DNA of 64,000 bases from Hyphomonas beringensis (GTDB lineage Bacteria; Pseudomonadota; Alphaproteobacteria; Caulobacterales; Hyphomonadaceae), in the NCBI RefSeq assembly GCF_000682755.1, contig NZ_AWFF01000098.1:62001-126000 (forward strand), written 5' to 3'. Of this stretch, positions 1-64,000 are shown piece by piece. Below the pieces are notes generated by a model. The model saw nothing but the letters and a program-made list of their open reading frames with translations, was not told the origin of the DNA and made no database searches. The first letter of the stretch is position 1, and the number at the start of each line of letters is the position of its first letter. A program made the position numbers and the translations under genes.

Positions 1-689
1 GGCTTCGGGATGAGAAAGGCCGGCTCCGGTTTGTCTCCGGTCAGCAATTGCTCCGGATAGGCCGTAATAAAGACGACTTGCGCGTTACAGAATTCCTGAA
101 TTTCTTCGACTGCTTCCAGACCTGAGCTCTCATCAGCCAGACGCAGGTCTGCCAGGATAAGGGAAGGCTTGTGCATTTTGGCAAGGGCAACGGCCTGCGC
201 ATGCGTGTTCGCGGTTGCAGGAACAGTATGTCCCAGTCCCCGCAAAGTCGTAGCCAGGTCATAGGCGATAAAAGGTTCGTCCTCGATCACCATGGCCGTT
301 GTGGCCAGAGAAGACAAAAGCTCCTCAGTTGCATTCCTGACGCGGTCCTGAACGCTATCTGTCTCGATATCCAGTGCCTCTGCCACTTCTTCATCCGAGA
401 AATTCTCGACTGAGGTCAGCAGAAGTGCCCGGCGATCTGTCGTATTTGCAAGGCGCAGATACTCCGGCAAGATGTCGCTCGCCTCGATCTGTACGTCTAC
501 CAAATCCCCAAGCGCCTTGTAAAAGGCGGGACGCGAACTGGCGGTATGGCTTAGGTCCAGCTTATCTTCGAGAAGTTGATTCAGGAGGTCTTCAACCAGC
601 TGATCTCCTTCACGTTGTTTGCCCGTGAGAGAGCGGGCATAGCGCCGCAACGATGGCAAAAGGGCCTGAAGGTGTTCGTGCAACGGCAT
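1..689 (-). CDS. Second PhyR-type response regulator (partial, runs off left edge)
   Basis: Start ATG at 689, reading leftwards; 229 codons are visible without a stop. Residues 1-130 form a sigma-like domain (opening MPLHEHLQALLPSLRRYARS, similar to the start of the PhyR at 4231-5025). Residues about 132-229 are a receiver domain with the acidic pair in VIEDEP, phosphoacceptor D181 in LILADLRLADESSG, FITA and the conserved Lys in LIPKP. Known for the family: phosphorylated PhyR uses its sigma-like domain to sequester NepR and free EcfG. It is divergent from an ECF sigma gene at 1015 and no nepR lies between them. All receiver residues are intact, so it is probably a working paralogue; whether it binds the same NepR is unknown. 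The C-terminus lies outside the window. Confidence 0.88.
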   Translation of the reverse strand, partial: MPLHEHLQALLPSLRRYARSLTGKQREGDQLVEDLLNQLLEDKLDLSHTASSRPAFYKALGDLVDVQIEASDILPEYLRLANTTDRRALLLTSVENFSDEEVAEALDIETDSVQDRVRNATEELLSSLATTAMVIEDEPFIAYDLATTLRGLGHTVPATANTHAQAVALAKMHKPSLILADLRLADESSGLEAVEEIQEFCNAQVVFITAYPEQLLTGDKPEPAFLIPK

Positions 690-1014
690 AATAGGCCCCG
701 CGATGGTTATGGCATCGTTCAAGTCTGAGGATCGGCATTCGCGGTTCGTTAACCTGAAACTGTGATCATGCTGAAAGATAGAACAAAAAAGTGAATGTGG
801 AGAGTGTGTTTCTTCCAAAATAGCATGGCAAAAAGAGGGCAGTTTCTCTCTCATGCGTATAGCGTCGCAGGCTTGGAAGAAAATGCATATTTCCACCCAG
901 GGCTTCAGTGGACACAGAGTGTCCCTGCAATATCTGGGGCAGAAATGCCTCTCAATAGGTGCCCGCTAAGGGCTAGGTGGTTTGGTTGAGGAAACAACCG
1001 GGGGACAAGATATC
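690..1014. other. Intergenic region between divergent phyR2 and ecf2
   Basis: 325 bp without a convincing gene; a 64-codon frame at 795-989 has no ribosome site and no recognisable product. I find no GGAAC-N16-CGTT site on either strand here, unlike the other stress genes. It holds a perfect 6-3-6 inverted repeat, GGACAC-AGA-GTGTCC, at 910-924, and a short GGTT/AACC hairpin just before the ecf2 ribosome site (about 984-1000). Confidence 0.5.
910..924. repeat. Perfect inverted repeat upstream of ecf2, possible operator
   Basis: GGACAC-AGA-GTGTCC, about 90 bp before the ecf2 start codon. The arms match completely around a 3-base centre. The size fits a dimeric regulator site, but no binding protein can be named from sequence alone. 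Confidence 0.35.
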
Positions 1015-1623
1015 ATGTGCAAGAGCGATGACTGTTCTGTAGAAAACTGGTCTTTTGTTGATGAGCTGGAAGCCATGCTTCCGCAAATGCGCGCCTTTGC
1101 GCGAAGTCTCTGTCATGATGTAACTCTGGCCGACGACATTGTTCAGTCCGCCTGCCTGAAAGCCTGGGGCGCAGCGGATACGTTCGACCGTACTGCCAGT
1201 ATGCGCCCATGGATTCTGCGAATCGTTCGGAATGAGTATCTGCAGCATTGCCGGCGCTCGTGGCGCACTGTCGATGTCGAACATGGCTATCTTGAGGATA
1301 CACTGGTCGACCATTGCGCTGCAGAGACGGTAAATGATGCGTCGCGCGCGATTCAGGAAATCTATGCCCTGCCGGTTAAGCAGCGGGACGCAATTATTCT
1401 CGTTCTGGGTGCCGGGCTGACATATGAAGAGGCCGGTGAGGTCATGGGCTGTTCCGCGGGTACGATCAAAAGCCGCGTAAGCCGGGCCCGTGCAATCCTG
1501 ATGGATGGTTTGAACGGTGTGACCCAGCTATCATCGCGCCGTGACGCGCCTGATGTCAGCCATATGCCGCAAATGCACCGGCTGGTTCAGCATGCCGAAA
1601 TACTTATGGCCAGAGCTGCCTGA
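1015..1623 (+). CDS. EcfG-like ECF sigma factor, second copy
   Basis: 202 aa from the ATG at 1015, which has a GGGGGA ribosome site; a TTG at 982 would give 213 aa and is less likely. Region 2 is seen in MRAFARSLCHDVTLADDIVQ and LKAW, region 4 in LPVKQRDAIILVLGAGLTYEEAG and the HTH end CSAGTIKSRVSRAR. This is the EcfG/ECF15 pattern and closely parallels the protein at 5390-5986, but the C-terminal tail differs. It is divergent from a phyR paralogue (1-689) and has no adjacent nepR. Inferred role: an accessory general stress sigma factor, perhaps sharing NepR with the main module or acting on a subset of promoters. Confidence 0.88.
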   Translation: MCKSDDCSVENWSFVDELEAMLPQMRAFARSLCHDVTLADDIVQSACLKAWGAADTFDRTASMRPWILRIVRNEYLQHCRRSWRTVDVEHGYLEDTLVDHCAAETVNDASRAIQEIYALPVKQRDAIILVLGAGLTYEEAGEVMGCSAGTIKSRVSRARAILMDGLNGVTQLSSRRDAPDVSHMPQMHRLVQHAEILMARAA

Positions 1624-1629
1624 GCTTAT

Positions 1630-2277
1630 TCAGGCCATCAGGAAAAAGACACTGACAGAGTAAATCGTCGTGAGTGCAGCCATTTTTATGCCGGCAGAGA
1701 CCAGGAATGGCCGCAAGTCATTCCATGTTGTGTCTCGCGCTACGGCGGCAACTGCGGTTGCGATTTCCAGATGCACGCCTTCATGGCTTTGCCCCGCCAG
1801 CATCAGGACAATTTTGGTCGAGCGGGATGTGGGTGTTGCGCGCGCTTCAGTCAGAACTTCCTGAAACACGCGAGCCGCTACAACTTCACTGAGCGCGCGG
1901 CGAGGGCGCCAGCCATATTTGGAGAGTTCTGCGGCTCCTAGCCAGACAAAAGGCCAACTGATCCACATATCCCGCAACAAGAACATTGCTAGGGTTATGC
2001 CTGTTAGCACGGCGAATAACTCGCGCTCGATCAGTTGTGTATGATAGATGCCCCACAGCACTGCGAGGATGGTGAGTTTACATCCTGTGGCGATGGCAAA
2101 GCGCCGAAAGCTCTTTCGTAGAAAGTCATGAGCATGCCGTTTAACGCGCCGGCGCGTTTCGATCGCGGCATCCTGGATAGCCTTGTCCTTCTGCGCGGTA
2201 ACGCCGCGCTCCAGATACTTGCGCCCAAGTGCCAGTCCAGCACCGACCGCAGATGCAATAAGCAGGACAGATCTCAT
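1630..2277 (-). CDS. Conserved-looking membrane protein, unrecognised
   Basis: 215 aa, start ATG 2277, stop just 6 bp from the convergent ecf2 stop. Hydrophobic segments lie at the N-terminus (LLIASAVGAGLALG), around residues 65-100 and at the C-terminus (MAALTTIYSVSVFFLMA), with a basic middle region. I do not recognise the family. It is the last of three minus-strand genes that can be read from the EcfG-type promoter at 3072-3096, although a strong stem-loop (2295-2332) stands between it and the gene upstream and may reduce expression. A general stress envelope protein is the best inference. Confidence 0.65.
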   Translation of the reverse strand: MRSVLLIASAVGAGLALGRKYLERGVTAQKDKAIQDAAIETRRRVKRHAHDFLRKSFRRFAIATGCKLTILAVLWGIYHTQLIERELFAVLTGITLAMFLLRDMWISWPFVWLGAAELSKYGWRPRRALSEVVAARVFQEVLTEARATPTSRSTKIVLMLAGQSHEGVHLEIATAVAAVARDTTWNDLRPFLVSAGIKMAALTTIYSVSVFFLMA

Positions 2278-2294
2278 GCTTTATATATAGGAAA

Positions 2295-2332
2295 CCCTGG
2301 CGGCTTTGTCGCCTCCCGAGGCGCCGCCAGGG
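2295..2332 (-). terminator. Nested stem-loop between two stress membrane genes (attenuator or processing site)
   Basis: Outer arms CCCTGGCGGC (2295-2304) and GCCGCCAGGG (2323-2332) pair over 10 bp; inside, GCCTC (2311-2315) and GAGGC (2318-2322) form a second 5-bp stem. On the minus strand it is followed by only a short T stretch, so it may be a partial terminator or an mRNA-stabilising hairpin rather than a full stop. Confidence 0.5.
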
Positions 2333-2338
2333 CTAGAA

Positions 2339-2737
2339 TTATAGTAACCCCAGCAAGAGCCTCTGGGCGTGCCTTGTCGCTGCTTTAGGGTCGCGTACCA
2401 ACGTGTAGCCCAAGATCAATGCGCCTGCGGTAACAGATACGGGATATTTTTCGACCAGCTTTTTGAGAGTATCAAAAGGCAGGTCTGCCAGAGCATCTGC
2501 CGTGCTGTCTTCCAGATCATCAATCTCTTCCGAAGAGGGCCGATATGGCTTCAGGAAAAGATACATCATGATGACCGAAATCAGCATCAGGATGGAAGAC
2601 ACAAGAAAACACGCTGCAGTCATGCCTATGACGGCAGCCAGAGCCAGCACCCCTGCCGTCATCAAAGCGAGAATGCCGCAAAATCCACACAGGATTCCTA
2701 CAGCTGCCGCTAGGAGCCGCCCCTTTGTGGCATCCAT
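2339..2737 (-). CDS. Small integral membrane protein of the stress operon
   Basis: 132 aa, start ATG 2737, only 4 bp after the stop of the DUF883-like gene, so co-transcribed. Two long hydrophobic hairpins at about residues 8-62 (LLAAAVGILCGFCGILALMT and the LISVIMMYLFL region), an acidic linker (SSEEIDDLEDSTADALADLP), and a C-terminal amphipathic part. The arrangement resembles DUF1469/phage-holin-like stress membrane proteins that accompany DUF883 proteins, but I cannot assign the family with certainty. Reads from the EcfG-type promoter at 3072-3096. Confidence 0.7.
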   Translation of the reverse strand: MDATKGRLLAAAVGILCGFCGILALMTAGVLALAAVIGMTAACFLVSSILMLISVIMMYLFLKPYRPSSEEIDDLEDSTADALADLPFDTLKKLVEKYPVSVTAGALILGYTLVRDPKAATRHAQRLLLGLL

Positions 2738-2741
2738 ATTA

Positions 2742-3041
2742 TTATTTGCCCCTCATCATCGCGATGATGAGGCCCGCGCCAAAGGCAATGCCCACTGCTG
2801 CAAGAGGATTGTCTCGAATCTGTGTTTCGACCTCAGAACGGGTTTCCTTGAACTGTGTTCCAGCTTTGTCGGCCAGATCCTTGCCTTTTTCCATCCCGTC
2901 CTGCGCCTTCACTTTGGCCAGCCCGCGAACATCTTCGATAATGCTTTTGAGATCACCGCGCAGCATGGCGATGTCATCTTTCAGCGCAGCATAATCGCTT
3001 TCGGCTTCGGCTTTGAGAATGGTTTCAGTCTTACCCGTCAT
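2742..3041 (-). CDS. DUF883/ElaB-like stress membrane protein
   Basis: 99 aa, start ATG 3041 with ribosome site AGGAG. Residues 1-70 are a charged helix likely to form a coiled coil; residues 75-99 contain RDNPLAAVGIAFGAGLIIAM, the C-terminal membrane anchor with the R-x-N/H-P-L-A-A-V-G motif of the DUF883 (ElaB/YqjD) family. Family members in enterobacteria are inner-membrane proteins that associate with ribosomes or membranes in stationary phase. First gene of a minus-strand operon; a perfect EcfG-type promoter (3072-3096) ends about 31 bp before the start. Confidence 0.8.
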   Translation of the reverse strand: MTGKTETILKAEAESDYAALKDDIAMLRGDLKSIIEDVRGLAKVKAQDGMEKGKDLADKAGTQFKETRSEVETQIRDNPLAAVGIAFGAGLIIAMMRGK

Positions 3042-3071
3042 GGGAGTCTCCTATTCAAGATTCCCTAGTGC

Positions 3072-3096
3072 AACGCAGAACCGGCATGGAAGTTCC
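3072..3096 (-). promoter_or_regulatory. EcfG-type promoter, exact consensus, for the 3041-to-1630 operon
   Basis: On the minus strand: GGAAC (3096-3092), 16 bases, CGTT (3075-3072). This is the -35/-10 pair published for alphaproteobacterial general stress sigma factors (SigT/EcfG). The expected start of transcription is about 3065, leaving a leader of about 24 nt that contains the AGGAG site of the gene at 3041. It lies back-to-back with the promoter at 3107-3131. Confidence 0.85.
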
Positions 3097-3106
3097 CTGA
3101 TGATGT

Positions 3107-3131
3107 GGAACGAAACCAGGGCCCAGACGTT
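3107..3131 (+). promoter_or_regulatory. EcfG-type promoter, exact consensus, for the Crp/Fnr gene
   Basis: GGAAC (3107-3111), 16 bases, CGTT (3128-3131). The ATG of the Crp/Fnr gene begins at 3140, 9 bases after the -10 element, so the message would have almost no leader. Only 10 bp separate this promoter from the divergent one at 3072-3096. Confidence 0.85.
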
Positions 3132-3139
3132 TGCAGGCC

Positions 3140-3967
3140 ATGCAGGTATTTCGAAACAGACTATCACAATATGTAACGCTGGATGATGTCATCTGGAGTG
3201 AATTTGAAAAGCTTCAGACTCAGAACAAAGCCTATGAGGCAGGGGATGACCTGATCCGCGTTGGTCAGCGTCCCAAACATGTTTTTCTTCTCACGGAAGG
3301 TTGGGCGATCCGGCATCGCACATTGGAAGATGGCCGCCGGCAGATTGTAAACTTCATGCTTCCTGGTGATGTATTTGACCTGCAGGTACTTGCTGGACTT
3401 GAGGCGGACCATGGTGTCACGGCCGTAAATCGCACCGCGACTATGCGCATTGAGGCCGATGAGTTCATTACTATGCTGAAGAAGAGCGGACCTTTGGCTT
3501 CTGCCTTCTGGTGGTCAGCCGTACAGGAAGAATCCATCCTGCGTGAGCAAATTGTCCGCGTGGGTCGCCGATCTGCCCGGGAGCGGATCGGGCACCTTCT
3601 TCTTGAGCTGCAGCGCCGCCTTCAGGCCGCTATCGGGTCAGACAATGATGTCATGCCCTTGCCATTGACGCGAACCGACCTGGCCGATGCACTTGGGCTG
3701 ACCCCAGTACACGTCTCTAGAACCATGTCCGCACTTCGCCGGGCAGGCCTGATCGAAGAGTCGCGCGGCCGAGTAAAAATTCTCGACGCAGACAAGCTGG
3801 CCCGTCAGTCACATTTTGACATGGACTATTTGCACATGCGGCGCCTGGATCTCCTGAATGGGAGCGACGGCATGAATGGGCACGCCGCCGCACACAATGG
3901 AAATGGCAGCAGCCACCAGGGCCTGACCGCCTCAACATTACGCCCGCCACGTTCGCGAGATTACTGA
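3140..3967 (+). CDS. Crp/Fnr-family transcription regulator, stress-controlled
   Basis: 275 aa from the ATG at 3140; a TTG at 3131 is in frame but lies inside the promoter -10. Residues about 20-120 are a cyclic-nucleotide-binding-type beta roll (VFLLTEGWAIRHRTLEDGRR, VNFMLPGDVFDLQ); residues about 145-220 carry the winged HTH (LTRTDLADALGLTPVHVSRT). No N-terminal cysteine cluster is present, so it is not an Fnr oxygen sensor. The last 35 residues are a Gly/Asn/His-rich tail. A perfect EcfG-type promoter places it downstream of the general stress response; it probably relays that response to a second tier of genes. Ligand unknown. The small gene at 3994 may be co-transcribed. Confidence 0.85.
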   Translation: MQVFRNRLSQYVTLDDVIWSEFEKLQTQNKAYEAGDDLIRVGQRPKHVFLLTEGWAIRHRTLEDGRRQIVNFMLPGDVFDLQVLAGLEADHGVTAVNRTATMRIEADEFITMLKKSGPLASAFWWSAVQEESILREQIVRVGRRSARERIGHLLLELQRRLQAAIGSDNDVMPLPLTRTDLADALGLTPVHVSRTMSALRRAGLIEESRGRVKILDADKLARQSHFDMDYLHMRRLDLLNGSDGMNGHAAAHNGNGSSHQGLTASTLRPPRSRDY

Positions 3968-3993
3968 GACATGAATCGTCAAGGAGACACAGA

Positions 3994-4140
3994 ATGAATA
4001 AGACTGTACACGAACAGGACGTCACGCCCAAGGAGGCTCGACAGGGGCGTCGGGTGGGGCTCGTAAAAATACTTGGGATCGGCATAGCCGTTGCCGTTCT
4101 TGGCATTATCGTTGTGGCACTGGTCCAGAATATGGGCTGA
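3994..4140 (+). CDS. Small single-span membrane protein, 48 aa
   Basis: ATG 3994 with ribosome site AAGGAGA, 26 bp after the Crp/Fnr stop and followed at once by a strong terminator, which supports a real short gene. Residues 1-22 are polar and basic; residues 24-45 (LVKILGIGIAVAVLGIIVVA) are one membrane helix. Function unknown; probably co-expressed with the Crp/Fnr regulator under EcfG. Confidence 0.65.
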   Translation: MNKTVHEQDVTPKEARQGRRVGLVKILGIGIAVAVLGIIVVALVQNMG

Positions 4141-4160
4141 TTTTACAATCGCCAAACATG

Positions 4161-4200
4161 AAAAAGCCGCGCAGTCCTGATGGGCTGCGCGGCTTTTCTT
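4161..4200. terminator. Bidirectional rho-independent terminator
   Basis: Arms AAAAGCCGCGCAG (4162-4174) and CTGCGCGGCTTTT (4185-4197) pair perfectly over 13 bp with a 10-base loop, with A and T tracts on the two sides. It separates the small membrane gene (plus) from the convergent phyR (minus). Confidence 0.92.
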
Positions 4201-4230
4201 TTGGGATTAGGTGCCCTGGCGGGCTGATCC

Positions 4231-5025
4231 TTACGCGTCGACCCGCGCACCTGTAGCCGGATGGAAGAACAGGGCCTGGCCAATGGCTGCCTTGACCGTG
4301 TTTTCCTGGAAAGGCTTGGGAATCAGATAGGTCGGTTCTGGTCTTTCACCTGTCAGCAGGCGCTCCGGGAAGGCCGTGATGAAGATGATCGGAACATCAT
4401 GGTCGGCCAGGATGTCATGCGCGGCGTCAATGCCGGAAGATCCGTCAGCCAGCTGGATGTCACACAGAACCAGGCCGGGTGGGTTGGCGCCGAACAGACG
4501 CAGCGCCTCGCGATGTGTCGTGGCAATACCGGTAACGGTGTGGCCAAGATCTTCAACCAGGCTTTCGAGATCTGCCGCAATGATTGGCTCGTCCTCGATG
4601 ATCAGAACCTTCGTGGCCAGTTCGCCCTCGATTTCACGTTGGGCTTCCTGTTCCAGAAGGCGATGCTCTTCTTCAGTGATACCAAGAATTTTTGCAGCTT
4701 CTGCAGCCGTGAATCCCTCAAGGGCGGTCAGCAGAAATGCCTGGCGTTGAATGGGGGCCAGGGCTTGCAGTCTTTTATCGGCAGGGTCTGCCTGGCCAGA
4801 ACGCTCGCCTTCAAGCTGGGCGCCGGTCGTTCCCCAGATTACGTGGAAGAAACGGTACAGAGAAAGCCGAGAATCTTCTGTATCTTCAACGACTTCCGGG
4901 TTTTCGGCAAGGGCTTGGAGGGAGGCCCGGATATATGCGTCCCCACTCTCCTGACTGCCCGTGAGGGCGCGCGCATACCTGCGAAGGAATGGCAGGTGAG
5001 GGGCAAAGGATTTAACCAGACTCAT
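4231..5025 (-). CDS. phyR: General stress response regulator PhyR
   Basis: 264 aa from ATG 5025 (ribosome site AGAGAGG); the frame extends upstream but MSLVKSFAPHLPFLRRYARA is the usual PhyR N-terminus. Residues 1-135 are the EcfG-mimicking sigma-like domain; residues 138-255 the receiver, with EDEP (144-147), phosphoacceptor D189 in VLCDIQLADGSSG, FITAF and K237 in LIPKPF. Known mechanism: phosphorylated PhyR binds the anti-sigma factor NepR and so releases EcfG. It is divergent from nepR-ecfG-kinase, the classical arrangement. A possible EcfG-type promoter (5056-5080) would give feedback. Confidence 0.96.
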   Translation of the reverse strand: MSLVKSFAPHLPFLRRYARALTGSQESGDAYIRASLQALAENPEVVEDTEDSRLSLYRFFHVIWGTTGAQLEGERSGQADPADKRLQALAPIQRQAFLLTALEGFTAAEAAKILGITEEEHRLLEQEAQREIEGELATKVLIIEDEPIIAADLESLVEDLGHTVTGIATTHREALRLFGANPPGLVLCDIQLADGSSGIDAAHDILADHDVPIIFITAFPERLLTGERPEPTYLIPKPFQENTVKAAIGQALFFHPATGARVDA

Positions 5026-5055
5026 TGGGAACCTCTCTTTTGGGTACGCATTACT

Positions 5056-5080
5056 AAATCGTGAATTCGGGAAAAGTTCC
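5056..5080 (-). promoter_or_regulatory. Possible weak EcfG-type promoter of phyR
   Basis: GGAAC (5080-5076), 16 bases, then ATTT (5059-5056) on the minus strand. The -35 and the spacing match; the -10 keeps only TT. It is 30 bp upstream of the phyR start. phyR is autoregulated through EcfG in several alphaproteobacteria, but this site alone is a weak match. Confidence 0.35.
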
Positions 5081-5109
5081 ATGCGGTGAGAAATTTTCTC
5101 AACCTCTGT

Positions 5110-5134
5110 GGAACCTTTCTTGCCTGCATAAGTT
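5110..5134 (+). promoter_or_regulatory. EcfG-type promoter variant for nepR-ecfG
   Basis: GGAAC (5110-5114), 16 bases, AGTT (5131-5134): correct spacing with one mismatch in the -10 (A for C). It lies 56 bp before the nepR ATG and faces away from the phyR promoter candidate. Autoregulation of nepR-ecfG is known in the family. Confidence 0.6.
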
Positions 5135-5190
5135 TCTATACCAGACACTAGAATAGGTATCATGCAGTGAATCAGGTTAGATCAGGCGAT

Positions 5191-5379
5191 ATGGACAAGA
5201 GCGGGAAATCCAAATCCGTTTCGGCTGACCTCGGCACGAAACGGCGTACGCAGCGCATCGGTGAACAGCTGCGGAGAGTTTATGACGAGGTCGCCCAGGA
5301 AGATATTCCGGATGAGTTTCTTCGACTTCTCGAAGAAGCAGATCATGCCCGGACTTCCAAAACCTCAGATAAAACCTGA
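5191..5379 (+). CDS. nepR: Anti-sigma factor NepR
   Basis: 62 aa from ATG 5191 (a GTG at 5167 would give 70 aa). A basic N-terminus leads into the diagnostic helices IGEQLRRVYDEVAQEDIPDE and FLRLLEEAD. NepR holds EcfG inactive and is itself titrated by phosphorylated PhyR. It is 10 bp upstream of ecfG. Size and order match other alphaproteobacterial nepR-ecfG operons. Confidence 0.93.
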   Translation: MDKSGKSKSVSADLGTKRRTQRIGEQLRRVYDEVAQEDIPDEFLRLLEEADHARTSKTSDKT

Positions 5380-5389
5380 GGGGGGCACC

Positions 5390-5986
5390 ATGACAGACAA
5401 GATTGAGAAGCTCAGCGATAATGATTTCAAGCGTGAGCTTGCGGGTCTGATCCCGCATTTGCGGGCGTTTGCGCGCAGCTTGTGTGGGGATGCCACGCTC
5501 GCCGACGATCTGGCGCAGGATGCCATGCTCAAGGCATGGAATGCGCGGGAAAGTTTCCAGGCAGGGACGAACATGAAGGCGTGGGCCTTCACCATTCTAA
5601 GAAACGTATTCTATTCCGAAAAGCGCCGGTCCTGGCGCCGCACTCCGCTTGACCCGGAAGTGGCCGAGGCGACCCTGATTGCTAATAACAACCCTGCAGA
5701 TGGTCTGGACCTTTTGGCAATGCGTAATGCATTGGGGATGCTGCCGATTGATCAGAGGGAAGCCCTGATCCTCGTTGGTGCGGGCGGTATGGCATATGAA
5801 GAAGCTGCCGAAATCTGCGGTGTCGCTGTCGGAACCATCAAAAGCCGCGTGTCCCGTGCCCGCAAAGCTGTTGCAGAAATACTTGACACCAATTCTGCAG
5901 GCTACAGTGATGATAAAGGGATGACAGCTGGAGAGGCTTTCGAGGACATCATGCAGCAGGCGGACACAATAGCCGGTGTCGGATAA
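5390..5986 (+). CDS. ecfG: General stress sigma factor EcfG
   Basis: 198 aa from ATG 5390 with a strong GAGGGGGG ribosome site; the open frame begins earlier inside nepR and is not used. Region 2: LIPHLRAFARSLCGDATLAD and AMLKAWNARESF; region 4: LPIDQREALILVGAGGMAYE with the HTH end GVAVGTIKSRVSRAR. It is the ECF15 sigma factor that reads GGAAC-N16-CGTT promoters, several of which are in this window. Its 3' end overlaps the GTG start of the kinase gene by 11 bp, implying translational coupling. Confidence 0.95.
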   Translation: MTDKIEKLSDNDFKRELAGLIPHLRAFARSLCGDATLADDLAQDAMLKAWNARESFQAGTNMKAWAFTILRNVFYSEKRRSWRRTPLDPEVAEATLIANNNPADGLDLLAMRNALGMLPIDQREALILVGAGGMAYEEAAEICGVAVGTIKSRVSRARKAVAEILDTNSAGYSDDKGMTAGEAFEDIMQQADTIAGVG

Positions 5987-7664
5987 GAAGGATGACCGGC
6001 CCGATGTGCCGGATACCCCAAATGCGGCCCCGCTACGGAACAAGCTTGTCCTGACCCTTGCGGCTGCGTTGACGCCTGTTCTGCTGCTATCTGCTTTCAA
6101 GGCTTATATTGATGCGCGCGATGTGCGCGAGGACCAGCGAAAGACGCTGGTTCTCGCTGCTGACGCTGCGATTGATGGGGCTGGGCAGTCTCTCAAGGAA
6201 GCAGAACTGCTGATTTCCCTCTACGAGTCCCGTATCGCCGCAGGCCAGTGCAGTGGCACGTATAATGAACTGACAGAATATCTTCCGGCCTTGTCCAATG
6301 TGATCTTTTATGGGCCAGATAGCACTCTCGAATGTGCAGCCGTCGGCAAACCCACGCCTACCCGTGAAACCAAGATCATTCACGACCGTCTGAGAGCTGG
6401 CGGTGACGTTACGCTTAGAAGCGATGCCTTTTTCGGCAATGCCTCAAATGCCTGGTTGTTCACGATTAGCCGCCGCGTTGAGGGACCCGCCGGAGACTTC
6501 AAGGGCGTAAACACGTTCGCCATCAGGGCTGACAAGCTTGCGGAACTGATGCGCGCAGAATTCCTGCCCGATGGTGTGCAGGTCTCTCTCGCGGATCAGG
6601 ATGGTCGCGTATTTGGCGAGCCCTTGATCGGGCCGATCCCTGAACAATGGATTGAAGCCGTAAAGATGACAGGTGATGCGCAGCTTTTCCGTATGGACCG
6701 GAAAGAGGGCTATAATCTTGATGTCGTCCTTAAGCCTGTTGGGACGACTAACATCTATGCCGTTATCTCGCGTCCATCCTATGGCATCTGGAATGATATT
6801 GTGGTGAGGCCGGCAACCTCCTTCGGCCTTCCCTTGCTTGCCTTTGCCGTGACGCTGCTGGCTGCCTGGATGGCAATCGACGGGCTGGTTCTGAGATGGA
6901 TTTCGCGCCTTACGCGAACAGTGCGAATTTATGGCGCCGGTCGATATCAGTTCAAGGCAGGGAATTCCTTCACGGACGCGCCAGCGGAAATCTCCAGTCT
7001 AGCGCGTGCCATGGAAGTCATGGCGCAGGATATTGATCACCGTGACCAGGAACTGAAGGAAGCGATCGCTACCCGCGACGCCGCAGTGAAAGAGATTCAC
7101 CACCGGGTGAAGAACAATCTCCAGATCGTGACGAGTTTTCTGAACCTGCAGGGCAGGCAGCTGAGAGATCCTCAGGCCAAGGAGGCAATTTCGGCGACAC
7201 GGCACAGGATTGATGCGCTCGCAATTGTGCATCAGACACTCTACCAGAACGAGCGTCTCGAAAGCGTGGATATGCGGCCCTTCCTGACAGGCCTGTTGAA
7301 TCACCTCGCAGACGCGCTGGGAATGACAGAAGCCGGGATCCGTCTGGTTCAGTCCTATGAGGATATTCAGCGGGATGCGGATGATGCCATCCCGATGGCC
7401 TTGTTCATTGTGGAAGCCGTTACCAATGCGATGAAATATGCCTTTGGTGATGATGGTGGTGAGATATCTGTAACGCTGGCCACAGAGCAGGATAAAGTGA
7501 TCCTAGAGATCGCTGACAGTGGCCTGGGCTATGATGCCGAAGCCCACAGTTCTGGTCTTGGCTCCAAGCTAATGATGGCATTCGCGCGCCAGCTGTCTGC
7601 AGAATTCTCTACAGATGCGAAACCAGGTGAGGGGTGCAAGCACCGCCTCGTCATGAGCATGTAA
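5976..7664 (+). CDS. Membrane HisKA_2 sensor histidine kinase of the stress module
   Basis: 562 aa, GTG start 5976 overlapping the end of ecfG; no other in-frame start exists nearby. One membrane helix at about 22-45, an extracytoplasmic sensor domain to about 275, a second helix at about 283-305, a HAMP-like linker, then a HisKA_2 dimerisation domain with VKEIHHRVKNNLQIV (phospho-acceptor probably H376) and an HATPase domain with FIVEAVTNAMKYAFGDD and DSGLGYD. HisKA_2/HWE kinases of this type (PhyK, PhyP-like) feed or drain phosphate from PhyR. The position in the nepR-ecfG operon makes PhyR the probable partner. The signal sensed is unknown. Confidence 0.9.
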   Translation: MSDKKDDRPDVPDTPNAAPLRNKLVLTLAAALTPVLLLSAFKAYIDARDVREDQRKTLVLAADAAIDGAGQSLKEAELLISLYESRIAAGQCSGTYNELTEYLPALSNVIFYGPDSTLECAAVGKPTPTRETKIIHDRLRAGGDVTLRSDAFFGNASNAWLFTISRRVEGPAGDFKGVNTFAIRADKLAELMRAEFLPDGVQVSLADQDGRVFGEPLIGPIPEQWIEAVKMTGDAQLFRMDRKEGYNLDVVLKPVGTTNIYAVISRPSYGIWNDIVVRPATSFGLPLLAFAVTLLAAWMAIDGLVLRWISRLTRTVRIYGAGRYQFKAGNSFTDAPAEISSLARAMEVMAQDIDHRDQELKEAIATRDAAVKEIHHRVKNNLQIVTSFLNLQGRQLRDPQAKEAISATRHRIDALAIVHQTLYQNERLESVDMRPFLTGLLNHLADALGMTEAGIRLVQSYEDIQRDADDAIPMALFIVEAVTNAMKYAFGDDGGEISVTLATEQDKVILEIADSGLGYDAEAHSSGLGSKLMMAFARQLSAEFSTDAKPGEGCKHRLVMSM

Positions 7665-7676
7665 AAAACGGAAAGG

Positions 7677-7715
7677 AAAAACCCCGGTCCTGTAAATAGA
7701 CCGGGGTGTGTTTTG
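7677..7715. terminator. Bidirectional terminator after the kinase gene
   Basis: ACCCCGGTC (7681-7689) pairs with GACCGGGGT (7699-7707), preceded by AAAA and followed by GTGTTTT. It closes the nepR-ecfG-kinase operon and the convergent lipoprotein gene. Confidence 0.88.
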
Positions 7716-7732
7716 GTATATCGACCTAAACT

Positions 7733-7993
7733 CTAGTTAGGTGTGTCGGTGGTTTCAGTCATGGACTCGCCGGCTTCATTCATTGCGGCGCTGGCATCTT
7801 CTGCGGCATCTTCAATTTCATCGCTCGCCTCTTCAGCGCTCTCTTCAATGGCCTCACCAGCATCTTCAAGATTTTCCGAAATCGTATCAGGTTCTTCGAT
7901 TGTAACCTCTACATCGGCAGGCTCTTCAGCCTGATTGCAGGCCGTGATGAGCCCGATGCTGAACAGTGACGCTACAATAAAATGAGGTTTCAT
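7733..7993 (-). CDS. Small acidic lipoprotein, EcfG-controlled
   Basis: 86 aa, ATG 7993 with ribosome site AGGAG. Signal peptide with lipobox LITAC (Cys19), then a very acidic Ala/Glu/Asp/Ser-rich segment with heptad-like repeats (EEASDEIEDAAEDASAAMNE) likely to be helical. Low-complexity sequence prevents a family call. A perfect EcfG-type promoter (8023-8047) is 30 bp upstream. Probably an envelope stress protein anchored in a membrane. Confidence 0.8.
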   Translation of the reverse strand: MKPHFIVASLFSIGLITACNQAEEPADVEVTIEEPDTISENLEDAGEAIEESAEEASDEIEDAAEDASAAMNEAGESMTETTDTPN

Positions 7994-8022
7994 GATTTGC
8001 TCCTATATGGGTCTAGTCTGCG

Positions 8023-8047
8023 AACGCACACAGTCCGAAATCGTTCC
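8023..8047 (-). promoter_or_regulatory. EcfG-type promoter, exact consensus, for the acidic lipoprotein
   Basis: Minus strand: GGAAC (8047-8043), 16 bases, CGTT (8026-8023). Transcription would begin near 8016 and give a leader of about 22 nt with the AGGAG ribosome site. It is divergent from a second exact promoter at 8072-8096. Confidence 0.86.
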
Positions 8048-8071
8048 TGATGGAGTGGCGCAGCAAGTCCG

Positions 8072-8096
8072 GGAACCCATACGTAGAATGCGCGTT
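8072..8096 (+). promoter_or_regulatory. EcfG-type promoter, exact consensus, facing 8105
   Basis: GGAAC (8072-8076), 16 bases, CGTT (8093-8096). An ATG opens at 8105, 9 bases after the -10, exactly the geometry seen at the Crp/Fnr gene. It should serve the ORF at 8105 and the DUF2945-like gene at 8342. Confidence 0.84.
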
Positions 8097-8104
8097 CTCA
8101 CTTC

Positions 8105-8332
8105 ATGCTAATCAAACCCATACATAAGAGCGTCAAATCCTCCCGCCGACAGGCGTCCCAGTCCCTGTCTTATGTCATAAGGCGTTTGAGTGGCCCTCAT
8201 CGCATCCCAGTTATCATCTCAGTGCTGATCATAGGAATTGGTCAGATCTGGACGTGTCTGCTGAAGCATCGCGATTTGCTGCGGGGGAAGGCCCAGCCAC
8301 GGGTCAAGCTCATAGGATATACACATTCATAG
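8105..8332 (+). CDS. Small basic membrane protein, probably leaderless message
   Basis: 75 aa, ATG 8105. No ribosome site precedes it, but a perfect EcfG-type promoter puts the start of transcription within a few bases of the ATG, as for leaderless genes. Basic N-terminus (about 35 residues), one membrane helix (IPVIISVLIIGIGQIWTCLL), basic C-terminus. No family recognised. The promoter geometry is the main reason to accept it; without it this would be a doubtful ORF. Confidence 0.5.
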   Translation: MLIKPIHKSVKSSRRQASQSLSYVIRRLSGPHRIPVIISVLIIGIGQIWTCLLKHRDLLRGKAQPRVKLIGYTHS

Positions 8333-8341
8333 GCGACCCGT

Positions 8342-8554
8342 GTGAGTATTCCCAAAGGATCCCGTGTAGAATGGCATGTGGCGGGAACCTGGCACATGGG
8401 GAAGGTCATAGCTGTCTATACTCATGACATCAGGGAAGTGCGAGGTGGGAAGCGTATCCTGCGGATCGCAACAGATGCCTGCCCGGCATATCTCATCGAG
8501 ATGGGTGACGGCTTTACACTGATCAAATCTCATTCAGAATTGACCAGATGTTAA
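8342..8554 (+). CDS. DUF2945 (HVA1/Tudor-like) small protein
   Basis: 70 aa, GTG start 8342, 9 bp after the preceding ORF. The pattern KGSRVEWHVAGTWHMGKVI followed by TDACPAYLIEMGDGFTLIKS matches the DUF2945 family: a short beta-barrel with paired G-x-V-x-W and G-K-V motifs. Members are small soluble proteins found beside stress genes; their molecular role is not established. Probably co-transcribed from the EcfG promoter at 8072-8096 and ended by the terminator at 8555. Confidence 0.75.
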   Translation: MSIPKGSRVEWHVAGTWHMGKVIAVYTHDIREVRGGKRILRIATDACPAYLIEMGDGFTLIKSHSELTRC

Positions 8555-8581
8555 AAAAGCGCGCCGGAGGGGCGCGCTTTT
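8555..8581. terminator. Bidirectional rho-independent terminator
   Basis: AAAAGCGCGCC (8555-8565) pairs perfectly with GGCGCGCTTTT (8571-8581) around a 5-base loop; A and T tracts serve both strands. Lies between the DUF2945 gene (plus) and the entericidin-like gene (minus). Confidence 0.92.
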
Positions 8582-8604
8582 CGTGGTCTCAACGGACTAA
8601 GGGC

Positions 8605-8757
8605 TTAGTCCTTGATATCTTCTTCAACGTCGTTGGAGGTGTCCTGAATAACTTCACCGCCGGCTTCGACATCCTTGCCAACGCCTTCAACCGTATTGCA
8701 GGCGGTAAGGAAAATGGCGAGAGCGCCCAGGCTAGCAACTTTCAATGTGTTCTTCAT
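8605..8757 (-). CDS. Entericidin-like small lipoprotein
   Basis: 50 aa, ATG 8757, ribosome site AAGGAT. Signal peptide ending in a lipobox, FLTAC (Cys20), then NTVEGVGKDVEAGGEVIQDT and an acidic tail. The N-T-V-x-G-x-G-x-D pattern after the lipid Cys is that of the entericidin EcnA/EcnB family. Such genes are typical general stress targets. The exact EcfG promoter at 8790-8814 is 33 bp upstream. Confidence 0.85.
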   Translation of the reverse strand: MKNTLKVASLGALAIFLTACNTVEGVGKDVEAGGEVIQDTSNDVEEDIKD

Positions 8758-8789
8758 GGCATAATCCTTCTTGCTGATTGCCGTTCACG

Positions 8790-8814
8790 AACGCTCGGCA
8801 TGCATTTGGGTTCC
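8790..8814 (-). promoter_or_regulatory. EcfG-type promoter, exact consensus, for the entericidin-like gene
   Basis: Minus strand: GGAAC (8814-8810), 16 bases, CGTT (8793-8790). Gives a leader of about 26 nt including the AAGGAT ribosome site. Confidence 0.86.
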
Positions 8815-8828
8815 GCAAAAAAATCGAA

Positions 8829-8854
8829 GGAACCTAACCACTTTTTGGAGAGTT
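8829..8854 (+). promoter_or_regulatory. EcfG-type promoter variant for the first DUF1328 gene
   Basis: GGAAC (8829-8833), 17 bases, AGTT (8851-8854). Same one-base -10 change as the nepR candidate. The DUF1328 ATG is 55 bases further on. Divergent from the exact site at 8790-8814. Confidence 0.5.
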
Positions 8855-8909
8855 AGTATGCGTGTCGGTTGAGACGACCGATTAACATGAATTTGAAGGA
8901 GATTTCGTC

Positions 8910-9083
8910 ATGCTCGGTTGGGCAATTGCATTCTTTATCCTCGCCCTTGTGGCTGCGGTTCTTGGTTTCGGTGGTATCGCGGGTGCTTCCGCAGGTATTG
9001 CCAAGATTCTGTTCTTTGTCTTCCTGGTGCTTCTGGTGCTGTCGTTCGTTGCGCGTGCCGTGCGCGGACGAAATGTTATGTAA
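8910..9083 (+). CDS. DUF1328 (YtjA-like) small membrane protein, copy 1
   Basis: 57 aa, ATG 8910, ribosome site AAGGAG. Two membrane helices separated by the conserved [16 protein letters not shown] turn that defines the family; short basic tail. Very similar to the protein at 9230-9394. Members are stress-induced inner membrane proteins of unknown action. Ends with the terminator at 9101. Confidence 0.88.
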
Positions 9084-9100
9084 CCAGGCCAGAGGTTATG

Positions 9101-9137
9101 AAAAAGGGGCGCCGTGCGAACGGTGCCCCTTTTTATT
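9101..9137 (+). terminator. Terminator after DUF1328 copy 1
   Basis: AAAAAGGGGC (9101-9110) pairs with GCCCCTTTTT in the 3' arm, extended by GCCG/CGGT, and followed by ATTAAT. The 3' arm and tail are part of a 32-bp unit that is repeated directly downstream (9151-9182). Confidence 0.85.
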
Positions 9138-9182
9138 AATCAAGCGTGGGAACGGTGCCCCTTTTTATTAATCAAGCGTGGG
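9119..9182. repeat. Exact 32-bp tandem duplication
   Basis: The unit running from AACGGTGCCCC to AAGCGTGGG occurs at 9119-9150 and again, without change, at 9151-9182, with AACG following a third time. It duplicates the 3' half of the terminator and sits just in front of the GGAAC of the next gene. Confidence 0.95.
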
Positions 9183-9205
9183 AACGAACAGGGTTTCCAG
9201 ACATT
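9181..9205 (+). promoter_or_regulatory. EcfG-type promoter variant for DUF1328 copy 2 and the AI-2E-family gene
   Basis: GGAAC (9181-9185), 16 bases, CATT (9202-9205): one mismatch in the -10. The GGAAC overlaps the end of the 32-bp duplication. The next ATG is 25 bases downstream with a GAGGA ribosome site, the same geometry as the leadered exact promoters. Confidence 0.5.
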
Positions 9206-9229
9206 GCTTTGGAAATAATGGAGGAAACC

Positions 9230-9394
9230 ATGTTAAGAATTGCTATCATATTTCTGGTTATCGCGCTTGTCGCCGCCGTACTGGGTTTTGGCGGTATTGC
9301 CGGCGCATCTGCAGGCATTGCGAAAATCCTTGCCCTGATCTTTGTTGTCCTGTTTCTGATCTCTCTCCTCGTGGGACGCGGCCGAAAGGCCTAA
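9230..9394 (+). CDS. DUF1328 small membrane protein, copy 2
   Basis: 54 aa from ATG 9230 (ribosome site GAGGAA); the frame is open further upstream through the repeat but has no start signal there. Shares [20 protein letters not shown] with copy 1 and differs mainly at both ends, pointing to a local gene duplication. Nine bases before the next gene, so co-transcribed with it. Confidence 0.87.
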
Positions 9395-9403
9395 AGGAAG
9401 CGG

Positions 9404-10555
9404 GTGGACAACGCATCTGCATCCAATGCTGCGGTGATGGATAAGAAGGGGGTTGTCCGAAACTGGGCAATAACTGGAATATTCTGGATCCTGGCGATTG
9501 GCACCCTGAGCGTTGCTCAGGGTGTCTTTGTGCCTATTATCTCTGCCTTCATTTTGGCCCTTACGCTTAGCCCTCTACGCAGGGCGCTAGGCGGGTTAGG
9601 TGTGCCGCCGGGGCTGGCCGCTGCCATTTTGATGATTGGCTTGCTGATAATTTTATCTATCCTTTTCTATTTCCTGTCAGAAGGCGTTCAGAAGTATCTG
9701 AGCGATGCGCCAACCTTCGCAAGACAGGTTCGTCAAGAATTGAGTGGCCTGTTCGGTACGATCGAACCTGTGCTCGAGGCGGGAAACCAGATCGAGGCGA
9801 TGACACAACAGGCGGGAACGCAATCCGTAACGATCAGTGAACCTGGTTTTGTGAAAGTCATGACACATGCAACGCCAGCGGTTGTGAGCCAGATTGTTGT
9901 GGCGCTTACCCTTAGCTTTTTCCTGCTCGCTTCCGGCGACATGTTCTACGAGAAGCTGGTGCAGGTGATGCCGACGCTGAAGGACAAACGGCGCGCGCTA
10001 GATGCGGCGCGGACCATTGAAAGTCAGCTGTCGGTTTATTTCTTCACAATCAGTACAATAAACGCCATCCTCGGCCTTGTTATTGGCCTGACCATGTGGG
10101 CGTTGGGGATGCCGAACCCTCTATTGTTCGGTCTGGGAGCTTTCCTGCTCAACTATATTCCGTATATCGGTTCTATAGCTGGTATCGCGGTTACCCTCGT
10201 ATCGGGCCTTGTTGTATTTGATGGTGTCATTGCGGGCATTTTGCCTGCCTTCCTGTATTGGGTCATCAACACACTGGAAGGCCAGTTTCTTACTCCCATT
10301 CTTGTTGGTCGCAGGTTGAAGCTGAACGCTGTCGTCATCTTCATATCCTTTGCCCTCTGGGCCTGGGTGTGGTCCTTCATGGGCATGCTGCTCTCGACGC
10401 CTCTACTCATTGCGGCAAAAGTCGTGTCAGATAATGTGCAGGGACTGGAGAGCTTCGGGAAGTTCCTGGCAGACAGGGATGATTTGTCTGGATCAGATTC
10501 CCGTCTCTTGAAATTTGTCTTCCGTCAGAAACGTAAACCTCTGGCAGAGGACTGA
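9404..10555 (+). CDS. AI-2E/PerM-family membrane transporter
   Basis: 383 aa from GTG 9404 with ribosome site AAGGAAG; ATG 9437 is an alternative. About eight membrane helices in the family pattern: an N-terminal pair (ITGIFWILAIGTLSVAQGVF), a long soluble segment (about 95-150), then helices including LLNYIPYIGSIAGIAVTLVS and the C-terminal LVGRRLKLNAVVIFISFALW. The family (formerly UPF0118) includes TqsA and Na+/H+ antiporter-like members; the substrate cannot be told from sequence. Its operon position beside DUF1328 suggests stress control. Confidence 0.87.
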   Translation: MDNASASNAAVMDKKGVVRNWAITGIFWILAIGTLSVAQGVFVPIISAFILALTLSPLRRALGGLGVPPGLAAAILMIGLLIILSILFYFLSEGVQKYLSDAPTFARQVRQELSGLFGTIEPVLEAGNQIEAMTQQAGTQSVTISEPGFVKVMTHATPAVVSQIVVALTLSFFLLASGDMFYEKLVQVMPTLKDKRRALDAARTIESQLSVYFFTISTINAILGLVIGLTMWALGMPNPLLFGLGAFLLNYIPYIGSIAGIAVTLVSGLVVFDGVIAGILPAFLYWVINTLEGQFLTPILVGRRLKLNAVVIFISFALWAWVWSFMGMLLSTPLLIAAKVVSDNVQGLESFGKFLADRDDLSGSDSRLLKFVFRQKRKPLAED

Positions 10556-10567
10556 CACATCATCTCG

Positions 10568-13021
10568 TCACAGCGTCGAGATGCCTATGTGAGAGATAAC
10601 GATCTGCCCTGAACCAGGATTCCAGAATTCAATTCCCTTGACGCTCGTCAAATCCGCGCCTGCGGATGCAAATTTCTTGAGCGGAATTGTAATCGTCAGT
10701 GTCAGATCTGTTTCTTCCTGTCGGTACATACAGAGCAAGTCTCCCATTCGTATCCGGCCGCTTCCCGAGATTACAGACATCTGGGTGCCATTAATATCGT
10801 CCGGCAAATTTGCGAGCACAAGTTTAAGATAAAAATCTGCATTGGCCTCCCGTGTCATGTCGAGCGGGGGATGAAGGAAGGTCAAAGTTGCTGTGTTTGT
10901 ACGAGCCCAGCCAACGCGAATGGCATTCTCCTGTTGCCCGAGATCAGCTGGCTGCGCATGAATTTCAGCGGCTGGGGAGACCAGACTGCGTCCTTTCCAA
11001 GTCGCATGGCCCGACGGATCCGTGAGGAGAATTTCCCAGCTTCCTTGCGGTGCGCCATGGTCAAATATTGTCCCATGGTCTGGCTCTGTGGCAAGGCTGT
11101 TCTCGTGTAGCTGCCCTAGCGTACAGGTATCCTGCAAGGATAGGCGGAAGCCGTATGGGAATAGGGGCTGATAATCCGTATCCCCTTGGTTCAACAGGTA
11201 CTGGTCTGCATGCTCGGGCCATGAGAAGGGCAGCATCCCCGTAAAATCCAGGTCTGCAGTAGCGTTTTCCTGTCGGAAAAGGAGATCTGCGATTGCGCCG
11301 GATTGTGAGCCGGGAAGAAAGGCGGCAATGAATGCGTCAGACTTGTTGAGCTCGGGGTTCACCCAAAGGGGGCGCCCTGAGAGGAAAATCGTGATGACAG
11401 GTATTCCGGCCTCTTTGAGCCGCCGGATGGCTTGCAGATCCGTTCTGTTGCCCGGTTTGAAATCCAGCGTTGTCAGGTCGCCGCGAAACTCCGCATAGGG
11501 CTTTTCGCCAAACACGTAGATCGCCACGTCTGGCGTGCTCTGATATATGCCGTCTGGCGCATATTCGACGTTCCCACCATCTGCCTCTGCCACCCGCTTG
11601 ATGCCCTGCAACAGAGTTTCGGCGTGGGGGTAATCAGCCTTGCGAACGCCTTCTCCCTGCCAGGACAGCGTCCAGCCGCCGCACAATATGCCGAGATCAT
11701 CTGCTGCTTTGCCTGCAACGAGGATGTTCTGACGGGGCGAAAGGGGAAGTGAGCGGTTGGCATTCTTCAGAAGTACTGCCGACTTGCGTGCGGCTTCGGC
11801 CGCGAGATCACGATGTCTCTGGCAGCCTATCAGATGATAGTCACCAGCATGTTGTCGCTCGCTGGGTTTCGGCTGAGTGAAAAGCCGTGCCCTGACTTTC
11901 AGGCGCAGCACACGCCTAACGGCATCATCCAGCCGGTCCTGACAGATTGTGCCCTCCTGCAGTTGACTGAGAAGGGAGGTGTAAAGCCCCTTCCAGCTAT
12001 CAGGAGCCATGTACATATCAAGACCAGCATTCAGGGCGTCAGGGCAGTTTGTCGTAGATGTGCCAGGGATTTGCCCGTGCCCGTTCCAGTCCCCAACGAC
12101 GAGGCCGTCAAATTCCCAATGCTCCTTCAGTAGATGAGTGAGAAAGCCTTTATGGCCATGCATCTTCTGGCCTTTCCAGCTTGAAAATGATGCCATGATG
12201 CTGAGGATGCCTTCCCCTATGGCCCTATAGTATCCAGCGGCATGAACATCCCGCAATTCTTCCTCAGTGGCGATTGTCTCGCCTTGGTCTCGTCCGTCTT
12301 GCGTGCCCCCATCGCCAATGAAGTGCTTGGCGGTGGCGATAACATGATCCGCATCTAGAAATGTGGGTGTGTTGGGGCGCCCCTGCAGGCCGCGCACCAT
12401 GGCTGCGCCAAGGTCGGCGACCAGATCAGGAGATTCCGAATAGGATTCATAACTGCGGCCCCACCGGTCGTCACGGGTGACGGCAAGGGTGGGGGCGAAA
12501 GTCCAGTCCATTCCCGTCGCGCGCACTTCCAATGCTGTGGCCGAGCCGATGCGCTCCACAAGATTTGCGTCTCTCGTGGCGCCGAGATTTATGTTGTGCG
12601 GGAAAATAGTAGCACCGGTCAGATTATTATGACCGTGTACGGCATCAGTGCCCCACATGACGGGAATCTGAGGTCCGTCCGGCTGCATGGAGGCCTCCCA
12701 AAAGGCATCTGCCAGTGCGAGCCATTCGGATGGTGCGGCTCTCATTTTTCCGCCTGGGGAAGAGTTTCCGCCGTTGAGGACAGAGCCAATATGATACTTG
12801 TGGACCTCTTCCGGGGTGATGGACGCGATATCAGCCTGAAGGATCTGACCAACTTTTTGCTCAGCCGACATGCGCGAGAGGATTGCCTCTATACGCGCTT
12901 CCGTTTCCGGATCTTGGGCAAGCGGACTGCTTGCCTTGGGCCAGACGTCCAAATTGAGATGGGTGTTCGGTGATTTCGTCGCAGGGGATGCATCTGCCGA
13001 AGGGTACGTCCGCGAGGTCAT
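10568..13021 (-). CDS. Glycoside hydrolase family 3 beta-glucosidase/exo-glucanase
   Basis: 817 aa, ATG 13021, overlapping the stop of the symporter gene by 4 bp. Residues about 45-390 are the GH3 barrel, with KVGQILQADI, PVMWGTDAVHGHNN, the substrate-binding ATAKHFIGDGG and the nucleophile D311 in LVVGDWNGHGQ. A second GH3 domain (about 415-610) and a C-terminal beta-rich domain (about 650-815) give the layout of exo-beta-glucosidases such as marine ExoP. No signal peptide is visible, so the enzyme is probably cytoplasmic and acts on imported beta-glucosides. Exact linkage cannot be told. Confidence 0.92.
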   Translation of the reverse strand: MTSRTYPSADASPATKSPNTHLNLDVWPKASSPLAQDPETEARIEAILSRMSAEQKVGQILQADIASITPEEVHKYHIGSVLNGGNSSPGGKMRAAPSEWLALADAFWEASMQPDGPQIPVMWGTDAVHGHNNLTGATIFPHNINLGATRDANLVERIGSATALEVRATGMDWTFAPTLAVTRDDRWGRSYESYSESPDLVADLGAAMVRGLQGRPNTPTFLDADHVIATAKHFIGDGGTQDGRDQGETIATEEELRDVHAAGYYRAIGEGILSIMASFSSWKGQKMHGHKGFLTHLLKEHWEFDGLVVGDWNGHGQIPGTSTTNCPDALNAGLDMYMAPDSWKGLYTSLLSQLQEGTICQDRLDDAVRRVLRLKVRARLFTQPKPSERQHAGDYHLIGCQRHRDLAAEAARKSAVLLKNANRSLPLSPRQNILVAGKAADDLGILCGGWTLSWQGEGVRKADYPHAETLLQGIKRVAEADGGNVEYAPDGIYQSTPDVAIYVFGEKPYAEFRGDLTTLDFKPGNRTDLQAIRRLKEAGIPVITIFLSGRPLWVNPELNKSDAFIAAFLPGSQSGAIADLLFRQENATADLDFTGMLPFSWPEHADQYLLNQGDTDYQPLFPYGFRLSLQDTCTLGQLHENSLATEPDHGTIFDHGAPQGSWEILLTDPSGHATWKGRSLVSPAAEIHAQPADLGQQENAIRVGWARTNTATLTFLHPPLDMTREANADFYLKLVLANLPDDINGTQMSVISGSGRIRMGDLLCMYRQEETDLTLTITIPLKKFASAGADLTSVKGIEFWNPGSGQIVISHIGISTL

Positions 13022-14946
13022 GAGGTTGTTTCCTGCGGTGTGTAGCCCTCAGGATAGTCGCGCATATTGTCGTACCAGTAGATCTTCAGGAAGACGGATG
13101 TTGCGATGGCGATGATCAGGGCAATCAGGAATTTCGGCCAGTCGCGGATGACCAGGAAGATGGGAACGCAGATTAACGCGGTTTGCCAGATGATGCCGAC
13201 AGTGACGTTGATCATGTCTCGTGCGAAATCCTTGTTTTCTTCCACAGGCGTACCTTTGGCGGCGAGGGAGTCCCTTACGGGCTTCCAAAAGCCCCATGGC
13301 CGTGTACGGATATAGAAGGTTTCCAATGTCTCCATCTCTGTCGGTTTGGTGAGTAGCGATCCGGCAATCACCGCGACCAGACAGGCAAGGAAGAAGAAGG
13401 GGAAAGCCTGCAGTGGGTTGATATCTACCTGCGGCATGCCGATCAGCAGGGCAAAGGCGATCCCCGTCAGCATGCCCCAGAAATAGCCATAACCATTCAT
13501 GCGCCACCAATACCATTTGACGACATTCGCAGCGGTGTAGCCGCCATACAGGCCGGCTGTGATCCAGTTCACGAAATTGTCGATACTGGTCAGGAAGATG
13601 CCAAACAGTGTGCCGATCACTACGAAGATCGCAGACACCAGATAGCTGATACGCAAATAGGTTTTTTCGGACGCATCAGGCCGAATGTATTTGCGGTAAA
13701 TGTCATTCACGACATAGGCGGGCGCTGCATTCAGAGGCGCGGCAAAGCTGGACATGAATGCCGCAAGCAAGCCGGCCAAGGTCAGGCCCAGCAGGCCGAC
13801 AGGCACGAACTCCCTGAGTGCGAATGGCAAGATGGCTTCATAGTCTGCATCCGGGCCCAGACTTCGCAGTTCCGGGCTGAAATAGACCAAGGCAAGTACG
13901 GTCAGACCGGCAATCAGGAGATAGCGCGGCACGTTGAGTACCAGACTGACGACCGCGCTCATCTTTGCGGCCTCAATCGGGGTGCGCGCCGACAGAATGC
14001 GCTGCATGTCATAGTTAGGGGCCGGGCCGGCGAGAGACGTGAAAATACCTTTCAGCAGCACCAGCATGAAAAAGATGGTGAACAGCGAATAGCCTTCATG
14101 AGCGATCTTTTCATTGGCTGAGGGCAAGAGGTCGGACCAGTCGAGCCCCAGTTCCCACCCAAAGAACGGATTGGTCCATCCATCCGGGATCGCTGCCTGT
14201 AATGCCTCTGGCGACACATGCATGATCGCGATCACGGCAATGCCAATACTGGCAATGGTCATGACCATGAATTGCAGAACTTCCGTGAAGACAACGGAGT
14301 ACATGCCGCCTTTGATCACATAGAGCGCCGTCAGGAAGACGATGAATGCGCCATAAGCTTTTTCATTGAGAGCGGCCATGGCGGCTTCGCGCTGGACCAG
14401 AAGATCACCGGTCAGGCTGGCAGACTGCAGTTGTTCTGGCAGGAAGACGTGAAGGCTCAGCAGTTCCGCCAGGCTGAAAGGCACGAACTGGGCGACCAGT
14501 TTGCCGATGCCGAGAAAGCCATAGGCCATATAGGCCAGCACCATGATCAGCGCGAACAGCACGATGATCAAATGGCTTAGTCGCGCGGCTGGGCCATCCC
14601 CAAAGCGGAATGTGATCCATTCTGCTCCGGTCATCGCGCCGGATCGGCGCATCCAGATCGACATGAAGACCATCAGGAAGATCTGGTTGAAGACAGGCCA
14701 CAGCCACGGAATCCAGACGCTTTTCAGGCCATAAATGAACAGGATCGAGACGAGCCACATTGTGCCAGCGACATCAAACATGCCTGACGCGTTTGACAGG
14801 CCGAGCGCGTACCAAGGCAAGCGATTTCCGCCCAGAAAATAGCTCCGAAGGCCCTTGGAGGCTCGGCTGGAAATCCAGAAGCCTATCAGCAGGGTCACGC
14901 CGATATAGATAGCGATGATCGTCAGGTCGATAGGGTGAAGGGTCAT
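13018..14946 (-). CDS. Sodium:solute symporter (SSS family), probable beta-glucoside uptake
   Basis: 642 aa, ATG 14946. Thirteen or more membrane helices; the start LTIIAIYIGVTLLIGFWISS and YFLGGNRLPWYALGLSNASG are typical of sodium/sugar symporters, as is the later SFAAPLNAAPAYVVNDIYRK. First gene of an operon with the GH3 enzyme, and divergent from a LacI regulator, so the likely substrate is a beta-linked glucoside or oligosaccharide (inference). A LacI-type operator at 15071-15086 could control it. Confidence 0.9.
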   Translation of the reverse strand: MTLHPIDLTIIAIYIGVTLLIGFWISSRASKGLRSYFLGGNRLPWYALGLSNASGMFDVAGTMWLVSILFIYGLKSVWIPWLWPVFNQIFLMVFMSIWMRRSGAMTGAEWITFRFGDGPAARLSHLIIVLFALIMVLAYMAYGFLGIGKLVAQFVPFSLAELLSLHVFLPEQLQSASLTGDLLVQREAAMAALNEKAYGAFIVFLTALYVIKGGMYSVVFTEVLQFMVMTIASIGIAVIAIMHVSPEALQAAIPDGWTNPFFGWELGLDWSDLLPSANEKIAHEGYSLFTIFFMLVLLKGIFTSLAGPAPNYDMQRILSARTPIEAAKMSAVVSLVLNVPRYLLIAGLTVLALVYFSPELRSLGPDADYEAILPFALREFVPVGLLGLTLAGLLAAFMSSFAAPLNAAPAYVVNDIYRKYIRPDASEKTYLRISYLVSAIFVVIGTLFGIFLTSIDNFVNWITAGLYGGYTAANVVKWYWWRMNGYGYFWGMLTGIAFALLIGMPQVDINPLQAFPFFFLACLVAVIAGSLLTKPTEMETLETFYIRTRPWGFWKPVRDSLAAKGTPVEENKDFARDMINVTVGIIWQTALICVPIFLVIRDWPKFLIALIIAIATSVFLKIYWYDNMRDYPEGYTPQETTS

Positions 14947-15070
14947 GCTTCACGGCCTCTTGCAGAGGCTGCGGGGACCCGCAGTACGGCTTCGATCATA
15001 CTTTCCTCCCTGCTGGACTTATGCCGTCCAGTGCGAAATATTTTACCCCATTAATCGGCTGCACAATCCA

Positions 15071-15086
15071 ATGAAAACGGTTTCAT
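15071..15086. promoter_or_regulatory. LacI-family operator candidate
   Basis: ATGAAAACGGTTTCAT: two half sites TGAAAAC and GGTTTCA that are complementary except at one position, with the central CG usual for LacI/GalR sites. It lies between the divergent symporter and lacI-type genes, 124 bp upstream of the symporter start. Confidence 0.65.
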
Positions 15087-15176
15087 GACAAGAGGAGATG
15101 TGTCCGTGAGTATAATATTCTGTTTCGGCGAGGGGTGTGTATGTTAAGAGATGCACGCTGCGTAAAGGAGAGCTGA

Positions 15177-16187
15177 ATGGCTCAGATCAGGGATGTGTCG
15201 AAGCTGGCCGGCGTTTCACCGGCGACGGTTTCACGTGCCTTTTCAGACCCTGGAAAGCTGTCTGCGGGGACCCTGAAGAAGGTTCTCGCTGCAGCTGAGG
15301 AGTTGAACTACAAGCCGAGTTCTCTTGCGCAGCTCTTCCGTGTAAAGCGTACAAATACGGTTCTCGTCATGGTGCCGGACATTGCCAACGTCCTGTTTGC
15401 ACGGGTTGTTTCGGGAATTGAGCGTATTGCTGCAGACAATGGCTACAACCTCCTCGTCATCGATACGAAAGACAATAAGGATGTTGAGTCTGCCGGTATC
15501 GAGATGGTGGAAACCTATCGCGCGGATGGTGTGATCCAGCTGGGAGAGCGGGCCCTGCGCTGGCTGCATCGCGATGCGGAGAAATGCACGATCCCATTTG
15601 TCCATGCCATCGGCACGGGGCTTGATGAGGCCTACCCCACGGTCACAATCAACAATCAGGCTGCCGCCGAATCCATGGCCAATTATTTGCTGTCTCTGGG
15701 GCATCGCAAGATTGGTGTCCTGGCGGGTATCAAGGGGCGGCTTGTCACCCAGCACCGCCTCGATGGGTTTCGCGCCGCCATGAACGCATTTGGCGTGACG
15801 CTGGACGAAGGCCTTGTTGAATACGGTGCTTACTCGTTGTCGGGCGGGGCACAGTCGGCGCAAAGACTGCTGTCGCGCCGACGCGATGCAACGGCTTTGC
15901 TGGCCATGAGTGACGAGATCGCCATCGGCGCCATCCGAACGGCCCAGGATCTTGGGCTGCGTCTGCCTGAAGACCTGTCGATTACGGGTTTCGACAATAT
16001 CGAGTTCGGCAAGTATTGCGAACCGCCACTGACGACGGTGATGCAGCCTGCTGAGCGGATCGGCGAGGTAGCGATGACCCTGATGTGCGGCGTATTGCGG
16101 GATGAACTGCAGGGTGAGATCCATCCACTTCTGCCCACCGAGCTAGTTATTCGCAAAAGCGTTTGCCGAGTGGAAGAACCGGCATAG
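15177..16187 (+). CDS. LacI-family transcription regulator
   Basis: 336 aa, ATG 15177 with ribosome site AAAGGAGA. Residues 1-55 are the LacI HTH and hinge (QIRDVSKLAGVSPATVSRAF, then LAAAEELNYKPSSLAQ); residues 60-330 are the periplasmic-binding-protein-like effector domain (VPDIANVLFARVVSGIERIA, LSLGHRKIGVLAG, DLSITGFDNIEFG). It probably represses or activates the divergent symporter-GH3 operon through the site at 15071-15086, with a beta-glucoside product as effector (inference). Confidence 0.92.
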   Translation: MAQIRDVSKLAGVSPATVSRAFSDPGKLSAGTLKKVLAAAEELNYKPSSLAQLFRVKRTNTVLVMVPDIANVLFARVVSGIERIAADNGYNLLVIDTKDNKDVESAGIEMVETYRADGVIQLGERALRWLHRDAEKCTIPFVHAIGTGLDEAYPTVTINNQAAAESMANYLLSLGHRKIGVLAGIKGRLVTQHRLDGFRAAMNAFGVTLDEGLVEYGAYSLSGGAQSAQRLLSRRRDATALLAMSDEIAIGAIRTAQDLGLRLPEDLSITGFDNIEFGKYCEPPLTTVMQPAERIGEVAMTLMCGVLRDELQGEIHPLLPTELVIRKSVCRVEEPA

Positions 16188-16209
16188 CCACAGCGATCAT
16201 GTCGCAGCA

Positions 16210-16236
16210 GGATACGTAGTATCCCTGACGTACAGG
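16210..16236. promoter_or_regulatory. Two abutting inverted repeats upstream of hemN
   Basis: GGATACGTAGTATCC (16210-16224) is a 6-3-6 repeat and CCTGACGTACAGG (16224-16236) a perfect odd palindrome; they share one base. They occupy the short gap between the lacI-type stop and the hemN start and could be regulator sites. They do not match the Fnr/FixK consensus. Confidence 0.35.
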
Positions 16237-16263
16237 CCGCACGTATTCGGCTATTCCGCCGAT

Positions 16264-17613
16264 ATGAGACAAGACTGGATATCCCTCGCGACGGCGCGGC
16301 TCCCGCGGTACACCTCCTATCCAACGGCGGCTGATTTCAGCGATATGCCGGATGGCCATGCGGTTCGCTCGGCAATGGATCGGATTACACCGGAAACGTC
16401 TCTGGGCGTGTATGTCCATGTGCCTTTCTGCGAGAAACTCTGCTGGTATTGCGGCTGTGCGACGACTGTCCCGAACGGGTATCGCCGCGTTTCCAGTTTC
16501 GTCGATGTTCTGATGAAGGAGATCGATGTTTGGCGGAATCATCTGCCTGCCCATGCCGATATGCGCCATTTACACTTTGGCGGCGGCTCTCCCAATAGCC
16601 TGAATTGCGGTGATTTTCGCGAGATTATAAATCACATCAAGCTGGCCTTTGGCGTCGACGAAGATATCGAGATTGATATCGAACTTGATCCGCGTACCAC
16701 CACGGATGCCTTCATCGAGACATTGGCCAGTTGTGGCGTGACACGCGCGAGCCTGGGTGTGCAGACGCTGAGCGATCCTGTGCAGAAGGCCATCAACCGG
16801 ATTCAGCCACGCCATATGGTAACGGCAAAGCTGGCGCACCTTCGCCAGAATGGCATACGCCGCATCAATATGGATCTGATGTATGGTCTGCCGCTGCAGA
16901 CGCGTGAAGACGTTAAAGAGGCGGCACAATACGCGGCCGATGTTGGTGCGGACCGGATCTCTCTATTCGGCTATGCGCACGTTCCTTGGTTCGCAAAGCA
17001 TCAGCGCGCGATCCGTGACGAAGACCTTCCCGGTTTGGAAGAGCGGTTTGAGCAGGCGCGCGTCGGCCATGAAGTGCTGACAGGTGAGGGCTATGTAGCG
17101 ATTGGCCTGGACCATTATGCGCGGCCGGAAGATTCCCTTGCTCAGTCGCTGCGTGATGGCACCATCCGCCGGACATTTCAGGGATATACGGATAATCCAT
17201 GTAAGACGCTGATTGGTCTGGGCCCTTCCGCCATTTCAGAAATGCCGGGTGGATTCTTCCAGACCAGCAAGGCTCAGCCGATTTGGCGTGCGCAGGTCGA
17301 AGGGGGTGTGCTGCCGATCTCCCGCGGCGTATTACAAAGTGCCGATGACAAGGTCCGCGCGCGTGCGATCGAGACCGTGATGTCTACGATGCGCGTTGAT
17401 ATCGCTGATGTGGCCAGAGAGATGCGCGCCCCGGTGCGTGCGCTTGAACCGGCCCTCGATGCTGCCCGCAAACTGGAGCCACTTGGCCTTTGCACCGTCA
17501 GCGGCACCATTGTGGAAGTTCCCGAAGAGGCCCGCATGATGTTGCGCACTGTCGCGAGCTGCTTTGACTGGCGCCTGGCCTCAAGCGAAGGGCGCCACGC
17601 GGTCGCCGTATAG
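16264..17613 (+). CDS. hemN: Oxygen-independent coproporphyrinogen III oxidase
   Basis: 449 aa, ATG 16264. Radical-SAM enzyme converting coproporphyrinogen III to protoporphyrinogen IX when oxygen is scarce. RYTSYPTA near the N-terminus and the cluster motif C56-x3-C60-x2-C63 followed by G-C (CEKLCWYCGC) are those of true HemN rather than HemW. FGGGSPN, GVQTL and the GYDLH-like region (YVAIGLDHYARPED) are present. Placement beside fixLJ and the cbb3 genes fits a microaerobic heme supply. Confidence 0.94.
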   Translation: MRQDWISLATARLPRYTSYPTAADFSDMPDGHAVRSAMDRITPETSLGVYVHVPFCEKLCWYCGCATTVPNGYRRVSSFVDVLMKEIDVWRNHLPAHADMRHLHFGGGSPNSLNCGDFREIINHIKLAFGVDEDIEIDIELDPRTTTDAFIETLASCGVTRASLGVQTLSDPVQKAINRIQPRHMVTAKLAHLRQNGIRRINMDLMYGLPLQTREDVKEAAQYAADVGADRISLFGYAHVPWFAKHQRAIRDEDLPGLEERFEQARVGHEVLTGEGYVAIGLDHYARPEDSLAQSLRDGTIRRTFQGYTDNPCKTLIGLGPSAISEMPGGFFQTSKAQPIWRAQVEGGVLPISRGVLQSADDKVRARAIETVMSTMRVDIADVAREMRAPVRALEPALDAARKLEPLGLCTVSGTIVEVPEEARMMLRTVASCFDWRLASSEGRHAVAV

Positions 17614-17660
17614 GTTCAGTGCCATGTGATCGCGAAGGCAGGGGGGCTCCTGCAAGGAAA

Positions 17661-17679
17661 TACGCCTGAAAAGGGCGTA
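17661..17679. terminator. Short hairpin between convergent hemN and receiver genes
   Basis: TACGCC (17661-17666) pairs with GGCGTA (17674-17679) around a 7-base loop, in the 79-bp gap after hemN. The tail is only moderately T-rich (CTTCTCTATA), so it is a weak terminator candidate. Confidence 0.35.
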
Positions 17680-17692
17680 CTTCTCTATAGTG

Positions 17693-18082
17693 CTAGGCTG
17701 CGTTCAGTGTGGTTTGCAATTTGTTTTGCAGCAGACGGTTCATCGTGGGTTTTTCCAGAACGTCACAGAAGCCGAGCGATTTCGCGCGCTCTGCCAAGGA
17801 ATTGGAATAGAAGCCCGTGATGAGGATGGCCGGCGTTGTCAGGCCTTGCTGACGCAAGCGTTTCAGCAGGGCGAGTCCGTCCATGTGAGGCATTTTGTAG
17901 TCAATAATAACCGCATCTGACGCGGGAATATGCCGGGTGCTCAGAAGCTCGATCCCGCTGCTATAGACTTCGACAGAATATCCCCACGAGCGCAGCAACA
18001 TGGTCATCGAGCGGCGCACATCATCATCGTCCTCAACAAGGAGGACATGGGGGTCACGCGCAGGTGTGGTCTGGGTGGACAT
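17693..18082 (-). CDS. Stand-alone receiver-domain response regulator
   Basis: 129 aa from ATG 18082; the frame opens earlier (18136) but MSTQTT is the better start. A single receiver: VLLVEDDDDVRRSM, phosphoacceptor D61 in IIDYKMPHMDG, and the Lys in VLEKPT. No output domain. It is 77 bp downstream of fixJ on the same strand. FixT-like or phosphate-sink roles are possible, but FixT has a different sequence, so only a receiver is claimed. Confidence 0.85.
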   Translation of the reverse strand: MSTQTTPARDPHVLLVEDDDDVRRSMTMLLRSWGYSVEVYSSGIELLSTRHIPASDAVIIDYKMPHMDGLALLKRLRQQGLTTPAILITGFYSNSLAERAKSLGFCDVLEKPTMNRLLQNKLQTTLNAA

Positions 18083-18159
18083 GATTGAACTTACTGTGAC
18101 TGTTGGACCTGTGGAGGATGATATTCCAACAGCCAAATTCTGTCCCTACGTATCCACCC

Positions 18160-18789
18160 TTAAGCGGTAGGACTTTCCTCGTCGAGACCGGCCGCGAATG
18201 CGATCCGCAGCGCGGCAGACAGGCTGTCAGCCTCAAGTTTTTCCATTAGGTTCGCGCGGTGAATTTCGACCGTGCGATGGGAGATATCCAGCTCTTCCGC
18301 GATCATCTTGTTCGTCAGGCCGGCAACGAGGCGTTCGAGAACTTCTTTCTCGCGGGGGGTAAGCTGTGCGATCAGAGCGGCAGCTTCCTGTTGCCGTCGA
18401 TCATGGGAATCGCGGTTTTTCACGGCCGCCAAGCCGTTTTCGATAGCGGTCAGCAGGGCGCTTTTTTCATAGGGCTTTTCCAGAAAATCGATTGCGCCGC
18501 CTTTCATGGCTTCGACAGCCACAGACACATCGCCATGGCCTGTCAGGACGACAACTGGCATGGCAATACCCTTGCTAGCCATGGCTTTTTGGACAGCCAG
18601 GCCATCCATGACCGGCATACGAACATCGAGCAGGACACAGCCTGAATCTTCCGGTGTGACTTCATCCAGAAATGTCACACCATCCTTGTAGGTTTTGACG
18701 GTATAGCCCGCATGGCGCAGCATAAAGCTGGCGGAATGGCGGATGGCCTCGTCATCATCGACCAGGTGCACTGTTTTTGAATTCGTCAT
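18160..18789 (-). CDS. fixJ: Response regulator FixJ
   Basis: 209 aa, ATG 18789, overlapping the fixL stop by 4 bp. Receiver residues 5-120 with HLVDDDEAIR, phosphoacceptor D55 in VLLDVRMPVMDG, LTGHGD and EKPY; LuxR-type HTH at about 140-200 (LTPREKEVLERLVAGLTNKM, ISHRTVEIHRANLMEKL). FixJ, phosphorylated by FixL at low oxygen, activates genes for microaerobic respiration, usually through FixK. No fixK gene is visible here. Confidence 0.93.
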   Translation of the reverse strand: MTNSKTVHLVDDDEAIRHSASFMLRHAGYTVKTYKDGVTFLDEVTPEDSGCVLLDVRMPVMDGLAVQKAMASKGIAMPVVVLTGHGDVSVAVEAMKGGAIDFLEKPYEKSALLTAIENGLAAVKNRDSHDRRQQEAAALIAQLTPREKEVLERLVAGLTNKMIAEELDISHRTVEIHRANLMEKLEADSLSAALRIAFAAGLDEESPTA

Positions 18790-19958
18790 GTGTCTGCGAC
18801 CTCATCTGCCCGATGCAGGGTAAAGGAAAAACAGGCGCCTTTCCCCTGCGGCGAGTCAACGCTGATATCACCCCCATGTGCTTCGACAATCGTCTTGCAG
18901 ATGGAAAGACCCAAACCCATGCCAGAGCTTTTCGAACTGTTAAATGCGTCAAAGGGTGTGTGGCCGCTTTCCATGGAAAGCCCCGGTCCGTTGTCGCAAA
19001 TGGTTACCCTGATCAGCTCGGGCTCCTGATCATCAATCTGTGCTTTGACGGTAATGACTGGAGTATCGGTCTCGGCCAGGGCTTCCAGAGCATTGCGCAC
19101 GAGATTGACGATGACCTGACGCAGTTGCAACTTGTCTGCTCGCACCAGCGGCAGATCTTCTGGAACATCCTGCAGAATGCGGGCGATCGGGCCTTCAATG
19201 CCAATCTTGGACAGGGAAACCGCTTCGGCCACAATTGCGGGCAGCGACATGGGCCGCATTTCAATCTCGCCGCGGGAAACATAATCCCTGAGACGCCGCA
19301 CGATCTGGCCTGCCCGAATGGACTGTTTGGCCGCAGCATCCAGAGCCTCATGGGCCATGGCCAGAGAGGCCTCATCCGGTGTGTCCAGCATATCGCGGGC
19401 TGCTTCCAGATAGTTTGCCACAGCGGTCAGGGGCTGGTTAAGCTCGTGTGCCATGGCCGAGGCCATGCTGCCGACAGCGCTCAGGCGCGAGAAATTGGCG
19501 ACCTCTGCCTGAAGCTGTGACAATTTGTGCTGCTGGGCCTGTTGGTCGGTCACATCCCGGATATAGCCGGTGAAGATCTTGCGGCCGGAAATATCAGCCT
19601 CGCCAATTTTCAATTCTACCGGGATCGTTGAACCATCCGCCAGCTTTGCCTCAACGATCCGGCCGATACCGATAATATGGGCCACACCGGTGTCGAGATA
19701 GTTTCGAATGTACCGGTTGTGATGGTCCTCATCCCGGTGCGTCATCAAGACGCTAACATTTTTTCCGGCAATATCAGCAGCCTTGTAGCCGAACATCTTT
19801 TCAGCCGCGGAGCTGAACGCCATGACGATGCCATGCTCGTCAATGACGATCATGGCATCTGGCACGCTCGCAAGCATGGACGACAAAAGGGACTGCAGCG
19901 ATTGCTCGCCGGTCAGGCCAATGGGCGTTTTCGACTCGGAATTGGATGGCTCAGACAT
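18786..19958 (-). CDS. fixL: Oxygen-sensing histidine kinase FixL
   Basis: 390 aa from ATG 19958 with ribosome site AAGGGG. The heme PAS domain (about 25-140) keeps the proximal histidine, H80 in DHHNRYIRNYLDTG, and the gating arginine, R100 in IIGIGRIV, known from rhizobial FixL. A HisKA domain follows with phospho-acceptor H171 in AMAHELNQPLTAV, then an HATPase domain (NLVRNALEAL, DNGPGLS, GMGLGLSIC). Lacks N-terminal membrane helices, so a soluble FixL. Oxygen binding to the heme would switch the kinase off. Co-transcribed with fixJ. Confidence 0.95.
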   Translation of the reverse strand: MSEPSNSESKTPIGLTGEQSLQSLLSSMLASVPDAMIVIDEHGIVMAFSSAAEKMFGYKAADIAGKNVSVLMTHRDEDHHNRYIRNYLDTGVAHIIGIGRIVEAKLADGSTIPVELKIGEADISGRKIFTGYIRDVTDQQAQQHKLSQLQAEVANFSRLSAVGSMASAMAHELNQPLTAVANYLEAARDMLDTPDEASLAMAHEALDAAAKQSIRAGQIVRRLRDYVSRGEIEMRPMSLPAIVAEAVSLSKIGIEGPIARILQDVPEDLPLVRADKLQLRQVIVNLVRNALEALAETDTPVITVKAQIDDQEPELIRVTICDNGPGLSMESGHTPFDAFNSSKSSGMGLGLSICKTIVEAHGGDISVDSPQGKGACFSFTLHRADEVADT

Positions 19959-19977
19959 GAGCCACCCCTTGTAAGCG

Positions 19978-20241
19978 TCATTTGGCACGTATCAAGCGTG
20001 CACGGTAGCGCGGCAGAGCCCGGACAGACAGAATTGTCAGCCAGACGGCTCCAGCCAACGCAGCGTAGCACCCCCAGCAATGAGCACGCTCCCAGAAACT
20101 GGCACCCAGCGTAACCGTCTGGCTGCCACCGAAACAGGTCGGGATGTTAAGTGTTGTTACCGCTGTCATGTGCGACACGGCCTTTATCAGGCCTGCCACA
20201 AGCAAGGTGAGCGCAGTAAGCAGTTGCGCGAGAAATGGCAT
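19978..20241 (-). CDS. Small membrane protein with conserved-looking cysteines, upstream of fixL
   Basis: 87 aa from ATG 20241. Two membrane helices (about 4-22 and 57-75) flank a loop with C36 (PTCFGGSQ) and a C55-x2-C58 pair ([10 protein letters not shown]), then a basic tail. It ends 19 bp before the fixL start, so probably the first gene of the fixL-fixJ operon, divergent from ccoN. The family is not recognised. The cysteines could bind metal or heme or be redox active; a role in oxidase assembly or oxygen signalling is only inference. Confidence 0.65.
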
Positions 20242-20393
20242 TGTTTGCCTCCTTGAAATATGATGCGACTTTAGATCGCGTGGGCCCTTATGGCCCATAC
20301 GGGAAAACACCTATTCAGAGTCGTGGGCACCCGGCCTACGGACAGCTTATTCTACACACGCGTCCATCCCGGGCGCAAACGGGGAGCAATCTC

Positions 20394-22073
20394 ATGGCGA
20401 ATGTGATCGCAAGAGGGCGGGGTTATACGTCCACCATAATGATGGTGGGCGCGTTGCTTGGCGTCTTCATGATCCTGGCGCTGCTGATGGCAGCAGGGGC
20501 CAAGGATACAGGTATGGCCGTTCAGGCCTGGACTTTTATAGGACTGGCGGGGGCTTTCCTCGTCGGCATGTCCCTGTGGGCAGGCCAGTTGCTCGGACGA
20601 AATCCGTTCGACCAGTCTGAATATGAAAATGCCATTGTGAAATGGGGCGTTGCGGCGTCCATGTTCTGGGGCATTGCGGGACTGCTGGTCGGCGTTGTGA
20701 TCGCGCTTCAGCTGACATTCCCTCACTTCATGTACTTCCCTGAATGGGGTTTCACCAATTTCGGGCGCTTGAGACCGCTGCACACGTCTGCGGTGATCTT
20801 TGCGTTCGGTGGCAACGTTCTGCTGGCGACCAGCTTTTACGTTGTTCAACGCACCTGCCGTGCGCGTCTGGCTGGTGGGATGTGGCCCTGGTTCGTTTTC
20901 TGGGGATATCAGATCTTCATCGTACTGGCGGCGACCGGCTATCTGCTCGGCATCACCCAATCCAAGGAATATGCTGAGCCGGAATGGTATGTCGACTGGT
21001 GGCTAACTCTTGTCTGGGTTGCCTATCTGCTGGTCTTCCTGGGCACGATCTGGAAGCGGAAAGAGCCTCATATCTACGTGGCCAACTGGTTCTACCTGTC
21101 CTTCATCGTGACCATCGCGATGCTGCACATCGTCAACAATCTGTCTGTTCCAGTTAGCTTCACGGGCTCCAAATCCGTGCAGGTCTTCTCCGGCGTGCAG
21201 GACGCCATGACGCAGTGGTGGTACGGTCACAATGCCGTGGGCTTCTTCCTGACCACGGGCTTCCTGGCCATTATGTACTACTTCATTCCGAAGCGCGTGA
21301 ACCGGCCGATCTATTCCTACCGTCTGTCCATCGTGCACTTCTGGTCCCTGATCTTCATCTACATCTGGGCTGGTCCGCACCACCTGCACTACACGGCTCT
21401 GCCGCAATGGGCGCAAACACTGGGCATGACCTTCTCCATCATGCTGTGGATGCCCAGCTGGGGTGGCATGATCAACGGCGTCATGACGCTGTCTGGCGCT
21501 TGGGACAAGCTGCGCACCGATCCGGTTGTCCGGATGATGGTGGTCAGCCTTGCCTTCTACGGCATGTCCACCTTCGAGGGGCCGCTTATGTCTGTGCGGG
21601 CTGTTAACTCCCTGTCTCACTATACTGAGTGGGGCATTGGCCACGTGCACTCTGGTGCTCTGGGCTGGGTTGGGTACATCTCCTTCGGTGCGCTCTACTG
21701 CCTCGTTCCGTGGCTGTGGAAGAAGAAGGCCCTGTACTCCAAATCCCTTGTCGAATGGCACTTCTGGGTCTCAACCATCGGCATCCTGTTCTACATGATC
21801 TCCATGTGGTTCGCCGGGATCACTGAGGGCTTGATGTGGCGTGCCTATAATGAATTCGGCTTCCTCGAGTACAGTTTCGTGGAAACCGTTGAGGCCAAGC
21901 ATATCAGCTACATGATCCGTGCTTTGGGTGGCTTCCTGTACTTCAGCGGCGCCTGCCTGATGGCCTACAACCTCGTGCGCACAGTGCTCGGCCATGGCGA
22001 AGCGGAAAGCTTCGACACGATCGACCCGAAATATGCGCGTCCTCACCAGCCTGCCCTGCAGCCGGCCGAATAG
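20394..22073 (+). CDS. ccoN: cbb3-type cytochrome c oxidase subunit I (CcoN)
   Basis: 559 aa from ATG 20394 with ribosome site GGGGAG. Twelve or more membrane helices. Heme and copper ligands sit in [47 protein letters not shown] and [17 protein letters not shown]. Catalytic subunit reducing oxygen to water with proton pumping at low oxygen. An N-terminal extension of about 45 residues before the first full oxidase helix is slightly long. First gene of ccoNOQP. I see no Fnr/FixK box (TTGA-N6-TCAA) in the 152 bp upstream. Confidence 0.97.
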
Positions 22074-22086
22074 AAGGAGCTGACCC

Positions 22087-22857
22087 ATGGGACTTATGAA
22101 CAAGCACGTCGTTCTGGAGCGGCATTCCCTGCTCCTGACAGTCTGCATACTCATCGTCGTGTCCATCGGCGGGATCATTCAAATGGTGCCCTTGATGTAC
22201 ATGGACAACACGATCGAGCGTGTTGACGGTATGCGGCCCTATACGCCACTGGAGCTGGCAGGTCGTGACATCTACATCCGTGAGGGATGCTATGTCTGCC
22301 ACAGCCAGATGGTTCGTCCACTGCGCGACGAGGTGGAGCGTTATGGCCACTACTCTCTGGCTGCAGAGAGCATGTACGACCACCCCTTCCAGTGGGGCTC
22401 CAAGCGGACAGGCCCTGACCTGGCCCGTGTGGGTGGCAAGTATTCTGCCGAATGGCAGGTCGACCACTTGACGGATCCTCGGTCTGTGGTTCCAGAATCC
22501 ATCATGCCGCCTTATGCCTTCCTGGCTGACAAGACGCTGAAATATGATGGGATCGAGGATCGTCTGAAAACGGAGCGCCTGGTTGGTGTGCCCTACACAG
22601 ATGATATGATCGAAAACGCCAAGGCGCACCTTGTGGCTCAGGCAGACCCGGATAATCTTGGCTATGATGATGTCGATGGCCTGATTGAAGCCTATACCGA
22701 GGCATCTGGCCGTGAGGGCACTGTCGAGACACGTGACTATGATGGCGATCCGAGCCGGATCACCGAAATGGACGCCTTGGTTGCCTACCTGCAGATGACC
22801 GGCACGTTGGTGGATTTCTCCACCTATCAAGCCGGCGATCTTAACAATAGTCGCTAA
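22087..22857 (+). CDS. ccoO: cbb3 oxidase monoheme cytochrome c subunit (CcoO)
   Basis: 256 aa, ATG 22087, 13 bp after ccoN. One N-terminal membrane anchor ([20 protein letters not shown]) and one heme c site, C68-Y-V-C71-H72 ([14 protein letters not shown]), with [11 protein letters not shown] downstream. Passes electrons from CcoP to CcoN on the periplasmic side. Confidence 0.97.
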
Positions 22858-22868
22858 GGAGACTTGCC

Positions 22869-23030
22869 ATGTATGAGATGCTTTCACGCTTCGCTCAAAC
22901 AGGCGGCATGATCTACTTCCTGTTGCTGTTTGCCGGTGTTCTAGCCTACGCCCTGTGGCCGCGTAATCAGGAGAAATTTGACGCTGCGGCCCGGATGCCT
23001 CTTTCCGATAAGGAACCTAACGATGACTGA
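22869..23030 (+). CDS. ccoQ: cbb3 oxidase small subunit CcoQ
   Basis: 53 aa, ATG 22869 with ribosome site AAGGAGA. Single membrane helix (GGMIYFLLLFAGVLAYALWP) and a short acidic tail; size and place between ccoO and ccoP identify it. CcoQ stabilises the oxidase complex. Its last 8 bases overlap the start of ccoP. Confidence 0.9.
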   Translation: MYEMLSRFAQTGGMIYFLLLFAGVLAYALWPRNQEKFDAAARMPLSDKEPNDD

Positions 23031-23907
23031 TCAAAACAAAGACATCGACACCCATAGCGGCACCGAAACCACGGGCCATTCCTGGGATGGGATCAAGGAG
23101 CTGAACACGCCCTTGCCTCGCTGGTGGCTGATCGTCTGGTACGCTACGATTGTGTGGGCCATCATCTATATGATCCTGATGCCTGCGATTCCGGCTTTGC
23201 CGGGCATGGGCACCAATACGCGAGGCCTGCTCGGCGAGTCCGACCGTGACAATGTTGCGGTGGCAGTTCAGGAGCTTCGCCAGAAACGGGCTGATAGTTC
23301 TGCCATCCTGCTGGGTGCCAGCCTGGAGCAGATTGAAACCGACCGTGAACTGCAGCAGTTCGCCCTTGCCATGGGCGATAGCGTTTTCGGCGATAACTGT
23401 GCCACGTGCCATGGCTCTGGCGGCCGGGGTGCCAAAGGCTACCCAGCCCTCGCAGATGATGTCTGGCTGTGGGATGGAACGCTCGATGGTATTCAGTACA
23501 CGATTACACATGGTATTCGTGACCCGGAGAATCTTGACACACGCTTCTCCATGATGCCGCGTTTCGGTCGTGACGGTCTGCTGGAAGCAGGCCAGATTGA
23601 TGACCTGGTCGAGTATGTTGTGAATCTGTCTGGCCGTGAGGCCGACGGGGCCGCAGTCGAACGCGCTGCTCCGATCTTTGCCCAGCAATGTGCAACTTGC
23701 CATGGTGAAGATGGCAAGGGCATGCACAATCTCGGTGCTCCGAATCTGACCGATGCTGATTGGCTCTACGGTGGTAATCGCGAAGATATCTACAACACGA
23801 TTTACAATGCCCGTAATTCTCACATGCCAGCCTGGGACGGTCGTCTTGACGATGCGTCCATCAAGGCCCTGGCAGTCTATGTCCACTCTCTGGGTGGCGG
23901 AGAATAG
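23023..23907 (+). CDS. ccoP: cbb3 oxidase diheme cytochrome c subunit (CcoP)
   Basis: 294 aa from ATG 23023, overlapping ccoQ. Residues 1-30 contain the family motif HSWDGIKELNTPLPRWW, followed by one membrane helix (35-58). Two heme c sites: C126-x2-C129-H130 (NCATCHGSGG) and C223-x2-C226-H227 (QCATCHGED), each with a downstream Met ligand region. Accepts electrons from soluble cytochrome c. Confidence 0.97.
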   Translation: MTDQNKDIDTHSGTETTGHSWDGIKELNTPLPRWWLIVWYATIVWAIIYMILMPAIPALPGMGTNTRGLLGESDRDNVAVAVQELRQKRADSSAILLGASLEQIETDRELQQFALAMGDSVFGDNCATCHGSGGRGAKGYPALADDVWLWDGTLDGIQYTITHGIRDPENLDTRFSMMPRFGRDGLLEAGQIDDLVEYVVNLSGREADGAAVERAAPIFAQQCATCHGEDGKGMHNLGAPNLTDADWLYGGNREDIYNTIYNARNSHMPAWDGRLDDASIKALAVYVHSLGGGE

Positions 23908-23916
23908 AGAAGTAAA

Positions 23917-25386
23917 ATGGTTGAACTTATAGGTCCCCATAACAAGACCTCGAAAGAGGGGGCGCCGGCACCGGTGCCCCCTCAACACGAGGATCTTTAT
24001 GCCAAGCGGCGTCAGATTTACCCAAAGCTGGCGCACGGCAAGTTCCGGACGATCAAGTGGATCGTCATGGCACTGACATTGGGGGCCTATTACATTGTTC
24101 CCTGGATTCGATGGGACAGAGGAGAAGGTATCCCTGACCAGGCGGTTCTTGCGGACTTTGCCGGAGAAAAATTCTATTTTTTCTGGATCCAGATCTGGCC
24201 TCAGGAGGCCTATTATATTGCTGGCTTGCTTATCCTTGCCGCTCTGCTTTTGTTTCTTGTAACATCCTTGTTCGGACGGGTTTGGTGTGGATACACTTGC
24301 CCGCAAACCGTCTGGACGGACCTTTACATCTGGGTCGAGCGCGCTTTTGAGGGTGATCGTGCCGCCCGTATGCGCCTCGACAAGGCTCCGTGGAGCTTTA
24401 ACAAGGTCTGGCGCAAACTGGGCAAACATATTGTCTGGCTGATCATTGCCTTCTGGACGGGAGGTGCCTTCATTCTTTACTGGCATGACGCCCCGACCGT
24501 GGCGAAAGGCTGGTTCACAGGGGAAGCGCCGCTGTCAGCCTATTGGTTTGCCGGTATCCTGACCATGACCACCTACTTTCTGGCCGGCATGATGCGCGAG
24601 CAGGTTTGCACGTATATGTGCCCGTGGCCTCGCATTCAGGGTGCACTGACCGATGAAGACGCCCTGAACGTCACCTATCGTTATGACCGCGGTGAACCGC
24701 GCGGTCCCAAGCGCAAGGACCAGGACTGGGAAGGCCGCGGTGACTGTATCGACTGCAACCAGTGTGTGCAGGTCTGCCCGATGGGGATCGACATTCGCGA
24801 CGGCTCTCAGCTGGAATGCATCCATTGTGCGCTCTGTATTGATGCTTGTGATGAAATGATGGTGCGTGTCGGTCGGCCCAAAGGCCTGATCGCCTATGAT
24901 ACCGATAATGCCGTGGCTGCAAGGGTAGAGGGCCGCAAACCGCCCAAGTGGCACCCATTCCGTATACGCACATTTCTGTACGCCGCGTTGATGGCTGCAA
25001 TCGGTGGCATCATGCTGTTTGGTCTGATGACCAAGTCCACTTTCGAAGTGAATGTCCTGAAAGACCGGTCTCCACCCTTTGTACGCTTGTCTTCCGGTGA
25101 CTATCGCAATGGCTATGCGCTTAAACTGGTCAACAAGGACACGACGGCGCGGACTCTGACGCTGAAAGTCTCAGGCATCGAAGGCGCGAAAGTCTCCGTG
25201 ATTGGTATGGAAGAGGATACCGATGGTGAGTTTGAGCTTCCTGTGGATGCTTATGGTGTGGACCGCTACCGGCTTCTGGTCACGGCCCCCGCCGGAGATG
25301 CTCGCCGTACCCTCATCTTCGAAACAACAGACCCTAAAACTGGCGAAACTACGCGCGATAGCGTACCATTCCAGGGAGAGAAGTAA
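23917..25386 (+). CDS. ccoG: Cytochrome oxidase accessory protein CcoG (FixG/RdxA)
   Basis: 489 aa, ATG 23917. Membrane segments carrying FGRVWCGYTCPQTVWTDLYI and CTYMCPWPRIQGAL; a bacterial ferredoxin domain with two four-Cys sets (CIDCNQCVQVCP and CIHCALCIDACD); an Ig-like C-terminal domain. Known role: reduces copper for cbb3 assembly. Last residues overlap ccoH by 1 bp. Confidence 0.95.
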   Translation: MVELIGPHNKTSKEGAPAPVPPQHEDLYAKRRQIYPKLAHGKFRTIKWIVMALTLGAYYIVPWIRWDRGEGIPDQAVLADFAGEKFYFFWIQIWPQEAYYIAGLLILAALLLFLVTSLFGRVWCGYTCPQTVWTDLYIWVERAFEGDRAARMRLDKAPWSFNKVWRKLGKHIVWLIIAFWTGGAFILYWHDAPTVAKGWFTGEAPLSAYWFAGILTMTTYFLAGMMREQVCTYMCPWPRIQGALTDEDALNVTYRYDRGEPRGPKRKDQDWEGRGDCIDCNQCVQVCPMGIDIRDGSQLECIHCALCIDACDEMMVRVGRPKGLIAYDTDNAVAARVEGRKPPKWHPFRIRTFLYAALMAAIGGIMLFGLMTKSTFEVNVLKDRSPPFVRLSSGDYRNGYALKLVNKDTTARTLTLKVSGIEGAKVSVIGMEEDTDGEFELPVDAYGVDRYRLLVTAPAGDARRTLIFETTDPKTGETTRDSVPFQGEK

Positions 25387-25898
25387 TGAGTGTTCAGGAC
25401 ATGACTGCCAGCGAGCCATCTTCCGGAAAGCGTCTGAAAGGGCGCCACGTATTGATGTATTTCATGGGCTTTTTCGGGCTCATGTTCGTGGTGAACGGCA
25501 TTTTCCTGGAAAAGGCGATCACGTCATTTCCAGGCGAGGACGTTGAAAAATCCTATCTTCAGGGACTCCATTACAACTCGACCCTGGCTGCGCGTCAGGC
25601 GCAGAGCGAACTGGGCTGGCAGGCGCAAGCAGGTCTTGAGGGTGGTATTGTCCGTTTCCATCTCGAAGATGCAAAAGGGAACAAGCTTAGCGCCATGCAT
25701 GTAAGCGCTATTCTCAAGCACGCCGCCAATGCCACGTTAGATACACCGCTTGTGATGGCCGCCATTGGCGATGGAGATTATACGGCCACTCTTCCTGCCG
25801 GTCTTCCGGCGGGCAAATGGACGCTCCAGACAAGTGTGCAATCTGAGGCTGGGGAAGATGTCCTGTTCACTGCGAGCAAAACGCTGCTGATAAGATGA
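25386..25898 (+). CDS. ccoH: FixH/CcoH family assembly protein
   Basis: 170 aa, ATG 25386 (TAATG overlap with ccoG). One N-terminal membrane helix (HVLMYFMGFFGLMFVVNGIF) and a periplasmic beta-rich domain ending PAGKWTLQTSVQSE. The YFMGFFG-x3-VNG pattern and gene order identify FixH. Needed for stable cbb3 oxidase; also overlaps ccoI by 4 bp. Confidence 0.93.
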   Translation: MSVQDMTASEPSSGKRLKGRHVLMYFMGFFGLMFVVNGIFLEKAITSFPGEDVEKSYLQGLHYNSTLAARQAQSELGWQAQAGLEGGIVRFHLEDAKGNKLSAMHVSAILKHAANATLDTPLVMAAIGDGDYTATLPAGLPAGKWTLQTSVQSEAGEDVLFTASKTLLIR

Positions 25899-28111
25899 GC
25901 ATGATGGCTGACACTGTGGAGAGGGGGTGTCCGTCGGGGCTTGCGCCACCGGCGGAAGACCGTGCGAGCGACTTTTCCGCCTTTGTCCGCGAGGCGGGCA
26001 AGGAAAAGGCCCTTTCCCTGTCTGTGCGCGGGGCGAAGTGTGGAGGGTGCCTCTCAAAGATCGAGGGTGCCCTTCAAGCATTGCCGGGTGTCACCACTGC
26101 GCGCATGAATTTGTCCACGGGCGCCACGGATGTTCGCTGGACCGGATCACTGGACCCTAACCGCGTCGCGCAGACCGTGCGGGATCTTGGCTATGGTGTG
26201 TCCGCGCGTGCGGAAGCAAATGATGCTGATCTTCACAAAGCGGAAGAACGCAAGCTGCTGATCGCGATGGGCGTAGCAGGCTTTGCCGCGGCGAACATCA
26301 TGCTGCTGTCTGTTTCCGTCTGGGGTGGGCACGGCGAAATGGGCGAGGCGACCCGTCGCGGTCTTCACGCGCTTTCCGGCCTGATTGCCCTGCCGGCCGT
26401 TATCTTCTCAGGGCGGCACTTCTTTGGCTCTGCCTGGTCTGTTCTGCGAAAGGGCAAGGCCAACATGGATGTGCCGATTTCGCTGGCAGTCATATTGGCC
26501 TTTTCGGTCAGTATCTGGGCCACGATCAAAGGGGCTGAACACGCTTATTTTGATGCGTGTGTCATGCTGCTCTTCTTCCTGCTCATCGGGCGGTTCCTGG
26601 ATGCTCGCTTGCGGCGCCGCGCCTATTCGGCAGCCCTGGATCTGGCCGCGCTTCAAAATCGCTCCGTCAATCGTGTGTCCAGCAATGGCGAGGTAAATGC
26701 CGTCCGGGCCGCGGATGTTGTTGCAGGCGACCGGCTGCTGCTTGCTGCAGGCGAGCGCGCCGTGGTGGACATGACGGTACTGGACGGTGTCAGCGAAGTT
26801 GATGAGAGCCTTGTCACCGGTGAAAGCCTGCCGCGCCTGGCGAGCGTGGGCAGCAAACTCTTTGCGGGGTCTGTTAATCTCGGCACACCCCTGACAGGTC
26901 AGGCGCTGGCTGGCACGGAAGATTCCCTCCTGTCAGACATTGCCCGCATGATGGAGGCGGGCGAGCAGCGTCGCAGCGGATATCGCAAGATCGCAGACAG
27001 AGCCGTCAGTCTCTATGTGCCTTTTGTGCATACAACAGCCGCGCTGGCCTTCCTCGGCTGGCTGATGCTGGGTGCTGGCTTTGAGCACGCGATCATGATT
27101 GCCGTGACGACACTGATCATTACTTGCCCATGCGCCTTGGCCCTTGCTGCGCCCGTGGCCCAAGTGGTTGCCTCGGGTCGCTTGTTCCGGAAGGGCATCT
27201 TCCTGAAGTCCGGGGACGCGCTGGAGCGTTTGTCGGAAATTGATCACATCGTTTTCGACAAGACGGGCACGCTGACACTGGGTGAGCCTGAATTGATGAA
27301 TGCTGACAGCATTCCTGCAGAGGTGCTGGCCATGGCCGCGTCTTTGGCGCGAGCCAGTCGACACCCGCTTTCCCGCTCACTGGTCGCCGCGGCAGGGCCT
27401 GGGCAGATGGCCGCCAATGTGAAGGAACAACCGGGGCTCGGCCTTGAGGCAGAAATCGATGGCAACATCTGCCGTCTTGGCTCAGCGGATTGGACCGGGG
27501 CGACCAAGGGTGCTGCCAAGGGGCCTGTCCTGTGGTTTGCATGCGGAGATGACGCGCCGGTGCGTTTTGACTTTCATGATGTGGCGCAGGCCGGCACCCG
27601 CAAGACCGTCGAGACCCTTCAGGCAGAGGGCTACGAGCTGGAAGTCTTGTCGGGCGACCGGGAAGAAGCTGTTGCTACGGTCTCACATGATGTCGGCATC
27701 AGCCAATGGACTGCTTCAGCCTCACCGGCTGTGAAAGTGAAGCGCCTCGAGGCGCTGCGCGCAGAAGGGCACAATGTCCTGATGATCGGCGATGGTCTCA
27801 ATGATGCGGGCGCATTGTCTCTGGCCCATGCGGCACTGGCGCCCGGTGCGGCGATGGATATCAGCCAGTCCGCCAGCGATGCTGTCTATAGCGGTGGCCC
27901 CGAAAAGGTTCCGTTTATTCTGGAGACAGCCAAGCGCGCGCAGAACATTACGCGGCAGAACTTCGCGTTGGCTGCGATCTATAATGTTATCGCTGTGCCG
28001 ATTGCCGTTACCGGCCATGTAACGCCACTGGTCGCTGCCATTGCCATGTCGGCTTCATCCCTCATCGTGACGATGAATGCGCTGCGCATTGAGGCCGGGG
28101 GACGCAGCTGA
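25895..28111 (+). CDS. ccoI: Copper-transporting P-type ATPase CcoI (FixI)
   Basis: 738 aa, ATG 25895. N-terminal metal-binding domain with C49-G-G-C52 (GAKCGGCLSKIEGAL); membrane CPC motif C411-P-C413 (ITCPCALAL); actuator VDESLVTGESLPR; phosphorylated D455 in FDKTGTLTLGEP; nucleotide site ASRHPLSRSL; hinge GDGLNDAGAL. Exports copper to the periplasm for CcoN. Between ccoH and ccoS in one operon. Confidence 0.95.
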   Translation: MSMMADTVERGCPSGLAPPAEDRASDFSAFVREAGKEKALSLSVRGAKCGGCLSKIEGALQALPGVTTARMNLSTGATDVRWTGSLDPNRVAQTVRDLGYGVSARAEANDADLHKAEERKLLIAMGVAGFAAANIMLLSVSVWGGHGEMGEATRRGLHALSGLIALPAVIFSGRHFFGSAWSVLRKGKANMDVPISLAVILAFSVSIWATIKGAEHAYFDACVMLLFFLLIGRFLDARLRRRAYSAALDLAALQNRSVNRVSSNGEVNAVRAADVVAGDRLLLAAGERAVVDMTVLDGVSEVDESLVTGESLPRLASVGSKLFAGSVNLGTPLTGQALAGTEDSLLSDIARMMEAGEQRRSGYRKIADRAVSLYVPFVHTTAALAFLGWLMLGAGFEHAIMIAVTTLIITCPCALALAAPVAQVVASGRLFRKGIFLKSGDALERLSEIDHIVFDKTGTLTLGEPELMNADSIPAEVLAMAASLARASRHPLSRSLVAAAGPGQMAANVKEQPGLGLEAEIDGNICRLGSADWTGATKGAAKGPVLWFACGDDAPVRFDFHDVAQAGTRKTVETLQAEGYELEVLSGDREEAVATVSHDVGISQWTASASPAVKVKRLEALRAEGHNVLMIGDGLNDAGALSLAHAALAPGAAMDISQSASDAVYSGGPEKVPFILETAKRAQNITRQNFALAAIYNVIAVPIAVTGHVTPLVAAIAMSASSLIVTMNALRIEAGGRS

Positions 28112-28260
28112 TGGAGATCATTATCTATCTGATCCCGGTCGCGCTCTTTCTAGGTGGCGCTGGCCTCGCGGCATTTATCTGGTCGGTAAATTCCGGCCAG
28201 TATGAAGACCTGGATGGGGCCTCCTACCGCATTCTCGAAGACGAAGACAAACCGCTCTGA
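28111..28260 (+). CDS. ccoS: cbb3 oxidase maturation protein CcoS
   Basis: 49 aa, ATG 28111 (TGATG overlap with ccoI). One membrane helix (IYLIPVALFLGGAGLAAFIW) then the typical SGQYEDLDGASYRIL and an acidic end. CcoS is required for inserting cofactors into the cbb3 oxidase. Last gene of ccoGHIS. Confidence 0.92.
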   Translation: MEIIIYLIPVALFLGGAGLAAFIWSVNSGQYEDLDGASYRILEDEDKPL

Positions 28261-28275
28261 GACAGAGTGTGAGGC

Positions 28276-28896
28276 CTAAGGATTAGCCAGAGCTTCGCGG
28301 ACATCCTTGTTTTGAGATGCCAGTTTGACACTGACGATGTAGGCCTTGTCACTCTGCATGTTGGCCATGATCAGTCCGGCCTGATCGCTTGGGATGAGGC
28401 GCAGGAAGCCCGCAGCAAAGCCGGGATCCATCTGATTGAAGATGCCGGCGGCCTGGTCAGGTTTCATTGCCCCATACATCTGGGCCAAATGCTGGATGTC
28501 CTGATTGGCGGTTTCAGACATCTTCTGCCATTTTTGGTCCAGTTCAGCCTGAATGGCCTTGAGGTCTTCTGCCTGTTGATCCAGCTCCAGCTTTCGATTC
28601 TGAACCTGAATTTCTTCGTCCCGAAGATCCGCAATACGTTGCTCGATATTCTTCTGGTCCTGTTCCAAGGCTTCGGCCATGTCTCCGCTGAAGCAGATGT
28701 TCCGGACCCGGTCTGAGGAGTCCACATCATAGGCTGTAGGCAGAGCGGTCGGCGCCAGACTGGCCTTAGGCTTGTCATCTTCTGTGGTCGCAAAAGCCTG
28801 GGGCAACCAGCGCGTTCCGCCAGCTACCGTGAAGAGTATGCCGATTGTGAGCAAGACGTTGGTGCGTCCGTTACCGTTTTTGCCCATAGCGCTCAT
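28276..28896 (-). CDS. motE: MotE-like flagellar chaperone/periplasmic protein
   Basis: 206 aa from ATG 28896 with ribosome site AAAGG; overlaps the DUF6468 gene. N-terminal membrane or signal segment (VLLTIGILFTVAGG), a linker, a coiled coil (about 75-140, EQDQKNIEQRIADLRDEEIQ) and the C-terminal domain MYGAMKPDQAAGIFNQMDP with FLRLIPSDQAGLIMANM, the MgtE-N/MotE pattern. MotE stabilises MotC in rhizobia. Third gene of the fliL-DUF6468-motE set. Confidence 0.8.
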   Translation of the reverse strand: MSAMGKNGNGRTNVLLTIGILFTVAGGTRWLPQAFATTEDDKPKASLAPTALPTAYDVDSSDRVRNICFSGDMAEALEQDQKNIEQRIADLRDEEIQVQNRKLELDQQAEDLKAIQAELDQKWQKMSETANQDIQHLAQMYGAMKPDQAAGIFNQMDPGFAAGFLRLIPSDQAGLIMANMQSDKAYIVSVKLASQNKDVREALANP

Positions 28897-29389
28897 AAGC
28901 CTTTTGCTGGATACCCTGTTCCTCATCTTCGAAGAGGAATTCCGAGCTGTTGAAATTGGAAGCTGCGCGCCCGGCAACTGCTTCAAGGCGCTCGATGAGT
29001 TGCTTGATTTCCATGATCCGGCTGCCGGATTGGGTGACCGCATCGCGCATGGCTTTACGAAGGTCTGCCTCTGCGGCCTGATAGCGGCGTGATGTTTCGG
29101 CTTCTTTCACCTCAATCGCATCCTTGAGGTCTGAAAGGCTTTTCGTGGCTTCAGCCGATTCCTGTAGAAGGGCGGTCAGCCGCATGGCGATCTCATTGGC
29201 TTGGGCCTGCGTCTCGTTGCGGGCTGATGAGACCGCTGCGACCGATTCCGACATTGCGCGAATGGTTGCCCCGAGACCATTGCGCGTATTCTGCAGCGCC
29301 TTAAGCCGGCGACTGAGGATGGCGCAATATATACAGGCCGCGAATGAGACCAGAAAAAGCGCGATATCTGAGGGCTGGAAAGGCATCAT
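28871..29389 (-). CDS. DUF6468 flagellar-cluster membrane protein
   Basis: 172 aa, ATG 29389, 1 bp after fliL. One N-terminal helix (IALFLVSFAACIYCAILSRR) and a long coiled coil (RRLKALQNTRNGLGATIRAM onwards) with an acidic-to-polar tail. This is the DUF6468 layout found between fliL and motE in alphaproteobacterial flagellar operons. Molecular role not known. Confidence 0.8.
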   Translation of the reverse strand: MMPFQPSDIALFLVSFAACIYCAILSRRLKALQNTRNGLGATIRAMSESVAAVSSARNETQAQANEIAMRLTALLQESAEATKSLSDLKDAIEVKEAETSRRYQAAEADLRKAMRDAVTQSGSRIMEIKQLIERLEAVAGRAASNFNSSEFLFEDEEQGIQQKAYERYGQKR

Positions 29390-29390
29390 C

Positions 29391-29891
29391 TTACCGCAAC
29401 AGGAATTCGGTTATCAGCACGCCCTGAGAGGCGTCTGGACCCAGCACAATTTCGGATCTTCGGGAGAGCTGTTCCCTCATCTTGGGGTAGAAGTCTGCGG
29501 ATTCAAATTCTGAGAGTTGAAGTGCTCTCAAATATCCGACGAATGCATCAACCAGCATGGGTTCAGCTTTCTTCACCGCGTTAAGGTGATCCTTGTCCGA
29601 GATCACGGACATCTTGATCTTGACGTAGCGTGTCGCTGGCTCATTCCCGATTGTGACGAGAATATCCTGCAACTCCACATAGACATGATCTTCCAACGCC
29701 AAAGGAGTATGACCCGCAACTTCAGTGGAGTCGGCCTCGCATGCAAGGGCAGCAGGACTGGCATTCGGCGACAGAAAGAAAACTGTAGCAAATCCACCTA
29801 TCGCGCAGGTAACGGCCAGAAGGATGAGCTGTATCAGCCCACCCCCCGACGAGCCCTTGTCAGGGGTGGTCGTCTCCGAATCAGAAGCCAC
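29391..29891 (-). CDS. fliL: Flagellar basal body-associated protein FliL, copy 1
   Basis: 166 aa from GTG 29891, with ribosome site GAGGG; an upstream TTG (29924) is in frame but has no such site. One membrane helix (LIQLILLAVTCAIGGFATVF), then a periplasmic domain with HVYVELQDILVTIGN, RYVKIKMSV and LRALQLSEFE. FliL rings surround the stator. Divergent from fliF. A second FliL-like protein is at 46499. Confidence 0.87.
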   Translation of the reverse strand: MASDSETTTPDKGSSGGGLIQLILLAVTCAIGGFATVFFLSPNASPAALACEADSTEVAGHTPLALEDHVYVELQDILVTIGNEPATRYVKIKMSVISDKDHLNAVKKAEPMLVDAFVGYLRALQLSEFESADFYPKMREQLSRRSEIVLGPDASQGVLITEFLLR

Positions 29892-30022
29892 AATTAACCC
29901 TCGCCCAAAAGAATTTGCACTCAATTGTGAATATTAATTTCTGGGTAAAGGAAGCGTTAACAATTTCACGGAAAATCTTAACCAATAGGACAGGTGGAGT
30001 CCGGACCGGGGTTTTTCGTCGT
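29892..30022. promoter_or_regulatory. fliL/fliF divergent control region with CtrA-like sites
   Basis: 131 bp. Contains TTAA-N7-GTAA (29934-29948), one base from the CtrA consensus TTAA-N7-TTAA, plus the half-site-like TTAACCAA (29978-29985) and GTTAAC (29956-29961). No sigma-54 TGGCAC-N5-TTGC element is seen. CtrA control of flagellar genes is usual in alphaproteobacteria; here it is inference. Confidence 0.3.
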
Positions 30023-31549
30023 ATGAAGCTGTTGGAAACACTCAAGGCGCTTTCAATGGCGCAGAAGCTTGCGTTGGCTGGCGCAATGGCGGGTGTTGTC
30101 CTGGCGATGACTATGCTCGTTCAGGGTGCAGTGAAGCAGCCTATGGCGCTTCTGTATTCGGGGCTCGATCCGATGCACACTGGAGAGGTGATTGAAGAAC
30201 TCGAAAAACGCGGCGTGGAATACGAACTTCGCGGTGAGGCGATTTTCATTCCCCAGTCCGAGCGTGACTCTGTGCGCTTCTCCCTCGCCAAGGACGGTCT
30301 GCCCCAGCAATCCGTGCGCGGATATGAGCTGCTGGACGATGTGAACGGATTTTCTGTTACATCGGAAATGTACAATGCGGCGTACTGGCGAGCCAAGGAG
30401 GGCGAACTCACCCGGACAATCCTGGCAATTCCCGGTGTTGCCTCAGCACGCGTTCACATCGGAACCAGTCTGCGGTCGGGATTTTCACGTTCCGGCCCGC
30501 CGCAGACAGCCTCTGTCACGCTGGTCTCCAGCGGGCAGTTGAGTGCTAACCAGGCTGAAGCCATCCAGTATCTGGTGGCCCTTGCTGTGTCCGGTCTTGA
30601 TCCAAAGGATGTCGCGGTTATTGACCCAAAGCGTGGACTCCTGGCGGGGCCTAATGTCGACAAGATGGAAGAGCCTGGTCTCGTTGCTGAGGGCCAGTCC
30701 GGTCTTCTGGAGCAGAAGATCATGCGGCTTCTCGAGGCGCGCGTCGGCCCGGGCAATGCCAGAGTTTCAGTGACTGTTGATGTAAACCGTCAGCGCCAGC
30801 ACGTTTCCGAGGTTGTGTATGACCCCAACTCCCGCGTCGTTCGTAACCGGACGAGCAATGATGTCAGTGAATCCAGCGGCGGTGGTGGTAGCGGCGTTAC
30901 TGTGGCGAGCAATTTGCCTCAAGGCGCAGGGGGGCAAGGCGGCAGCTCTTCCAGCACCGTGCGCAACTCTACTGAAAGTGTCGTCTATGACATCAACGAG
31001 ACGCGCAAAGAAACGGAAACCTTGCCGGGTGAAATTGAACGCATCTCGGTTGCTGTGCTGCTGAACGAGCAAGTGCTTGGTATTGAGGAAGGTTCGCCGG
31101 ATGCGGCAGCCATGACACGCAGTCTCGTGTCTGATTTTGAACAATTGATCTTGTCGGGTGCAGGCCTGGACGCAGACCGTGGCGACTCCCTGACCGTTGA
31201 ACTGATGCCGTTCCAGGAGGCAGAAGTCGTAGAGATGACGCCGGCTCCCAGCCTGGTGGAGCGCCTGACAGAAAGATATTTCTGGTCCGGACTGCAGGCC
31301 GTCCTTTTGGGTCTGGTTGTGATTGTTCTGGCTTTTGGTGTGTTGCGGCCTTTGCTGTCCCAACGGTCCAAGACAGCAGCTGGCTCAGACCTTGCGCTGA
31401 CGGGGAGTTACGCAAGTGGCGAGTTGACCTCGGATACGCCCGATCCTTTGGATTATCTGAGGTCATATACAAAAGAGCGTCAGGACGAGACGGCCAGCCT
31501 GCTGCAGGAATGGCTCAATGAAGACAGGAAGGCCCTCTTGAATGAGTGA
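30023..31549 (+). CDS. fliF: Flagellar MS-ring protein FliF
   Basis: 508 aa from ATG 30023, the first in-frame Met matching family N-termini (MKLLETLKALSMAQKL); the open frame starts earlier. Membrane helix at 17-37, YscJ/FliF domain (about 40-215, YSGLDPMHTGEVIEELEKRG, GVASARVHI), a Ser/Gly-rich linker (about 285-320), and a C-terminal helix (LQAVLLGLVVIVLAFGVLRP) before the FliG-binding tail. Overlaps fliH by 8 bp. Confidence 0.95.
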   Translation: MKLLETLKALSMAQKLALAGAMAGVVLAMTMLVQGAVKQPMALLYSGLDPMHTGEVIEELEKRGVEYELRGEAIFIPQSERDSVRFSLAKDGLPQQSVRGYELLDDVNGFSVTSEMYNAAYWRAKEGELTRTILAIPGVASARVHIGTSLRSGFSRSGPPQTASVTLVSSGQLSANQAEAIQYLVALAVSGLDPKDVAVIDPKRGLLAGPNVDKMEEPGLVAEGQSGLLEQKIMRLLEARVGPGNARVSVTVDVNRQRQHVSEVVYDPNSRVVRNRTSNDVSESSGGGGSGVTVASNLPQGAGGQGGSSSSTVRNSTESVVYDINETRKETETLPGEIERISVAVLLNEQVLGIEEGSPDAAAMTRSLVSDFEQLILSGAGLDADRGDSLTVELMPFQEAEVVEMTPAPSLVERLTERYFWSGLQAVLLGLVVIVLAFGVLRPLLSQRSKTAAGSDLALTGSYASGELTSDTPDPLDYLRSYTKERQDETASLLQEWLNEDRKALLNE

Positions 31550-32120
31550 GTCTCTCTTTTCTACCTTGCCCAGATTTGATGAGGCGCACTACGGCACCAC
31601 GGATCGTGATAGTGCTGCCTTTGCTGATGCCAGCAAGTCACCTGCTGCCCCAGCATTTGTGCCCGATGTGCCGGAGCAGGTTGCCGTTAAGCCGGAACTT
31701 GATCCGAATGTTGCCGTGTTGATAAAGCAACTCTCCGATGAGGTTGCCGCCGCCAATGACCGGGTCCTGCAGCAGACCAAGCAGTGGGTAATTGCCATTG
31801 CAGAAAAGCTTTTCCCGGAATTATCCAAATCGTGCCTGGCAGACGAGATTGCCCGGCAACTACCAGAACTCTTGCCTCAGGCTTCCAACAAGGTGGAAAT
31901 CCGGGCAGGCGAGCAGCTGGCAGAGGATCTTCAGAATGTCCTTCAGCAATCCGATAAAATTTCCAGTGTGTGCACAATCGTGCCGGTGCAAGGCGCAGCA
32001 GGCCAGAAAGTCGAAGTCTCTTGGGTGACGGGAGGTCTCACAATGGACTTTGATGCCCTTCTGGCTGCATGCGTCAGCCGGGTTCAGGCTGTGCAGTTGA
32101 GCAAAAAGGGTTCCGAGTGA
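31542..32120 (+). CDS. fliH: Flagellar export stator protein FliH
   Basis: 192 aa, ATG 31542. Short for FliH; central helical region (LDPNVAVLIKQLSDEVAAAN) and a C-terminal domain (KVEVSWVTGGLTMD) of the FliH/HrpE type. It ties FliI to the C-ring. Weakly conserved, so the call rests on position between fliF and fliN as well as on the C-terminus. Confidence 0.75.
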   Translation: MSESLFSTLPRFDEAHYGTTDRDSAAFADASKSPAAPAFVPDVPEQVAVKPELDPNVAVLIKQLSDEVAAANDRVLQQTKQWVIAIAEKLFPELSKSCLADEIARQLPELLPQASNKVEIRAGEQLAEDLQNVLQQSDKISSVCTIVPVQGAAGQKVEVSWVTGGLTMDFDALLAACVSRVQAVQLSKKGSE

Positions 32121-32443
32121 TGGCGCTTCCAGAAATTACGCCTACAGACGAAAACATTATTGAGCAGGATGACGCTTCTTCCGGGGGCAAAGTATATCGC
32201 TCAATCTATAACGTCCCGGTGAATGTCGTTGTATCGATCGGGCAGAAGCGCCTGACTGTGTCGGAGATTCTCGACCTGCGGCCGGATTCGGTGATCGCAT
32301 TGTCTGCGCGTATCGAGGACCCGGTATCACTTACGGTGGACAACCGCCTGATCGCCCGCGGCGAGCTTATCGAGACAGATGAAGGAGGCCTTGGAGTAAA
32401 GATTACGGAGATCTCGGAGGATCCCGATGCCAAGGGCGCTTAA
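32120..32443 (+). CDS. fliN: Flagellar motor switch protein FliN
   Basis: 107 aa from ATG 32120 (TGATG overlap with fliH). SpoA domain: YNVPVNVVVSIGQKRLTVSE, LDLRPDSVIAL, VSLTVDNRLIARGELI, GVKITEI. C-ring component controlling rotation sense. Overlaps fliP by 17 bp. Confidence 0.94.
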   Translation: MALPEITPTDENIIEQDDASSGGKVYRSIYNVPVNVVVSIGQKRLTVSEILDLRPDSVIALSARIEDPVSLTVDNRLIARGELIETDEGGLGVKITEISEDPDAKGA

Positions 32444-33212
32444 GCTCCTGTCACGTCCATTTGCCAGCCTGGTCTTATTTAGCCTGCTGCTCATCTTTGT
32501 AAGTCCTGCTCATGCGCAGGAAGCGGACCCGAACCAGCTTTCCTCCATTGCGGATGGCTTTTTGACAAACAATGGAGAGGGCGGCCTGAGCGGCTCCGTC
32601 ATTGTCCTGTTTGTGCTCGTTACCATACTCAGCCTTGTGCCGGGTATTGCCATGATGGTGACGTGCCTGCCATTCATGATCATTGTCTTCTCGTTTTTGA
32701 GACAAGCAATCGGAGTGCAGCAGGCTCCGCCGAACATGTTGATCATGGCGCTCGCAATGTTCCTGACCTTCTTCGTGATGGAGCCCACCTTCATGGAAGC
32801 CTGGAGGGAAGGAATCTCTCCCTACATGGACGGGACAATCAACGAAACACAGGCATGGACGGCGGCCACAACACCCTTCCGGGAATTCATGACCGCGCGC
32901 GTCGACCCTGAGACGATTCCGGTTCTGGCGGATGCGGTAAACCGTCCTGTTGGGGAGGGGGAGGAGCCAACATTCGCGCTTTTGTCCACGGCCTTCATGC
33001 TCTCCGAGATCAAGCATGCTTTTCAGATCGGCTTTGTGATTTTCCTGCCCTTCCTGGTCATAGACCTGGTTGTGTCATCCGTTCTGATGGCGGTGGGCAT
33101 GATGATGGTGCCGCCTACCGTCGTTTCCCTGCCGTTTAAGGTAGGATTCATAGTTCTGGCCGATGGCTGGTTGAAGATTACTGAAGCGCTATTAAGAGGG
33201 TATGCGGGATGA
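32427..33212 (+). CDS. fliP: Flagellar export gate protein FliP
   Basis: 261 aa, ATG 32427 with ribosome site CGGAGG inside fliN. Signal peptide ending around SPAHAQ, then the FliP helices: PGIAMMVTCLPFMIIVFSFL, QAPPNMLIMALAMFLTFFVM, ALLSTAFMLSEIKHAFQIGF and VSSVLMAVGMMMVPPTVVSL. Core of the export gate with FliQ and FliR. Stop overlaps the fliG start. Confidence 0.96.
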   Translation: MPRALKLLSRPFASLVLFSLLLIFVSPAHAQEADPNQLSSIADGFLTNNGEGGLSGSVIVLFVLVTILSLVPGIAMMVTCLPFMIIVFSFLRQAIGVQQAPPNMLIMALAMFLTFFVMEPTFMEAWREGISPYMDGTINETQAWTAATTPFREFMTARVDPETIPVLADAVNRPVGEGEEPTFALLSTAFMLSEIKHAFQIGFVIFLPFLVIDLVVSSVLMAVGMMMVPPTVVSLPFKVGFIVLADGWLKITEALLRGYAG

Positions 33213-34321
33213 GTACTGCTTTTGAGCAGAAGCAACCTGCGGCAAGGCCTGCTGCGACAACAGCCGTTCAGCCAGCAGGCGCTTCACGCGTGCTTCACCT
33301 TACGCGTGCGCAGAAAGCCGCGGTGGTTATTGCCATGCTGGGGGAAGCGGAAGCGCGGCCAATCGTCGAAAAGCTTGATGACTATACAATGTCTCAGGTC
33401 GCGGCGGCCCTGGAGACTATTTCTGTTCTCGACAAGCAGGAATTGGCCGAGATTGCGATAGATTTCCTGACCGAGATGCGTGCGGCCAGCGGTTCGTTTG
33501 CGGGCGGACAGAGCAAAGCGCGGGAAATCATCTCCAATCTCCTCGACCAAGGCCGGTATGAGCAGATCTATGGCTTGCCTGTTGAGGCAGATGAGTCTGC
33601 GGATGCGGGCGCTACCGATACGTGGTCTCGCCTGGAGCAGCACGATGCCAAACAGACGGCAGTCTATTTTCAAACACTGACACCGAACATCATTGCGGTG
33701 CTTTTGAGGAAGCTGGATGTGTCCGTGGCTTCTGAAATCATTAGCTTTCTGGATGATGAGCTTCTGGACCCTGTGGTCGGCCATCTGGTGGAGGATGAAA
33801 CTCCAGATCCGGAAATCTATTCTGTGCTTGCGCACATGGTAGAGCTGGAATTGCTGAATAATACGGAAGCGGATGCGGAAGACGATACCAGTCACTTGGA
33901 GGCCGTGGGTGAAATCCTGAGCCTTATTCCGGGAGATAAGCGAGATCGCGTCATCGCATTCCTGAACAGTGCGCATGAGAGTAAAATGCGCAGCATTGAG
34001 CGCGTCATGTTCACTATCGACAGCCTCCCGGAAATCCTGCCCCGCAATGTCGTGCCAGTCGTCTTCCGCGAACTTGGGGAAGAGACCATGACGCAATTGC
34101 TGGCGAGTCTCAGGAATGGCGGCAGTGCTATTTCGGATTATCTGCTTGGCAATATTTCATCCCGTCTGGCAGACCAGTATCGCCTGCAGGTGGAAGACAT
34201 CGCTCAAATGTCTGCTGATAAGGCGGAGAAGGTGCAGAGACAGTTCCTCATGTCTCTGATGACGCTCAAGCGCCAGGGTGGGATCAGTATCGGAAAAGTC
34301 GATGACGCGGAGGCCGTTTAA
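33209..34321 (+). CDS. fliG: Flagellar motor switch protein FliG
   Basis: 370 aa, ATG 33209. Three FliG domains: N-terminal (about 30-125, LTRAQKAAVVIAMLGEAEAR), middle (about 135-240) and C-terminal (about 245-360, FTIDSLPEILPRNVVPVVFR). The N-terminal 28 residues form an Ala/Gln-rich extension. Placed after fliP rather than directly after fliF, an unusual order. Confidence 0.93.
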   Translation: MSTAFEQKQPAARPAATTAVQPAGASRVLHLTRAQKAAVVIAMLGEAEARPIVEKLDDYTMSQVAAALETISVLDKQELAEIAIDFLTEMRAASGSFAGGQSKAREIISNLLDQGRYEQIYGLPVEADESADAGATDTWSRLEQHDAKQTAVYFQTLTPNIIAVLLRKLDVSVASEIISFLDDELLDPVVGHLVEDETPDPEIYSVLAHMVELELLNNTEADAEDDTSHLEAVGEILSLIPGDKRDRVIAFLNSAHESKMRSIERVMFTIDSLPEILPRNVVPVVFRELGEETMTQLLASLRNGGSAISDYLLGNISSRLADQYRLQVEDIAQMSADKAEKVQRQFLMSLMTLKRQGGISIGKVDDAEAV

Positions 34322-34367
34322 GGTCACTCCGCGCTCAAGGCTTAGTGCATAATTTCCACTATTTAGC

Positions 34368-35480
34368 CTAGCGGATTATCAGGTCCGCATGCAGGGCACC
34401 TGCCGCTTTCATTGTGCGGATAATATCAGCCGTTTCCTGAGGTGTCACACCCAGCGCGTTAAGGCCGGAGATGAGTTCTGAGAGCGTTACATTCGGTTCA
34501 AGCATGGCGATGTTGTTATCGCCGGTTTGGCCAATCGTGATGCTTGAGCGGGGAAGGGTAATGGATTCGCCTCGGGCAAAGGGGTTCGGCTGAGAAACAA
34601 CAGGGCTTTCAACCACTTTGATAGAGATATTGCCTTGCGCAATAGCCACTTTCGAAATGGTAACGTCTTCGCCAAGAACGATCGTTCCTGACTTTTCGTC
34701 GATCACGATGCGTGCCGGCACAGAGACGCTGACCGGCAGGTTTTCGATGTCGGCAAGAATGCGCGAAGGCGATCCTTGAATTCCTCGCAGATCAAGGTCC
34801 ACAGTTCCCGGATCACGCATGAAAGCAACTTGAGCTCCATAGGCGCCATTAATAACGTCTTCTATGCGGGCAGCTGTTGTGAAATCAGGATCGCGCAGGG
34901 CCAGGACCAGGCTTTCACGGCGGTTGAAGTCATACCCGATCTCTTGCTCGACACGGGCACCGTTTGGAATTGCGCCAGCTGTAGGTGTGCCGCGCGTTTC
35001 GCGGGCTGCCTGTGCCTGCACATCCAGGCCAGAGACAATGATGCTGCCTTGGGCGACCGCATATACCTCATTATCAGCGCCCTTGAGCGGAGTAAGGATC
35101 AGCGTGCCGCCTTCCAGGCTCTTGGCATCTCCGATAGATGAGACAGATACGTCTATCGTTGAGCCATTCCGAGCGAAAGAGGGCAGGGTGGCTGTAACCA
35201 GAACGGCCGCGGCGTTGTTCGGTTTGATGTCTTCGCCCTGAACATTCACGCCAAGACGTTCCAGCATGTAGGTGAGTGTATCTTCCGTATAGGGTGAGTT
35301 TCGAACTGTATCGCCAGTGCCATTGAGGCCAACGACAATACCATAGCCTATCAGATCGTTCTGACGTACGCCCTCCACATCCACAACGTCTCGAAGGCGG
35401 GTCTGGGCTTCCGTAGCTGGCGCCTGACTGAGTGCACAGAGACAAAACCCGGCGAGAATAATGAGTTTTCGCAGCATCAT
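34368..35480 (-). CDS. flgI: Flagellar P-ring protein FlgI
   Basis: 370 aa, ATG 35480. Signal peptide (LIILAGFCLCALSQAPATEA) and the FlgI pattern RLRDVVDVEGVRQNDLIGYG, LNGTGD, APNNAAAVLVTA-like NNAAAVLVTATLPSFARNG, and end LGVTPQETADIIRTMKAAGA. Periplasmic ring around the rod. Last gene of motB-flgE-flgK-flgL-flgI. Confidence 0.96.
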   Translation of the reverse strand: MMLRKLIILAGFCLCALSQAPATEAQTRLRDVVDVEGVRQNDLIGYGIVVGLNGTGDTVRNSPYTEDTLTYMLERLGVNVQGEDIKPNNAAAVLVTATLPSFARNGSTIDVSVSSIGDAKSLEGGTLILTPLKGADNEVYAVAQGSIIVSGLDVQAQAARETRGTPTAGAIPNGARVEQEIGYDFNRRESLVLALRDPDFTTAARIEDVINGAYGAQVAFMRDPGTVDLDLRGIQGSPSRILADIENLPVSVSVPARIVIDEKSGTIVLGEDVTISKVAIAQGNISIKVVESPVVSQPNPFARGESITLPRSSITIGQTGDNNIAMLEPNVTLSELISGLNALGVTPQETADIIRTMKAAGALHADLIIR

Positions 35481-35481
35481 A

Positions 35482-36462
35482 TTATCCCAGATAGTTTGTC
35501 AGTGACAGTTTTGAGAGGCGTGCCGTGATGAGGTATGAAGCCTCAAGCATCGTCTGAAGAGATTCAAGTTCCGTGGCGGCTTCATACTCATCGCGCGCCG
35601 TCATCTGGTTGAAAGCCTCCGTCAACAGCGTTTCCTCTGTCTCAAGATTCTTCAGATTTGTTGATATCTGTTCTTCAAAAACACCAAGATCGGCGCGAAG
35701 GTCGGTGATCCCGGTTTCGCTGGACGTAAGCTTCAGAGATGTTGTCTGAACAAAATCCTTGTATCCATCCAGTTTTGCCAGAGATCCATTGGGACCAGAC
35801 GCAGCAAGAACCGCAAGATTTGTGATCAGTGATTTAATGGCGCCATGATCTGCAGAGATGCTTTCCGGGTCAGAGGCTGTGGGGCTGCCCTTGAAGACAT
35901 TCTGGAACCAGCCTCCTGTCGGAGACTCAAAATAGGTATCAAGTTGAGTCTGGAAGTCCGCAGTATCCGTGGATGTCTGAGCCATCTGCTCAATGTCATT
36001 CATTAAGACAGACGGATCCGGGAAGGGTTGGGATGCCGTTGCATCGCCAGAGAACAGAAAACGTTCGCCATATCGGACGTTGAGGGATGAGAAAATGGTG
36101 TCCAGTGCAGCCTTTGCATCCCGGGCACTCGTTTTAACACCGACCTCGTGATCTGTACCGATAGCATCAAGCATACTTGCCGCGATACCTGTCGAACTGT
36201 CCTGAAGGTTTGTGAGGCTGGTTTGCAGCAGGTTCAGGCGGGAGGCGCGCAGGTTCAGAACGTCGCGCTCAGTGGTGAGATCTGTCAGGGCCTTCTGACC
36301 AAGCATTGCTTTCCCGATACGGCCTGACATATGCAGCGTCAGGTCCTGATACCGGCCAGTGGTTGCCTCTGTTGAGGTTGTCCCCATTTTTTGCCTGAGG
36401 TCAGAAATGCTCTTGCTGAGCGTGGCTGTCATCAGGCCGGAAGAGACGGCAAAGCGGTCCAT
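35482..36462 (-). CDS. flgL: Hook-filament junction protein FlgL
   Basis: 326 aa, ATG 36462. Flagellin-like N-terminal helix and a C-terminal D0 helix (QTMLEASYLITARLSKLSLT), with SGDATASQPF in the middle. Links hook and filament together with FlgK. Separated from flgK by 1 bp. Confidence 0.9.
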   Translation of the reverse strand: MDRFAVSSGLMTATLSKSISDLRQKMGTTSTEATTGRYQDLTLHMSGRIGKAMLGQKALTDLTTERDVLNLRASRLNLLQTSLTNLQDSSTGIAASMLDAIGTDHEVGVKTSARDAKAALDTIFSSLNVRYGERFLFSGDATASQPFPDPSVLMNDIEQMAQTSTDTADFQTQLDTYFESPTGGWFQNVFKGSPTASDPESISADHGAIKSLITNLAVLAASGPNGSLAKLDGYKDFVQTTSLKLTSSETGITDLRADLGVFEEQISTNLKNLETEETLLTEAFNQMTARDEYEAATELESLQTMLEASYLITARLSKLSLTNYLG

Positions 36463-36463
36463 G

Positions 36464-37912
36464 TCAGACCTCCATCAGTTTCTGGAGCATTTGGTTGGCG
36501 ATTTCGATGACGCGCGCATTCGCGGCATAGGCCTGTTCGATCAATAGCAATTCCTGCATCTGCTCATCAACATCGACGCCCGTTTCAGAAAGTTCGGCCT
36601 GGGCCATCAGATCGTGTTGCGTGGACGCCGATGACAGGACCGCTTCATTGGAAATACGTGATTGTCCGGTTAGAGACGCAACGTGTGCGACAAGTTCAGA
36701 GACGGAGAAGCTGCCTTGGATGCCGTTGGCGTTTACGGAGTTTACCGATGTGATGGCATCATACATCGCGGAGAGTAGGGTGTTGTTACCCTGGGCGCCC
36801 TCACTGGCCGCGCCGACACCATCACGCAGACGCCAGATGTCTCCACCCTGATTTGGATCGATACTGGCATTCAGGGCAATCCGTCCGGCGAGTCCAGGCT
36901 CGCCTGGCGTTCCGGTGTCGACAAAGATACCGAACTCCCCGGGCAGCTTGGTCGGGTCGATCGAATCATTGGAAAGACGGGAAACCAGATCCTGTGCAAT
37001 TGTGTCGAGCTGGGCGCCAAACGCGGGAAGGTCTGTATCCCTCAGTGTAAAGAGAGCGCCGAGCATGCCACTCGATATGGCAGCATAGCTGGATGCTCCA
37101 GGGGTTAACTCCAGATCACCAACCTTGAGCCCAGACAGGTTCCCACTTTCCACAGTATTTGACGCTGAGAAGGCATTGGAGGGCGTGAATTCCAATAGTT
37201 GGGCCGTGCCGGCGACAAGGAATACACCCTCGCTGGTCACGACATCGACTTTGCCATGTTCTCGGGGAATGACATCAATGGGGAGATATTCTGCAATTGT
37301 ATCAAGTGTGCGCTGACGCTCATCCATTAGCGCAGCGGCCTGGGGCGTTGTCCGGTCCATACCTGAAAGGCGATTGTTGAGAGCTTCAACCTGTTTCAGG
37401 GCAGAATTGACGAACTCGACACCATCCGCGATTTCGCGGTCGGCTTCGGCACGTTGCTGGCTGACAAGGCCGGAGAGGTTGTTCAGCTCCTGCGTGATGG
37501 CTTTAGCTGAGTTTAGAAGTGCGGCAAGCTGAGTCCCTGACTCAGGGGAGGCGATGGATGCAGAGAGGGCAGATTCGAATTTGGAGAATTTGCTAAAAAG
37601 GCCTGTGCCATCCGCCGTGTCCCCAAAGCGGGAAGACAAAACCTGCCAGGTGCTGGAAAGGAGGCTGGCTTGTGCCACGTCACTGGAGAGGCTTCGTCTC
37701 TGCGCTGTCAGCGCAGCGTCCTCTGAACGGCTGATGCCCGTAGAGGCAACGCCATTTGGACGGGATCCAACCATGGTCTCGGCCAACAAAACGGAACGCC
37801 GGACATAGCCCGGCGTTGAAGCGTTTGCGACGTTCGTGGCGACAATGTCGGCCCTGAGGCCAGAAACCCTGAGGCCGGACTGTGCCGCGTTTATGGCGTG
37901 GGAAATACTCAA
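36464..37912 (-). CDS. flgK: Hook-associated protein 1 FlgK
   Basis: 482 aa, TTG start 37912 giving the usual MSISHAINAAQSGLRVSGLR; no ATG fits the family N-terminus. VATNVANASTPGYVRRSV is the rod/hook signature; the C-terminus (MQELLLIEQAYAANARVIEI) is the D0 helix. The TTG suggests low translation or coupling with flgE 28 bp upstream. Confidence 0.92.
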   Translation of the reverse strand: MSISHAINAAQSGLRVSGLRADIVATNVANASTPGYVRRSVLLAETMVGSRPNGVASTGISRSEDAALTAQRRSLSSDVAQASLLSSTWQVLSSRFGDTADGTGLFSKFSKFESALSASIASPESGTQLAALLNSAKAITQELNNLSGLVSQQRAEADREIADGVEFVNSALKQVEALNNRLSGMDRTTPQAAALMDERQRTLDTIAEYLPIDVIPREHGKVDVVTSEGVFLVAGTAQLLEFTPSNAFSASNTVESGNLSGLKVGDLELTPGASSYAAISSGMLGALFTLRDTDLPAFGAQLDTIAQDLVSRLSNDSIDPTKLPGEFGIFVDTGTPGEPGLAGRIALNASIDPNQGGDIWRLRDGVGAASEGAQGNNTLLSAMYDAITSVNSVNANGIQGSFSVSELVAHVASLTGQSRISNEAVLSSASTQHDLMAQAELSETGVDVDEQMQELLLIEQAYAANARVIEIANQMLQKLMEV

Positions 37913-37940
37913 AGGACCACCCGCCTTTCAGTCTTGCAGA

Positions 37941-39245
37941 TCAGCGCTTCAGATTTGTGGTTTCCTGAAGCATCTCATCAACGGTCTGAACGATCTTTGC
38001 GTTTGAGGAATAAGCGCGCTGCGTTTCGATCAGATCTGTAAGCTCTTCCGCGATGTCCGTGGTGGATTCCATCAGGGCGTAGCCCTCGATGGTGCCTACT
38101 GGGCCTGTACCAGCATCCCAGAGATACAAGTTGCCACTCTCGGAGGATACGGAATAGGCTTGGCCATCAAGCGCTTGCAGACCGTTCATGTTCGGCACAT
38201 CGCCGACCGGGATTTGATACAGTGTACGGCGGAAGCCGGTATTGTAGACCGCCTGCAGATAGCCCTTCTCATCAATCTCAACAGATTGAAGATCGCCAAT
38301 CGGGGCACCATCCTTGCTCACATTGGTTGGCGAGAAGGGGGCGGAAAGCTGCGTAATGCCAGAGGAGTCACTTGGGCGGCCAATGAAGACATCTACATTG
38401 CCGTGCGGCAGGGACATGGAGACCACGCCGTTTGCCGAGTCATAAGAGATCCCGCCAGATGCCGTGACCGTATCGATACGGCCGCCATTTGTCGGGCTGT
38501 CAGCAAAGGTGATGTCCAGGTCACCAATTGACGTCAGTGGGTCGCCCGCACTGTCAAATACTTCAACAGACCAGTTGTTGCTGGCACCGCTGGCGGGCAC
38601 AGTCGGAGTGAACTTGAAGCTGAGCGTCTGGGCCCGGCCCAGATTGTCGAAGTACTCGATCGGCAGCATATAGCCTTCGCCGTTACCGTTCTCTGTCGTG
38701 GCATCGGCAGGCAGGTTGATGCCCAGATCGATGCTGGAGGTCGGGGAAGCGGTATATTGGGAAGCTGAAATGTTCACAGCTTCGAGGCTGGTGCCGCTAT
38801 TACGGCTTACATTGCCAATTTCGCCGTCGGAATTGGCAGGCCAGCCGAGAAGGAACATTCCGCTTTGTGTGCGCAGGTTTCCGTTCTCGTCAGCGTAGAA
38901 GGATCCCGTGGGTAGCAACATAAGGCCACGTTCGGAGGAGAGAGCATTAATTCCAGAGCCATCCGTAACCGGAACAAGGCCGCGTCCGGAGACTGCAATG
39001 TCGGTCGCGTTCCCCGTGGAAACCAAAGAGCCGGTTGCCGAGATATCCTTGAAGGATGTTACGCGGACGCCGCCGGCCGCGTAAGCGGCTGATTGCTGCT
39101 TCAGCACCATACTGGAAAAATCGACCTTGCTACGCTTGTAGCCATAGGTCGATGAGTTGGCGATGTTATCGGAAATTGCGGAAAGGCGACTCGAATTCGA
39201 GTTTAGCCCCATAACCCCCGCATTGAGGGATGAAGAAATGCTCAT
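37941..39245 (-). CDS. flgE: Flagellar hook protein FlgE
   Basis: 434 aa, ATG 39245. N-terminal signature SAISDNIANSSTYGYKRSKV, two hook domains (about 145-340), C-terminal MESTTDIAEELTDLIETQRA and VQTVDEMLQETTNLK. Polymerises into the hook; length set by FliK and assembly by FlgD. Confidence 0.94.
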   Translation of the reverse strand: MSISSSLNAGVMGLNSNSSRLSAISDNIANSSTYGYKRSKVDFSSMVLKQQSAAYAAGGVRVTSFKDISATGSLVSTGNATDIAVSGRGLVPVTDGSGINALSSERGLMLLPTGSFYADENGNLRTQSGMFLLGWPANSDGEIGNVSRNSGTSLEAVNISASQYTASPTSSIDLGINLPADATTENGNGEGYMLPIEYFDNLGRAQTLSFKFTPTVPASGASNNWSVEVFDSAGDPLTSIGDLDITFADSPTNGGRIDTVTASGGISYDSANGVVSMSLPHGNVDVFIGRPSDSSGITQLSAPFSPTNVSKDGAPIGDLQSVEIDEKGYLQAVYNTGFRRTLYQIPVGDVPNMNGLQALDGQAYSVSSESGNLYLWDAGTGPVGTIEGYALMESTTDIAEELTDLIETQRAYSSNAKIVQTVDEMLQETTNLKR

Positions 39246-39290
39246 AGTCGACTCCTACGACAGATATACTCTATCAGTGGAGTGCATTCC

Positions 39291-40151
39291 TTAATAAGCT
39301 GATAACCTTGAATTACTTGGTTCTTTGTCGCCCGTGAGGATGACAATTGAGATGCGGCGGTTCTGCGACGCAGACGGATCTTCGGGGGCCAGGGGGTCTG
39401 TATCGGCACGGCCAGATACCTCACGTAAACGAGATGGCATAAGGCCCTGTTCCAGAAGAAGTTTGCGAATCGTGTTCGCCCTGTCCGTAGAGAGGTTCCA
39501 GTTATCGTAGCTGGCATCAACGGCGTACTGAAGGCTATCCGTGTGCCCTACGATTTTTATATCGTTGCGAAATTCGGAAAGTGAGCCAGCGATGGAGTGA
39601 AGCAGTTCCTCCAGCAGAGGCGTAGGGCTGCTGTTGCCGACCGCAAAGAGAGGGGAGCTGTCTGAGTCGATGATCTCCAGAACCATGCCTTCCGGTGACA
39701 TCTTTATAAGGAGGTGCTCAGAAAGGCGTTTGGAATCCTGGCCCAGCTCTTCTCTTAGGTTGTGAAGATTTTCGGCGACTTCGCCGCTGCTTGCATCATC
39801 CTTGCGCAGCGCTTCGCCATGGGGCGAGTCAACGGTTTGCTGCCGCGTACCGCCTGTTCCCATCTTGGCATATGTGTCTTCAGAGAACATGGAGGAACCA
39901 TTGAGGCCATCTGACCCACCGCCTGAAATACGGCTGATAGGAATGGTAGGATTGAAATAGTCCGCAATGCCCTTGCGTTGTTCTTCCGTGGTAGCGTTCA
40001 GCAGCCACATCAACAGAAAGAACGCCATCATGGCGGTCACGAAGTCTGCATAGGCAACTTTCCAGGCGCCGCCATGGTGGCCGTCAGCCTTTACCACCTT
40101 CTTGCGCTTGATGATAATCGGTTGAGAGTTTGCCGCCGAATGATCAGCCAT
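39291..40151 (-). CDS. motB: Stator protein MotB
   Basis: 286 aa from ATG 40151. One membrane helix with the proton-binding D36 in VAYADFVTAMMAFFLLMWLL, a linker, and an OmpA-like peptidoglycan-binding domain (about 160-270; IVGHTDSLQ, LSTDRANTIRKLLLEQG, NRRISIVI). First of the minus-strand flagellar operon; motA lies apart, on the other strand. Confidence 0.94.
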   Translation of the reverse strand: MADHSAANSQPIIIKRKKVVKADGHHGGAWKVAYADFVTAMMAFFLLMWLLNATTEEQRKGIADYFNPTIPISRISGGGSDGLNGSSMFSEDTYAKMGTGGTRQQTVDSPHGEALRKDDASSGEVAENLHNLREELGQDSKRLSEHLLIKMSPEGMVLEIIDSDSSPLFAVGNSSPTPLLEELLHSIAGSLSEFRNDIKIVGHTDSLQYAVDASYDNWNLSTDRANTIRKLLLEQGLMPSRLREVSGRADTDPLAPEDPSASQNRRISIVILTGDKEPSNSRLSAY

Positions 40152-40302
40152 GGAGAGCCCGCCCAAATTCAAGAATGCCCTCTCTAGCAGCCCTGAATCA
40201 ATTCTTGGATAATATGGCAAAGCGGTTTGCGCCCTACTTGGTAACTATTCAGCAACCAAATTACTGAATTCCTACCGAAGGGACTTTATTAAGAAGTGCG
40301 GG

Positions 40303-41235
40303 TTGGATTTGTCTTCTGTACTGCGGAAAAAGATAGGGGCTGGGGGAGGTGTTCCTCCATCCATTCGCGAGTGTGAGGCCCTTTGGCACACGCTTTCGAT
40401 GGCGATCGCGCAGTGGGCTCAAGATGTCTATTCCCTATCCGTGACGCCGGACCTTATTAACCGTAAAGTGCTTACAGGAGCTGAAGGCGCTTCCTACTTT
40501 GGCAAAGCCTATGCCTTTGTTCCGCTTGGTATTCATGCATCTACGGTCATGGCTGTCGCGGTAGATCGCTGCGCAGCCACAAAGTATGCGGCCGGTCGTC
40601 TGCGGCAGGATGCAGGCAGCATGAAGAATGCGCCGGATCTGTTTCTGCGCCTCATGTCAGAGCATGCCGCGCGCAATCTGTGGATACGAACCAGTTCATT
40701 CATGGCGAAGGATTTTGTTGCGGAGAGTGCAGCGAAACTTACGGATCTTGCCGGGGGCGGGAATGCCCTGGAGGATGAGACGTCCTACCTGTTCGCCCAT
40801 TACACTCTCGGCGGCGGTGACGAGGACAGCTGGTTGCTGGAAGGGGATGAGAGCCCGCCGGAGGTTTATCTAGCGTTCAGAGTGAGCGACATCCAGAAGG
40901 TGGTGCGTCAACTTCAGTCGGGAAGCGTAGTGCACGTACAAGCTGAACAAGACGGTCGTGATACGCTCCGCAAACGGGTGAGGGGTTCAACAGTGGTGCT
41001 GGATGCGGTCCTACACTCCGTATCCATGACAATTGGGGAATGTTCGAGACTGGAAGTAGGGCAGATTATCGCCCTGCCAGATGTCAAAATGAATAAACTT
41101 GATTTGTGTGCGGAGACCGTGAACGGGTCCCTGCCTATAAGTCAGGGGGAGCTTGGGGCATGGAAAGGGCAGCGGGCACTGAAGCTGCACGCGCCTGTCC
41201 CTGAAGATGTTATCAAAGAGATTGCGGAAATCTGA
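40303..41235 (+). CDS. fliM: Flagellar motor switch protein FliM (divergent)
   Basis: 310 aa from TTG 40303, the only start giving a complete domain. FliM middle domain (about 40-225) is divergent; the C-terminal SpoA domain (VVLDAVLHSVSMTIGECSRL, LEVGQIIALPDVKMNKLDLC) is clear. No obvious N-terminal CheY-binding LSQxEIDAL motif, though MDLSSVLRKKI may stand in for it. Divergent from motB, followed by motA. Confidence 0.8.
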   Translation: MDLSSVLRKKIGAGGGVPPSIRECEALWHTLSMAIAQWAQDVYSLSVTPDLINRKVLTGAEGASYFGKAYAFVPLGIHASTVMAVAVDRCAATKYAAGRLRQDAGSMKNAPDLFLRLMSEHAARNLWIRTSSFMAKDFVAESAAKLTDLAGGGNALEDETSYLFAHYTLGGGDEDSWLLEGDESPPEVYLAFRVSDIQKVVRQLQSGSVVHVQAEQDGRDTLRKRVRGSTVVLDAVLHSVSMTIGECSRLEVGQIIALPDVKMNKLDLCAETVNGSLPISQGELGAWKGQRALKLHAPVPEDVIKEIAEI

Positions 41236-41279
41236 GATCAGCTCTCGCTTTTTGCGATGGGGTGAAAGGAGCTTGATAA

Positions 41280-42146
41280 GTGAACGCGGTAATTGGGTTG
41301 GCTGTAACAATCATCATGGTCTTTGGCGGGTATATTCTCGCTGGAGGACATCTTGAAATCATCACACACTCGCTGCCATTCGAGATGATGATGATTGGCG
41401 GTGCCGCCATCGGCGCGTTTCTGGCAGGTAATGATATGACCACGATCAAACATTCCTTCGGGGATGTGGTCGCCGCCTTCAAAGGGCCGAAATGGAAGAA
41501 GACTGATTATCAGGACCTTTTGTGCCTGATGCATGAGCTTCTCAACATTCTGAAGAAAAACCCGGTCGACATCGAAAGCCATATCGAGGCGCCGCAAGAC
41601 TCCGAAATTTTTGCGCGCTACCCCAAGATCCTGAAGGACCCGAGCGCGATTGAAATGATCTGCGACACGATCCGTTCCATGATTATGAACTTTGACAATG
41701 TCCATCAGGTTGAAGAGTTGCTGGAGAAGCAACTGGATAGCCTTCTTGAGGAAAAGCTTCACGGTTCGCACGCCCTGCAAAACATGGCAGATGCCTTGCC
41801 GGCGCTAGGCATCGTGGCGGCTGTTCTGGGTGTTATCAAGACCATGGCCTCAATCGACAAGCCGCCTGAAATTCTCGGCGGAATGATTGGCGGCGCTCTT
41901 GTCGGTACATTCTTGGGAGTATTTCTTGCCTATGGAGTCGTCGGCCCGTTTGCAAATCGGGTGAAGTCTATCCGTATTGAAGAGCACAATTTCTATTCCA
42001 TGATTGGCGAGGTTCTTGTCTCGAACCTGCACAAGAACCCGGTGAATATCTGTGTCGAAGTTGCACGCAGACATGCGCCAACACGGGTGCGGCCAACCTT
42101 CAATGAAGTTGAAGAAGCCATTCGGGGGTTGAAACAGGTCGCGTGA
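41280..42146 (+). CDS. motA: Stator protein MotA
   Basis: 288 aa, GTG 41280 with ribosome site AAAGGAG. Four membrane helices; cytoplasmic loop with PKWKKTDYQDLLCLMHELLN; the conserved late segments LPALGIVAAVLGVIKTMASI and GGALVGTFLGVFLAYGVVGP. Proton channel with MotB. Stop overlaps the next gene by 4 bp. Confidence 0.95.
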   Translation: MNAVIGLAVTIIMVFGGYILAGGHLEIITHSLPFEMMMIGGAAIGAFLAGNDMTTIKHSFGDVVAAFKGPKWKKTDYQDLLCLMHELLNILKKNPVDIESHIEAPQDSEIFARYPKILKDPSAIEMICDTIRSMIMNFDNVHQVEELLEKQLDSLLEEKLHGSHALQNMADALPALGIVAAVLGVIKTMASIDKPPEILGGMIGGALVGTFLGVFLAYGVVGPFANRVKSIRIEEHNFYSMIGEVLVSNLHKNPVNICVEVARRHAPTRVRPTFNEVEEAIRGLKQVA

Positions 42147-43852
42147 GACGCTTGCACCTCCCCTTGCTTCTGACGCTGGCTATAATGGCTGGCGCTTCGG
42201 CGTTTGGCGAACAACCGCCTGAAGCCAATGCTTCCCAGGTGGATGCGGACAGGCTGTCGGAGCATTTTCGGGATTTTGTGGACGAGGCCCTTGATGAGGG
42301 TCTCCTGATGCCAAAAGAGACAGACCAGCCAGCAAGCTCTACCCAACTTTTTAGGGGCCGCCTGCAGCAGGCTGAGGAGGCTCAGACCCCGTTGGAGCTG
42401 TCTGTCTGCGGGATGGATCGGGTCTCGGGCTTCCAGGAGTTTAAGGACTTCAGTACGTATGAGGACCTCATCCTCTGGCGGCAACAGCGCTTGGCTGAGG
42501 ATGGCGAGCTTTCGTCTGTCGAGCTATCCAAGGCCTACATTGCGACAGGTCTATACGCTGAGGCTCGCCTTGAGCTGAGCCGCGTGGAGGGAGATGAGAG
42601 CAAATTCCTGTACGCAATTGCCCGTCTGCTCGAAGACTCTCAGGTTCCCGATATTGAAGTATTCGAAACCGCTGCCGAATGCGGCGACGAAAACCGTCTC
42701 TGGCTGGCAGCAGCTCAACTGGCCATTCTGAACCCGCAGGGCGCAGAAATGCTGGATGGGCAACTAATGGCATTTCGTAACTTGCCCCATCAGATAAAGG
42801 TTCAACTCGGGTCAAATCTGATTCCGGTCCTTGACCGGATGAAGCGCAAGCTTCTTGCTGAAAAGCTTCTGGCCGCCTTTGAGCCAGCTATTATCAAACG
42901 TACGCGTGGTCTTTCATTCAGCAAGGCTCTGCTGGATCGTGACCAAGCGGTTGTGCGGCAATATCTCGCCTATCCTGAAACGCGCTCGCAGGCTGCTGCT
43001 GCGCTGGTGCGTTTCGGTTTCAAGGTTGACCCTGCGCTTCAGAGTGAGCTCGTTGATAACGCCCTGCAGGATGTGCAGCGTTTGCCAGAGAATGCGAATG
43101 TACGTGCCAGTATTCAGACCATGCTGAATGATATGGACGACACATCCGACTATACCTTGCTGACGCAGTTGGCCAAACTGTCCACATTGCACGCGCCGGA
43201 AATGCGTGACTTGTTGAGTGAGCAATTCGAGTCGCGTCTTCGCAAGGACCTGATGAAGACGGGTGAGACAGCAAACCTCACAGCGATCGGCGCACTTGTG
43301 GAGAACGACGCCTTACTTCGGGAGCGTCCAGAGAGCGGTGATATTTTCATGGCTGCCTCTGCGGGTTCTGCAACCCTGGGGCTGAAAAGCCTTTCAGACT
43401 TTCTGGGCGCAGGCATGCAGACGTCGGATGATCAGATTTCTGCGCAGGCTGCGCTTGCTTTTCGCATGGCCGACTTTGATACGCTGCACCAGCTTTCCAG
43501 GACAGCACAGGACAATCCGGATGTCTCGCGGCTTGCTACCATGAGTGCCATCATGCTTCAGGATAAGGCATGGTTGCAGCAGGCTGGCGCGCATGTGCCG
43601 TTGGATACCGAAACATTGGTAGCCTTGATTGAGTGTGACGCTGCTGGCGGGAATTGGCTGCTGCCATCGACCATATATTCTGCTGTTGAGCGAGTTGATG
43701 AGCCTGAATACAGGGGGCGCATTGAGTTGATCCTCGCGATGCGCGCGCGCGCGAAGGGTGCAGGTAAACGCGAAATCCAGTTGAGTAGCGTACCTGATGA
43801 CCTGGCCCAGATTGAGGCCTCATTGAATTCTAATGCTTGGGGGATGCCCTGA
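42143..43852 (+). CDS. Secreted helical protein of the flagellar cluster, unrecognised
   Basis: 569 aa, GTG 42143 overlapping the motA stop. Signal peptide (LHLPLLLTLAIMAGASAFGE). The mature part is almost wholly helical with TPR-like hairpins (SVELSKAYIATGLYAEARLE, AAALVRFGFKVDPALQSELV). Coupled to motA upstream and flgF downstream. In rhizobia, motB is followed by motC, a periplasmic motility protein; this could be a functional counterpart but the similarity is positional only. Confidence 0.75.
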   Translation: MRRLHLPLLLTLAIMAGASAFGEQPPEANASQVDADRLSEHFRDFVDEALDEGLLMPKETDQPASSTQLFRGRLQQAEEAQTPLELSVCGMDRVSGFQEFKDFSTYEDLILWRQQRLAEDGELSSVELSKAYIATGLYAEARLELSRVEGDESKFLYAIARLLEDSQVPDIEVFETAAECGDENRLWLAAAQLAILNPQGAEMLDGQLMAFRNLPHQIKVQLGSNLIPVLDRMKRKLLAEKLLAAFEPAIIKRTRGLSFSKALLDRDQAVVRQYLAYPETRSQAAAALVRFGFKVDPALQSELVDNALQDVQRLPENANVRASIQTMLNDMDDTSDYTLLTQLAKLSTLHAPEMRDLLSEQFESRLRKDLMKTGETANLTAIGALVENDALLRERPESGDIFMAASAGSATLGLKSLSDFLGAGMQTSDDQISAQAALAFRMADFDTLHQLSRTAQDNPDVSRLATMSAIMLQDKAWLQQAGAHVPLDTETLVALIECDAAGGNWLLPSTIYSAVERVDEPEYRGRIELILAMRARAKGAGKREIQLSSVPDDLAQIEASLNSNAWGMP

Positions 43853-44565
43853 TGTCTAATGCGATCTATTCAGCGCTGACGCGGCAGGATGGCCTGCTGA
43901 AGGAAATGCAGGTCGTTGCGAACAATATCGCGAATGCCAGTACAACCGGGTTCAAGTCGAACCATGCGGTATTCGCTGAGCACCTTGCTGCTGCGGGCAA
44001 AGATTCTGATAGCCTCTCCATGGGCAGCCTTGCCGGACATAATTTTGATCTTTCCCAAGGGGCGCTCAAATATACTGGTGGGCAGTTCGATCTGGCCATA
44101 CAGGGAGAGGGGTTCTTTGTCCTGGACACGCCCGCTGGCGAACGGCTGACACGAGCAGGCGCCTTTCAGCTTTCTGCTGACGGTAATCTGGTCGATGCAT
44201 TCGGGAACCGTGTCATGGGGGCAGGGGGCGGTGCCATTACTCTACCTGAAGAAGTTACCCAGATATCGATCGCGCCTGATGGAACGATTTCCGCAGGCGA
44301 AGAAATATTTGGTCAGATCGGTGTCGTGACGGTTGAAGGGGGATTGCAACAGGAGGCTGGAACCCTGTTCGAGGCCTCTCAGGGCTACAAGCAAGTTGAA
44401 GAGCCAAATTTGCTGCAAGGCGCTCTGGAGCAATCGAACGTGTCTTCAATTCTGGAAGTTTCGAGATTGATCGAAGTTCAGCGAGCCTATGAAGCCGGTC
44501 AGACACTCATTGAAAAAGAAGACGACCGGATCAACCAACTCATCAAAACTATTCGTCAGCTATAA
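43852..44565 (+). CDS. flgF: Flagellar proximal rod protein FlgF
   Basis: 237 aa from ATG 43852 (TGATG overlap). N-terminal signature VVANNIANASTTGFKSNHAV, C-terminal ILEVSRLIEVQRAYEAGQTL. Forms part of the proximal rod. Confidence 0.93.
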   Translation: MSNAIYSALTRQDGLLKEMQVVANNIANASTTGFKSNHAVFAEHLAAAGKDSDSLSMGSLAGHNFDLSQGALKYTGGQFDLAIQGEGFFVLDTPAGERLTRAGAFQLSADGNLVDAFGNRVMGAGGGAITLPEEVTQISIAPDGTISAGEEIFGQIGVVTVEGGLQQEAGTLFEASQGYKQVEEPNLLQGALEQSNVSSILEVSRLIEVQRAYEAGQTLIEKEDDRINQLIKTIRQL

Positions 44566-44593
44566 TATTCGCGCAAACCTTTAGGGGGTTGAA

Positions 44594-45379
44594 ATGAAGT
44601 CATTGCAGATTGCAGCCACAGGAATGGCCGCCCAACAAATGCGCGTTGAGGTGATTTCCAACAATATCGCCAACATGAGTACCGCAGCGTACCGTCCGCG
44701 TACTGCTGAATTTTCTGATCTCATGTATCAGCAGTTTCTGACGCCAGGCACCATTACCTCGCAGGTGGGCACTGTTGTGCCGGCCGGCATTCAGCTGGGA
44801 ACAGGGGTCAAGCCATCTTCAGTCTCCATGGAGATCACACAGGGCAGTCTGCGTCAGACAGGGTCTGAACTTGACCTGGCGATCGATGGAACGGGGTACT
44901 TGGAGATTACGCTGCCTTCCGGCGAGTCCGCCTTCACGCGTGATGGGAAGCTGAATCGCAGCGCAGAAGGCGAGATTGTCACCATGGAGGGCTTCCCTCT
45001 GGCAGATGGAATCGTCATCCCTGAAGATGCCCGCAGTATTTCCATCAGCCGCGATGGTGAAGTCGTTGCCTATTTTGATACGGAAACGGATGGCCAGCCG
45101 ATTGGAACGCTTTCGCTCGTGCGCTTTGTGAATGAAAAGGGGCTTGAGGCGATGGGCGACAACCTGTTCAGGGAAACCGAAGCTTCAGGGCCTGCAAACA
45201 GGTTGGTTCCCGGCACAGAAGGGATGGGATTGATCCGTCAGGGTTATCTCGAAGATTCCAGCGTTGATGTGGTGCAGGAGATTTCCGAATTGATCGAAGC
45301 GCAGCGCGGCTATGAACTGAATTCCAAAGTCATTACTGCATCAGATGAGATGCTGGCTGCGACAACACGTGTGAGGTAA
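44594..45379 (+). CDS. flgG: Flagellar distal rod protein FlgG
   Basis: 261 aa, ATG 44594 with ribosome site AGGGGGTTG. LQIAATGMAAQQMRVEVISN and NMSTAAYRPRTAEFSDLMYQ at the start, QEISELIEAQRGYELNSKVI and SDEMLAATTRVR at the end. Main distal rod subunit. Confidence 0.96.
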   Translation: MKSLQIAATGMAAQQMRVEVISNNIANMSTAAYRPRTAEFSDLMYQQFLTPGTITSQVGTVVPAGIQLGTGVKPSSVSMEITQGSLRQTGSELDLAIDGTGYLEITLPSGESAFTRDGKLNRSAEGEIVTMEGFPLADGIVIPEDARSISISRDGEVVAYFDTETDGQPIGTLSLVRFVNEKGLEAMGDNLFRETEASGPANRLVPGTEGMGLIRQGYLEDSSVDVVQEISELIEAQRGYELNSKVITASDEMLAATTRVR

Positions 45380-45383
45380 CAGA

Positions 45384-45791
45384 ATGGGACCCGGTATTGC
45401 AGTAGGCATAGGCTTGATGGCCCATTTCATTGGGACATCTTCGCTGGTCGCGACAGAAGTCATTCGAGCCGGAGATACGCTCAGCCCTGCTAATGTTTCA
45501 ACGGAGTCCGGAGATGCTGCGGCTTCGGATGATCCGGTGATGGGCAGGGAAGTCCGCCGCACAGTTTATGTGGGGCAGGAAGTTACACTGGATGACACTC
45601 GGCCGGCTCGTTTGATACGGCGTAACCAGGTTGTGACGGTCAAATTTGTCAGCGGCTCACTTGAGATCACAACGACAGGCCGTGCGATGGGTGAGGGCAC
45701 CCAGGATGAGTCCATATCCGTATTGAATTTGAGCTCGAAGAAGATCGTTAGCGGAATTGTTCAGGAAGGTGGCTGGGTGTTGGTGCAATGA
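45384..45791 (+). CDS. flgA: P-ring assembly chaperone FlgA
   Basis: 135 aa, ATG 45384. N-terminal export segment, then the SAF-type core VMGREVRRTVYVGQEVTLDD and ARLIRRNQVVTVKF with GRAMGEGTQDE and GIVQEGGWVLV. Shorter than enterobacterial FlgA, as usual in alphaproteobacteria. Overlaps flgH. Confidence 0.9.
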   Translation: MGPGIAVGIGLMAHFIGTSSLVATEVIRAGDTLSPANVSTESGDAAASDDPVMGREVRRTVYVGQEVTLDDTRPARLIRRNQVVTVKFVSGSLEITTTGRAMGEGTQDESISVLNLSSKKIVSGIVQEGGWVLVQ

Positions 45792-46492
45792 AACAGTACA
45801 TCTCTTTGTCTCTCGCGACTTTGGGGCTCGCGGCCTGTGCCAGCGCGCCTTCTGAACAAGCCATGATGCCCGCGCCGCCACCGGCCTATTATCCTGTCAC
45901 TATGGATGTGAATGCCGAACCGGCCGGAGAGAATAATGCCTCTCTTTGGACAACCGCTCCAAATGCCTTACTCAGCATGAGGCGAGCGAAGGAGGTGGGC
46001 GATCTGCTGACGGTGGTCGTGGAAATGGATGATCGTGCCAGCATGCAAACCTCTCTGTCGCGCAATCGTGACACAAGCGGCCAGCTGGATGTTGATGCGC
46101 TTTTCGGCCTTCCAGAATGGGCGAATGGGGTTCTGCCTGGCGGCGCGAGCCTGTCTCCTGGTGTCAAATATGGCCGGAGCTCTGCCTTGGGTGGCAGTGG
46201 CGCCATGAACCGGGCGGAGAAAATTGCCTTCACCCTCGCGGCACGAGTTGTGGCGCTTGAGCCAAACGGGAACCTTGTCATTCAAGGATACCAGCAGACG
46301 CGCGTTAGCAATGAAGTCCGTGTCCTTACGGTCAGCGGCGTTATACGGGCACAGGATATCACGCGTACGAATATGGTAACTTACGACAAGATCGCCGATG
46401 CTCAGCTGTCTTACTTGAACAGCGGAGACGCAACATCGGCACCGCAACCCAAAATGGGTCAGAAAATTCTTGACCGGGTCGTGCCGTTTTAG
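45788..46492 (+). CDS. flgH: Flagellar L-ring lipoprotein FlgH
   Basis: 234 aa, ATG 45788. Lipobox LAACA near residue 17; SLWTTAPNALLSMRRAKEVG, VGDLLTVVVEMDDRA and the end VSGVIRAQDITRTNMVTYDK with GQKILDRVVPF. Outer-membrane ring for the rod. Confidence 0.95.
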   Translation: MKQYISLSLATLGLAACASAPSEQAMMPAPPPAYYPVTMDVNAEPAGENNASLWTTAPNALLSMRRAKEVGDLLTVVVEMDDRASMQTSLSRNRDTSGQLDVDALFGLPEWANGVLPGGASLSPGVKYGRSSALGGSGAMNRAEKIAFTLAARVVALEPNGNLVIQGYQQTRVSNEVRVLTVSGVIRAQDITRTNMVTYDKIADAQLSYLNSGDATSAPQPKMGQKILDRVVPF

Positions 46493-46498
46493 GGGGAT

Positions 46499-47029
46499 AT
46501 GGTGAAACAGATCGTACCAGCAATTGTTGCCCTGCTGTGCATTCTGGCCGGCGGAGCCGGGGGCTATTTCATGAAGTCCAGCAGCGCGGCTTCAGCGCCA
46601 AGCGCAGCACATGAAGATACCGAAAAGGGGTATGGCGAGGCCAAGAAGGCAGACAAGGGCCACGACAAAGGTGGCAAGTCCCAGCATGGCGAAGCGGCAG
46701 GCGGAGAGGTAACCTTCTACAAGTTCACCCGTGAATTCGTTGTGCCCATGATCGAGGACGACAGGGTGAAGAGTTTGGTCATCCTTAACCTCAACCTCGA
46801 AATCGATACATCCATCTCTCAAGAGCTGTTCTCGAAGGAGCCGATCCTGAGAGACAACATCATGACGACACTGGTAAAGCTCAGCAGTGGCGGCAAGACG
46901 ATGGATTCGATCACGGACGTGGATAATTACGAGACACTTCGGTCCATGATTCTCAGCAACCTGCAGAATGAGATTCCGGAAGGCATACATAATGTGCTGA
47001 TACTGGATATGGCTCGGCAGGACCTTTAA
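46499..47029 (+). CDS. FliL-like protein, copy 2
   Basis: 176 aa, ATG 46499 with ribosome site AGGGGG. One N-terminal helix (IVPAIVALLCILAGGAGGYF), a Lys/Gly/His-rich linker (about 40-68) and a FliL-type domain (TFYKFTREFVVPMIEDDRVK, LVILNLNLEID, LRSMILSNLQNEIP). Distinct from the FliL at 29391. Last gene of the fliM-motA-flgFGAH run; perhaps tuned to the LP-ring or stator. Confidence 0.82.
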   Translation: MVKQIVPAIVALLCILAGGAGGYFMKSSSAASAPSAAHEDTEKGYGEAKKADKGHDKGGKSQHGEAAGGEVTFYKFTREFVVPMIEDDRVKSLVILNLNLEIDTSISQELFSKEPILRDNIMTTLVKLSSGGKTMDSITDVDNYETLRSMILSNLQNEIPEGIHNVLILDMARQDL

Positions 47030-47059
47030 GGCTTCTGAGTTCTATTCTTCAGAAGAGCC
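47030..47059. terminator. Possible bidirectional terminator between fliL2 and flgD
   Basis: GGCTTCTGA (47030-47038) pairs with TCAGAAG-A-GCC (47049-47059) with one bulged base, between two convergent genes. Tails are not T-rich, so confidence is moderate. Confidence 0.4.
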
Positions 47060-47728
47060 TGCCGGGGCCTTGAATTTCTGCACGCTGTAAAGATCCGCCG
47101 TCAGGTGGGAATCTGTTCCAAAGCGCAGCGCACCATTTTCCGTCCCGACATCCGTAATGGTTGTAATGACCTGAGGTGCGCTAAGGCCCAGATATTCCGC
47201 GCCACGATAATAATCGATGTTGAACTCGTACACAGTGTCTGGATCTGCGGGATCGCCGGAAGTGGTCTGTCCATTCCAGCTGTGTACATCCTCATCTAGA
47301 TTCAGGGTCTCGGTCCAAACAAGTTCACCATCCGGGTCGCGAACAGTCAGATATGCCTTGTCGGCATCCGCCGGGGCGCCGTCCTGATACTCTATCTCTG
47401 ACCCGGAATAGGGGATCCAAGAAGATTCGATGGTCACTTTTTCGCCAAGCCATTCTGACGCGAACATGGTGTGCAATTCCCCGATCAGAGAAGAAATGCC
47501 GCCCAAACTGTCATTGGTGCGTACCTGCTGTTCGAGAGAGGAGAAGGTCGCAAGCTGATCAACGAACTGGGTGGAGTCCATCGGCGCGAGAGGGTCCTGA
47601 TTCTGCACCTGAGCGGTGAGCAGCTTGATGAAGCTTGTGAACTCCTCGCCAAATTTCTGCGTCGCCGGAGAAGCAGAAGCCGAATTGGTGCCAGCTTGCG
47701 CTACGGTAGCTGAGTCAACTGTACTCAT
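47042..47728 (-). CDS. flgD: Flagellar hook capping protein FlgD
   Basis: 228 aa, ATG 47728. N-terminal FlgD motif FIKLLTAQVQNQDPLAPMDS with TQFVDQLATFSSLEQQV; then the FlgD Ig-like/Tudor fold. Caps the growing hook. Follows fliK by 12 bp on the same strand. Confidence 0.94.
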   Translation of the reverse strand: MSTVDSATVAQAGTNSASASPATQKFGEEFTSFIKLLTAQVQNQDPLAPMDSTQFVDQLATFSSLEQQVRTNDSLGGISSLIGELHTMFASEWLGEKVTIESSWIPYSGSEIEYQDGAPADADKAYLTVRDPDGELVWTETLNLDEDVHSWNGQTTSGDPADPDTVYEFNIDYYRGAEYLGLSAPQVITTITDVGTENGALRFGTDSHLTADLYSVQKFKAPAGSSEE

Positions 47729-47740
47729 AGATTTCTACTC

Positions 47741-49078
47741 CTAGAATCGGACATCCAGACCCGTTGAGGATACACGGGCAGGCACCTTTGAGGAAACATT
47801 GATGTCGGGCTTGGCAGTCGAGGCTTCGGTATCGGTCATCGTCTGCATGGAATGACCCGGTCGGGAACGAGAAGGGTTCTGTCCGGAGGATTGCTCACGG
47901 AAGGTCATATCCTGACTGGTCAGGCCGTTCTGCTCCAGAACTGAGACGAGATCCGGATGGAATGCGCGTATGCGCCGTATTGCATCGGCTGATTCTGCCG
48001 TCACAAGAACATGCTGCAGGCCTTGAGAATCAAATTTGAACTCAATGGACACACGGCCGAGTTCCGGCGGATCCAGTTGAATGTTGATCTTGTCGTGCTT
48101 GTTATCCGCAGACAGCTCTTGGGATACAATTGTGGGAATGTCTGCCGGAGCGGCGATGTAGGCTCCCGCAGATACTGGCTGCGCTGCCGGGATTGTGACA
48201 GTAGGCGCAGAGGTCTGAGCGGATGTCGTTGATGGCGTAACGGCGCCGACAAGTTGTATGGGTCTGTCAGACGTCTTCTTTTGGGAGCCCGCTTCTGACA
48301 AGTCCGGACCCGGTGCAGATACAGTTTCTTCGGCAAGCTCGCCTGTAGAGACGGAATCTCCGGGTGAGTGCTCTGTAGACTCATTGGCAGAGGACATTTG
48401 AGCACCTTCAGAGGCTAGGGTGCGCTGCGTAGTGTCTGCCTGCGCTGAGGCCTTGGTATTTGTTTCAGGTCCCGGGAACTTGCTTGCTGCAGTGACCTGA
48501 CCTGCCGTGTCTTTCGAAGGAGGAGTATCCTTTGTGTCTGCTATTTTTACTGCAGCAGCCGGGTTGGCCATGGGTGGGACGGCCTCTGCCTGATCCAGTT
48601 CTTCTTCAGATGGATTTTCCGTTTTCTGGGCTTGCTGAGAGGTTTTCGTCTCAGGGGCTGCATCAGCCGCTAGAAGGCTTGTATCAGAATCCTCTGGTAA
48701 GGATGCGGACTCCGTCTCGGATGCAGGCGCGCCAGTCAATGACGGATAAACTGCATCGATTGTTTCATCGATGGTGTCTGTATCCGTTTCTTCCGGTGCT
48801 ATAAGTGACTGTGAGGCATCCTCTGACGCTTGAAGATTATCTTGCGAGCCTTCTGGTGCTTCCATCAGGGACTTTGCGATCTGTGCCGTCTCGGACTGAT
48901 CGCTTGGGGTGGCCGGTTCAGAACCGGCTGGAGCGGTCTCTGAATCTTCCTTGCCAAGAGTTGCAAGCTGGCGCTTGAAAGATTCTCCGCGCGTATCATC
49001 CGGCACTGCCGCGCGATCCTGCCGTCGGGCGCCCGCGCCCGTCGTGAAAAGTGAATCCGTGCTCAGGGAAAGCGGCAT
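47741..49078 (-). CDS. fliK: Flagellar hook-length control protein FliK
   Basis: 445 aa, ATG 49078. A long Ser/Thr/Glu/Pro-rich disordered N-terminal part (about 1-320) and the conserved C-terminal domain with IQLDPPELGRVSIEFKFDSQ, LVTAESADAIRRIRAF and LEQNGLTSQDMTF. The 1-320 region acts as the ruler in other FliK proteins. Confidence 0.9.
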   Translation of the reverse strand: MPLSLSTDSLFTTGAGARRQDRAAVPDDTRGESFKRQLATLGKEDSETAPAGSEPATPSDQSETAQIAKSLMEAPEGSQDNLQASEDASQSLIAPEETDTDTIDETIDAVYPSLTGAPASETESASLPEDSDTSLLAADAAPETKTSQQAQKTENPSEEELDQAEAVPPMANPAAAVKIADTKDTPPSKDTAGQVTAASKFPGPETNTKASAQADTTQRTLASEGAQMSSANESTEHSPGDSVSTGELAEETVSAPGPDLSEAGSQKKTSDRPIQLVGAVTPSTTSAQTSAPTVTIPAAQPVSAGAYIAAPADIPTIVSQELSADNKHDKINIQLDPPELGRVSIEFKFDSQGLQHVLVTAESADAIRRIRAFHPDLVSVLEQNGLTSQDMTFREQSSGQNPSRSRPGHSMQTMTDTEASTAKPDINVSSKVPARVSSTGLDVRF

Positions 49079-49191
49079 TTGTTAATCCGGATTAGGTATC
49101 TCTTAACTGTAATTGCCCCAACACTCGTAAAATAAGCCTTAAGTTTCTTCGCCCGGGGAGGGCTTTAAAGCTCAGGAATGGGGATCACAAG

Positions 49192-49512
49192 ATGTCGGAT
49201 ATTTCAGCTATCAGCTCCGGACTCGGCATAAGTCCGAAGGCGGAGGGTACCAAACCCTCTGGTGATGTGAGCAAGGCTCAAGATGTGGGCCTGAAATTCG
49301 AAAAACTCCTTTGGGCCGAAATGTTGAGCCATGCTGGTCTTGAAAAGGCATTCACACAGTCGGGCGGGGAAGCTGCATCAGCATTCTCACGCATGATTGT
49401 GGAGTCGATTGCCGAGGATCTGGCAAGGACTCACCCGCTGGGGCTGTCGCCATTTGCAAATACGGCTCAGGCATCCGATGCGGTCGCGCCGGAAGGAGTT
49501 CAGAATGACTAA
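49192..49512 (+). CDS. flgJ: FlgJ N-terminal-type rod-binding protein
   Basis: 106 aa, ATG 49192. Only the rod-binding half (KFEKLLWAEMLSHAGLEKAF, GGEAASAFSRMIVESIAEDL); no muramidase domain, as is common in alphaproteobacteria. Overlaps the FlgN-type gene by 8 bp. Confidence 0.83.
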   Translation: MSDISAISSGLGISPKAEGTKPSGDVSKAQDVGLKFEKLLWAEMLSHAGLEKAFTQSGGEAASAFSRMIVESIAEDLARTHPLGLSPFANTAQASDAVAPEGVQND

Positions 49513-49888
49513 CACAGATAACGCACAGCATGTTCTCGACCGGGTTGAGAGTGTTCTCATGGCGGAAAAGCAATTACTGTTGTCCGGGCAGGCTCATCGC
49601 CTGGCGGAAATGAGCCATGAAAAAGTAGCGGCAATGAACGCATTTGACGGTTTGTTGCAGGCGGGCGGGGACCATCTTCGTCGGGCATCCATCAAGCGTC
49701 AGGTAGAAGGAATTGTCGGCGTTGCCAAAGAGAATGCCATCCATTTCCTGGCTGTCCAGAATGGTCTTCAAAGCATTCTCAAACGCATCGGGAATGCGTC
49801 CCAGGACTCCTATGTCGGGGCCTATCAATCCAATGGCGGACAGACACCATTCACACATGCGACGGGCGGCTACTCAAAGAAGGCGTGA
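49505..49888 (+). CDS. FlgN-like flagellar chaperone
   Basis: 127 aa from ATG 49505. Helical throughout (LDRVESVLMAEKQLLLSGQA, AKENAIHFLAVQNGLQSILK), matching the FlgN family by size, helical pattern and place beside flgJ and the flagellin. FlgN proteins carry FlgK and FlgL to the export gate. Confidence 0.65.
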   Translation: MTNTDNAQHVLDRVESVLMAEKQLLLSGQAHRLAEMSHEKVAAMNAFDGLLQAGGDHLRRASIKRQVEGIVGVAKENAIHFLAVQNGLQSILKRIGNASQDSYVGAYQSNGGQTPFTHATGGYSKKA

Positions 49889-49895
49889 TGGTTAA
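49888..49895 (-). promoter_or_regulatory. CtrA half-site-like motif upstream of flagellin
   Basis: Reads TTAACCAT on the minus strand at the end of the FlgN-like gene, about 135 bp before the flagellin start. TTAACCAT is the form of CtrA half-site seen in some alphaproteobacteria. A single 8-base match can arise by chance. Confidence 0.25.
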
Positions 49896-50029
49896 CTGAT
49901 TCTACACCCGTAGTCCTTATTGATCATACGCAACCAAGAGGGGGTTCGGGGTTTCCCGACGTCAGGACGACGTGTGATCGAACGAAGGCTCGGCCTAGCC
50001 GACAGCCTGACGAATATGGGGTACATTAG

Positions 50030-51607
50030 ATGTCCAGCATTCTCACCAATAATAGTGCTATGGTTGCTCTGCAGACTCTGCGCAGCATCAATAGCAATCT
50101 CGAAACAGTTCAGTCCGAAATTTCTACCGGCAAGAAGGTCTCCAACGCCAAGGACAACGCGGCGATCTGGGCTATCTCGACCGTGATGTCGACGGATGTG
50201 GAAAGCTTCAAGCAGATTACAGACTCCCTGAACAAGGGCTCTTCCACGGTCGGCGTGGCACGCGCTGCTTCTGAGGAAGTCACTCAACTGCTTCAGGACA
50301 TGAAGGAACTTATCGTTTCCGCTCAGGAAGATCTGAATGCTGACGACCGCGCCAAGATCCAGACGGATATTGATGCAAAACGTACGGCAATCAGCAACAT
50401 TGTGAACGCCGCACAGTTTAACGGTCAAAACCTTCTGAAGGGAACTGAAAGCGTAAGCGTTCTTGCGTCTCTGGACCGTGGTTCTGATGGTTCTGTCTCG
50501 GCAACTCACATCACTGTCGCCCGTAATGACCTTCAGACAAATGCTGCTGTGGACGCTGCTGCCAAAGAAGCAACCGATGCCGGTTATGTTTCTACCGCTG
50601 ACAGCGTAACGACGAACACTGTCGACAAGCAAAGCGGCGATGCAGGCTTTATGTCTACGTCGCAAAGCGGCAACTTTAGTGATGGTGATGATGCCGATAT
50701 CACCATCAAGGGTGGCGCGATCTCTGCTGGTGACAAGTTCAACATCAATGTGGGCGGCAATGACTACACTTATACGGCGCAAGCAGATGACACCATCAAT
50801 GATGTCGCAAACGGCCTGAAGACACTTGTCGATGCTGGTAGTGTTGCCAACCTTACCGTTACTGTGACGGCAGCCACTGATCCGGCGTCGGATGATGCGA
50901 CGATCAATCTTGCCGCCAGTGGTGGCACTGTGAACTTTGATGAGGCTGAGCTTGCTGCAACGGCTGATGAGTCTGTGATCGGAGATGGCGATACCATTAA
51001 TGTAACGATCGCAGGTGGCACGATTTCCACAGGCGATACATTTACGGTCAATGTGGGTGGATCAGACTTCACCTATACTGCACTGGCAGACGACACAGTT
51101 AATGATGTCGCCGCAGGCCTCAAATCTCTGATCGATGCAGCTAGCGTTGATGACCTGACGGTTACGGTGACAGATGCTGCTGATCCAAGCTCTGATGCAG
51201 CAACCATCTCACTGGCCGCTGACGGCGGTGACGTTGATGTAAGCCTTGCCGGACTGGCATCTCAGAATGCCGCTGTTAGTGCAGGTGGCCTGGGTGCCAT
51301 CGCAGACCTCAGCGTCGCAACGTCTGCTGATGCCACGACAGCCCTGAACACGATCGAGTCCTTGCTCGATACGTCCATCAGCGCTGCAACGTCCTTCGGT
51401 TCGGCCCAGACCCAGATTGAGGGCCAGTCGAAATTCGTTCAGACCCTGATCGACTCAATGACATCCGGTATCGGCGCAATGGTTGATGCGGACATTGAGG
51501 CGGCATCCGCCAAGCTTCAGGCTCTGCAGGTTCAGCAACAACTCGGCGTTCAGGCGCTGACGATTGCTAACTCCAACCCGCAGACGCTGCTGGCTCTGTT
51601 CAGATAG
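50030..51607 (+). CDS. Flagellin with internal tandem module
   Basis: 525 aa, ATG 50030. Conserved D0/D1 ends: SSILTNNSAMVALQTLRSIN with ISTGKKVSNAKDNAA at the start, and ASAKLQALQVQQQLGVQALT with SNPQTLLALFR at the end. The surface-exposed middle (about 217-420) holds two copies of a 101-residue unit built round INVGGNDYTYTAQADDTIND and VNVGGSDFTYTALADDTVND. Typical alphaproteobacterial flagellins are 270-400 aa, so this one is enlarged. Followed by flaF and flbT. Confidence 0.93.
   Translation: MSSILTNNSAMVALQTLRSINSNLETVQSEISTGKKVSNAKDNAAIWAISTVMSTDVESFKQITDSLNKGSSTVGVARAASEEVTQLLQDMKELIVSAQEDLNADDRAKIQTDIDAKRTAISNIVNAAQFNGQNLLKGTESVSVLASLDRGSDGSVSATHITVARNDLQTNAAVDAAAKEATDAGYVSTADSVTTNTVDKQSGDAGFMSTSQSGNFSDGDDADITIKGGAISAGDKFNINVGGNDYTYTAQADDTINDVANGLKTLVDAGSVANLTVTVTAATDPASDDATINLAASGGTVNFDEAELAATADESVIGDGDTINVTIAGGTISTGDTFTVNVGGSDFTYTALADDTVNDVAAGLKSLIDAASVDDLTVTVTDAADPSSDAATISLAADGGDVDVSLAGLASQNAAVSAGGLGAIADLSVATSADATTALNTIESLLDTSISAATSFGSAQTQIEGQSKFVQTLIDSMTSGIGAMVDADIEAASAKLQALQVQQQLGVQALTIANSNPQTLLALFR
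50680..51286 (+). repeat. Two tandem 303-bp flagellin modules
   Basis: Matching positions are exactly 303 bp (101 codons) apart: G228 and G329 of the protein sit in GGAISAGDKF and GGTISTGDTF. The copies are diverged at the DNA level but collinear, each ending in DPxSDxATI. Confidence 0.85.
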
Positions 51608-51616
51608 TATCCTTAA

Positions 51617-51644
51617 GGCCCAGGCGCTGAGAGGCGCCTGGGCC
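51617..51644 (+). terminator. Strong hairpin after flagellin
   Basis: GGCCCAGGCGC (51617-51627) pairs perfectly with GCGCCTGGGCC (51634-51644) with a 6-base loop. No T tract follows, so it may protect the 3' end of the flagellin mRNA or lower readthrough into flaF. Confidence 0.7.
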
Positions 51645-51672
51645 CGATTATTAAGAGGCGTAGAGAAGGTGT

Positions 51673-52062
51673 ATGCAACAACTGGCTTACAAGGCGTATG
51701 GTGAGGTCACAAACCGAACTGCAAGCGATGAGCAGATAGAATATGCCCTGTTCCAAGAGATCACGCAGGCGCTCAAAGCTGTCGATGAGGACGAAAGGCC
51801 GTCCCCGGTTGTTTGGGTAGATGCGATCGATCGTAACCTTCAGCTCTGGCAAATAATTTCCACCGATGTGATGAGCGAAGCCAATCAGTTGGATTCTGCG
51901 CTCAAAGCGAATTTGATCACGCTTGCAGAATCGGTGCGCATGATCAGTTACCATGTTCTCTCGCGGAAAGCCGAGATCTCCGAGCTCATAGAGATCAACG
52001 AGATCATCATGGAGGGGCTGGCCGGTCAGACCGTGGCAGTGGCTGATAGGGTGGTCGCATAA
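51673..52062 (+). CDS. flaF: Flagellar biosynthesis regulator FlaF
   Basis: 129 aa, ATG 51673. AYGEVTNRTASDEQIEYALF and DAIDRNLQLWQIISTDVMSE are FlaF hallmarks. FlaF promotes flagellin synthesis or secretion and is antagonised by FlbT. TAATG overlap with flbT. Confidence 0.94.
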   Translation: MQQLAYKAYGEVTNRTASDEQIEYALFQEITQALKAVDEDERPSPVVWVDAIDRNLQLWQIISTDVMSEANQLDSALKANLITLAESVRMISYHVLSRKAEISELIEINEIIMEGLAGQTVAVADRVVA

Positions 52063-52493
52063 TGGCGGGACTGGTTCTTAAGCTCGCGGCTGGTGAGCGC
52101 TTTGTAGTAAATGGTGCTCTGCTGGAGAATGGCGATAAGCCCTCCACGGTACGCATCGCTGATGATGATGCACGGGTGCTGCGCTGCAGGGATGCGCTTC
52201 AGCCTTCAGAAGTCGATACGCCGACAAAGCGTGTGTACTACGCCATCCAATTGATCATCACAGGCGACCTGAAGGAAGAAGACGTATTGTCTGCAATCCT
52301 CAACGAGTGCGGCCGTTTGGAAGATGTGTTCGAGACAATCGATACCAGCCTGATGAGTGTTTTGCGGTCAATGCTTGAGCGCGGGAATTATTACTCCGCC
52401 CTCTGTCATTTGCGCGGCATTATCGCGATTGAGGCAGAACTCCTGAAGGTTGCGGAACATAAATCCCGCCAAGTGCAAGCCAAGGTGGCCTGA
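52062..52493 (+). CDS. flbT: Flagellin mRNA regulator FlbT
   Basis: 143 aa, ATG 52062. LVLKLAAGERFVVNGALLEN, TPTKRVYYAIQLIITGD and GNYYSALCHLRGIIAIEAEL identify FlbT, which destabilises flagellin mRNA through its 5' leader until assembly is ready. One bp after it comes the DUF1217 gene. Confidence 0.95.
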   Translation: MAGLVLKLAAGERFVVNGALLENGDKPSTVRIADDDARVLRCRDALQPSEVDTPTKRVYYAIQLIITGDLKEEDVLSAILNECGRLEDVFETIDTSLMSVLRSMLERGNYYSALCHLRGIIAIEAELLKVAEHKSRQVQAKVA

Positions 52494-52494
52494 C

Positions 52495-53337
52495 ATGGTC
52501 TACCAGCCCGTCATTCCCTTGTCCGGTTATGGTGGTTGGAAGTTTTTGGAATCCACTTTCGACAAGCAGCTGGAAGGGTTTTCAGACTCTGCGAGTGTCC
52601 GGAACGACCGGGAATACTTCCAGCAGAAAATGTCGTCTCCAGTGGAGATGGAAGATTTCCTCTCTGACAAGAGGCTGATGCGGATTGCCCTGACAGCTTT
52701 TGACCTGGGCGGTGAAGAGTGGAAAGTCGGCTATGTCCGTCATGTGATGGAAGAAGCGGCCGATCCTGACAGCACGTTCCTGAAACGGCTCAATAATCCG
52801 TCCTACACAAATTTCGCGAAAGTCTTTGCCGTGAAAGACGGTAAGATATCCCTGTCAGAGGATGTCAGGGCGCAGCTCGCAGACGACTTCGAAATGGCAT
52901 CCTTCCGGTCGGCTGTCGGCGAAGTTGACAATAATATGCGCCTCAGCCTGAACTATAAGGACAAGATCGCTACTTTGGCGAACGAAGAGTCCAGCGAGTC
53001 GGCAATTCTCTATAAGTTGCTCGGAGATGTGCCCGTGCGGACAGTGCTCGAAACTGCTCTGAATCTGCCGAGCGAGATGCGCAAGCTCGATGTGGAGCAG
53101 CAGGCTGGAATCCTGAAGGAACGCCTTCTCAGCGTTTTTTCCATAAGCAGGGTTTCTGATCTGGCGAAAGAAGACGTGGTCGAGAAGGCGATTCAGCGCT
53201 TCCATGCCATGGACTCGATTTCCCAGGCCCAATCGTCCATGTCCCCGGGTTCGGTTGCGCTAACCCTGCTGAATGGTGCGTCAGGCTATGGCAGCATTGC
53301 GAGCCAAAACCTCTTCCTCAGCCGACTTTCAAGCTAG
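52495..53337 (+). CDS. DUF1217 flagellar protein
   Basis: 280 aa from ATG 52495. MVYQPVIPLSGYGGWKFLES, DFLSDKRLMRIALTAFDLGG and a helical middle with LLGDVPVRTVLETAL are the DUF1217 pattern, seen next to alphaproteobacterial rod and hook genes. Molecular role not established. Its stop overlaps the convergent fliI stop by 4 bp. Confidence 0.85.
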   Translation: MVYQPVIPLSGYGGWKFLESTFDKQLEGFSDSASVRNDREYFQQKMSSPVEMEDFLSDKRLMRIALTAFDLGGEEWKVGYVRHVMEEAADPDSTFLKRLNNPSYTNFAKVFAVKDGKISLSEDVRAQLADDFEMASFRSAVGEVDNNMRLSLNYKDKIATLANEESSESAILYKLLGDVPVRTVLETALNLPSEMRKLDVEQQAGILKERLLSVFSISRVSDLAKEDVVEKAIQRFHAMDSISQAQSSMSPGSVALTLLNGASGYGSIASQNLFLSRLSS

Positions 53338-54668
53338 CTTGCTTCCTCCGCTAACGGCGCAATCGGTGCTGGATTTAGCAGGCCCTGAAGCGCTTCGAAG
53401 GCTTGTGGGATCGTTGCCGGGTTAGGGGCGGAGACAAACGCATCCAGATGTGGCCACAGCGCGATTGCCCGGTCGCCAGCCATGTCATGGCCGCGCTCAT
53501 AGAGATTTGCACGCAGCATCGGGGCGATCTCTTCATATAGCGCAACAGTTCGACGGTAGTCCTTGATGAGATCATTCTCTGTCTCACTCGCCGCGTGCGG
53601 TAAAGCGCGTGAAACGCTCCTCAAAACGTCAATCGCAGGATAGCGCCCCCGCTCTGAGATCTCTCGAGACAGAATGATATGTCCATCGAGCAGACCGCGA
53701 ACCATATCTGCGACGGGTTCTTCCATGTCAGAACCCGCGACAAGCACAGAGAAGATGGCGGTAATATCCCCCTGGCTGGAGGTGCCAGGCCCGGTACGCT
53801 CGGCTACTTCGGCAATCGCTCTTACCGTCGAAGGGGGAAATGCGTTCAGGGCAGGGGTTTCACCTGCTGCAAGGGAGACTTCTCTATGGGCCTCGGCAAA
53901 TCGCGTGATCGAATCGAACAGGAAGAGCACCTGATGGCCTTCATCGCGGAAATGCTCGGCCGCCGTCACGGCGCAAAGGGCCGCGCGCTTTTTTGCGCCA
54001 GGCGGCTCGTTTGCTGTGGCGGCGACGATTACGGTTTTTGACAGAACCGATTTCGGCAAGGTCTTGTGAACAAACTCATTCACTTCACGGCTGCGCTCGC
54101 CCACCAGCGCAATGACGACCCGGTCTGCTTTTACGCCGCCGGCAAGCGAACCAAGAAAGGTGGATTTGCCAACACCGGACCCTGCGAACAGGCCCAGCCT
54201 CTGGCCCCGGCATATGGGCAGCATCGTATCCGTAATCATCCAGCCGGTCGGCAGTCTGTCTCCCAGGCTCTTGCGCGCCGTATTCGCTGGCGGTGTTGCC
54301 TTGAGCGGTCTCTGCAGCGCGTTGATAGCTGTGCGCGGGCTCTCTTCGCCGACCACGAGGCCGCGATAGTCGACAATCTTGCCCAGCCAGTGATCGCCCG
54401 GTTCCACAACGGCCTCTTGTTCCAAAGTTACCCGGTCGCCAATGTGGATGGCGTCAGAGTCTCCGTACAGCATGGCGGTGACGCCACCGCCTGTGACGGA
54501 AAGGACCTCGCCAAACACATCACCCTTGGCGGTCATAACGCGGATTTCGTTTCCCAGCCGGGAAAACTCGCCAATGCCGGCAATGTTTATCATGCCGGGG
54601 GACACGTCACGGACGGTGCCCCAAATGCTGTAGAGGCGATCAGGAAAGTTTGGGGCTGGCGTCAACAC
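53334..54668 (-). CDS. fliI: Flagellar export ATPase FliI
   Basis: 444 aa, GTG 54668. Walker A at 162-170 (AGSGVGKST), Walker B in QVLFLFDSITRFA, the RYPAIDVLRSVSR and GERSREVNEF motifs of F1-type T3SS ATPases. Divergent from flgB with an 82-bp gap. Confidence 0.96.
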   Translation of the reverse strand: MLTPAPNFPDRLYSIWGTVRDVSPGMINIAGIGEFSRLGNEIRVMTAKGDVFGEVLSVTGGGVTAMLYGDSDAIHIGDRVTLEQEAVVEPGDHWLGKIVDYRGLVVGEESPRTAINALQRPLKATPPANTARKSLGDRLPTGWMITDTMLPICRGQRLGLFAGSGVGKSTFLGSLAGGVKADRVVIALVGERSREVNEFVHKTLPKSVLSKTVIVAATANEPPGAKKRAALCAVTAAEHFRDEGHQVLFLFDSITRFAEAHREVSLAAGETPALNAFPPSTVRAIAEVAERTGPGTSSQGDITAIFSVLVAGSDMEEPVADMVRGLLDGHIILSREISERGRYPAIDVLRSVSRALPHAASETENDLIKDYRRTVALYEEIAPMLRANLYERGHDMAGDRAIALWPHLDAFVSAPNPATIPQAFEALQGLLNPAPIAPLAEEAS

Positions 54669-54750
54669 GTAAACAAATCCCGCTCATTCGTTAACTATTT
54701 CTTCAAATTAAACCGGCATTTTTTCCAAAGTGTTAACCGGGGGTGATTCT
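54669..54750. promoter_or_regulatory. fliI/flgB divergent control region
   Basis: 82 bp, AT-rich. Contains GTTAAC (54690-54695), ATTAAA (54707-54712) and GTTAACC (54732-54738), CtrA-like TTAA half motifs but none at the exact N7 spacing. No sigma-54 element seen. Confidence 0.25.
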
Positions 54751-55113
54751 GTGACGATTCTCAATCTCGACGTTCTGAATGTTTATAGCGCGATGGCGCG
54801 GCATGCAGCAGAGACCCAGAAGGTTTCGGCGACCAATATCGCGCACGCAAATGATCCGGGCTACAAAGCGACTGAGATCGAAGGCTTCCAGGACTTTCTG
54901 GCCAGGGCAGCCAGCAGCGGTTCTGTTGATAGTGACAATTTGCAGTTCAAGACGTCCCAAAGCGATTCCTACGAAGCGCCGAATGGCAACTCCGTCAATC
55001 TGGAACTTGAAATGTTCAAGGCGGCCGACGCGCAGAGCCAGCATGATCTTGCCCTGTCCGTCTACACAAAATCTCTTGGTTTGTTGCGCACCGCAATTGG
55101 CAAGAAAGGCTAG
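54751..55113 (+). CDS. flgB: Flagellar rod protein FlgB
   Basis: 120 aa from GTG 54751 (ribosome site GGGGG); an upstream GTG (54730) is less likely. KVSATNIAHANDPGYKATEI is the rod signature; C-terminal LALSVYTKSLGLLRTAI. Proximal rod. 10 bp before flgC. Confidence 0.9.
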   Translation: MTILNLDVLNVYSAMARHAAETQKVSATNIAHANDPGYKATEIEGFQDFLARAASSGSVDSDNLQFKTSQSDSYEAPNGNSVNLELEMFKAADAQSQHDLALSVYTKSLGLLRTAIGKKG

Positions 55114-55123
55114 GGGGTAGGAC

Positions 55124-55504
55124 ATGGATTCACTTAAAGCCACAATGATGCAGGCTTTGTCTGGCATGCAATTGCAGACCAAGCGGATAGATGTTTCCTC
55201 ACAGAACATCTCCAATGCGGATACACCGGGTTATCGCCGCAAAATTTTGACGGTCGAAGAGCAGTCCTCCGGGGCAGCTTTCATGGCGACGCGAGTTCAG
55301 CTGGACCAAAGCGAAGGCGAACGCCAGTACGATCCAGAGAACCCGCTGGCGGATGGGGAAGGCTATATCACCGCATCGAATGTTTCCCTGGTTACAGAAA
55401 TGGCCGATATGCGCGAAGCCAATCGCAGCTATGAAGCTAATCTGAACTCGTTCCGCCAGGCGCGGAGTATGTACCAATCACTTCTTGACGTTCTTAAACG
55501 TTAG
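55124..55504 (+). CDS. flgC: Flagellar rod protein FlgC
   Basis: 126 aa, ATG 55124. IDVSSQNISNADTPGYRRKI, then NPLADGEGYITASNVSLVTE and MADMREANRSYEANLNSFRQ, all typical of FlgC. Confidence 0.95.
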   Translation: MDSLKATMMQALSGMQLQTKRIDVSSQNISNADTPGYRRKILTVEEQSSGAAFMATRVQLDQSEGERQYDPENPLADGEGYITASNVSLVTEMADMREANRSYEANLNSFRQARSMYQSLLDVLKR

Positions 55505-55515
55505 CGGGGGCCAAA

Positions 55516-55812
55516 ATGTCCAATGTCAGCTTCAGCGCCTATGCTGCGCTTGGTTCGGTAAAGCCTGGTGCGGGTACTGAAAACCTTGCCAAGGATACGG
55601 CTGCCAAGTCCGGGGCGGCAGACGGGTTTTCCACCTTCAAGGCTGCCTTGCAGGAGGCCGAGCAGGCTGCCATGCAGACAGCGGTTTCAGGAGCCGACCC
55701 GCATGCGATGGTTGAAGCGCTAGCACAGGCCGAGCTTGTGCTCGACGCGGCCGTAACCGTGCGGGACAAGGTGGTTGAAGCCTATCAGGAATTACTGCGT
55801 ATGCCAGTCTGA
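55516..55812 (+). CDS. fliE: Hook-basal body protein FliE
   Basis: 98 aa, ATG 55516 with ribosome site GCGGGGG. C-terminal half ALAQAELVLDAAVTVRDKVV and AYQELLRMPV is FliE-like. Joins MS ring and rod. Confidence 0.88.
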   Translation: MSNVSFSAYAALGSVKPGAGTENLAKDTAAKSGAADGFSTFKAALQEAEQAAMQTAVSGADPHAMVEALAQAELVLDAAVTVRDKVVEAYQELLRMPV

Positions 55813-55826
55813 TCGGGTCAGGGGGA

Positions 55827-56090
55827 ATGACCGAGCTTGCCATATTTGAGATCCTTCGCGGCGCCTTATGGGCTGCCGCAATGATGGCCTTGCCGATACT
55901 CGCGGTAACGTTGGTCCTCGGCTTCGTCATTGGTCTCTTGCAGGCTCTCACCTCAATTCAGGAGATGACGCTGACCTTCGTTCCAAAGATCCTGGCCGTT
56001 GTGGTCGTGTTCTTTCTCTCGCTTGGATACATGACGCGCGTTTGCCTCGACTTCTTCAATAACACTGTTCTTCCCATGATCTCGCAGTAG
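55827..56090 (+). CDS. fliQ: Flagellar export gate protein FliQ
   Basis: 87 aa, ATG 55827 with ribosome site CAGGGGG. Two helices; LVLGFVIGLLQALTSIQEMT and LTFVPKILAVVVVFF match FliQ. Gate component. Confidence 0.94.
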   Translation: MTELAIFEILRGALWAAAMMALPILAVTLVLGFVIGLLQALTSIQEMTLTFVPKILAVVVVFFLSLGYMTRVCLDFFNNTVLPMISQ

Positions 56091-56097
56091 GCCTCCT

Positions 56098-58176
56098 ATG
56101 CCGTCATCCCGCTTCTTCGACCTCTCAAAGCCGACTGCCGTCCTGGCCATTGGTCTGATGATGGTCATCCTGGTGATGATCCTGCCAGTGCCGGCGTGGA
56201 TCATGGATGTCGGTCTGACGATTTCCTTTGCCTTTGCGATTTTGATCTTCACCACGACAATCTTTATTGAGAAGCCCTTGGATTTCTCATCCTTTCCCAG
56301 TGTCCTGCTGGCCTGTCTGATCCTGCGGCTGGCGCTGAACGTTTCATCCACCAAGCTGATTATCAGTGAAGGGCATACCGGCACTCATGCTGCCGGGGGT
56401 GTGATTGAAGGCTTCGCCATGTTCATCATGGGGGGGAACCTTTTTGTCGGGCTTGTTGTATTTGGTGTTCTGATCATCGTGAATTTCATGGTGATCACGA
56501 AGGGTGCCGGCAGGATGGCCGAGGTCGGCGCACGCTTCGCTCTCGATGCTATGCCGGGCAAGCAGATGGCGATCGATTCCGACCTTGCTGTTGGCGCGAT
56601 CAGTCATGAAGAAGCGCGCACCCGCCGTCAGAAGGAACAGGAAGAAGCAGCTTTCCTGGGCTCGCTCGATGGTGCGTCCAAATTCGTGAAGGGGGATGCG
56701 GTTGCAGGTCTTCTGATTACTGCCCTGAACCTTGTCGCCGGGATTGGCTTTGGAATTATCGCGCATGGCCTCAGCTTTACCGAGGCGCTTAGCAATTACT
56801 CAATCCTGACGGTCGGGGATGGCCTCGTCTCTCAGATCCCGGCTGTTATCGTGTCTGTTTCGGCAGCATTGCTGCTGGCCAAGGGGCGCGATGATGGCGC
56901 GATAGATCTCGCGCTGGGCGCGCAACTGGGCGGCAATGCCACCTCTCTTATGATTGTAGCCGGAATTCTGGCGGTCTTTGCCCTGTTTCCCGGCCTGCCA
57001 TTCATTCCTTTCATGCTTGCCGCAGCGGCCTTTGCGACGGCGTCTGTTTTTATCCGTAAGCGGGATCGGGAAAAAGAGGCAGAGGCTTCCCTCGCAGAGA
57101 CAGAAGAGCCGCAGACCAGCCTGGTCATCGGGGATTCCATCCACTCCGATGAGATCCATCTTGAGGTCGCGCCAGATCTGGTCGGCATGGTCCTTCAGGG
57201 CGCGGGCGGATTTGAGAGCCGTATCGACAAGATACGCCGCTACATTGCTGAAGAGTATGGCTTCGTTCTTCCGTCTATTCGGATGACGGACAATCCAACA
57301 CTGAACAAGAATGAATACCGCATCCGGATTCAGGGTGTGCGTGTGGATCATGGCCTGGTGCGTCCAGGATCCTTGCTGGCCCTCATGGAAGATGCCCAGC
57401 TGCCGCATCTGAAGGGCGAGAAGGTGAAAGAGCCTGTCTACAAGGCGGCTGCACGCTGGTTGCCTAATACGAAGAAACAGGAATTGTCTGCTGCCGGTGT
57501 TCCGGCCATCGAGCCTACGGAAGTGCTCGCCACGCACATGCTCGAAGTGATTCAAGCGAACTTCTCTCTCGTCTTTACGCGCATGGTGATGATCGACACG
57601 CTGGATGCACTGACCCAGATTAGTGACAAAGAGCGCGCAGCTGCGAACAGGCGATTCCTGGATGAATACATCCCCGGCAAGGTTACACCTGAACTACTCC
57701 TGTCTGTTCTGCGCCTGCTTCTTGAAGAACGTGTCTCCATCCGGAACCTGTTCCTGATCATCGAGACCGTGGCTGAAGTTAAGGCTCAGACCAACTCGCC
57801 GTCTCGCATTGTGGAACTGGTCCGTCAGCGGCTTGGATTTCAGATCGTGGATCGCTTGCAAGACAGCCAGGGCCGTCTGCCTTTGCTGCAACTATCGACA
57901 AACTGGGAGCAGCGCTTCAATGAGCATGAAGTCTCGCGTGAGGATGGCGGCTCTGATATCGCTCTGCCACCTGAACTTTTCGGTGAGCTGACGACATCTG
58001 TGCAGGCAAAGCTGAACGAGATGGCCCAGAAGGGTGTCGTTGCAGCCTTGGCCACATCTTCCCGACGCAGGCGCTTCCTGCAGACGGTGCTGGCCAGCAA
58101 GGGTATTCGCAACTCGGTTCTGGCCTATGAGGAAATTGGCTCCAAGAGCAAACCCTATATCGTCGGCGTGGTCTGA
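56098..58176 (+). CDS. flhA: Flagellar export gate protein FlhA
   Basis: 692 aa, ATG 56098. Eight N-terminal membrane helices with FPSVLLACLILRLALNVSST, the FHIPEP-type loop (RFALDAMPGKQMAIDSDL), then a cytoplasmic domain from about 330 (IRMTDNPTLNKNEYRIRIQG). Docks export chaperone cargo. Overlaps fliR by 1 bp. Confidence 0.97.
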   Translation: MPSSRFFDLSKPTAVLAIGLMMVILVMILPVPAWIMDVGLTISFAFAILIFTTTIFIEKPLDFSSFPSVLLACLILRLALNVSSTKLIISEGHTGTHAAGGVIEGFAMFIMGGNLFVGLVVFGVLIIVNFMVITKGAGRMAEVGARFALDAMPGKQMAIDSDLAVGAISHEEARTRRQKEQEEAAFLGSLDGASKFVKGDAVAGLLITALNLVAGIGFGIIAHGLSFTEALSNYSILTVGDGLVSQIPAVIVSVSAALLLAKGRDDGAIDLALGAQLGGNATSLMIVAGILAVFALFPGLPFIPFMLAAAAFATASVFIRKRDREKEAEASLAETEEPQTSLVIGDSIHSDEIHLEVAPDLVGMVLQGAGGFESRIDKIRRYIAEEYGFVLPSIRMTDNPTLNKNEYRIRIQGVRVDHGLVRPGSLLALMEDAQLPHLKGEKVKEPVYKAAARWLPNTKKQELSAAGVPAIEPTEVLATHMLEVIQANFSLVFTRMVMIDTLDALTQISDKERAAANRRFLDEYIPGKVTPELLLSVLRLLLEERVSIRNLFLIIETVAEVKAQTNSPSRIVELVRQRLGFQIVDRLQDSQGRLPLLQLSTNWEQRFNEHEVSREDGGSDIALPPELFGELTTSVQAKLNEMAQKGVVAALATSSRRRRFLQTVLASKGIRNSVLAYEEIGSKSKPYIVGVV

Positions 58177-58928
58177 TGCCGGATGGCCTGCCTTTGGGGG
58201 CGACGCTTACAGCCTGGATCACGCTGTACATGCTGGTTGTTGCCAGGCTGTCCTTCATCGTGTTTCTCATGCCGGGCATTGGGGAGCAGACAGTGCCGGT
58301 ACGCGTCCGCCTTGCGCTTTTGCTGAGTCTTGCGACGGCCTTTGCGACGTCAGGATTGATCAGTGTGCCCCCCAGCATCTCCATGGGGACTTATGTCGGC
58401 TTGCTGGGAGCAGAGTCGATCATCGGCTTTGGTCTGGGCGTGCTGCTACGCCTGTCGATCTGGATACTCAGTACGGCCGGGGCTTTCATTGCGCAGGCAA
58501 TCGGCCTCTCGCAAATGCTCGGCATCGCGCTTGAAACCGAAGCGCAGACCATCGTTTCCAATATGCTTGCCATGGCCGGCGCAGCTTTGCTGCTGTCTGC
58601 GGATTATCATGTGAATGTGTTTGTCAGGCTTGCTGAGATCTATTCGGAAATACCGGTCGGCGCCGTTCAGCTGTTCGACAGGTCTTTCGTAATTGAGGGC
58701 ATATTTGACTCGATCAAGTTTGCCGTACTCATTGCCTGGCCGTTCGTGGCCATCAATTTGCTCTACAACATCTCACTGGGTTTCATAAACAAGGCGCTGC
58801 CGTCGCTGATGGTTGCATTCGTGGGGGCCCCCTTCATGATAGGGGCAGGATTCGTGCTTCTGGCCATTTCGATTTCGACTATGCTGGTTGTCTGGATGAA
58901 CAGGGCATCGGAATTTGTAGGCTGGTGA
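58176..58928 (+). CDS. fliR: Flagellar export gate protein FliR
   Basis: 250 aa, ATG 58176. Five to six helices including MPGIGEQTVPVRVRLALLLS, QAIGLSQMLGIALE and AVQLFDRSFVIEGIFD, typical of FliR. Completes the FliPQR gate. Confidence 0.94.
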   Translation: MPDGLPLGATLTAWITLYMLVVARLSFIVFLMPGIGEQTVPVRVRLALLLSLATAFATSGLISVPPSISMGTYVGLLGAESIIGFGLGVLLRLSIWILSTAGAFIAQAIGLSQMLGIALETEAQTIVSNMLAMAGAALLLSADYHVNVFVRLAEIYSEIPVGAVQLFDRSFVIEGIFDSIKFAVLIAWPFVAINLLYNISLGFINKALPSLMVAFVGAPFMIGAGFVLLAISISTMLVVWMNRASEFVGW

Positions 58929-58935
58929 ACTAGGT

Positions 58936-60018
58936 ATGGCTGAAGACCAATCAGGCGGTGGCGAGAAGGAGTTCGAGGCAACTGAGCAGCGGCGCCGTGA
59001 AGCCCGCCGTGAAGGCAACGTGCCCCAGTCCAAAGAGGCGAACACTTTCGCCCTGTTTGCCGGCATCATAATTTCCGCGATCGTGTTCAGCTCCGTGATA
59101 GCCGGAGCCCTGTTCAATTCCTTCTCCTCTGTAATGTACCATGCCGACAGTTATGCGGAGGATGTTTTCACCGAGGGAGGTCAGGCGACCAGGTCCTGGC
59201 TGATGCAGACTTTTCTCCAGGTTTTGCCCCTGATGGTCATCATGGCGGTTCTCGTTACGGGGACCCTGATTATTCAGCAGGCGATCACCTTCTCCACGAA
59301 GAAGATCAAGATGGAGTTCAACAAGATCTCGCCGGCAGAGAACCTGAAGAAGAAATATGGGGCCAAAGGTATTTTGGATTTTCTGAAAGACATGGCCAAG
59401 ATGCTCTTCGCGGGGGGGCTCGCGGCAGTCTTTCTCTACAATTTCGCTCAGCACTACTATGCCAGTAGCGCACTGGAGCTGGCGCACTTCTTTGATTTCA
59501 CCTTTGCCCAGGTCCTGGGTCTCTTCCTGATCTTCGGGGTCTTTCAGTTCGCCTTGGCAGCCATCGACTTTCCGTTGCAGCGCCAGCTTCATGCAAACAA
59601 GTTGAAAATGTCCCGCGAGGAAGTGAAGAAGGAACAGAAGCAGAGCGAGGGCGATCCGCAGCTCAAACAGAAGCGGCGCGAAAAGGCGTCCAGCATCAGC
59701 CGCAATCAGATGATGAAGAATGTCAAAGGCGCCACCGTCGTCATGGTGAACCCCGAGCATTATGCCGTGGCGCTTAAATGGGCCCCCGAAGAAGGCCGCG
59801 CGCCGGTCTGTGTGGCCAAGGGTGTGGACCATCTGGCCGCCAAGATCAGGGAGGTCGCCACGGAAAATGACATCCCCATCTATCGAGATCCACCCTCCAC
59901 ACGCTCAATCTATCGTCTTGTCGACATAGATGAAGAGATCCATGCGGAGCATTTCGCGGCTGTGGCAGCGGCCGTCAGCTTTGTCGACCGGGTTCGCAAG
60001 CAGACGAGAGGCCAGTGA
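58936..60018 (+). CDS. flhB: Flagellar export switch protein FlhB with NPEH motif
   Basis: 360 aa, ATG 58936. EQRRREARREGNVPQSKEAN at the start, four membrane helices (about 30-210), and a cytoplasmic domain with SRNQMMKNVKGATVVMVNPEHYAVAL split across residues 255-280. The usual autocleavage motif is NPTH; here residues 272-275 read N-P-E-H. Asn and Pro, the cleaved bond, are kept. FlhB switches export from hook to filament proteins. Confidence 0.94.
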   Translation: MAEDQSGGGEKEFEATEQRRREARREGNVPQSKEANTFALFAGIIISAIVFSSVIAGALFNSFSSVMYHADSYAEDVFTEGGQATRSWLMQTFLQVLPLMVIMAVLVTGTLIIQQAITFSTKKIKMEFNKISPAENLKKKYGAKGILDFLKDMAKMLFAGGLAAVFLYNFAQHYYASSALELAHFFDFTFAQVLGLFLIFGVFQFALAAIDFPLQRQLHANKLKMSREEVKKEQKQSEGDPQLKQKRREKASSISRNQMMKNVKGATVVMVNPEHYAVALKWAPEEGRAPVCVAKGVDHLAAKIREVATENDIPIYRDPPSTRSIYRLVDIDEEIHAEHFAAVAAAVSFVDRVRKQTRGQ

Positions 60019-60359
60019 TGTCAAAGCAGAACCGCGTTCTCCTGAAACTCGTGGCTCTCAAGCGGCAGAGGGCAGAGCAGGAGCTCGCCATTGCGCAAAC
60101 TCGTCTGCGTGAGGTGCAGGCGGGTCTTGCGGACTTGCAGGCTCAACTTGCCGCTGCCGATACGATGCAAATGGATTTTCAGACGCTCAGTCTCTCTGCG
60201 CGCAATGGCCATGTTCAGCGCTTGCTGGGTAAGCTCGCTGATCAGCAGGCTTTGATTGAGCAAACAGAGACCTCCGTGGCAGCTGCCAAGGAGGAGCTGA
60301 AGCGTATTCTGAATTCTGAAGATCAGTTGATCACAATGGGAGCTGACACTCGCGCCTGA
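60018..60359 (+). CDS. fliJ: FliJ-like flagellar coiled-coil protein
   Basis: 113 aa from ATG 60018, overlapping the flhB stop; a GTG just upstream (60015) is possible. Almost all helix with heptads (LKLVALKRQRAEQELAIAQT, LADQQALIEQTETSVAAAKE). Size and place suit FliJ, the stalk of the export ATPase, but sequence similarity is low. Confidence 0.6.
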   Translation: MSKQNRVLLKLVALKRQRAEQELAIAQTRLREVQAGLADLQAQLAAADTMQMDFQTLSLSARNGHVQRLLGKLADQQALIEQTETSVAAAKEELKRILNSEDQLITMGADTRA

Positions 60360-60383
60360 AGGCGGGACTGACTAGCTCATCCT

Positions 60384-61457
60384 TCACGCGGCATTTGTTT
60401 CGCAGTCTTCCGCCTGAACACGGTTTCGTCCCTGTCTCTTTGCCAGATAGAGTCTCTGATCTGCCAGCTCCACCAGATTATCCGGGGTCATGCCCGGAAC
60501 GAACTGCGCGATGCCGAAGGAGGCGCTGATATCGCCCAAGGGCTTTTTGGATCCCTTCAAAACCAGTTTCCTCTGGAACGTTTGCAGGCGGATACGATCT
60601 ATCAGGATAGATGCCGCCTTGAGGTCCGTCGCGGGTAGAATGATGGCGAACTCTTCGCCGCCATAACGGGCGACCAGATCCTGGCCCTTGATATTCTCTG
60701 AGATGATGTTCGCGAAAACCTTGAGAACCTCATCGCCTATCCGGTGCCCGAAAGTGTCATTGACGCGTTTAAAATGATCAAGATCTGCAATGGCGAGGCA
60801 CAGACCGCTATTGTTCTGGCGTGCCGCGTCGAGTTCTGCAGCAAGCTTGATGTCAAAGGCCCGCCGGTTGTGAACAGAGGTGAGGGGATCGCGCATACTT
60901 TCATTGCGCACATCTTCCAGCTCACGTCGTAGCAATTCTATTTGCTTGCGCGATTCCTTGAGGCCATCGCTCAACTTGCGGCTCTGGCCCGCCATTCTCT
61001 GGTTTTCTGACATGAGATTGCTAATGGCGGCAGACAGCTGGTCGATGGAGGTCGTCTGGCCGATCCCGTTGCCAATCTGCTGCAGCACAGTTTCAAACTG
61101 GTCAGAGTTTTCGACGCCCGTTCCGACAAGGTCGAGTACGCTCGAAATCTGCGCTTCCACTCTCTCGCCGATTTTTTCGCGCTTCGCCTGATCCTGCATC
61201 GGGCAGAGATGGTTGCTATAGACTTCATCTATCTCGTAGGCGGAGAGGTCTCCTCGCTCCAGCATATTGTCCACGATGCCAACAATGTCGTCATTCTCGG
61301 CGGAGGCGTAGGCATACATTAGTGCGTATGTGTTCGGAAATGGCGGAGTCTTGTGCTCCTCCATGAGGCGCGTCGCCATGTCGGCGTACTTGTAGACCCT
61401 GGAAAAGACCTTCTGCTCTTCCGGACAGCTAAACACAGGTGTCTTGGTATCGTTCAT
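60384..61457 (-). CDS. GGDEF diguanylate cyclase
   Basis: 357 aa, ATG 61457. Helical N-terminal part (about 1-185) with a coiled coil (KLSDGLKESRKQIELLRREL), then a GGDEF domain: DPLTSVHNRRAFD, DLDHFKRVNDTFGHRIGDEV and the active motif GGEEF (266-270). The inhibitory site position reads K257-G-Q-D260, Lys replacing the usual Arg of RxxD. Makes cyclic di-GMP from GTP. Convergent with the fliJ gene. Confidence 0.92.
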   Translation of the reverse strand: MNDTKTPVFSCPEEQKVFSRVYKYADMATRLMEEHKTPPFPNTYALMYAYASAENDDIVGIVDNMLERGDLSAYEIDEVYSNHLCPMQDQAKREKIGERVEAQISSVLDLVGTGVENSDQFETVLQQIGNGIGQTTSIDQLSAAISNLMSENQRMAGQSRKLSDGLKESRKQIELLRRELEDVRNESMRDPLTSVHNRRAFDIKLAAELDAARQNNSGLCLAIADLDHFKRVNDTFGHRIGDEVLKVFANIISENIKGQDLVARYGGEEFAIILPATDLKAASILIDRIRLQTFQRKLVLKGSKKPLGDISASFGIAQFVPGMTPDNLVELADQRLYLAKRQGRNRVQAEDCETNAA

Positions 61458-61736
61458 GACGGCATCAGTTTGATAAGTTCTCTGGTAGTCCCCACTAGCG
61501 AAACTACTGAAAGGGCCTTCAAATAAGGTTAATCCTTCTGTTTTGGGAGAACTTTTTCTGCAGAATATGGTGATCCTCGCGCATTCGAACGCGCGGTCTA
61601 CAGGTCAGGAATCGGCAGTTCCAAAGGCATGCGTGGGTCGTGGCCGTTATTGCTCGTGGTTATGCGTCAGGAGTCACGCGAAATAGGTCCCTTTTGAACA
61701 ATTCGACCCGCATGCGTTTTTCGCCAGATTTAAGCC

Positions 61737-61750
61737 CCTTATAGATAAGG
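61737..61750. repeat. Inverted repeat CCTTAT-AG-ATAAGG
   Basis: Perfect 6-bp arms around 2 bases, about 230 bp before the adhesin start. Suggests a regulator site; no known consensus assigned. Confidence 0.35.
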
Positions 61751-61809
61751 TGCTGACTATGCGTAACTGCAGTATTCGCAGGCATATTGCAGTACACGGC
61801 GCCCATATG

Positions 61810-61828
61810 AGATGCAATTTTTGCATCT
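61810..61828. repeat. Perfect 8-bp hairpin/operator before the adhesin
   Basis: AGATGCAA (61810-61817), loop TTT, TTGCATCT (61821-61828). The symmetry is complete. It is 150 bp before the adhesin ATG. Could be an operator or a small hairpin; T-rich only in the loop, so not a terminator. Confidence 0.45.
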
Positions 61829-61977
61829 GCCTAAAGAGATCGCCCAGTGAGCAGATTGATCCAGTACGGAGTAAAGAGCTGGCGAAAATTAAGATTCCAT
61901 AATCCGTCAAGAACACACCCTGTGCGCGTGTTTATTCAAGCGCCTTCTAGTGGCGTAAGTAAAAAAGAGCTGTGTTG

Positions 61978-64000
61978 ATGGTTGCTCAAACGAAAATGGA
62001 ATCAGTGTCCTTCAGACGGGATTGGCTTTCCCGGGCAAGTGCCCTGACGATTGCGTCTTGCCTGACGGGCATGTCGGCATGGGCCAATCCTGAGGGCGGT
62101 CAGGTTACGGATGGCGCTGCAGTGATCCTTGGCCAGGGCACGGCTGACGTAACAATTACGCAGTCCTCACAGCGCGCCGTCATCGATTGGGAGACCTTCT
62201 CGATCGATGAAAATGAGCAGGTTGTGTTCGAGCAACCGGGCGTCGATTCCATTACAGCCAACCGCGTGAACGGGGTTGATCCGTCCACGATTCTGGGTTC
62301 GCTCAAAGCGAATGGACAGGTCGTACTTGTCAATCGTAACGGCATTTTGTTCGGCAAAGGCGCGCGTGTTGATGCGGCTGGGCTGATCGCTACAACCAGC
62401 GATCTGGATACAGACCAATTCATGGCGGGCAGCCCTGTGCAGTTTGTCGGCGGTGGCCTCAAGAATGCCTCTGTGGTCAACCAGGGGCGTATCAGCATAC
62501 GTGACGCCGGCATTGCGGCTTTCGTCGCGCCGCATGTCAGGAACTCCGGGGTCATAGAGGCGGATCTAGGCAGTGTCACTCTCGCGTCAGGCACGGCATT
62601 TACTCTGGACTTCTATGGCGACGGGCTGATTAAGTTTAGTCCCGGTGAGGAAATCAGCGAGACGCTGATGGACGGCGCCGGAGAGCCTGTGACGGCGCTC
62701 GTGGAAAATGACGGAACAATCCGCGCAAATGGCGGACGCGTGCTGCTCACTGCGTCTGCGGGCCGCGAAGTTGTCAACCAGTCCATCAACATTTCGGGAA
62801 TCGTGCGCGCGGATTCCATCCGCGAATCCAAAGGCGTCATCACGCTGGCTGGGTCAGGCGATGTCCGGATTGAAGACGGCGGCGTACTCTCCGCTTCAGG
62901 TGCATCCGGCGGGGGTGACATCAATATTGACGGCGACTTCGTTTCGACCCAGGGCGAGATTCTCGCAGATGGGGCCGGTACAGGCACGTCGAGCCAAGGC
63001 AATGGCGGTGTGATCTCCATAAGCGGGGATGCTGTCAGTCTTGCCGGGAATATCAGTGCATCGGGTAAGACGGGCGGCCTGATTTCTGCGGATGCCGAGA
63101 ATATCCTGGGTCTGTCAGATCATGTTTCGGCAACCGGCCATCTCGGGGCGGGTGGCATGGTCAGATATACTGCACCACGTATCACTGAAAATGCCACAAG
63201 TATCACGAATGCCCAAGGCTTGACGCATGGCGGCGATATCTATGTTGACGGCGGTGAGATGATGACATCGTCAGGTATGTACCTCGTCGATGGAGTTTAT
63301 GGAAAAGGCGGCAACATTGATTTGACTGCAGAAGATACCCTTCTTCTGTCGACGCAGTTTTCTGCAACCGGTCGCATCATGGGCGGGCATGTGCGCATCG
63401 GGGGAGCCTTCCAAGGGGGCAAGGCTCCTGACCTCAGCAAATCCTATCATGATCTCTTCCTTGGAAGGTGGAGTGGTGTGTCTGACATTTCCAATGCACG
63501 AACTGCATTTGCGAATGACGGAGTCAGCATAAATGTATCCTCGGCTTCAGGACAGGGCGGCACGGCCGTCATCTGGTCAGATGAGCTGACAACCTTTTTG
63601 GGGGCCATCGATGCCCGCGGCGCGGATGGTGGCGGGGCTGTCGAAATCTCGTCCGCAGGTACGCTCCGCAAAGCCTCGCTCGACAGGCTCGCCCTTGGAG
63701 GCGGATCTCTCCTTCTGGACCCGAAAAATCTCACCATCGGCGATCGCGTCGACATAGGCGGATGGAAACAGATCGGGGTCATGCAGGCTGGATATCAAAC
63801 TGTAGTTGTGTCCGCTGAGGATAATTTTGGCTGGTCTGTTGCGCTCAACGGTGCTGGCGACCAAATTGCCATAGGCGCCCCTAAGGATTACGGTTTCAAC
63901 AACTCACGTAGCACTTCAGGTGCTGTCCGTCTGTTTACCTTCGATGACGACCACTTCTCGAATGCAACCTTCGTGGGCACTATTGGCTACAATTATACGG
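61978..64000 (+). CDS. FhaB-like two-partner-secretion adhesin (partial, runs off right edge)
   Basis: ATG 61978; 674 codons visible with no stop. Signal peptide to about A36 (SALTIASCLTGMSAWA). Residues about 40-200 are the TPS export domain of filamentous haemagglutinins (AVIDWETFSIDENEQVVFEQ, ILGSLKANGQVVLVNRNGIL). Then long beta-helix repeats rich in Gly/Ser/Asp (to about 600). From about residue 605 an FG-GAP-like unit appears: NFGWSVALNGAGDQIAIGAP then SGAVRLFTF. Exported across the outer membrane by a TpsB partner not seen here. Likely role: attachment or biofilm. Confidence 0.88.
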   Translation, partial: MVAQTKMESVSFRRDWLSRASALTIASCLTGMSAWANPEGGQVTDGAAVILGQGTADVTITQSSQRAVIDWETFSIDENEQVVFEQPGVDSITANRVNGVDPSTILGSLKANGQVVLVNRNGILFGKGARVDAAGLIATTSDLDTDQFMAGSPVQFVGGGLKNASVVNQGRISIRDAGIAAFVAPHVRNSGVIEADLGSVTLASGTAFTLDFYGDGLIKFSPGEEISETLMDGAGEPVTALVENDGTIRANGGRVLLTASAGREVVNQSINISGIVRADSIRESKGVITLAGSGDVRIEDGGVLSASGASGGGDINIDGDFVSTQGEILADGAGTGTSSQGNGGVISISGDAVSLAGNISASGKTGGLISADAENILGLSDHVSATGHLGAGGMVRYTAPRITENATSITNAQGLTHGGDIYVDGGEMMTSSGMYLVDGVYGKGGNIDLTAEDTLLLSTQFSATGRIMGGHVRIGGAFQGGKAPDLSKSYHDLFLGRWSGVSDISNARTAFANDGVSINVSSASGQGGTAVIWSDELTTFLGAIDARGADGGGAVEISSAGTLRKASLDRLALGGGSLLLDPKNLTIGDRVDIGGWKQIGVMQAGYQTVVVSAEDNFGWSVALNGAGDQIAIGAPKDYGFNNSRSTSGAVRLFTFDDDHFSNATFVGTIGYNYT

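Follow-up and report, generated by a model that had tools for sequence, protein, structure and literature searches.

Two genes in the Hyphomonas beringensis window analyzed here (the whole stretch of 64,000 nucleotides) are very likely transcribed from EcfG-type promoters as leaderless messages. We hold with considerable confidence that EcfG-bearing RNA polymerase in Hyphomonas would initiate at the ninth base past the CGTT of the -10 element and that, in a minority of EcfG targets (the Crp/Fnr, 75-aa, DAGK-type, MscS, and lipoprotein-like genes), this base would be the A of the start codon. The resulting mRNAs would be leaderless and would presumably be translated in the usual manner of such messages, by 70S initiation at a 5'-terminal AUG, a mechanism in wide use among alphaproteobacteria. 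Selection would maintain the gap between the -10 element and the ATG, because a shift would give a short leader without a Shine-Dalgarno (SD) site. In silico support comes from promoter geometry, conservation of the spacing, the inferred start site, and conservation of the proteins from codon one.

Both window genes lie downstream of promoters of the EcfG type (GGAAC-N16/17-CGTT) on the plus strand. The site at 3107-3131 (GGAAC 3107-3111, N16, CGTT 3128-3131) is followed by eight bases (N8) and the ATG at 3140, and the GGAAC-N16-CGTT site at 8072-8096 (CGTT 8093-8096) is followed by N8 and the ATG at 8105, so that the predicted transcription starts are 3140 and 8105. This confirms the distance of nine bases from the last -10 base to the ATG that an earlier note on this DNA had described for both places where an exact plus-strand site faces a gene; the wording "both places" holds because the remaining exact plus-strand site, at 37793-37817, lies inside opposite-strand open frames and faces no convincing gene. 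No SD-like sequence was found upstream of either ATG, the preceding eight bases being TGCAGGCC and CTCACTTC for 3140 and 8105, respectively, and neither gene was seen to have an SD-preceded start codon farther downstream. Both genes begin with an AUG codon, and ATG (rather than GTG or TTG) was the start codon required in all N8 searches.

The first of these genes (3140-3967, plus strand) encodes a 275-aa Crp/Fnr-family regulator (Pfam cNMP_binding and HTH_Crp_2), predicted to be leaderless from its ATG, and the second (8105-8332, plus strand) a predicted leaderless small protein of 75 aa that is conserved beside the EcfG locus. PhyR, NepR, and EcfG, the genes indicative of the general stress response, were all identified by Pfam within the window: the anti-anti-sigma response regulator PhyR at 4231-5025 on the minus strand (PhyR_sigma2, PhyR_sigma-like, Response_reg), the anti-sigma factor NepR at 5167-5379 on the plus strand (NepR; by eye, the start may be 5191), and, adjoining them, the EcfG sigma factor at 5390-5986 on the plus strand (Sigma70_r2, Sigma70_r4_2). 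A HisKA_2/HWE histidine kinase (Pfam) is encoded at 5976-7664 on the plus strand.

Three minus-strand genes, their EcfG promoters located by motif search, are SD-led: a DUF883-like protein at 2742-3041 (promoter 3072-3096; the Pfam match is below curated cut-offs), a small protein at 7733-7993 with, by eye, a lipoprotein-like N terminus (promoter 8023-8047), and an entericidin-family lipoprotein (Pfam) at 8605-8757 (promoter 8790-8814). Their CGTT-to-ATG gaps are 30, 29, and 32 bases for the starts at 3041, 7993, and 8757, and SD-like strings are present in each, in agreement with the SD leaders previously claimed for them; with initiation at the ninth base, the leaders would be about 21-24 nt long. 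Genes with SD leaders under this promoter type can serve as matched controls, two of them diverging from the same intergenic regions as the leaderless genes, and a conserved, probably leaderless set defined by one sigma factor would be a clean system for testing leaderless translation under stress.

The genome yielded 80 EcfG matches, from which 24 with an N18 spacer were left out to give 56 sites with N16 or N17. The distance count over EcfG sites that the earlier note had suggested, when run on these, peaks at the predicted spacing: an ATG opening a frame of at least 50 aa stands at exactly N8 in 6 of 56 sites, compared with 0.39 expected from background (P = 2.7e-6, or 1.7e-4 when corrected for 61 distances). 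We classed five sites as clean leaderless, one as ambiguous (L103), and 21 as SD-led, L103 being dropped from the clean set because a better SD start sits 21 bases downstream. Among the 29 unclassed sites are many inside coding regions and one or more (L117 among them) that seemingly face a gene with a leader but no SD string. Clean leaderless sites thus make up 5 of the 26 classed (19%), the other 21 being SD-led and including the divergent neighbors of both window genes. All five clean cases lack an SD site upstream of the start; those elsewhere in the genome precede genes for a DAGK-type kinase, an MscS channel, and a lipoprotein-like protein, and no later SD start was flagged for the DAGK and MscS genes.

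Independent support for the position of initiation comes from the SD-led sites, 133 of which were reduced to 79 non-redundant sites and, after removal of 10 with an ATG at the start position, to 69. The ninth base past CGTT is a purine in 59 of these 69 and is preceded by a pyrimidine in 49; in the H. beringensis genome alone, the corresponding figures are 18 and 14 of 21. The sites show no preference for ATG, with 36 G and 23 A at offset 8 and T in 26 of 69 at offset 9. The start position predicted from SD-led EcfG promoters coincides with the A of the N8 ATG, and it is from this pyrimidine-purine signal, together with conservation of the spacing, that the 5' end is predicted. In Caulobacter, a mapped start is reported to have a SigT-like motif at position -34 relative to it (PMC4287350), a spacing that agrees with the present prediction to within one base.

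The N8 spacing is conserved in relatives. Among Crp/Fnr orthologs (defined by protein search at 60% identity or more, with same-genus matches below 40% treated as non-orthologous), N8 is found in 12 of 12 Hyphomonas genomes including our own copy, nine with exact boxes and three with CGTA, CGTA, and AGTA, and Met1 is invariant across the 12 aligned sequences. Two Ponticaulis genomes also have exact N8 at this gene, and five Henriciella genomes have no EcfG site there. The 75-aa gene has N8 in six of seven copies (our own counted) and N9 in the seventh, and N9 or N10 occurs in some Crp and 75-aa homologs. MscS orthologs have N8 in 11 of 11 cases, eight with exact boxes and three reading, by eye, TGAAC-N16-CGTA-N8. 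Close DAGK homologs have N8 in eight of eight cases while the spacer between -35 and -10 is N16 in three and N17 in five; therefore the distance from the -10 element to the ATG is what is kept. Two DAGK homologs (L292 and L294) carry an SD-like string before the ATG, in what is presumably untranscribed promoter. N8 spacing does not occur among the 20 DAGK homologs of 36-43% identity, 13 of which combine an exact EcfG site and an SD leader, and leaderlessness is therefore not tied to function. Because the N8 pattern was the means of finding the BLUF, CreA, SOUL, VTT, and 79-aa families, their spacing cannot serve as a test of it; neither the 75-aa nor the 79-aa proteins gave a match in a Pfam search.

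Wider counts include related genomes and matches within coding sequence and so are not independent events. They also peak at N8 against the reversed-pattern control: in 249 genomes of the order, N8-ATG was counted 255 times (control 32) and N11-ATG 69 times (control 59), and in the 42 genomes of the genus Hyphomonas the counts are 108 for N8 (control 9), 123 for N6 plus N7 (control 35), and 84 for N9 plus N10 (control 23). The family list was drawn from N8 clusters with a plausible gene, and genus sites at N6, N7, N9, and N10 were counted as totals. Outside the genus, a gene judged plausible by the cut-offs applied here follows 20 of 40 N8 sites, hand-picked as roughly every second outside-genus entry among the matches listed, compared with 6 of 20 N11 sites taken from their own list.

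It could be argued that the ATG at N8 reflects initiator preference or chance and that translation begins elsewhere. An ATG at N8 is also found ahead of very short frames that lie upstream of genes with SD leaders, and many N8 sites have no clear gene start; the 105 distinct N8 loci of the genus, none removed, include 38 whose frame is at most 40 aa long. However, an ATG acting as an initiator motif is rejected by the lack of such a preference at SD-led sites, and chance by the own-genome statistics, the start-site signal, and the conservation, the spacing being exact while sequences diverge and Met1 being invariant in aligned Crp/Fnr and 75-aa homologs. A later SD start, visible in neither window gene and flagged for neither the DAGK nor the MscS gene of this genome, is rejected as well, and we consider this explanation very improbable. 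A second promoter farther upstream might instead supply a longer mRNA during growth, the EcfG promoter adding a leaderless form only under stress. The divergent intergenic regions that house both genes would accommodate such an arrangement, and the promoter search covered the EcfG type, but no SD-like sequence precedes either ATG, and we view it as unlikely. The leaderless part of the interpretation in the earlier note is well supported in silico, by the conserved spacing, the inferred start on the A, the conservation of the proteins from Met, and the distance peak.

Its proposed purpose, that leaderless messages stay translatable by stress-altered ribosomes, is not supported. It appears quite unlikely to us that leaderless genes under EcfG constitute a functional class in translation, with messages still read when 30S/SD initiation becomes limiting or the ribosomes have been altered. 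Leader status is gene-specific and stable in the genus, with divergent neighbors under the same sigma factor being SD-led, and other bacteria are reported to keep translating leaderless messages under stress or in the presence of kasugamycin (PMC8485053, PMC4929434). However, SD-led sites outnumber clean leaderless ones in the genome, the leaderless share is near the background in Caulobacter crescentus, where 375 of 2201 transcripts are leaderless and, during normal growth, match led ones in translation (PMC4117421), and the MazF stress-translation idea is itself disputed (PMC6561025, PMC6561028). The search for ribosome-altering enzymes covered PemK/MazF; at E 1e-3 it found nothing in this draft genome, which is 99.99% complete, and it matched 3 of 14 control genomes; MazF-type altered ribosomes are rejected on this basis. 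It is likewise rather doubtful that selection acts on leader status gene by gene as a second level of the general stress response, with EcfG switching on an SD-led and a leaderless translational class together. If true, the output of the leaderless class (regulator, lipid kinase, channel, BLUF sensor, and small membrane protein) would depend on 70S initiation and would respond differently to initiation-factor levels in stress and recovery.

That leaderless messages are common in this bacterial group is already known, with 171 reported in Sinorhizobium meliloti (PMC3616915) and, in Bradyrhizobium japonicum, 192 start sites that coincide exactly with a start codon (PMC4842269), in addition to those of Caulobacter, and we read the present class as ordinary alphaproteobacterial leaderless mRNAs tied here to one sigma factor. 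The two share transcription starting on the A of the AUG and the lack of an SD site, predicted here; the published sets were mapped by RNA sequencing, whereas for the Hyphomonas set we infer the actual 5' end, EcfG dependence, and translation route. No leaderless group driven by EcfG is set apart in the accessible parts of these three accounts, although their supplementary tables may list such genes. Literature searches on GGAAC/CGTT start sites returned nothing recognized as concerning EcfG, and those on leaderless mRNAs in Hyphomonas nothing related, as judged by title. Like the PhyR-NepR-EcfG regulon and Caulobacter SigT, the system has the promoter consensus GGAAC-N16-CGTT (PMC4287350) and the regulators in the window; the leader status of target genes is added here from relatives, and EcfG dependence is predicted. 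The MazF stress machinery of Escherichia coli, which cleaves leaders off mRNAs and alters ribosomes (as cited in PMC3616915), also links stress to leaderless mRNAs, but the Hyphomonas mRNA would be leaderless from synthesis.

The finding supports the Crp/Fnr start codon and also the view that the 75-aa gene is real. Nine bases past the stop of the latter lies a GTG-started gene for an Hva1_TUDOR-domain protein (8342-8554, plus strand; Pfam), which is probably cotranscribed with it; a homolog 98.6% identical occupies the same place in L185.

The window carries a complete general-stress locus, comprising PhyR (4231-5025, minus strand), NepR, EcfG, and a HisKA_2/HWE kinase, and two exact plus-strand EcfG sites (GGAAC-N16-CGTT) that each face a gene. 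The site at 3107-3131 precedes the ATG at 3140 of a 275-aa Crp/Fnr regulator, and that at 8072-8096 precedes the ATG at 8105 of a 75-aa protein with no Pfam match. In both cases eight bases (N8) separate CGTT from the ATG, bearing out the fixed spacing on which the earlier note called these genes leaderless. The three minus-strand EcfG sites of the window serve genes with Shine-Dalgarno (SD) leaders, also as described there, and two of them are divergent from the two predicted leaderless genes. A near-consensus site, GGAAC-N16-AGTT, was read by eye at 5110-5134, upstream of nepR-ecfG, where it would fit autoregulation.

The excess at N8 that the earlier note expected from a genome-wide distance count was found. 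Of 80 EcfG matches in the genome, the 56 with a -35/-10 spacer of 16 or 17 were studied, and at six of them an ATG placed precisely at N8 opens an ORF of 50 aa or longer, against 0.39 expected (P = 2.7e-6). In one of the six, L103, a good SD start also follows after 21 bases; the other five precede the genes of the Crp/Fnr regulator and the 75-aa protein and, elsewhere in the genome, those of a 292-aa DAGK_cat protein, a 308-aa MscS-type channel, and a 183-aa product whose N-terminus is lipoprotein-like. Another 21 sites are SD-led, the gap between CGTT and ATG ranging from 22 to 50, and 29 were left unclassed, many lying within coding frames; among these, at least one (L117) apparently faces a gene with a leader but without an SD string.

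A protein search identified Crp/Fnr orthologs with at least 60% identity in 12 Hyphomonas genomes, our own copy included, and all 12 keep both GGAAC-N16 and N8, with a -10 box of CGTT in nine, CGTA in two, and AGTA in one; the site in UBA5111 is identical to that of locus L062. An exact N8 site also precedes the Crp gene in two Ponticaulis genomes. Across 30 named Crp loci, which include repeats of the same genomes, 18 show GGAAC and a -10 box with at most two mismatches ending 8-10 bases before the ATG. The upstream EcfG site is absent in five Henriciella genomes, four of which have, by eye, a purine-rich SD-like stretch in its place. Among the seven most distant Crp loci, six yielded no EcfG site; in L208 an exact site stands 33 bases ahead of an in-frame ATG accompanied by GGAGG, which by eye is an SD-led layout.

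The 75-aa gene is present in seven copies among 42 genomes, our own counted, all in frame (CGTT-N8 in three, CGTA-N8 in three, CGTA-N9 in one). A 79-aa family of eight loci, detected via the N8 pattern, is a distant homolog (hhalign probability 91.5%, E 8.4e-7) and adjoins the EcfG locus in both genomes inspected. Proteins of this combined family (window 8105-8332; L064:1534-1770), for which a Pfam search gave no match, appear membrane-like by eye and are encoded next to the EcfG kinase at the Hyphomonas loci checked. The MscS orthologs have an exact N8 site in 8 of 11, and the remaining three read, by eye, TGAAC-N16-CGTA-N8. Close DAGK homologs (at least 65% identity) retain N8 in 8/8, with a -35/-10 spacer of N16 (three homologs) or N17 (five); a fixed N8 beside a variable spacer means that the distance under constraint is the one between -10 box and ATG. 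More distant DAGK homologs (36-43% identity) have N8 in none of 20; an exact EcfG site combined with an SD leader occurs in 13, and in nine of those the gap is 26 or 27. CGTA (AGTA in L016) replaces CGTT with unchanged geometry at L016-L018, L043-L045, and L287-L289, which suggests from sequence a tolerated -10 variant missed by exact-consensus scans.

In counts that include related genomes and chance coding-sequence matches, and so do not represent independent events, N8-ATG was matched 108 times in the 42 genomes of the genus (nine for the reversed-pattern control), N6 and N7 together 123 times (control 35), and N9 and N10 together 84 times (control 23); in the order as a whole (249 genomes), N8-ATG behind an N16 spacer gave 255 matches spread over 129 genomes, against 32 for the control, and N11-ATG gave 69 matches in 61 genomes, against 59. 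In a sample from outside the genus, a plausible gene begins at 20/40 N8 sites versus 6/20 N11 sites. Further families behind N8 in the genus, picked by the pattern itself, are a BLUF sensor (six loci), CreA (three), SOUL (three), and a VTT-domain protein (two). At 38 of the 105 distinct N8 loci in the genus the frame opened is at most 40 aa. Very short frames opened by the N8 ATG just before an apparent SD-led gene (L049, L053, L071, L072; L159, L167; L066; L171), including frames of eight codons in four genomes and an ATG followed at once by TAA in two, are possible leaderless mini-uORFs.

Among 69 non-redundant SD-led EcfG sites without an ATG at the tested position, a purine occupies the ninth base after CGTT in 59 and a pyrimidine precedes it in 49 (18/21 and 14/21 in our own genome alone); at the ten other tabulated positions purines reach at most 71%. 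A pyrimidine-purine step is the usual signature of a transcription start, and its position coincides exactly with the A of the ATG in N8 genes. Most probably, EcfG polymerase initiates on this A, so that the mRNA would start at its own start codon and presumably be translated by the ordinary leaderless route. Given some uncertainty in the counting convention, this prediction lies within one base of what is expected from a mapped Caulobacter start that has a SigT-like motif at -34 (PMC4287350).

The earlier suggestion that leaderless status protects translation when stress alters ribosomes is unsupported. SD-led sites outnumber predicted leaderless ones 21 to 5 in our own genome, and no PemK/MazF homolog was detected there by a search that was positive in 3 of 14 control genomes and covered PemK/MazF alone among ribosome-altering enzymes. 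The leaderless share of 5/26 (19%) is, in a rough two-species comparison, no excess over the 17% of Caulobacter, our division of the 375 leaderless mRNAs among 2201 mapped transcripts in PMC4117421, which itself gives 9.6% of CDSs and reports translation efficiency equal to that of led mRNAs in normal growth. Leaderless mRNAs are already known in Alphaproteobacteria from PMC4117421, PMC3616915, and PMC4842269; no description of a leaderless EcfG set was found in the accessible literature linking leaderless mRNAs to EcfG, the general stress response, RpoE2, SigT, PhyR, ECF sigma factors, or Hyphomonas, subscription papers and supplements being outside its scope. Together, the predicted leaderless and the SD-led EcfG genes make a useful matched-control set with which to test the functional idea.

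In several relatives (L185, about 3914-4351; L188, L190, L202), another EcfG-like sigma factor, with 40-46% identity, is encoded about 2 kb upstream of Crp, and a TTG-initiated ORF at 982-1623 of the window is, by eye, probably its equivalent. Also by eye, a tandem direct repeat of about 32 bp with a T-run (9118-9181) lies between two small, membrane-like ORFs that are alike (8910-9083 and 9230-9394), which we take to be DUF1328-like.
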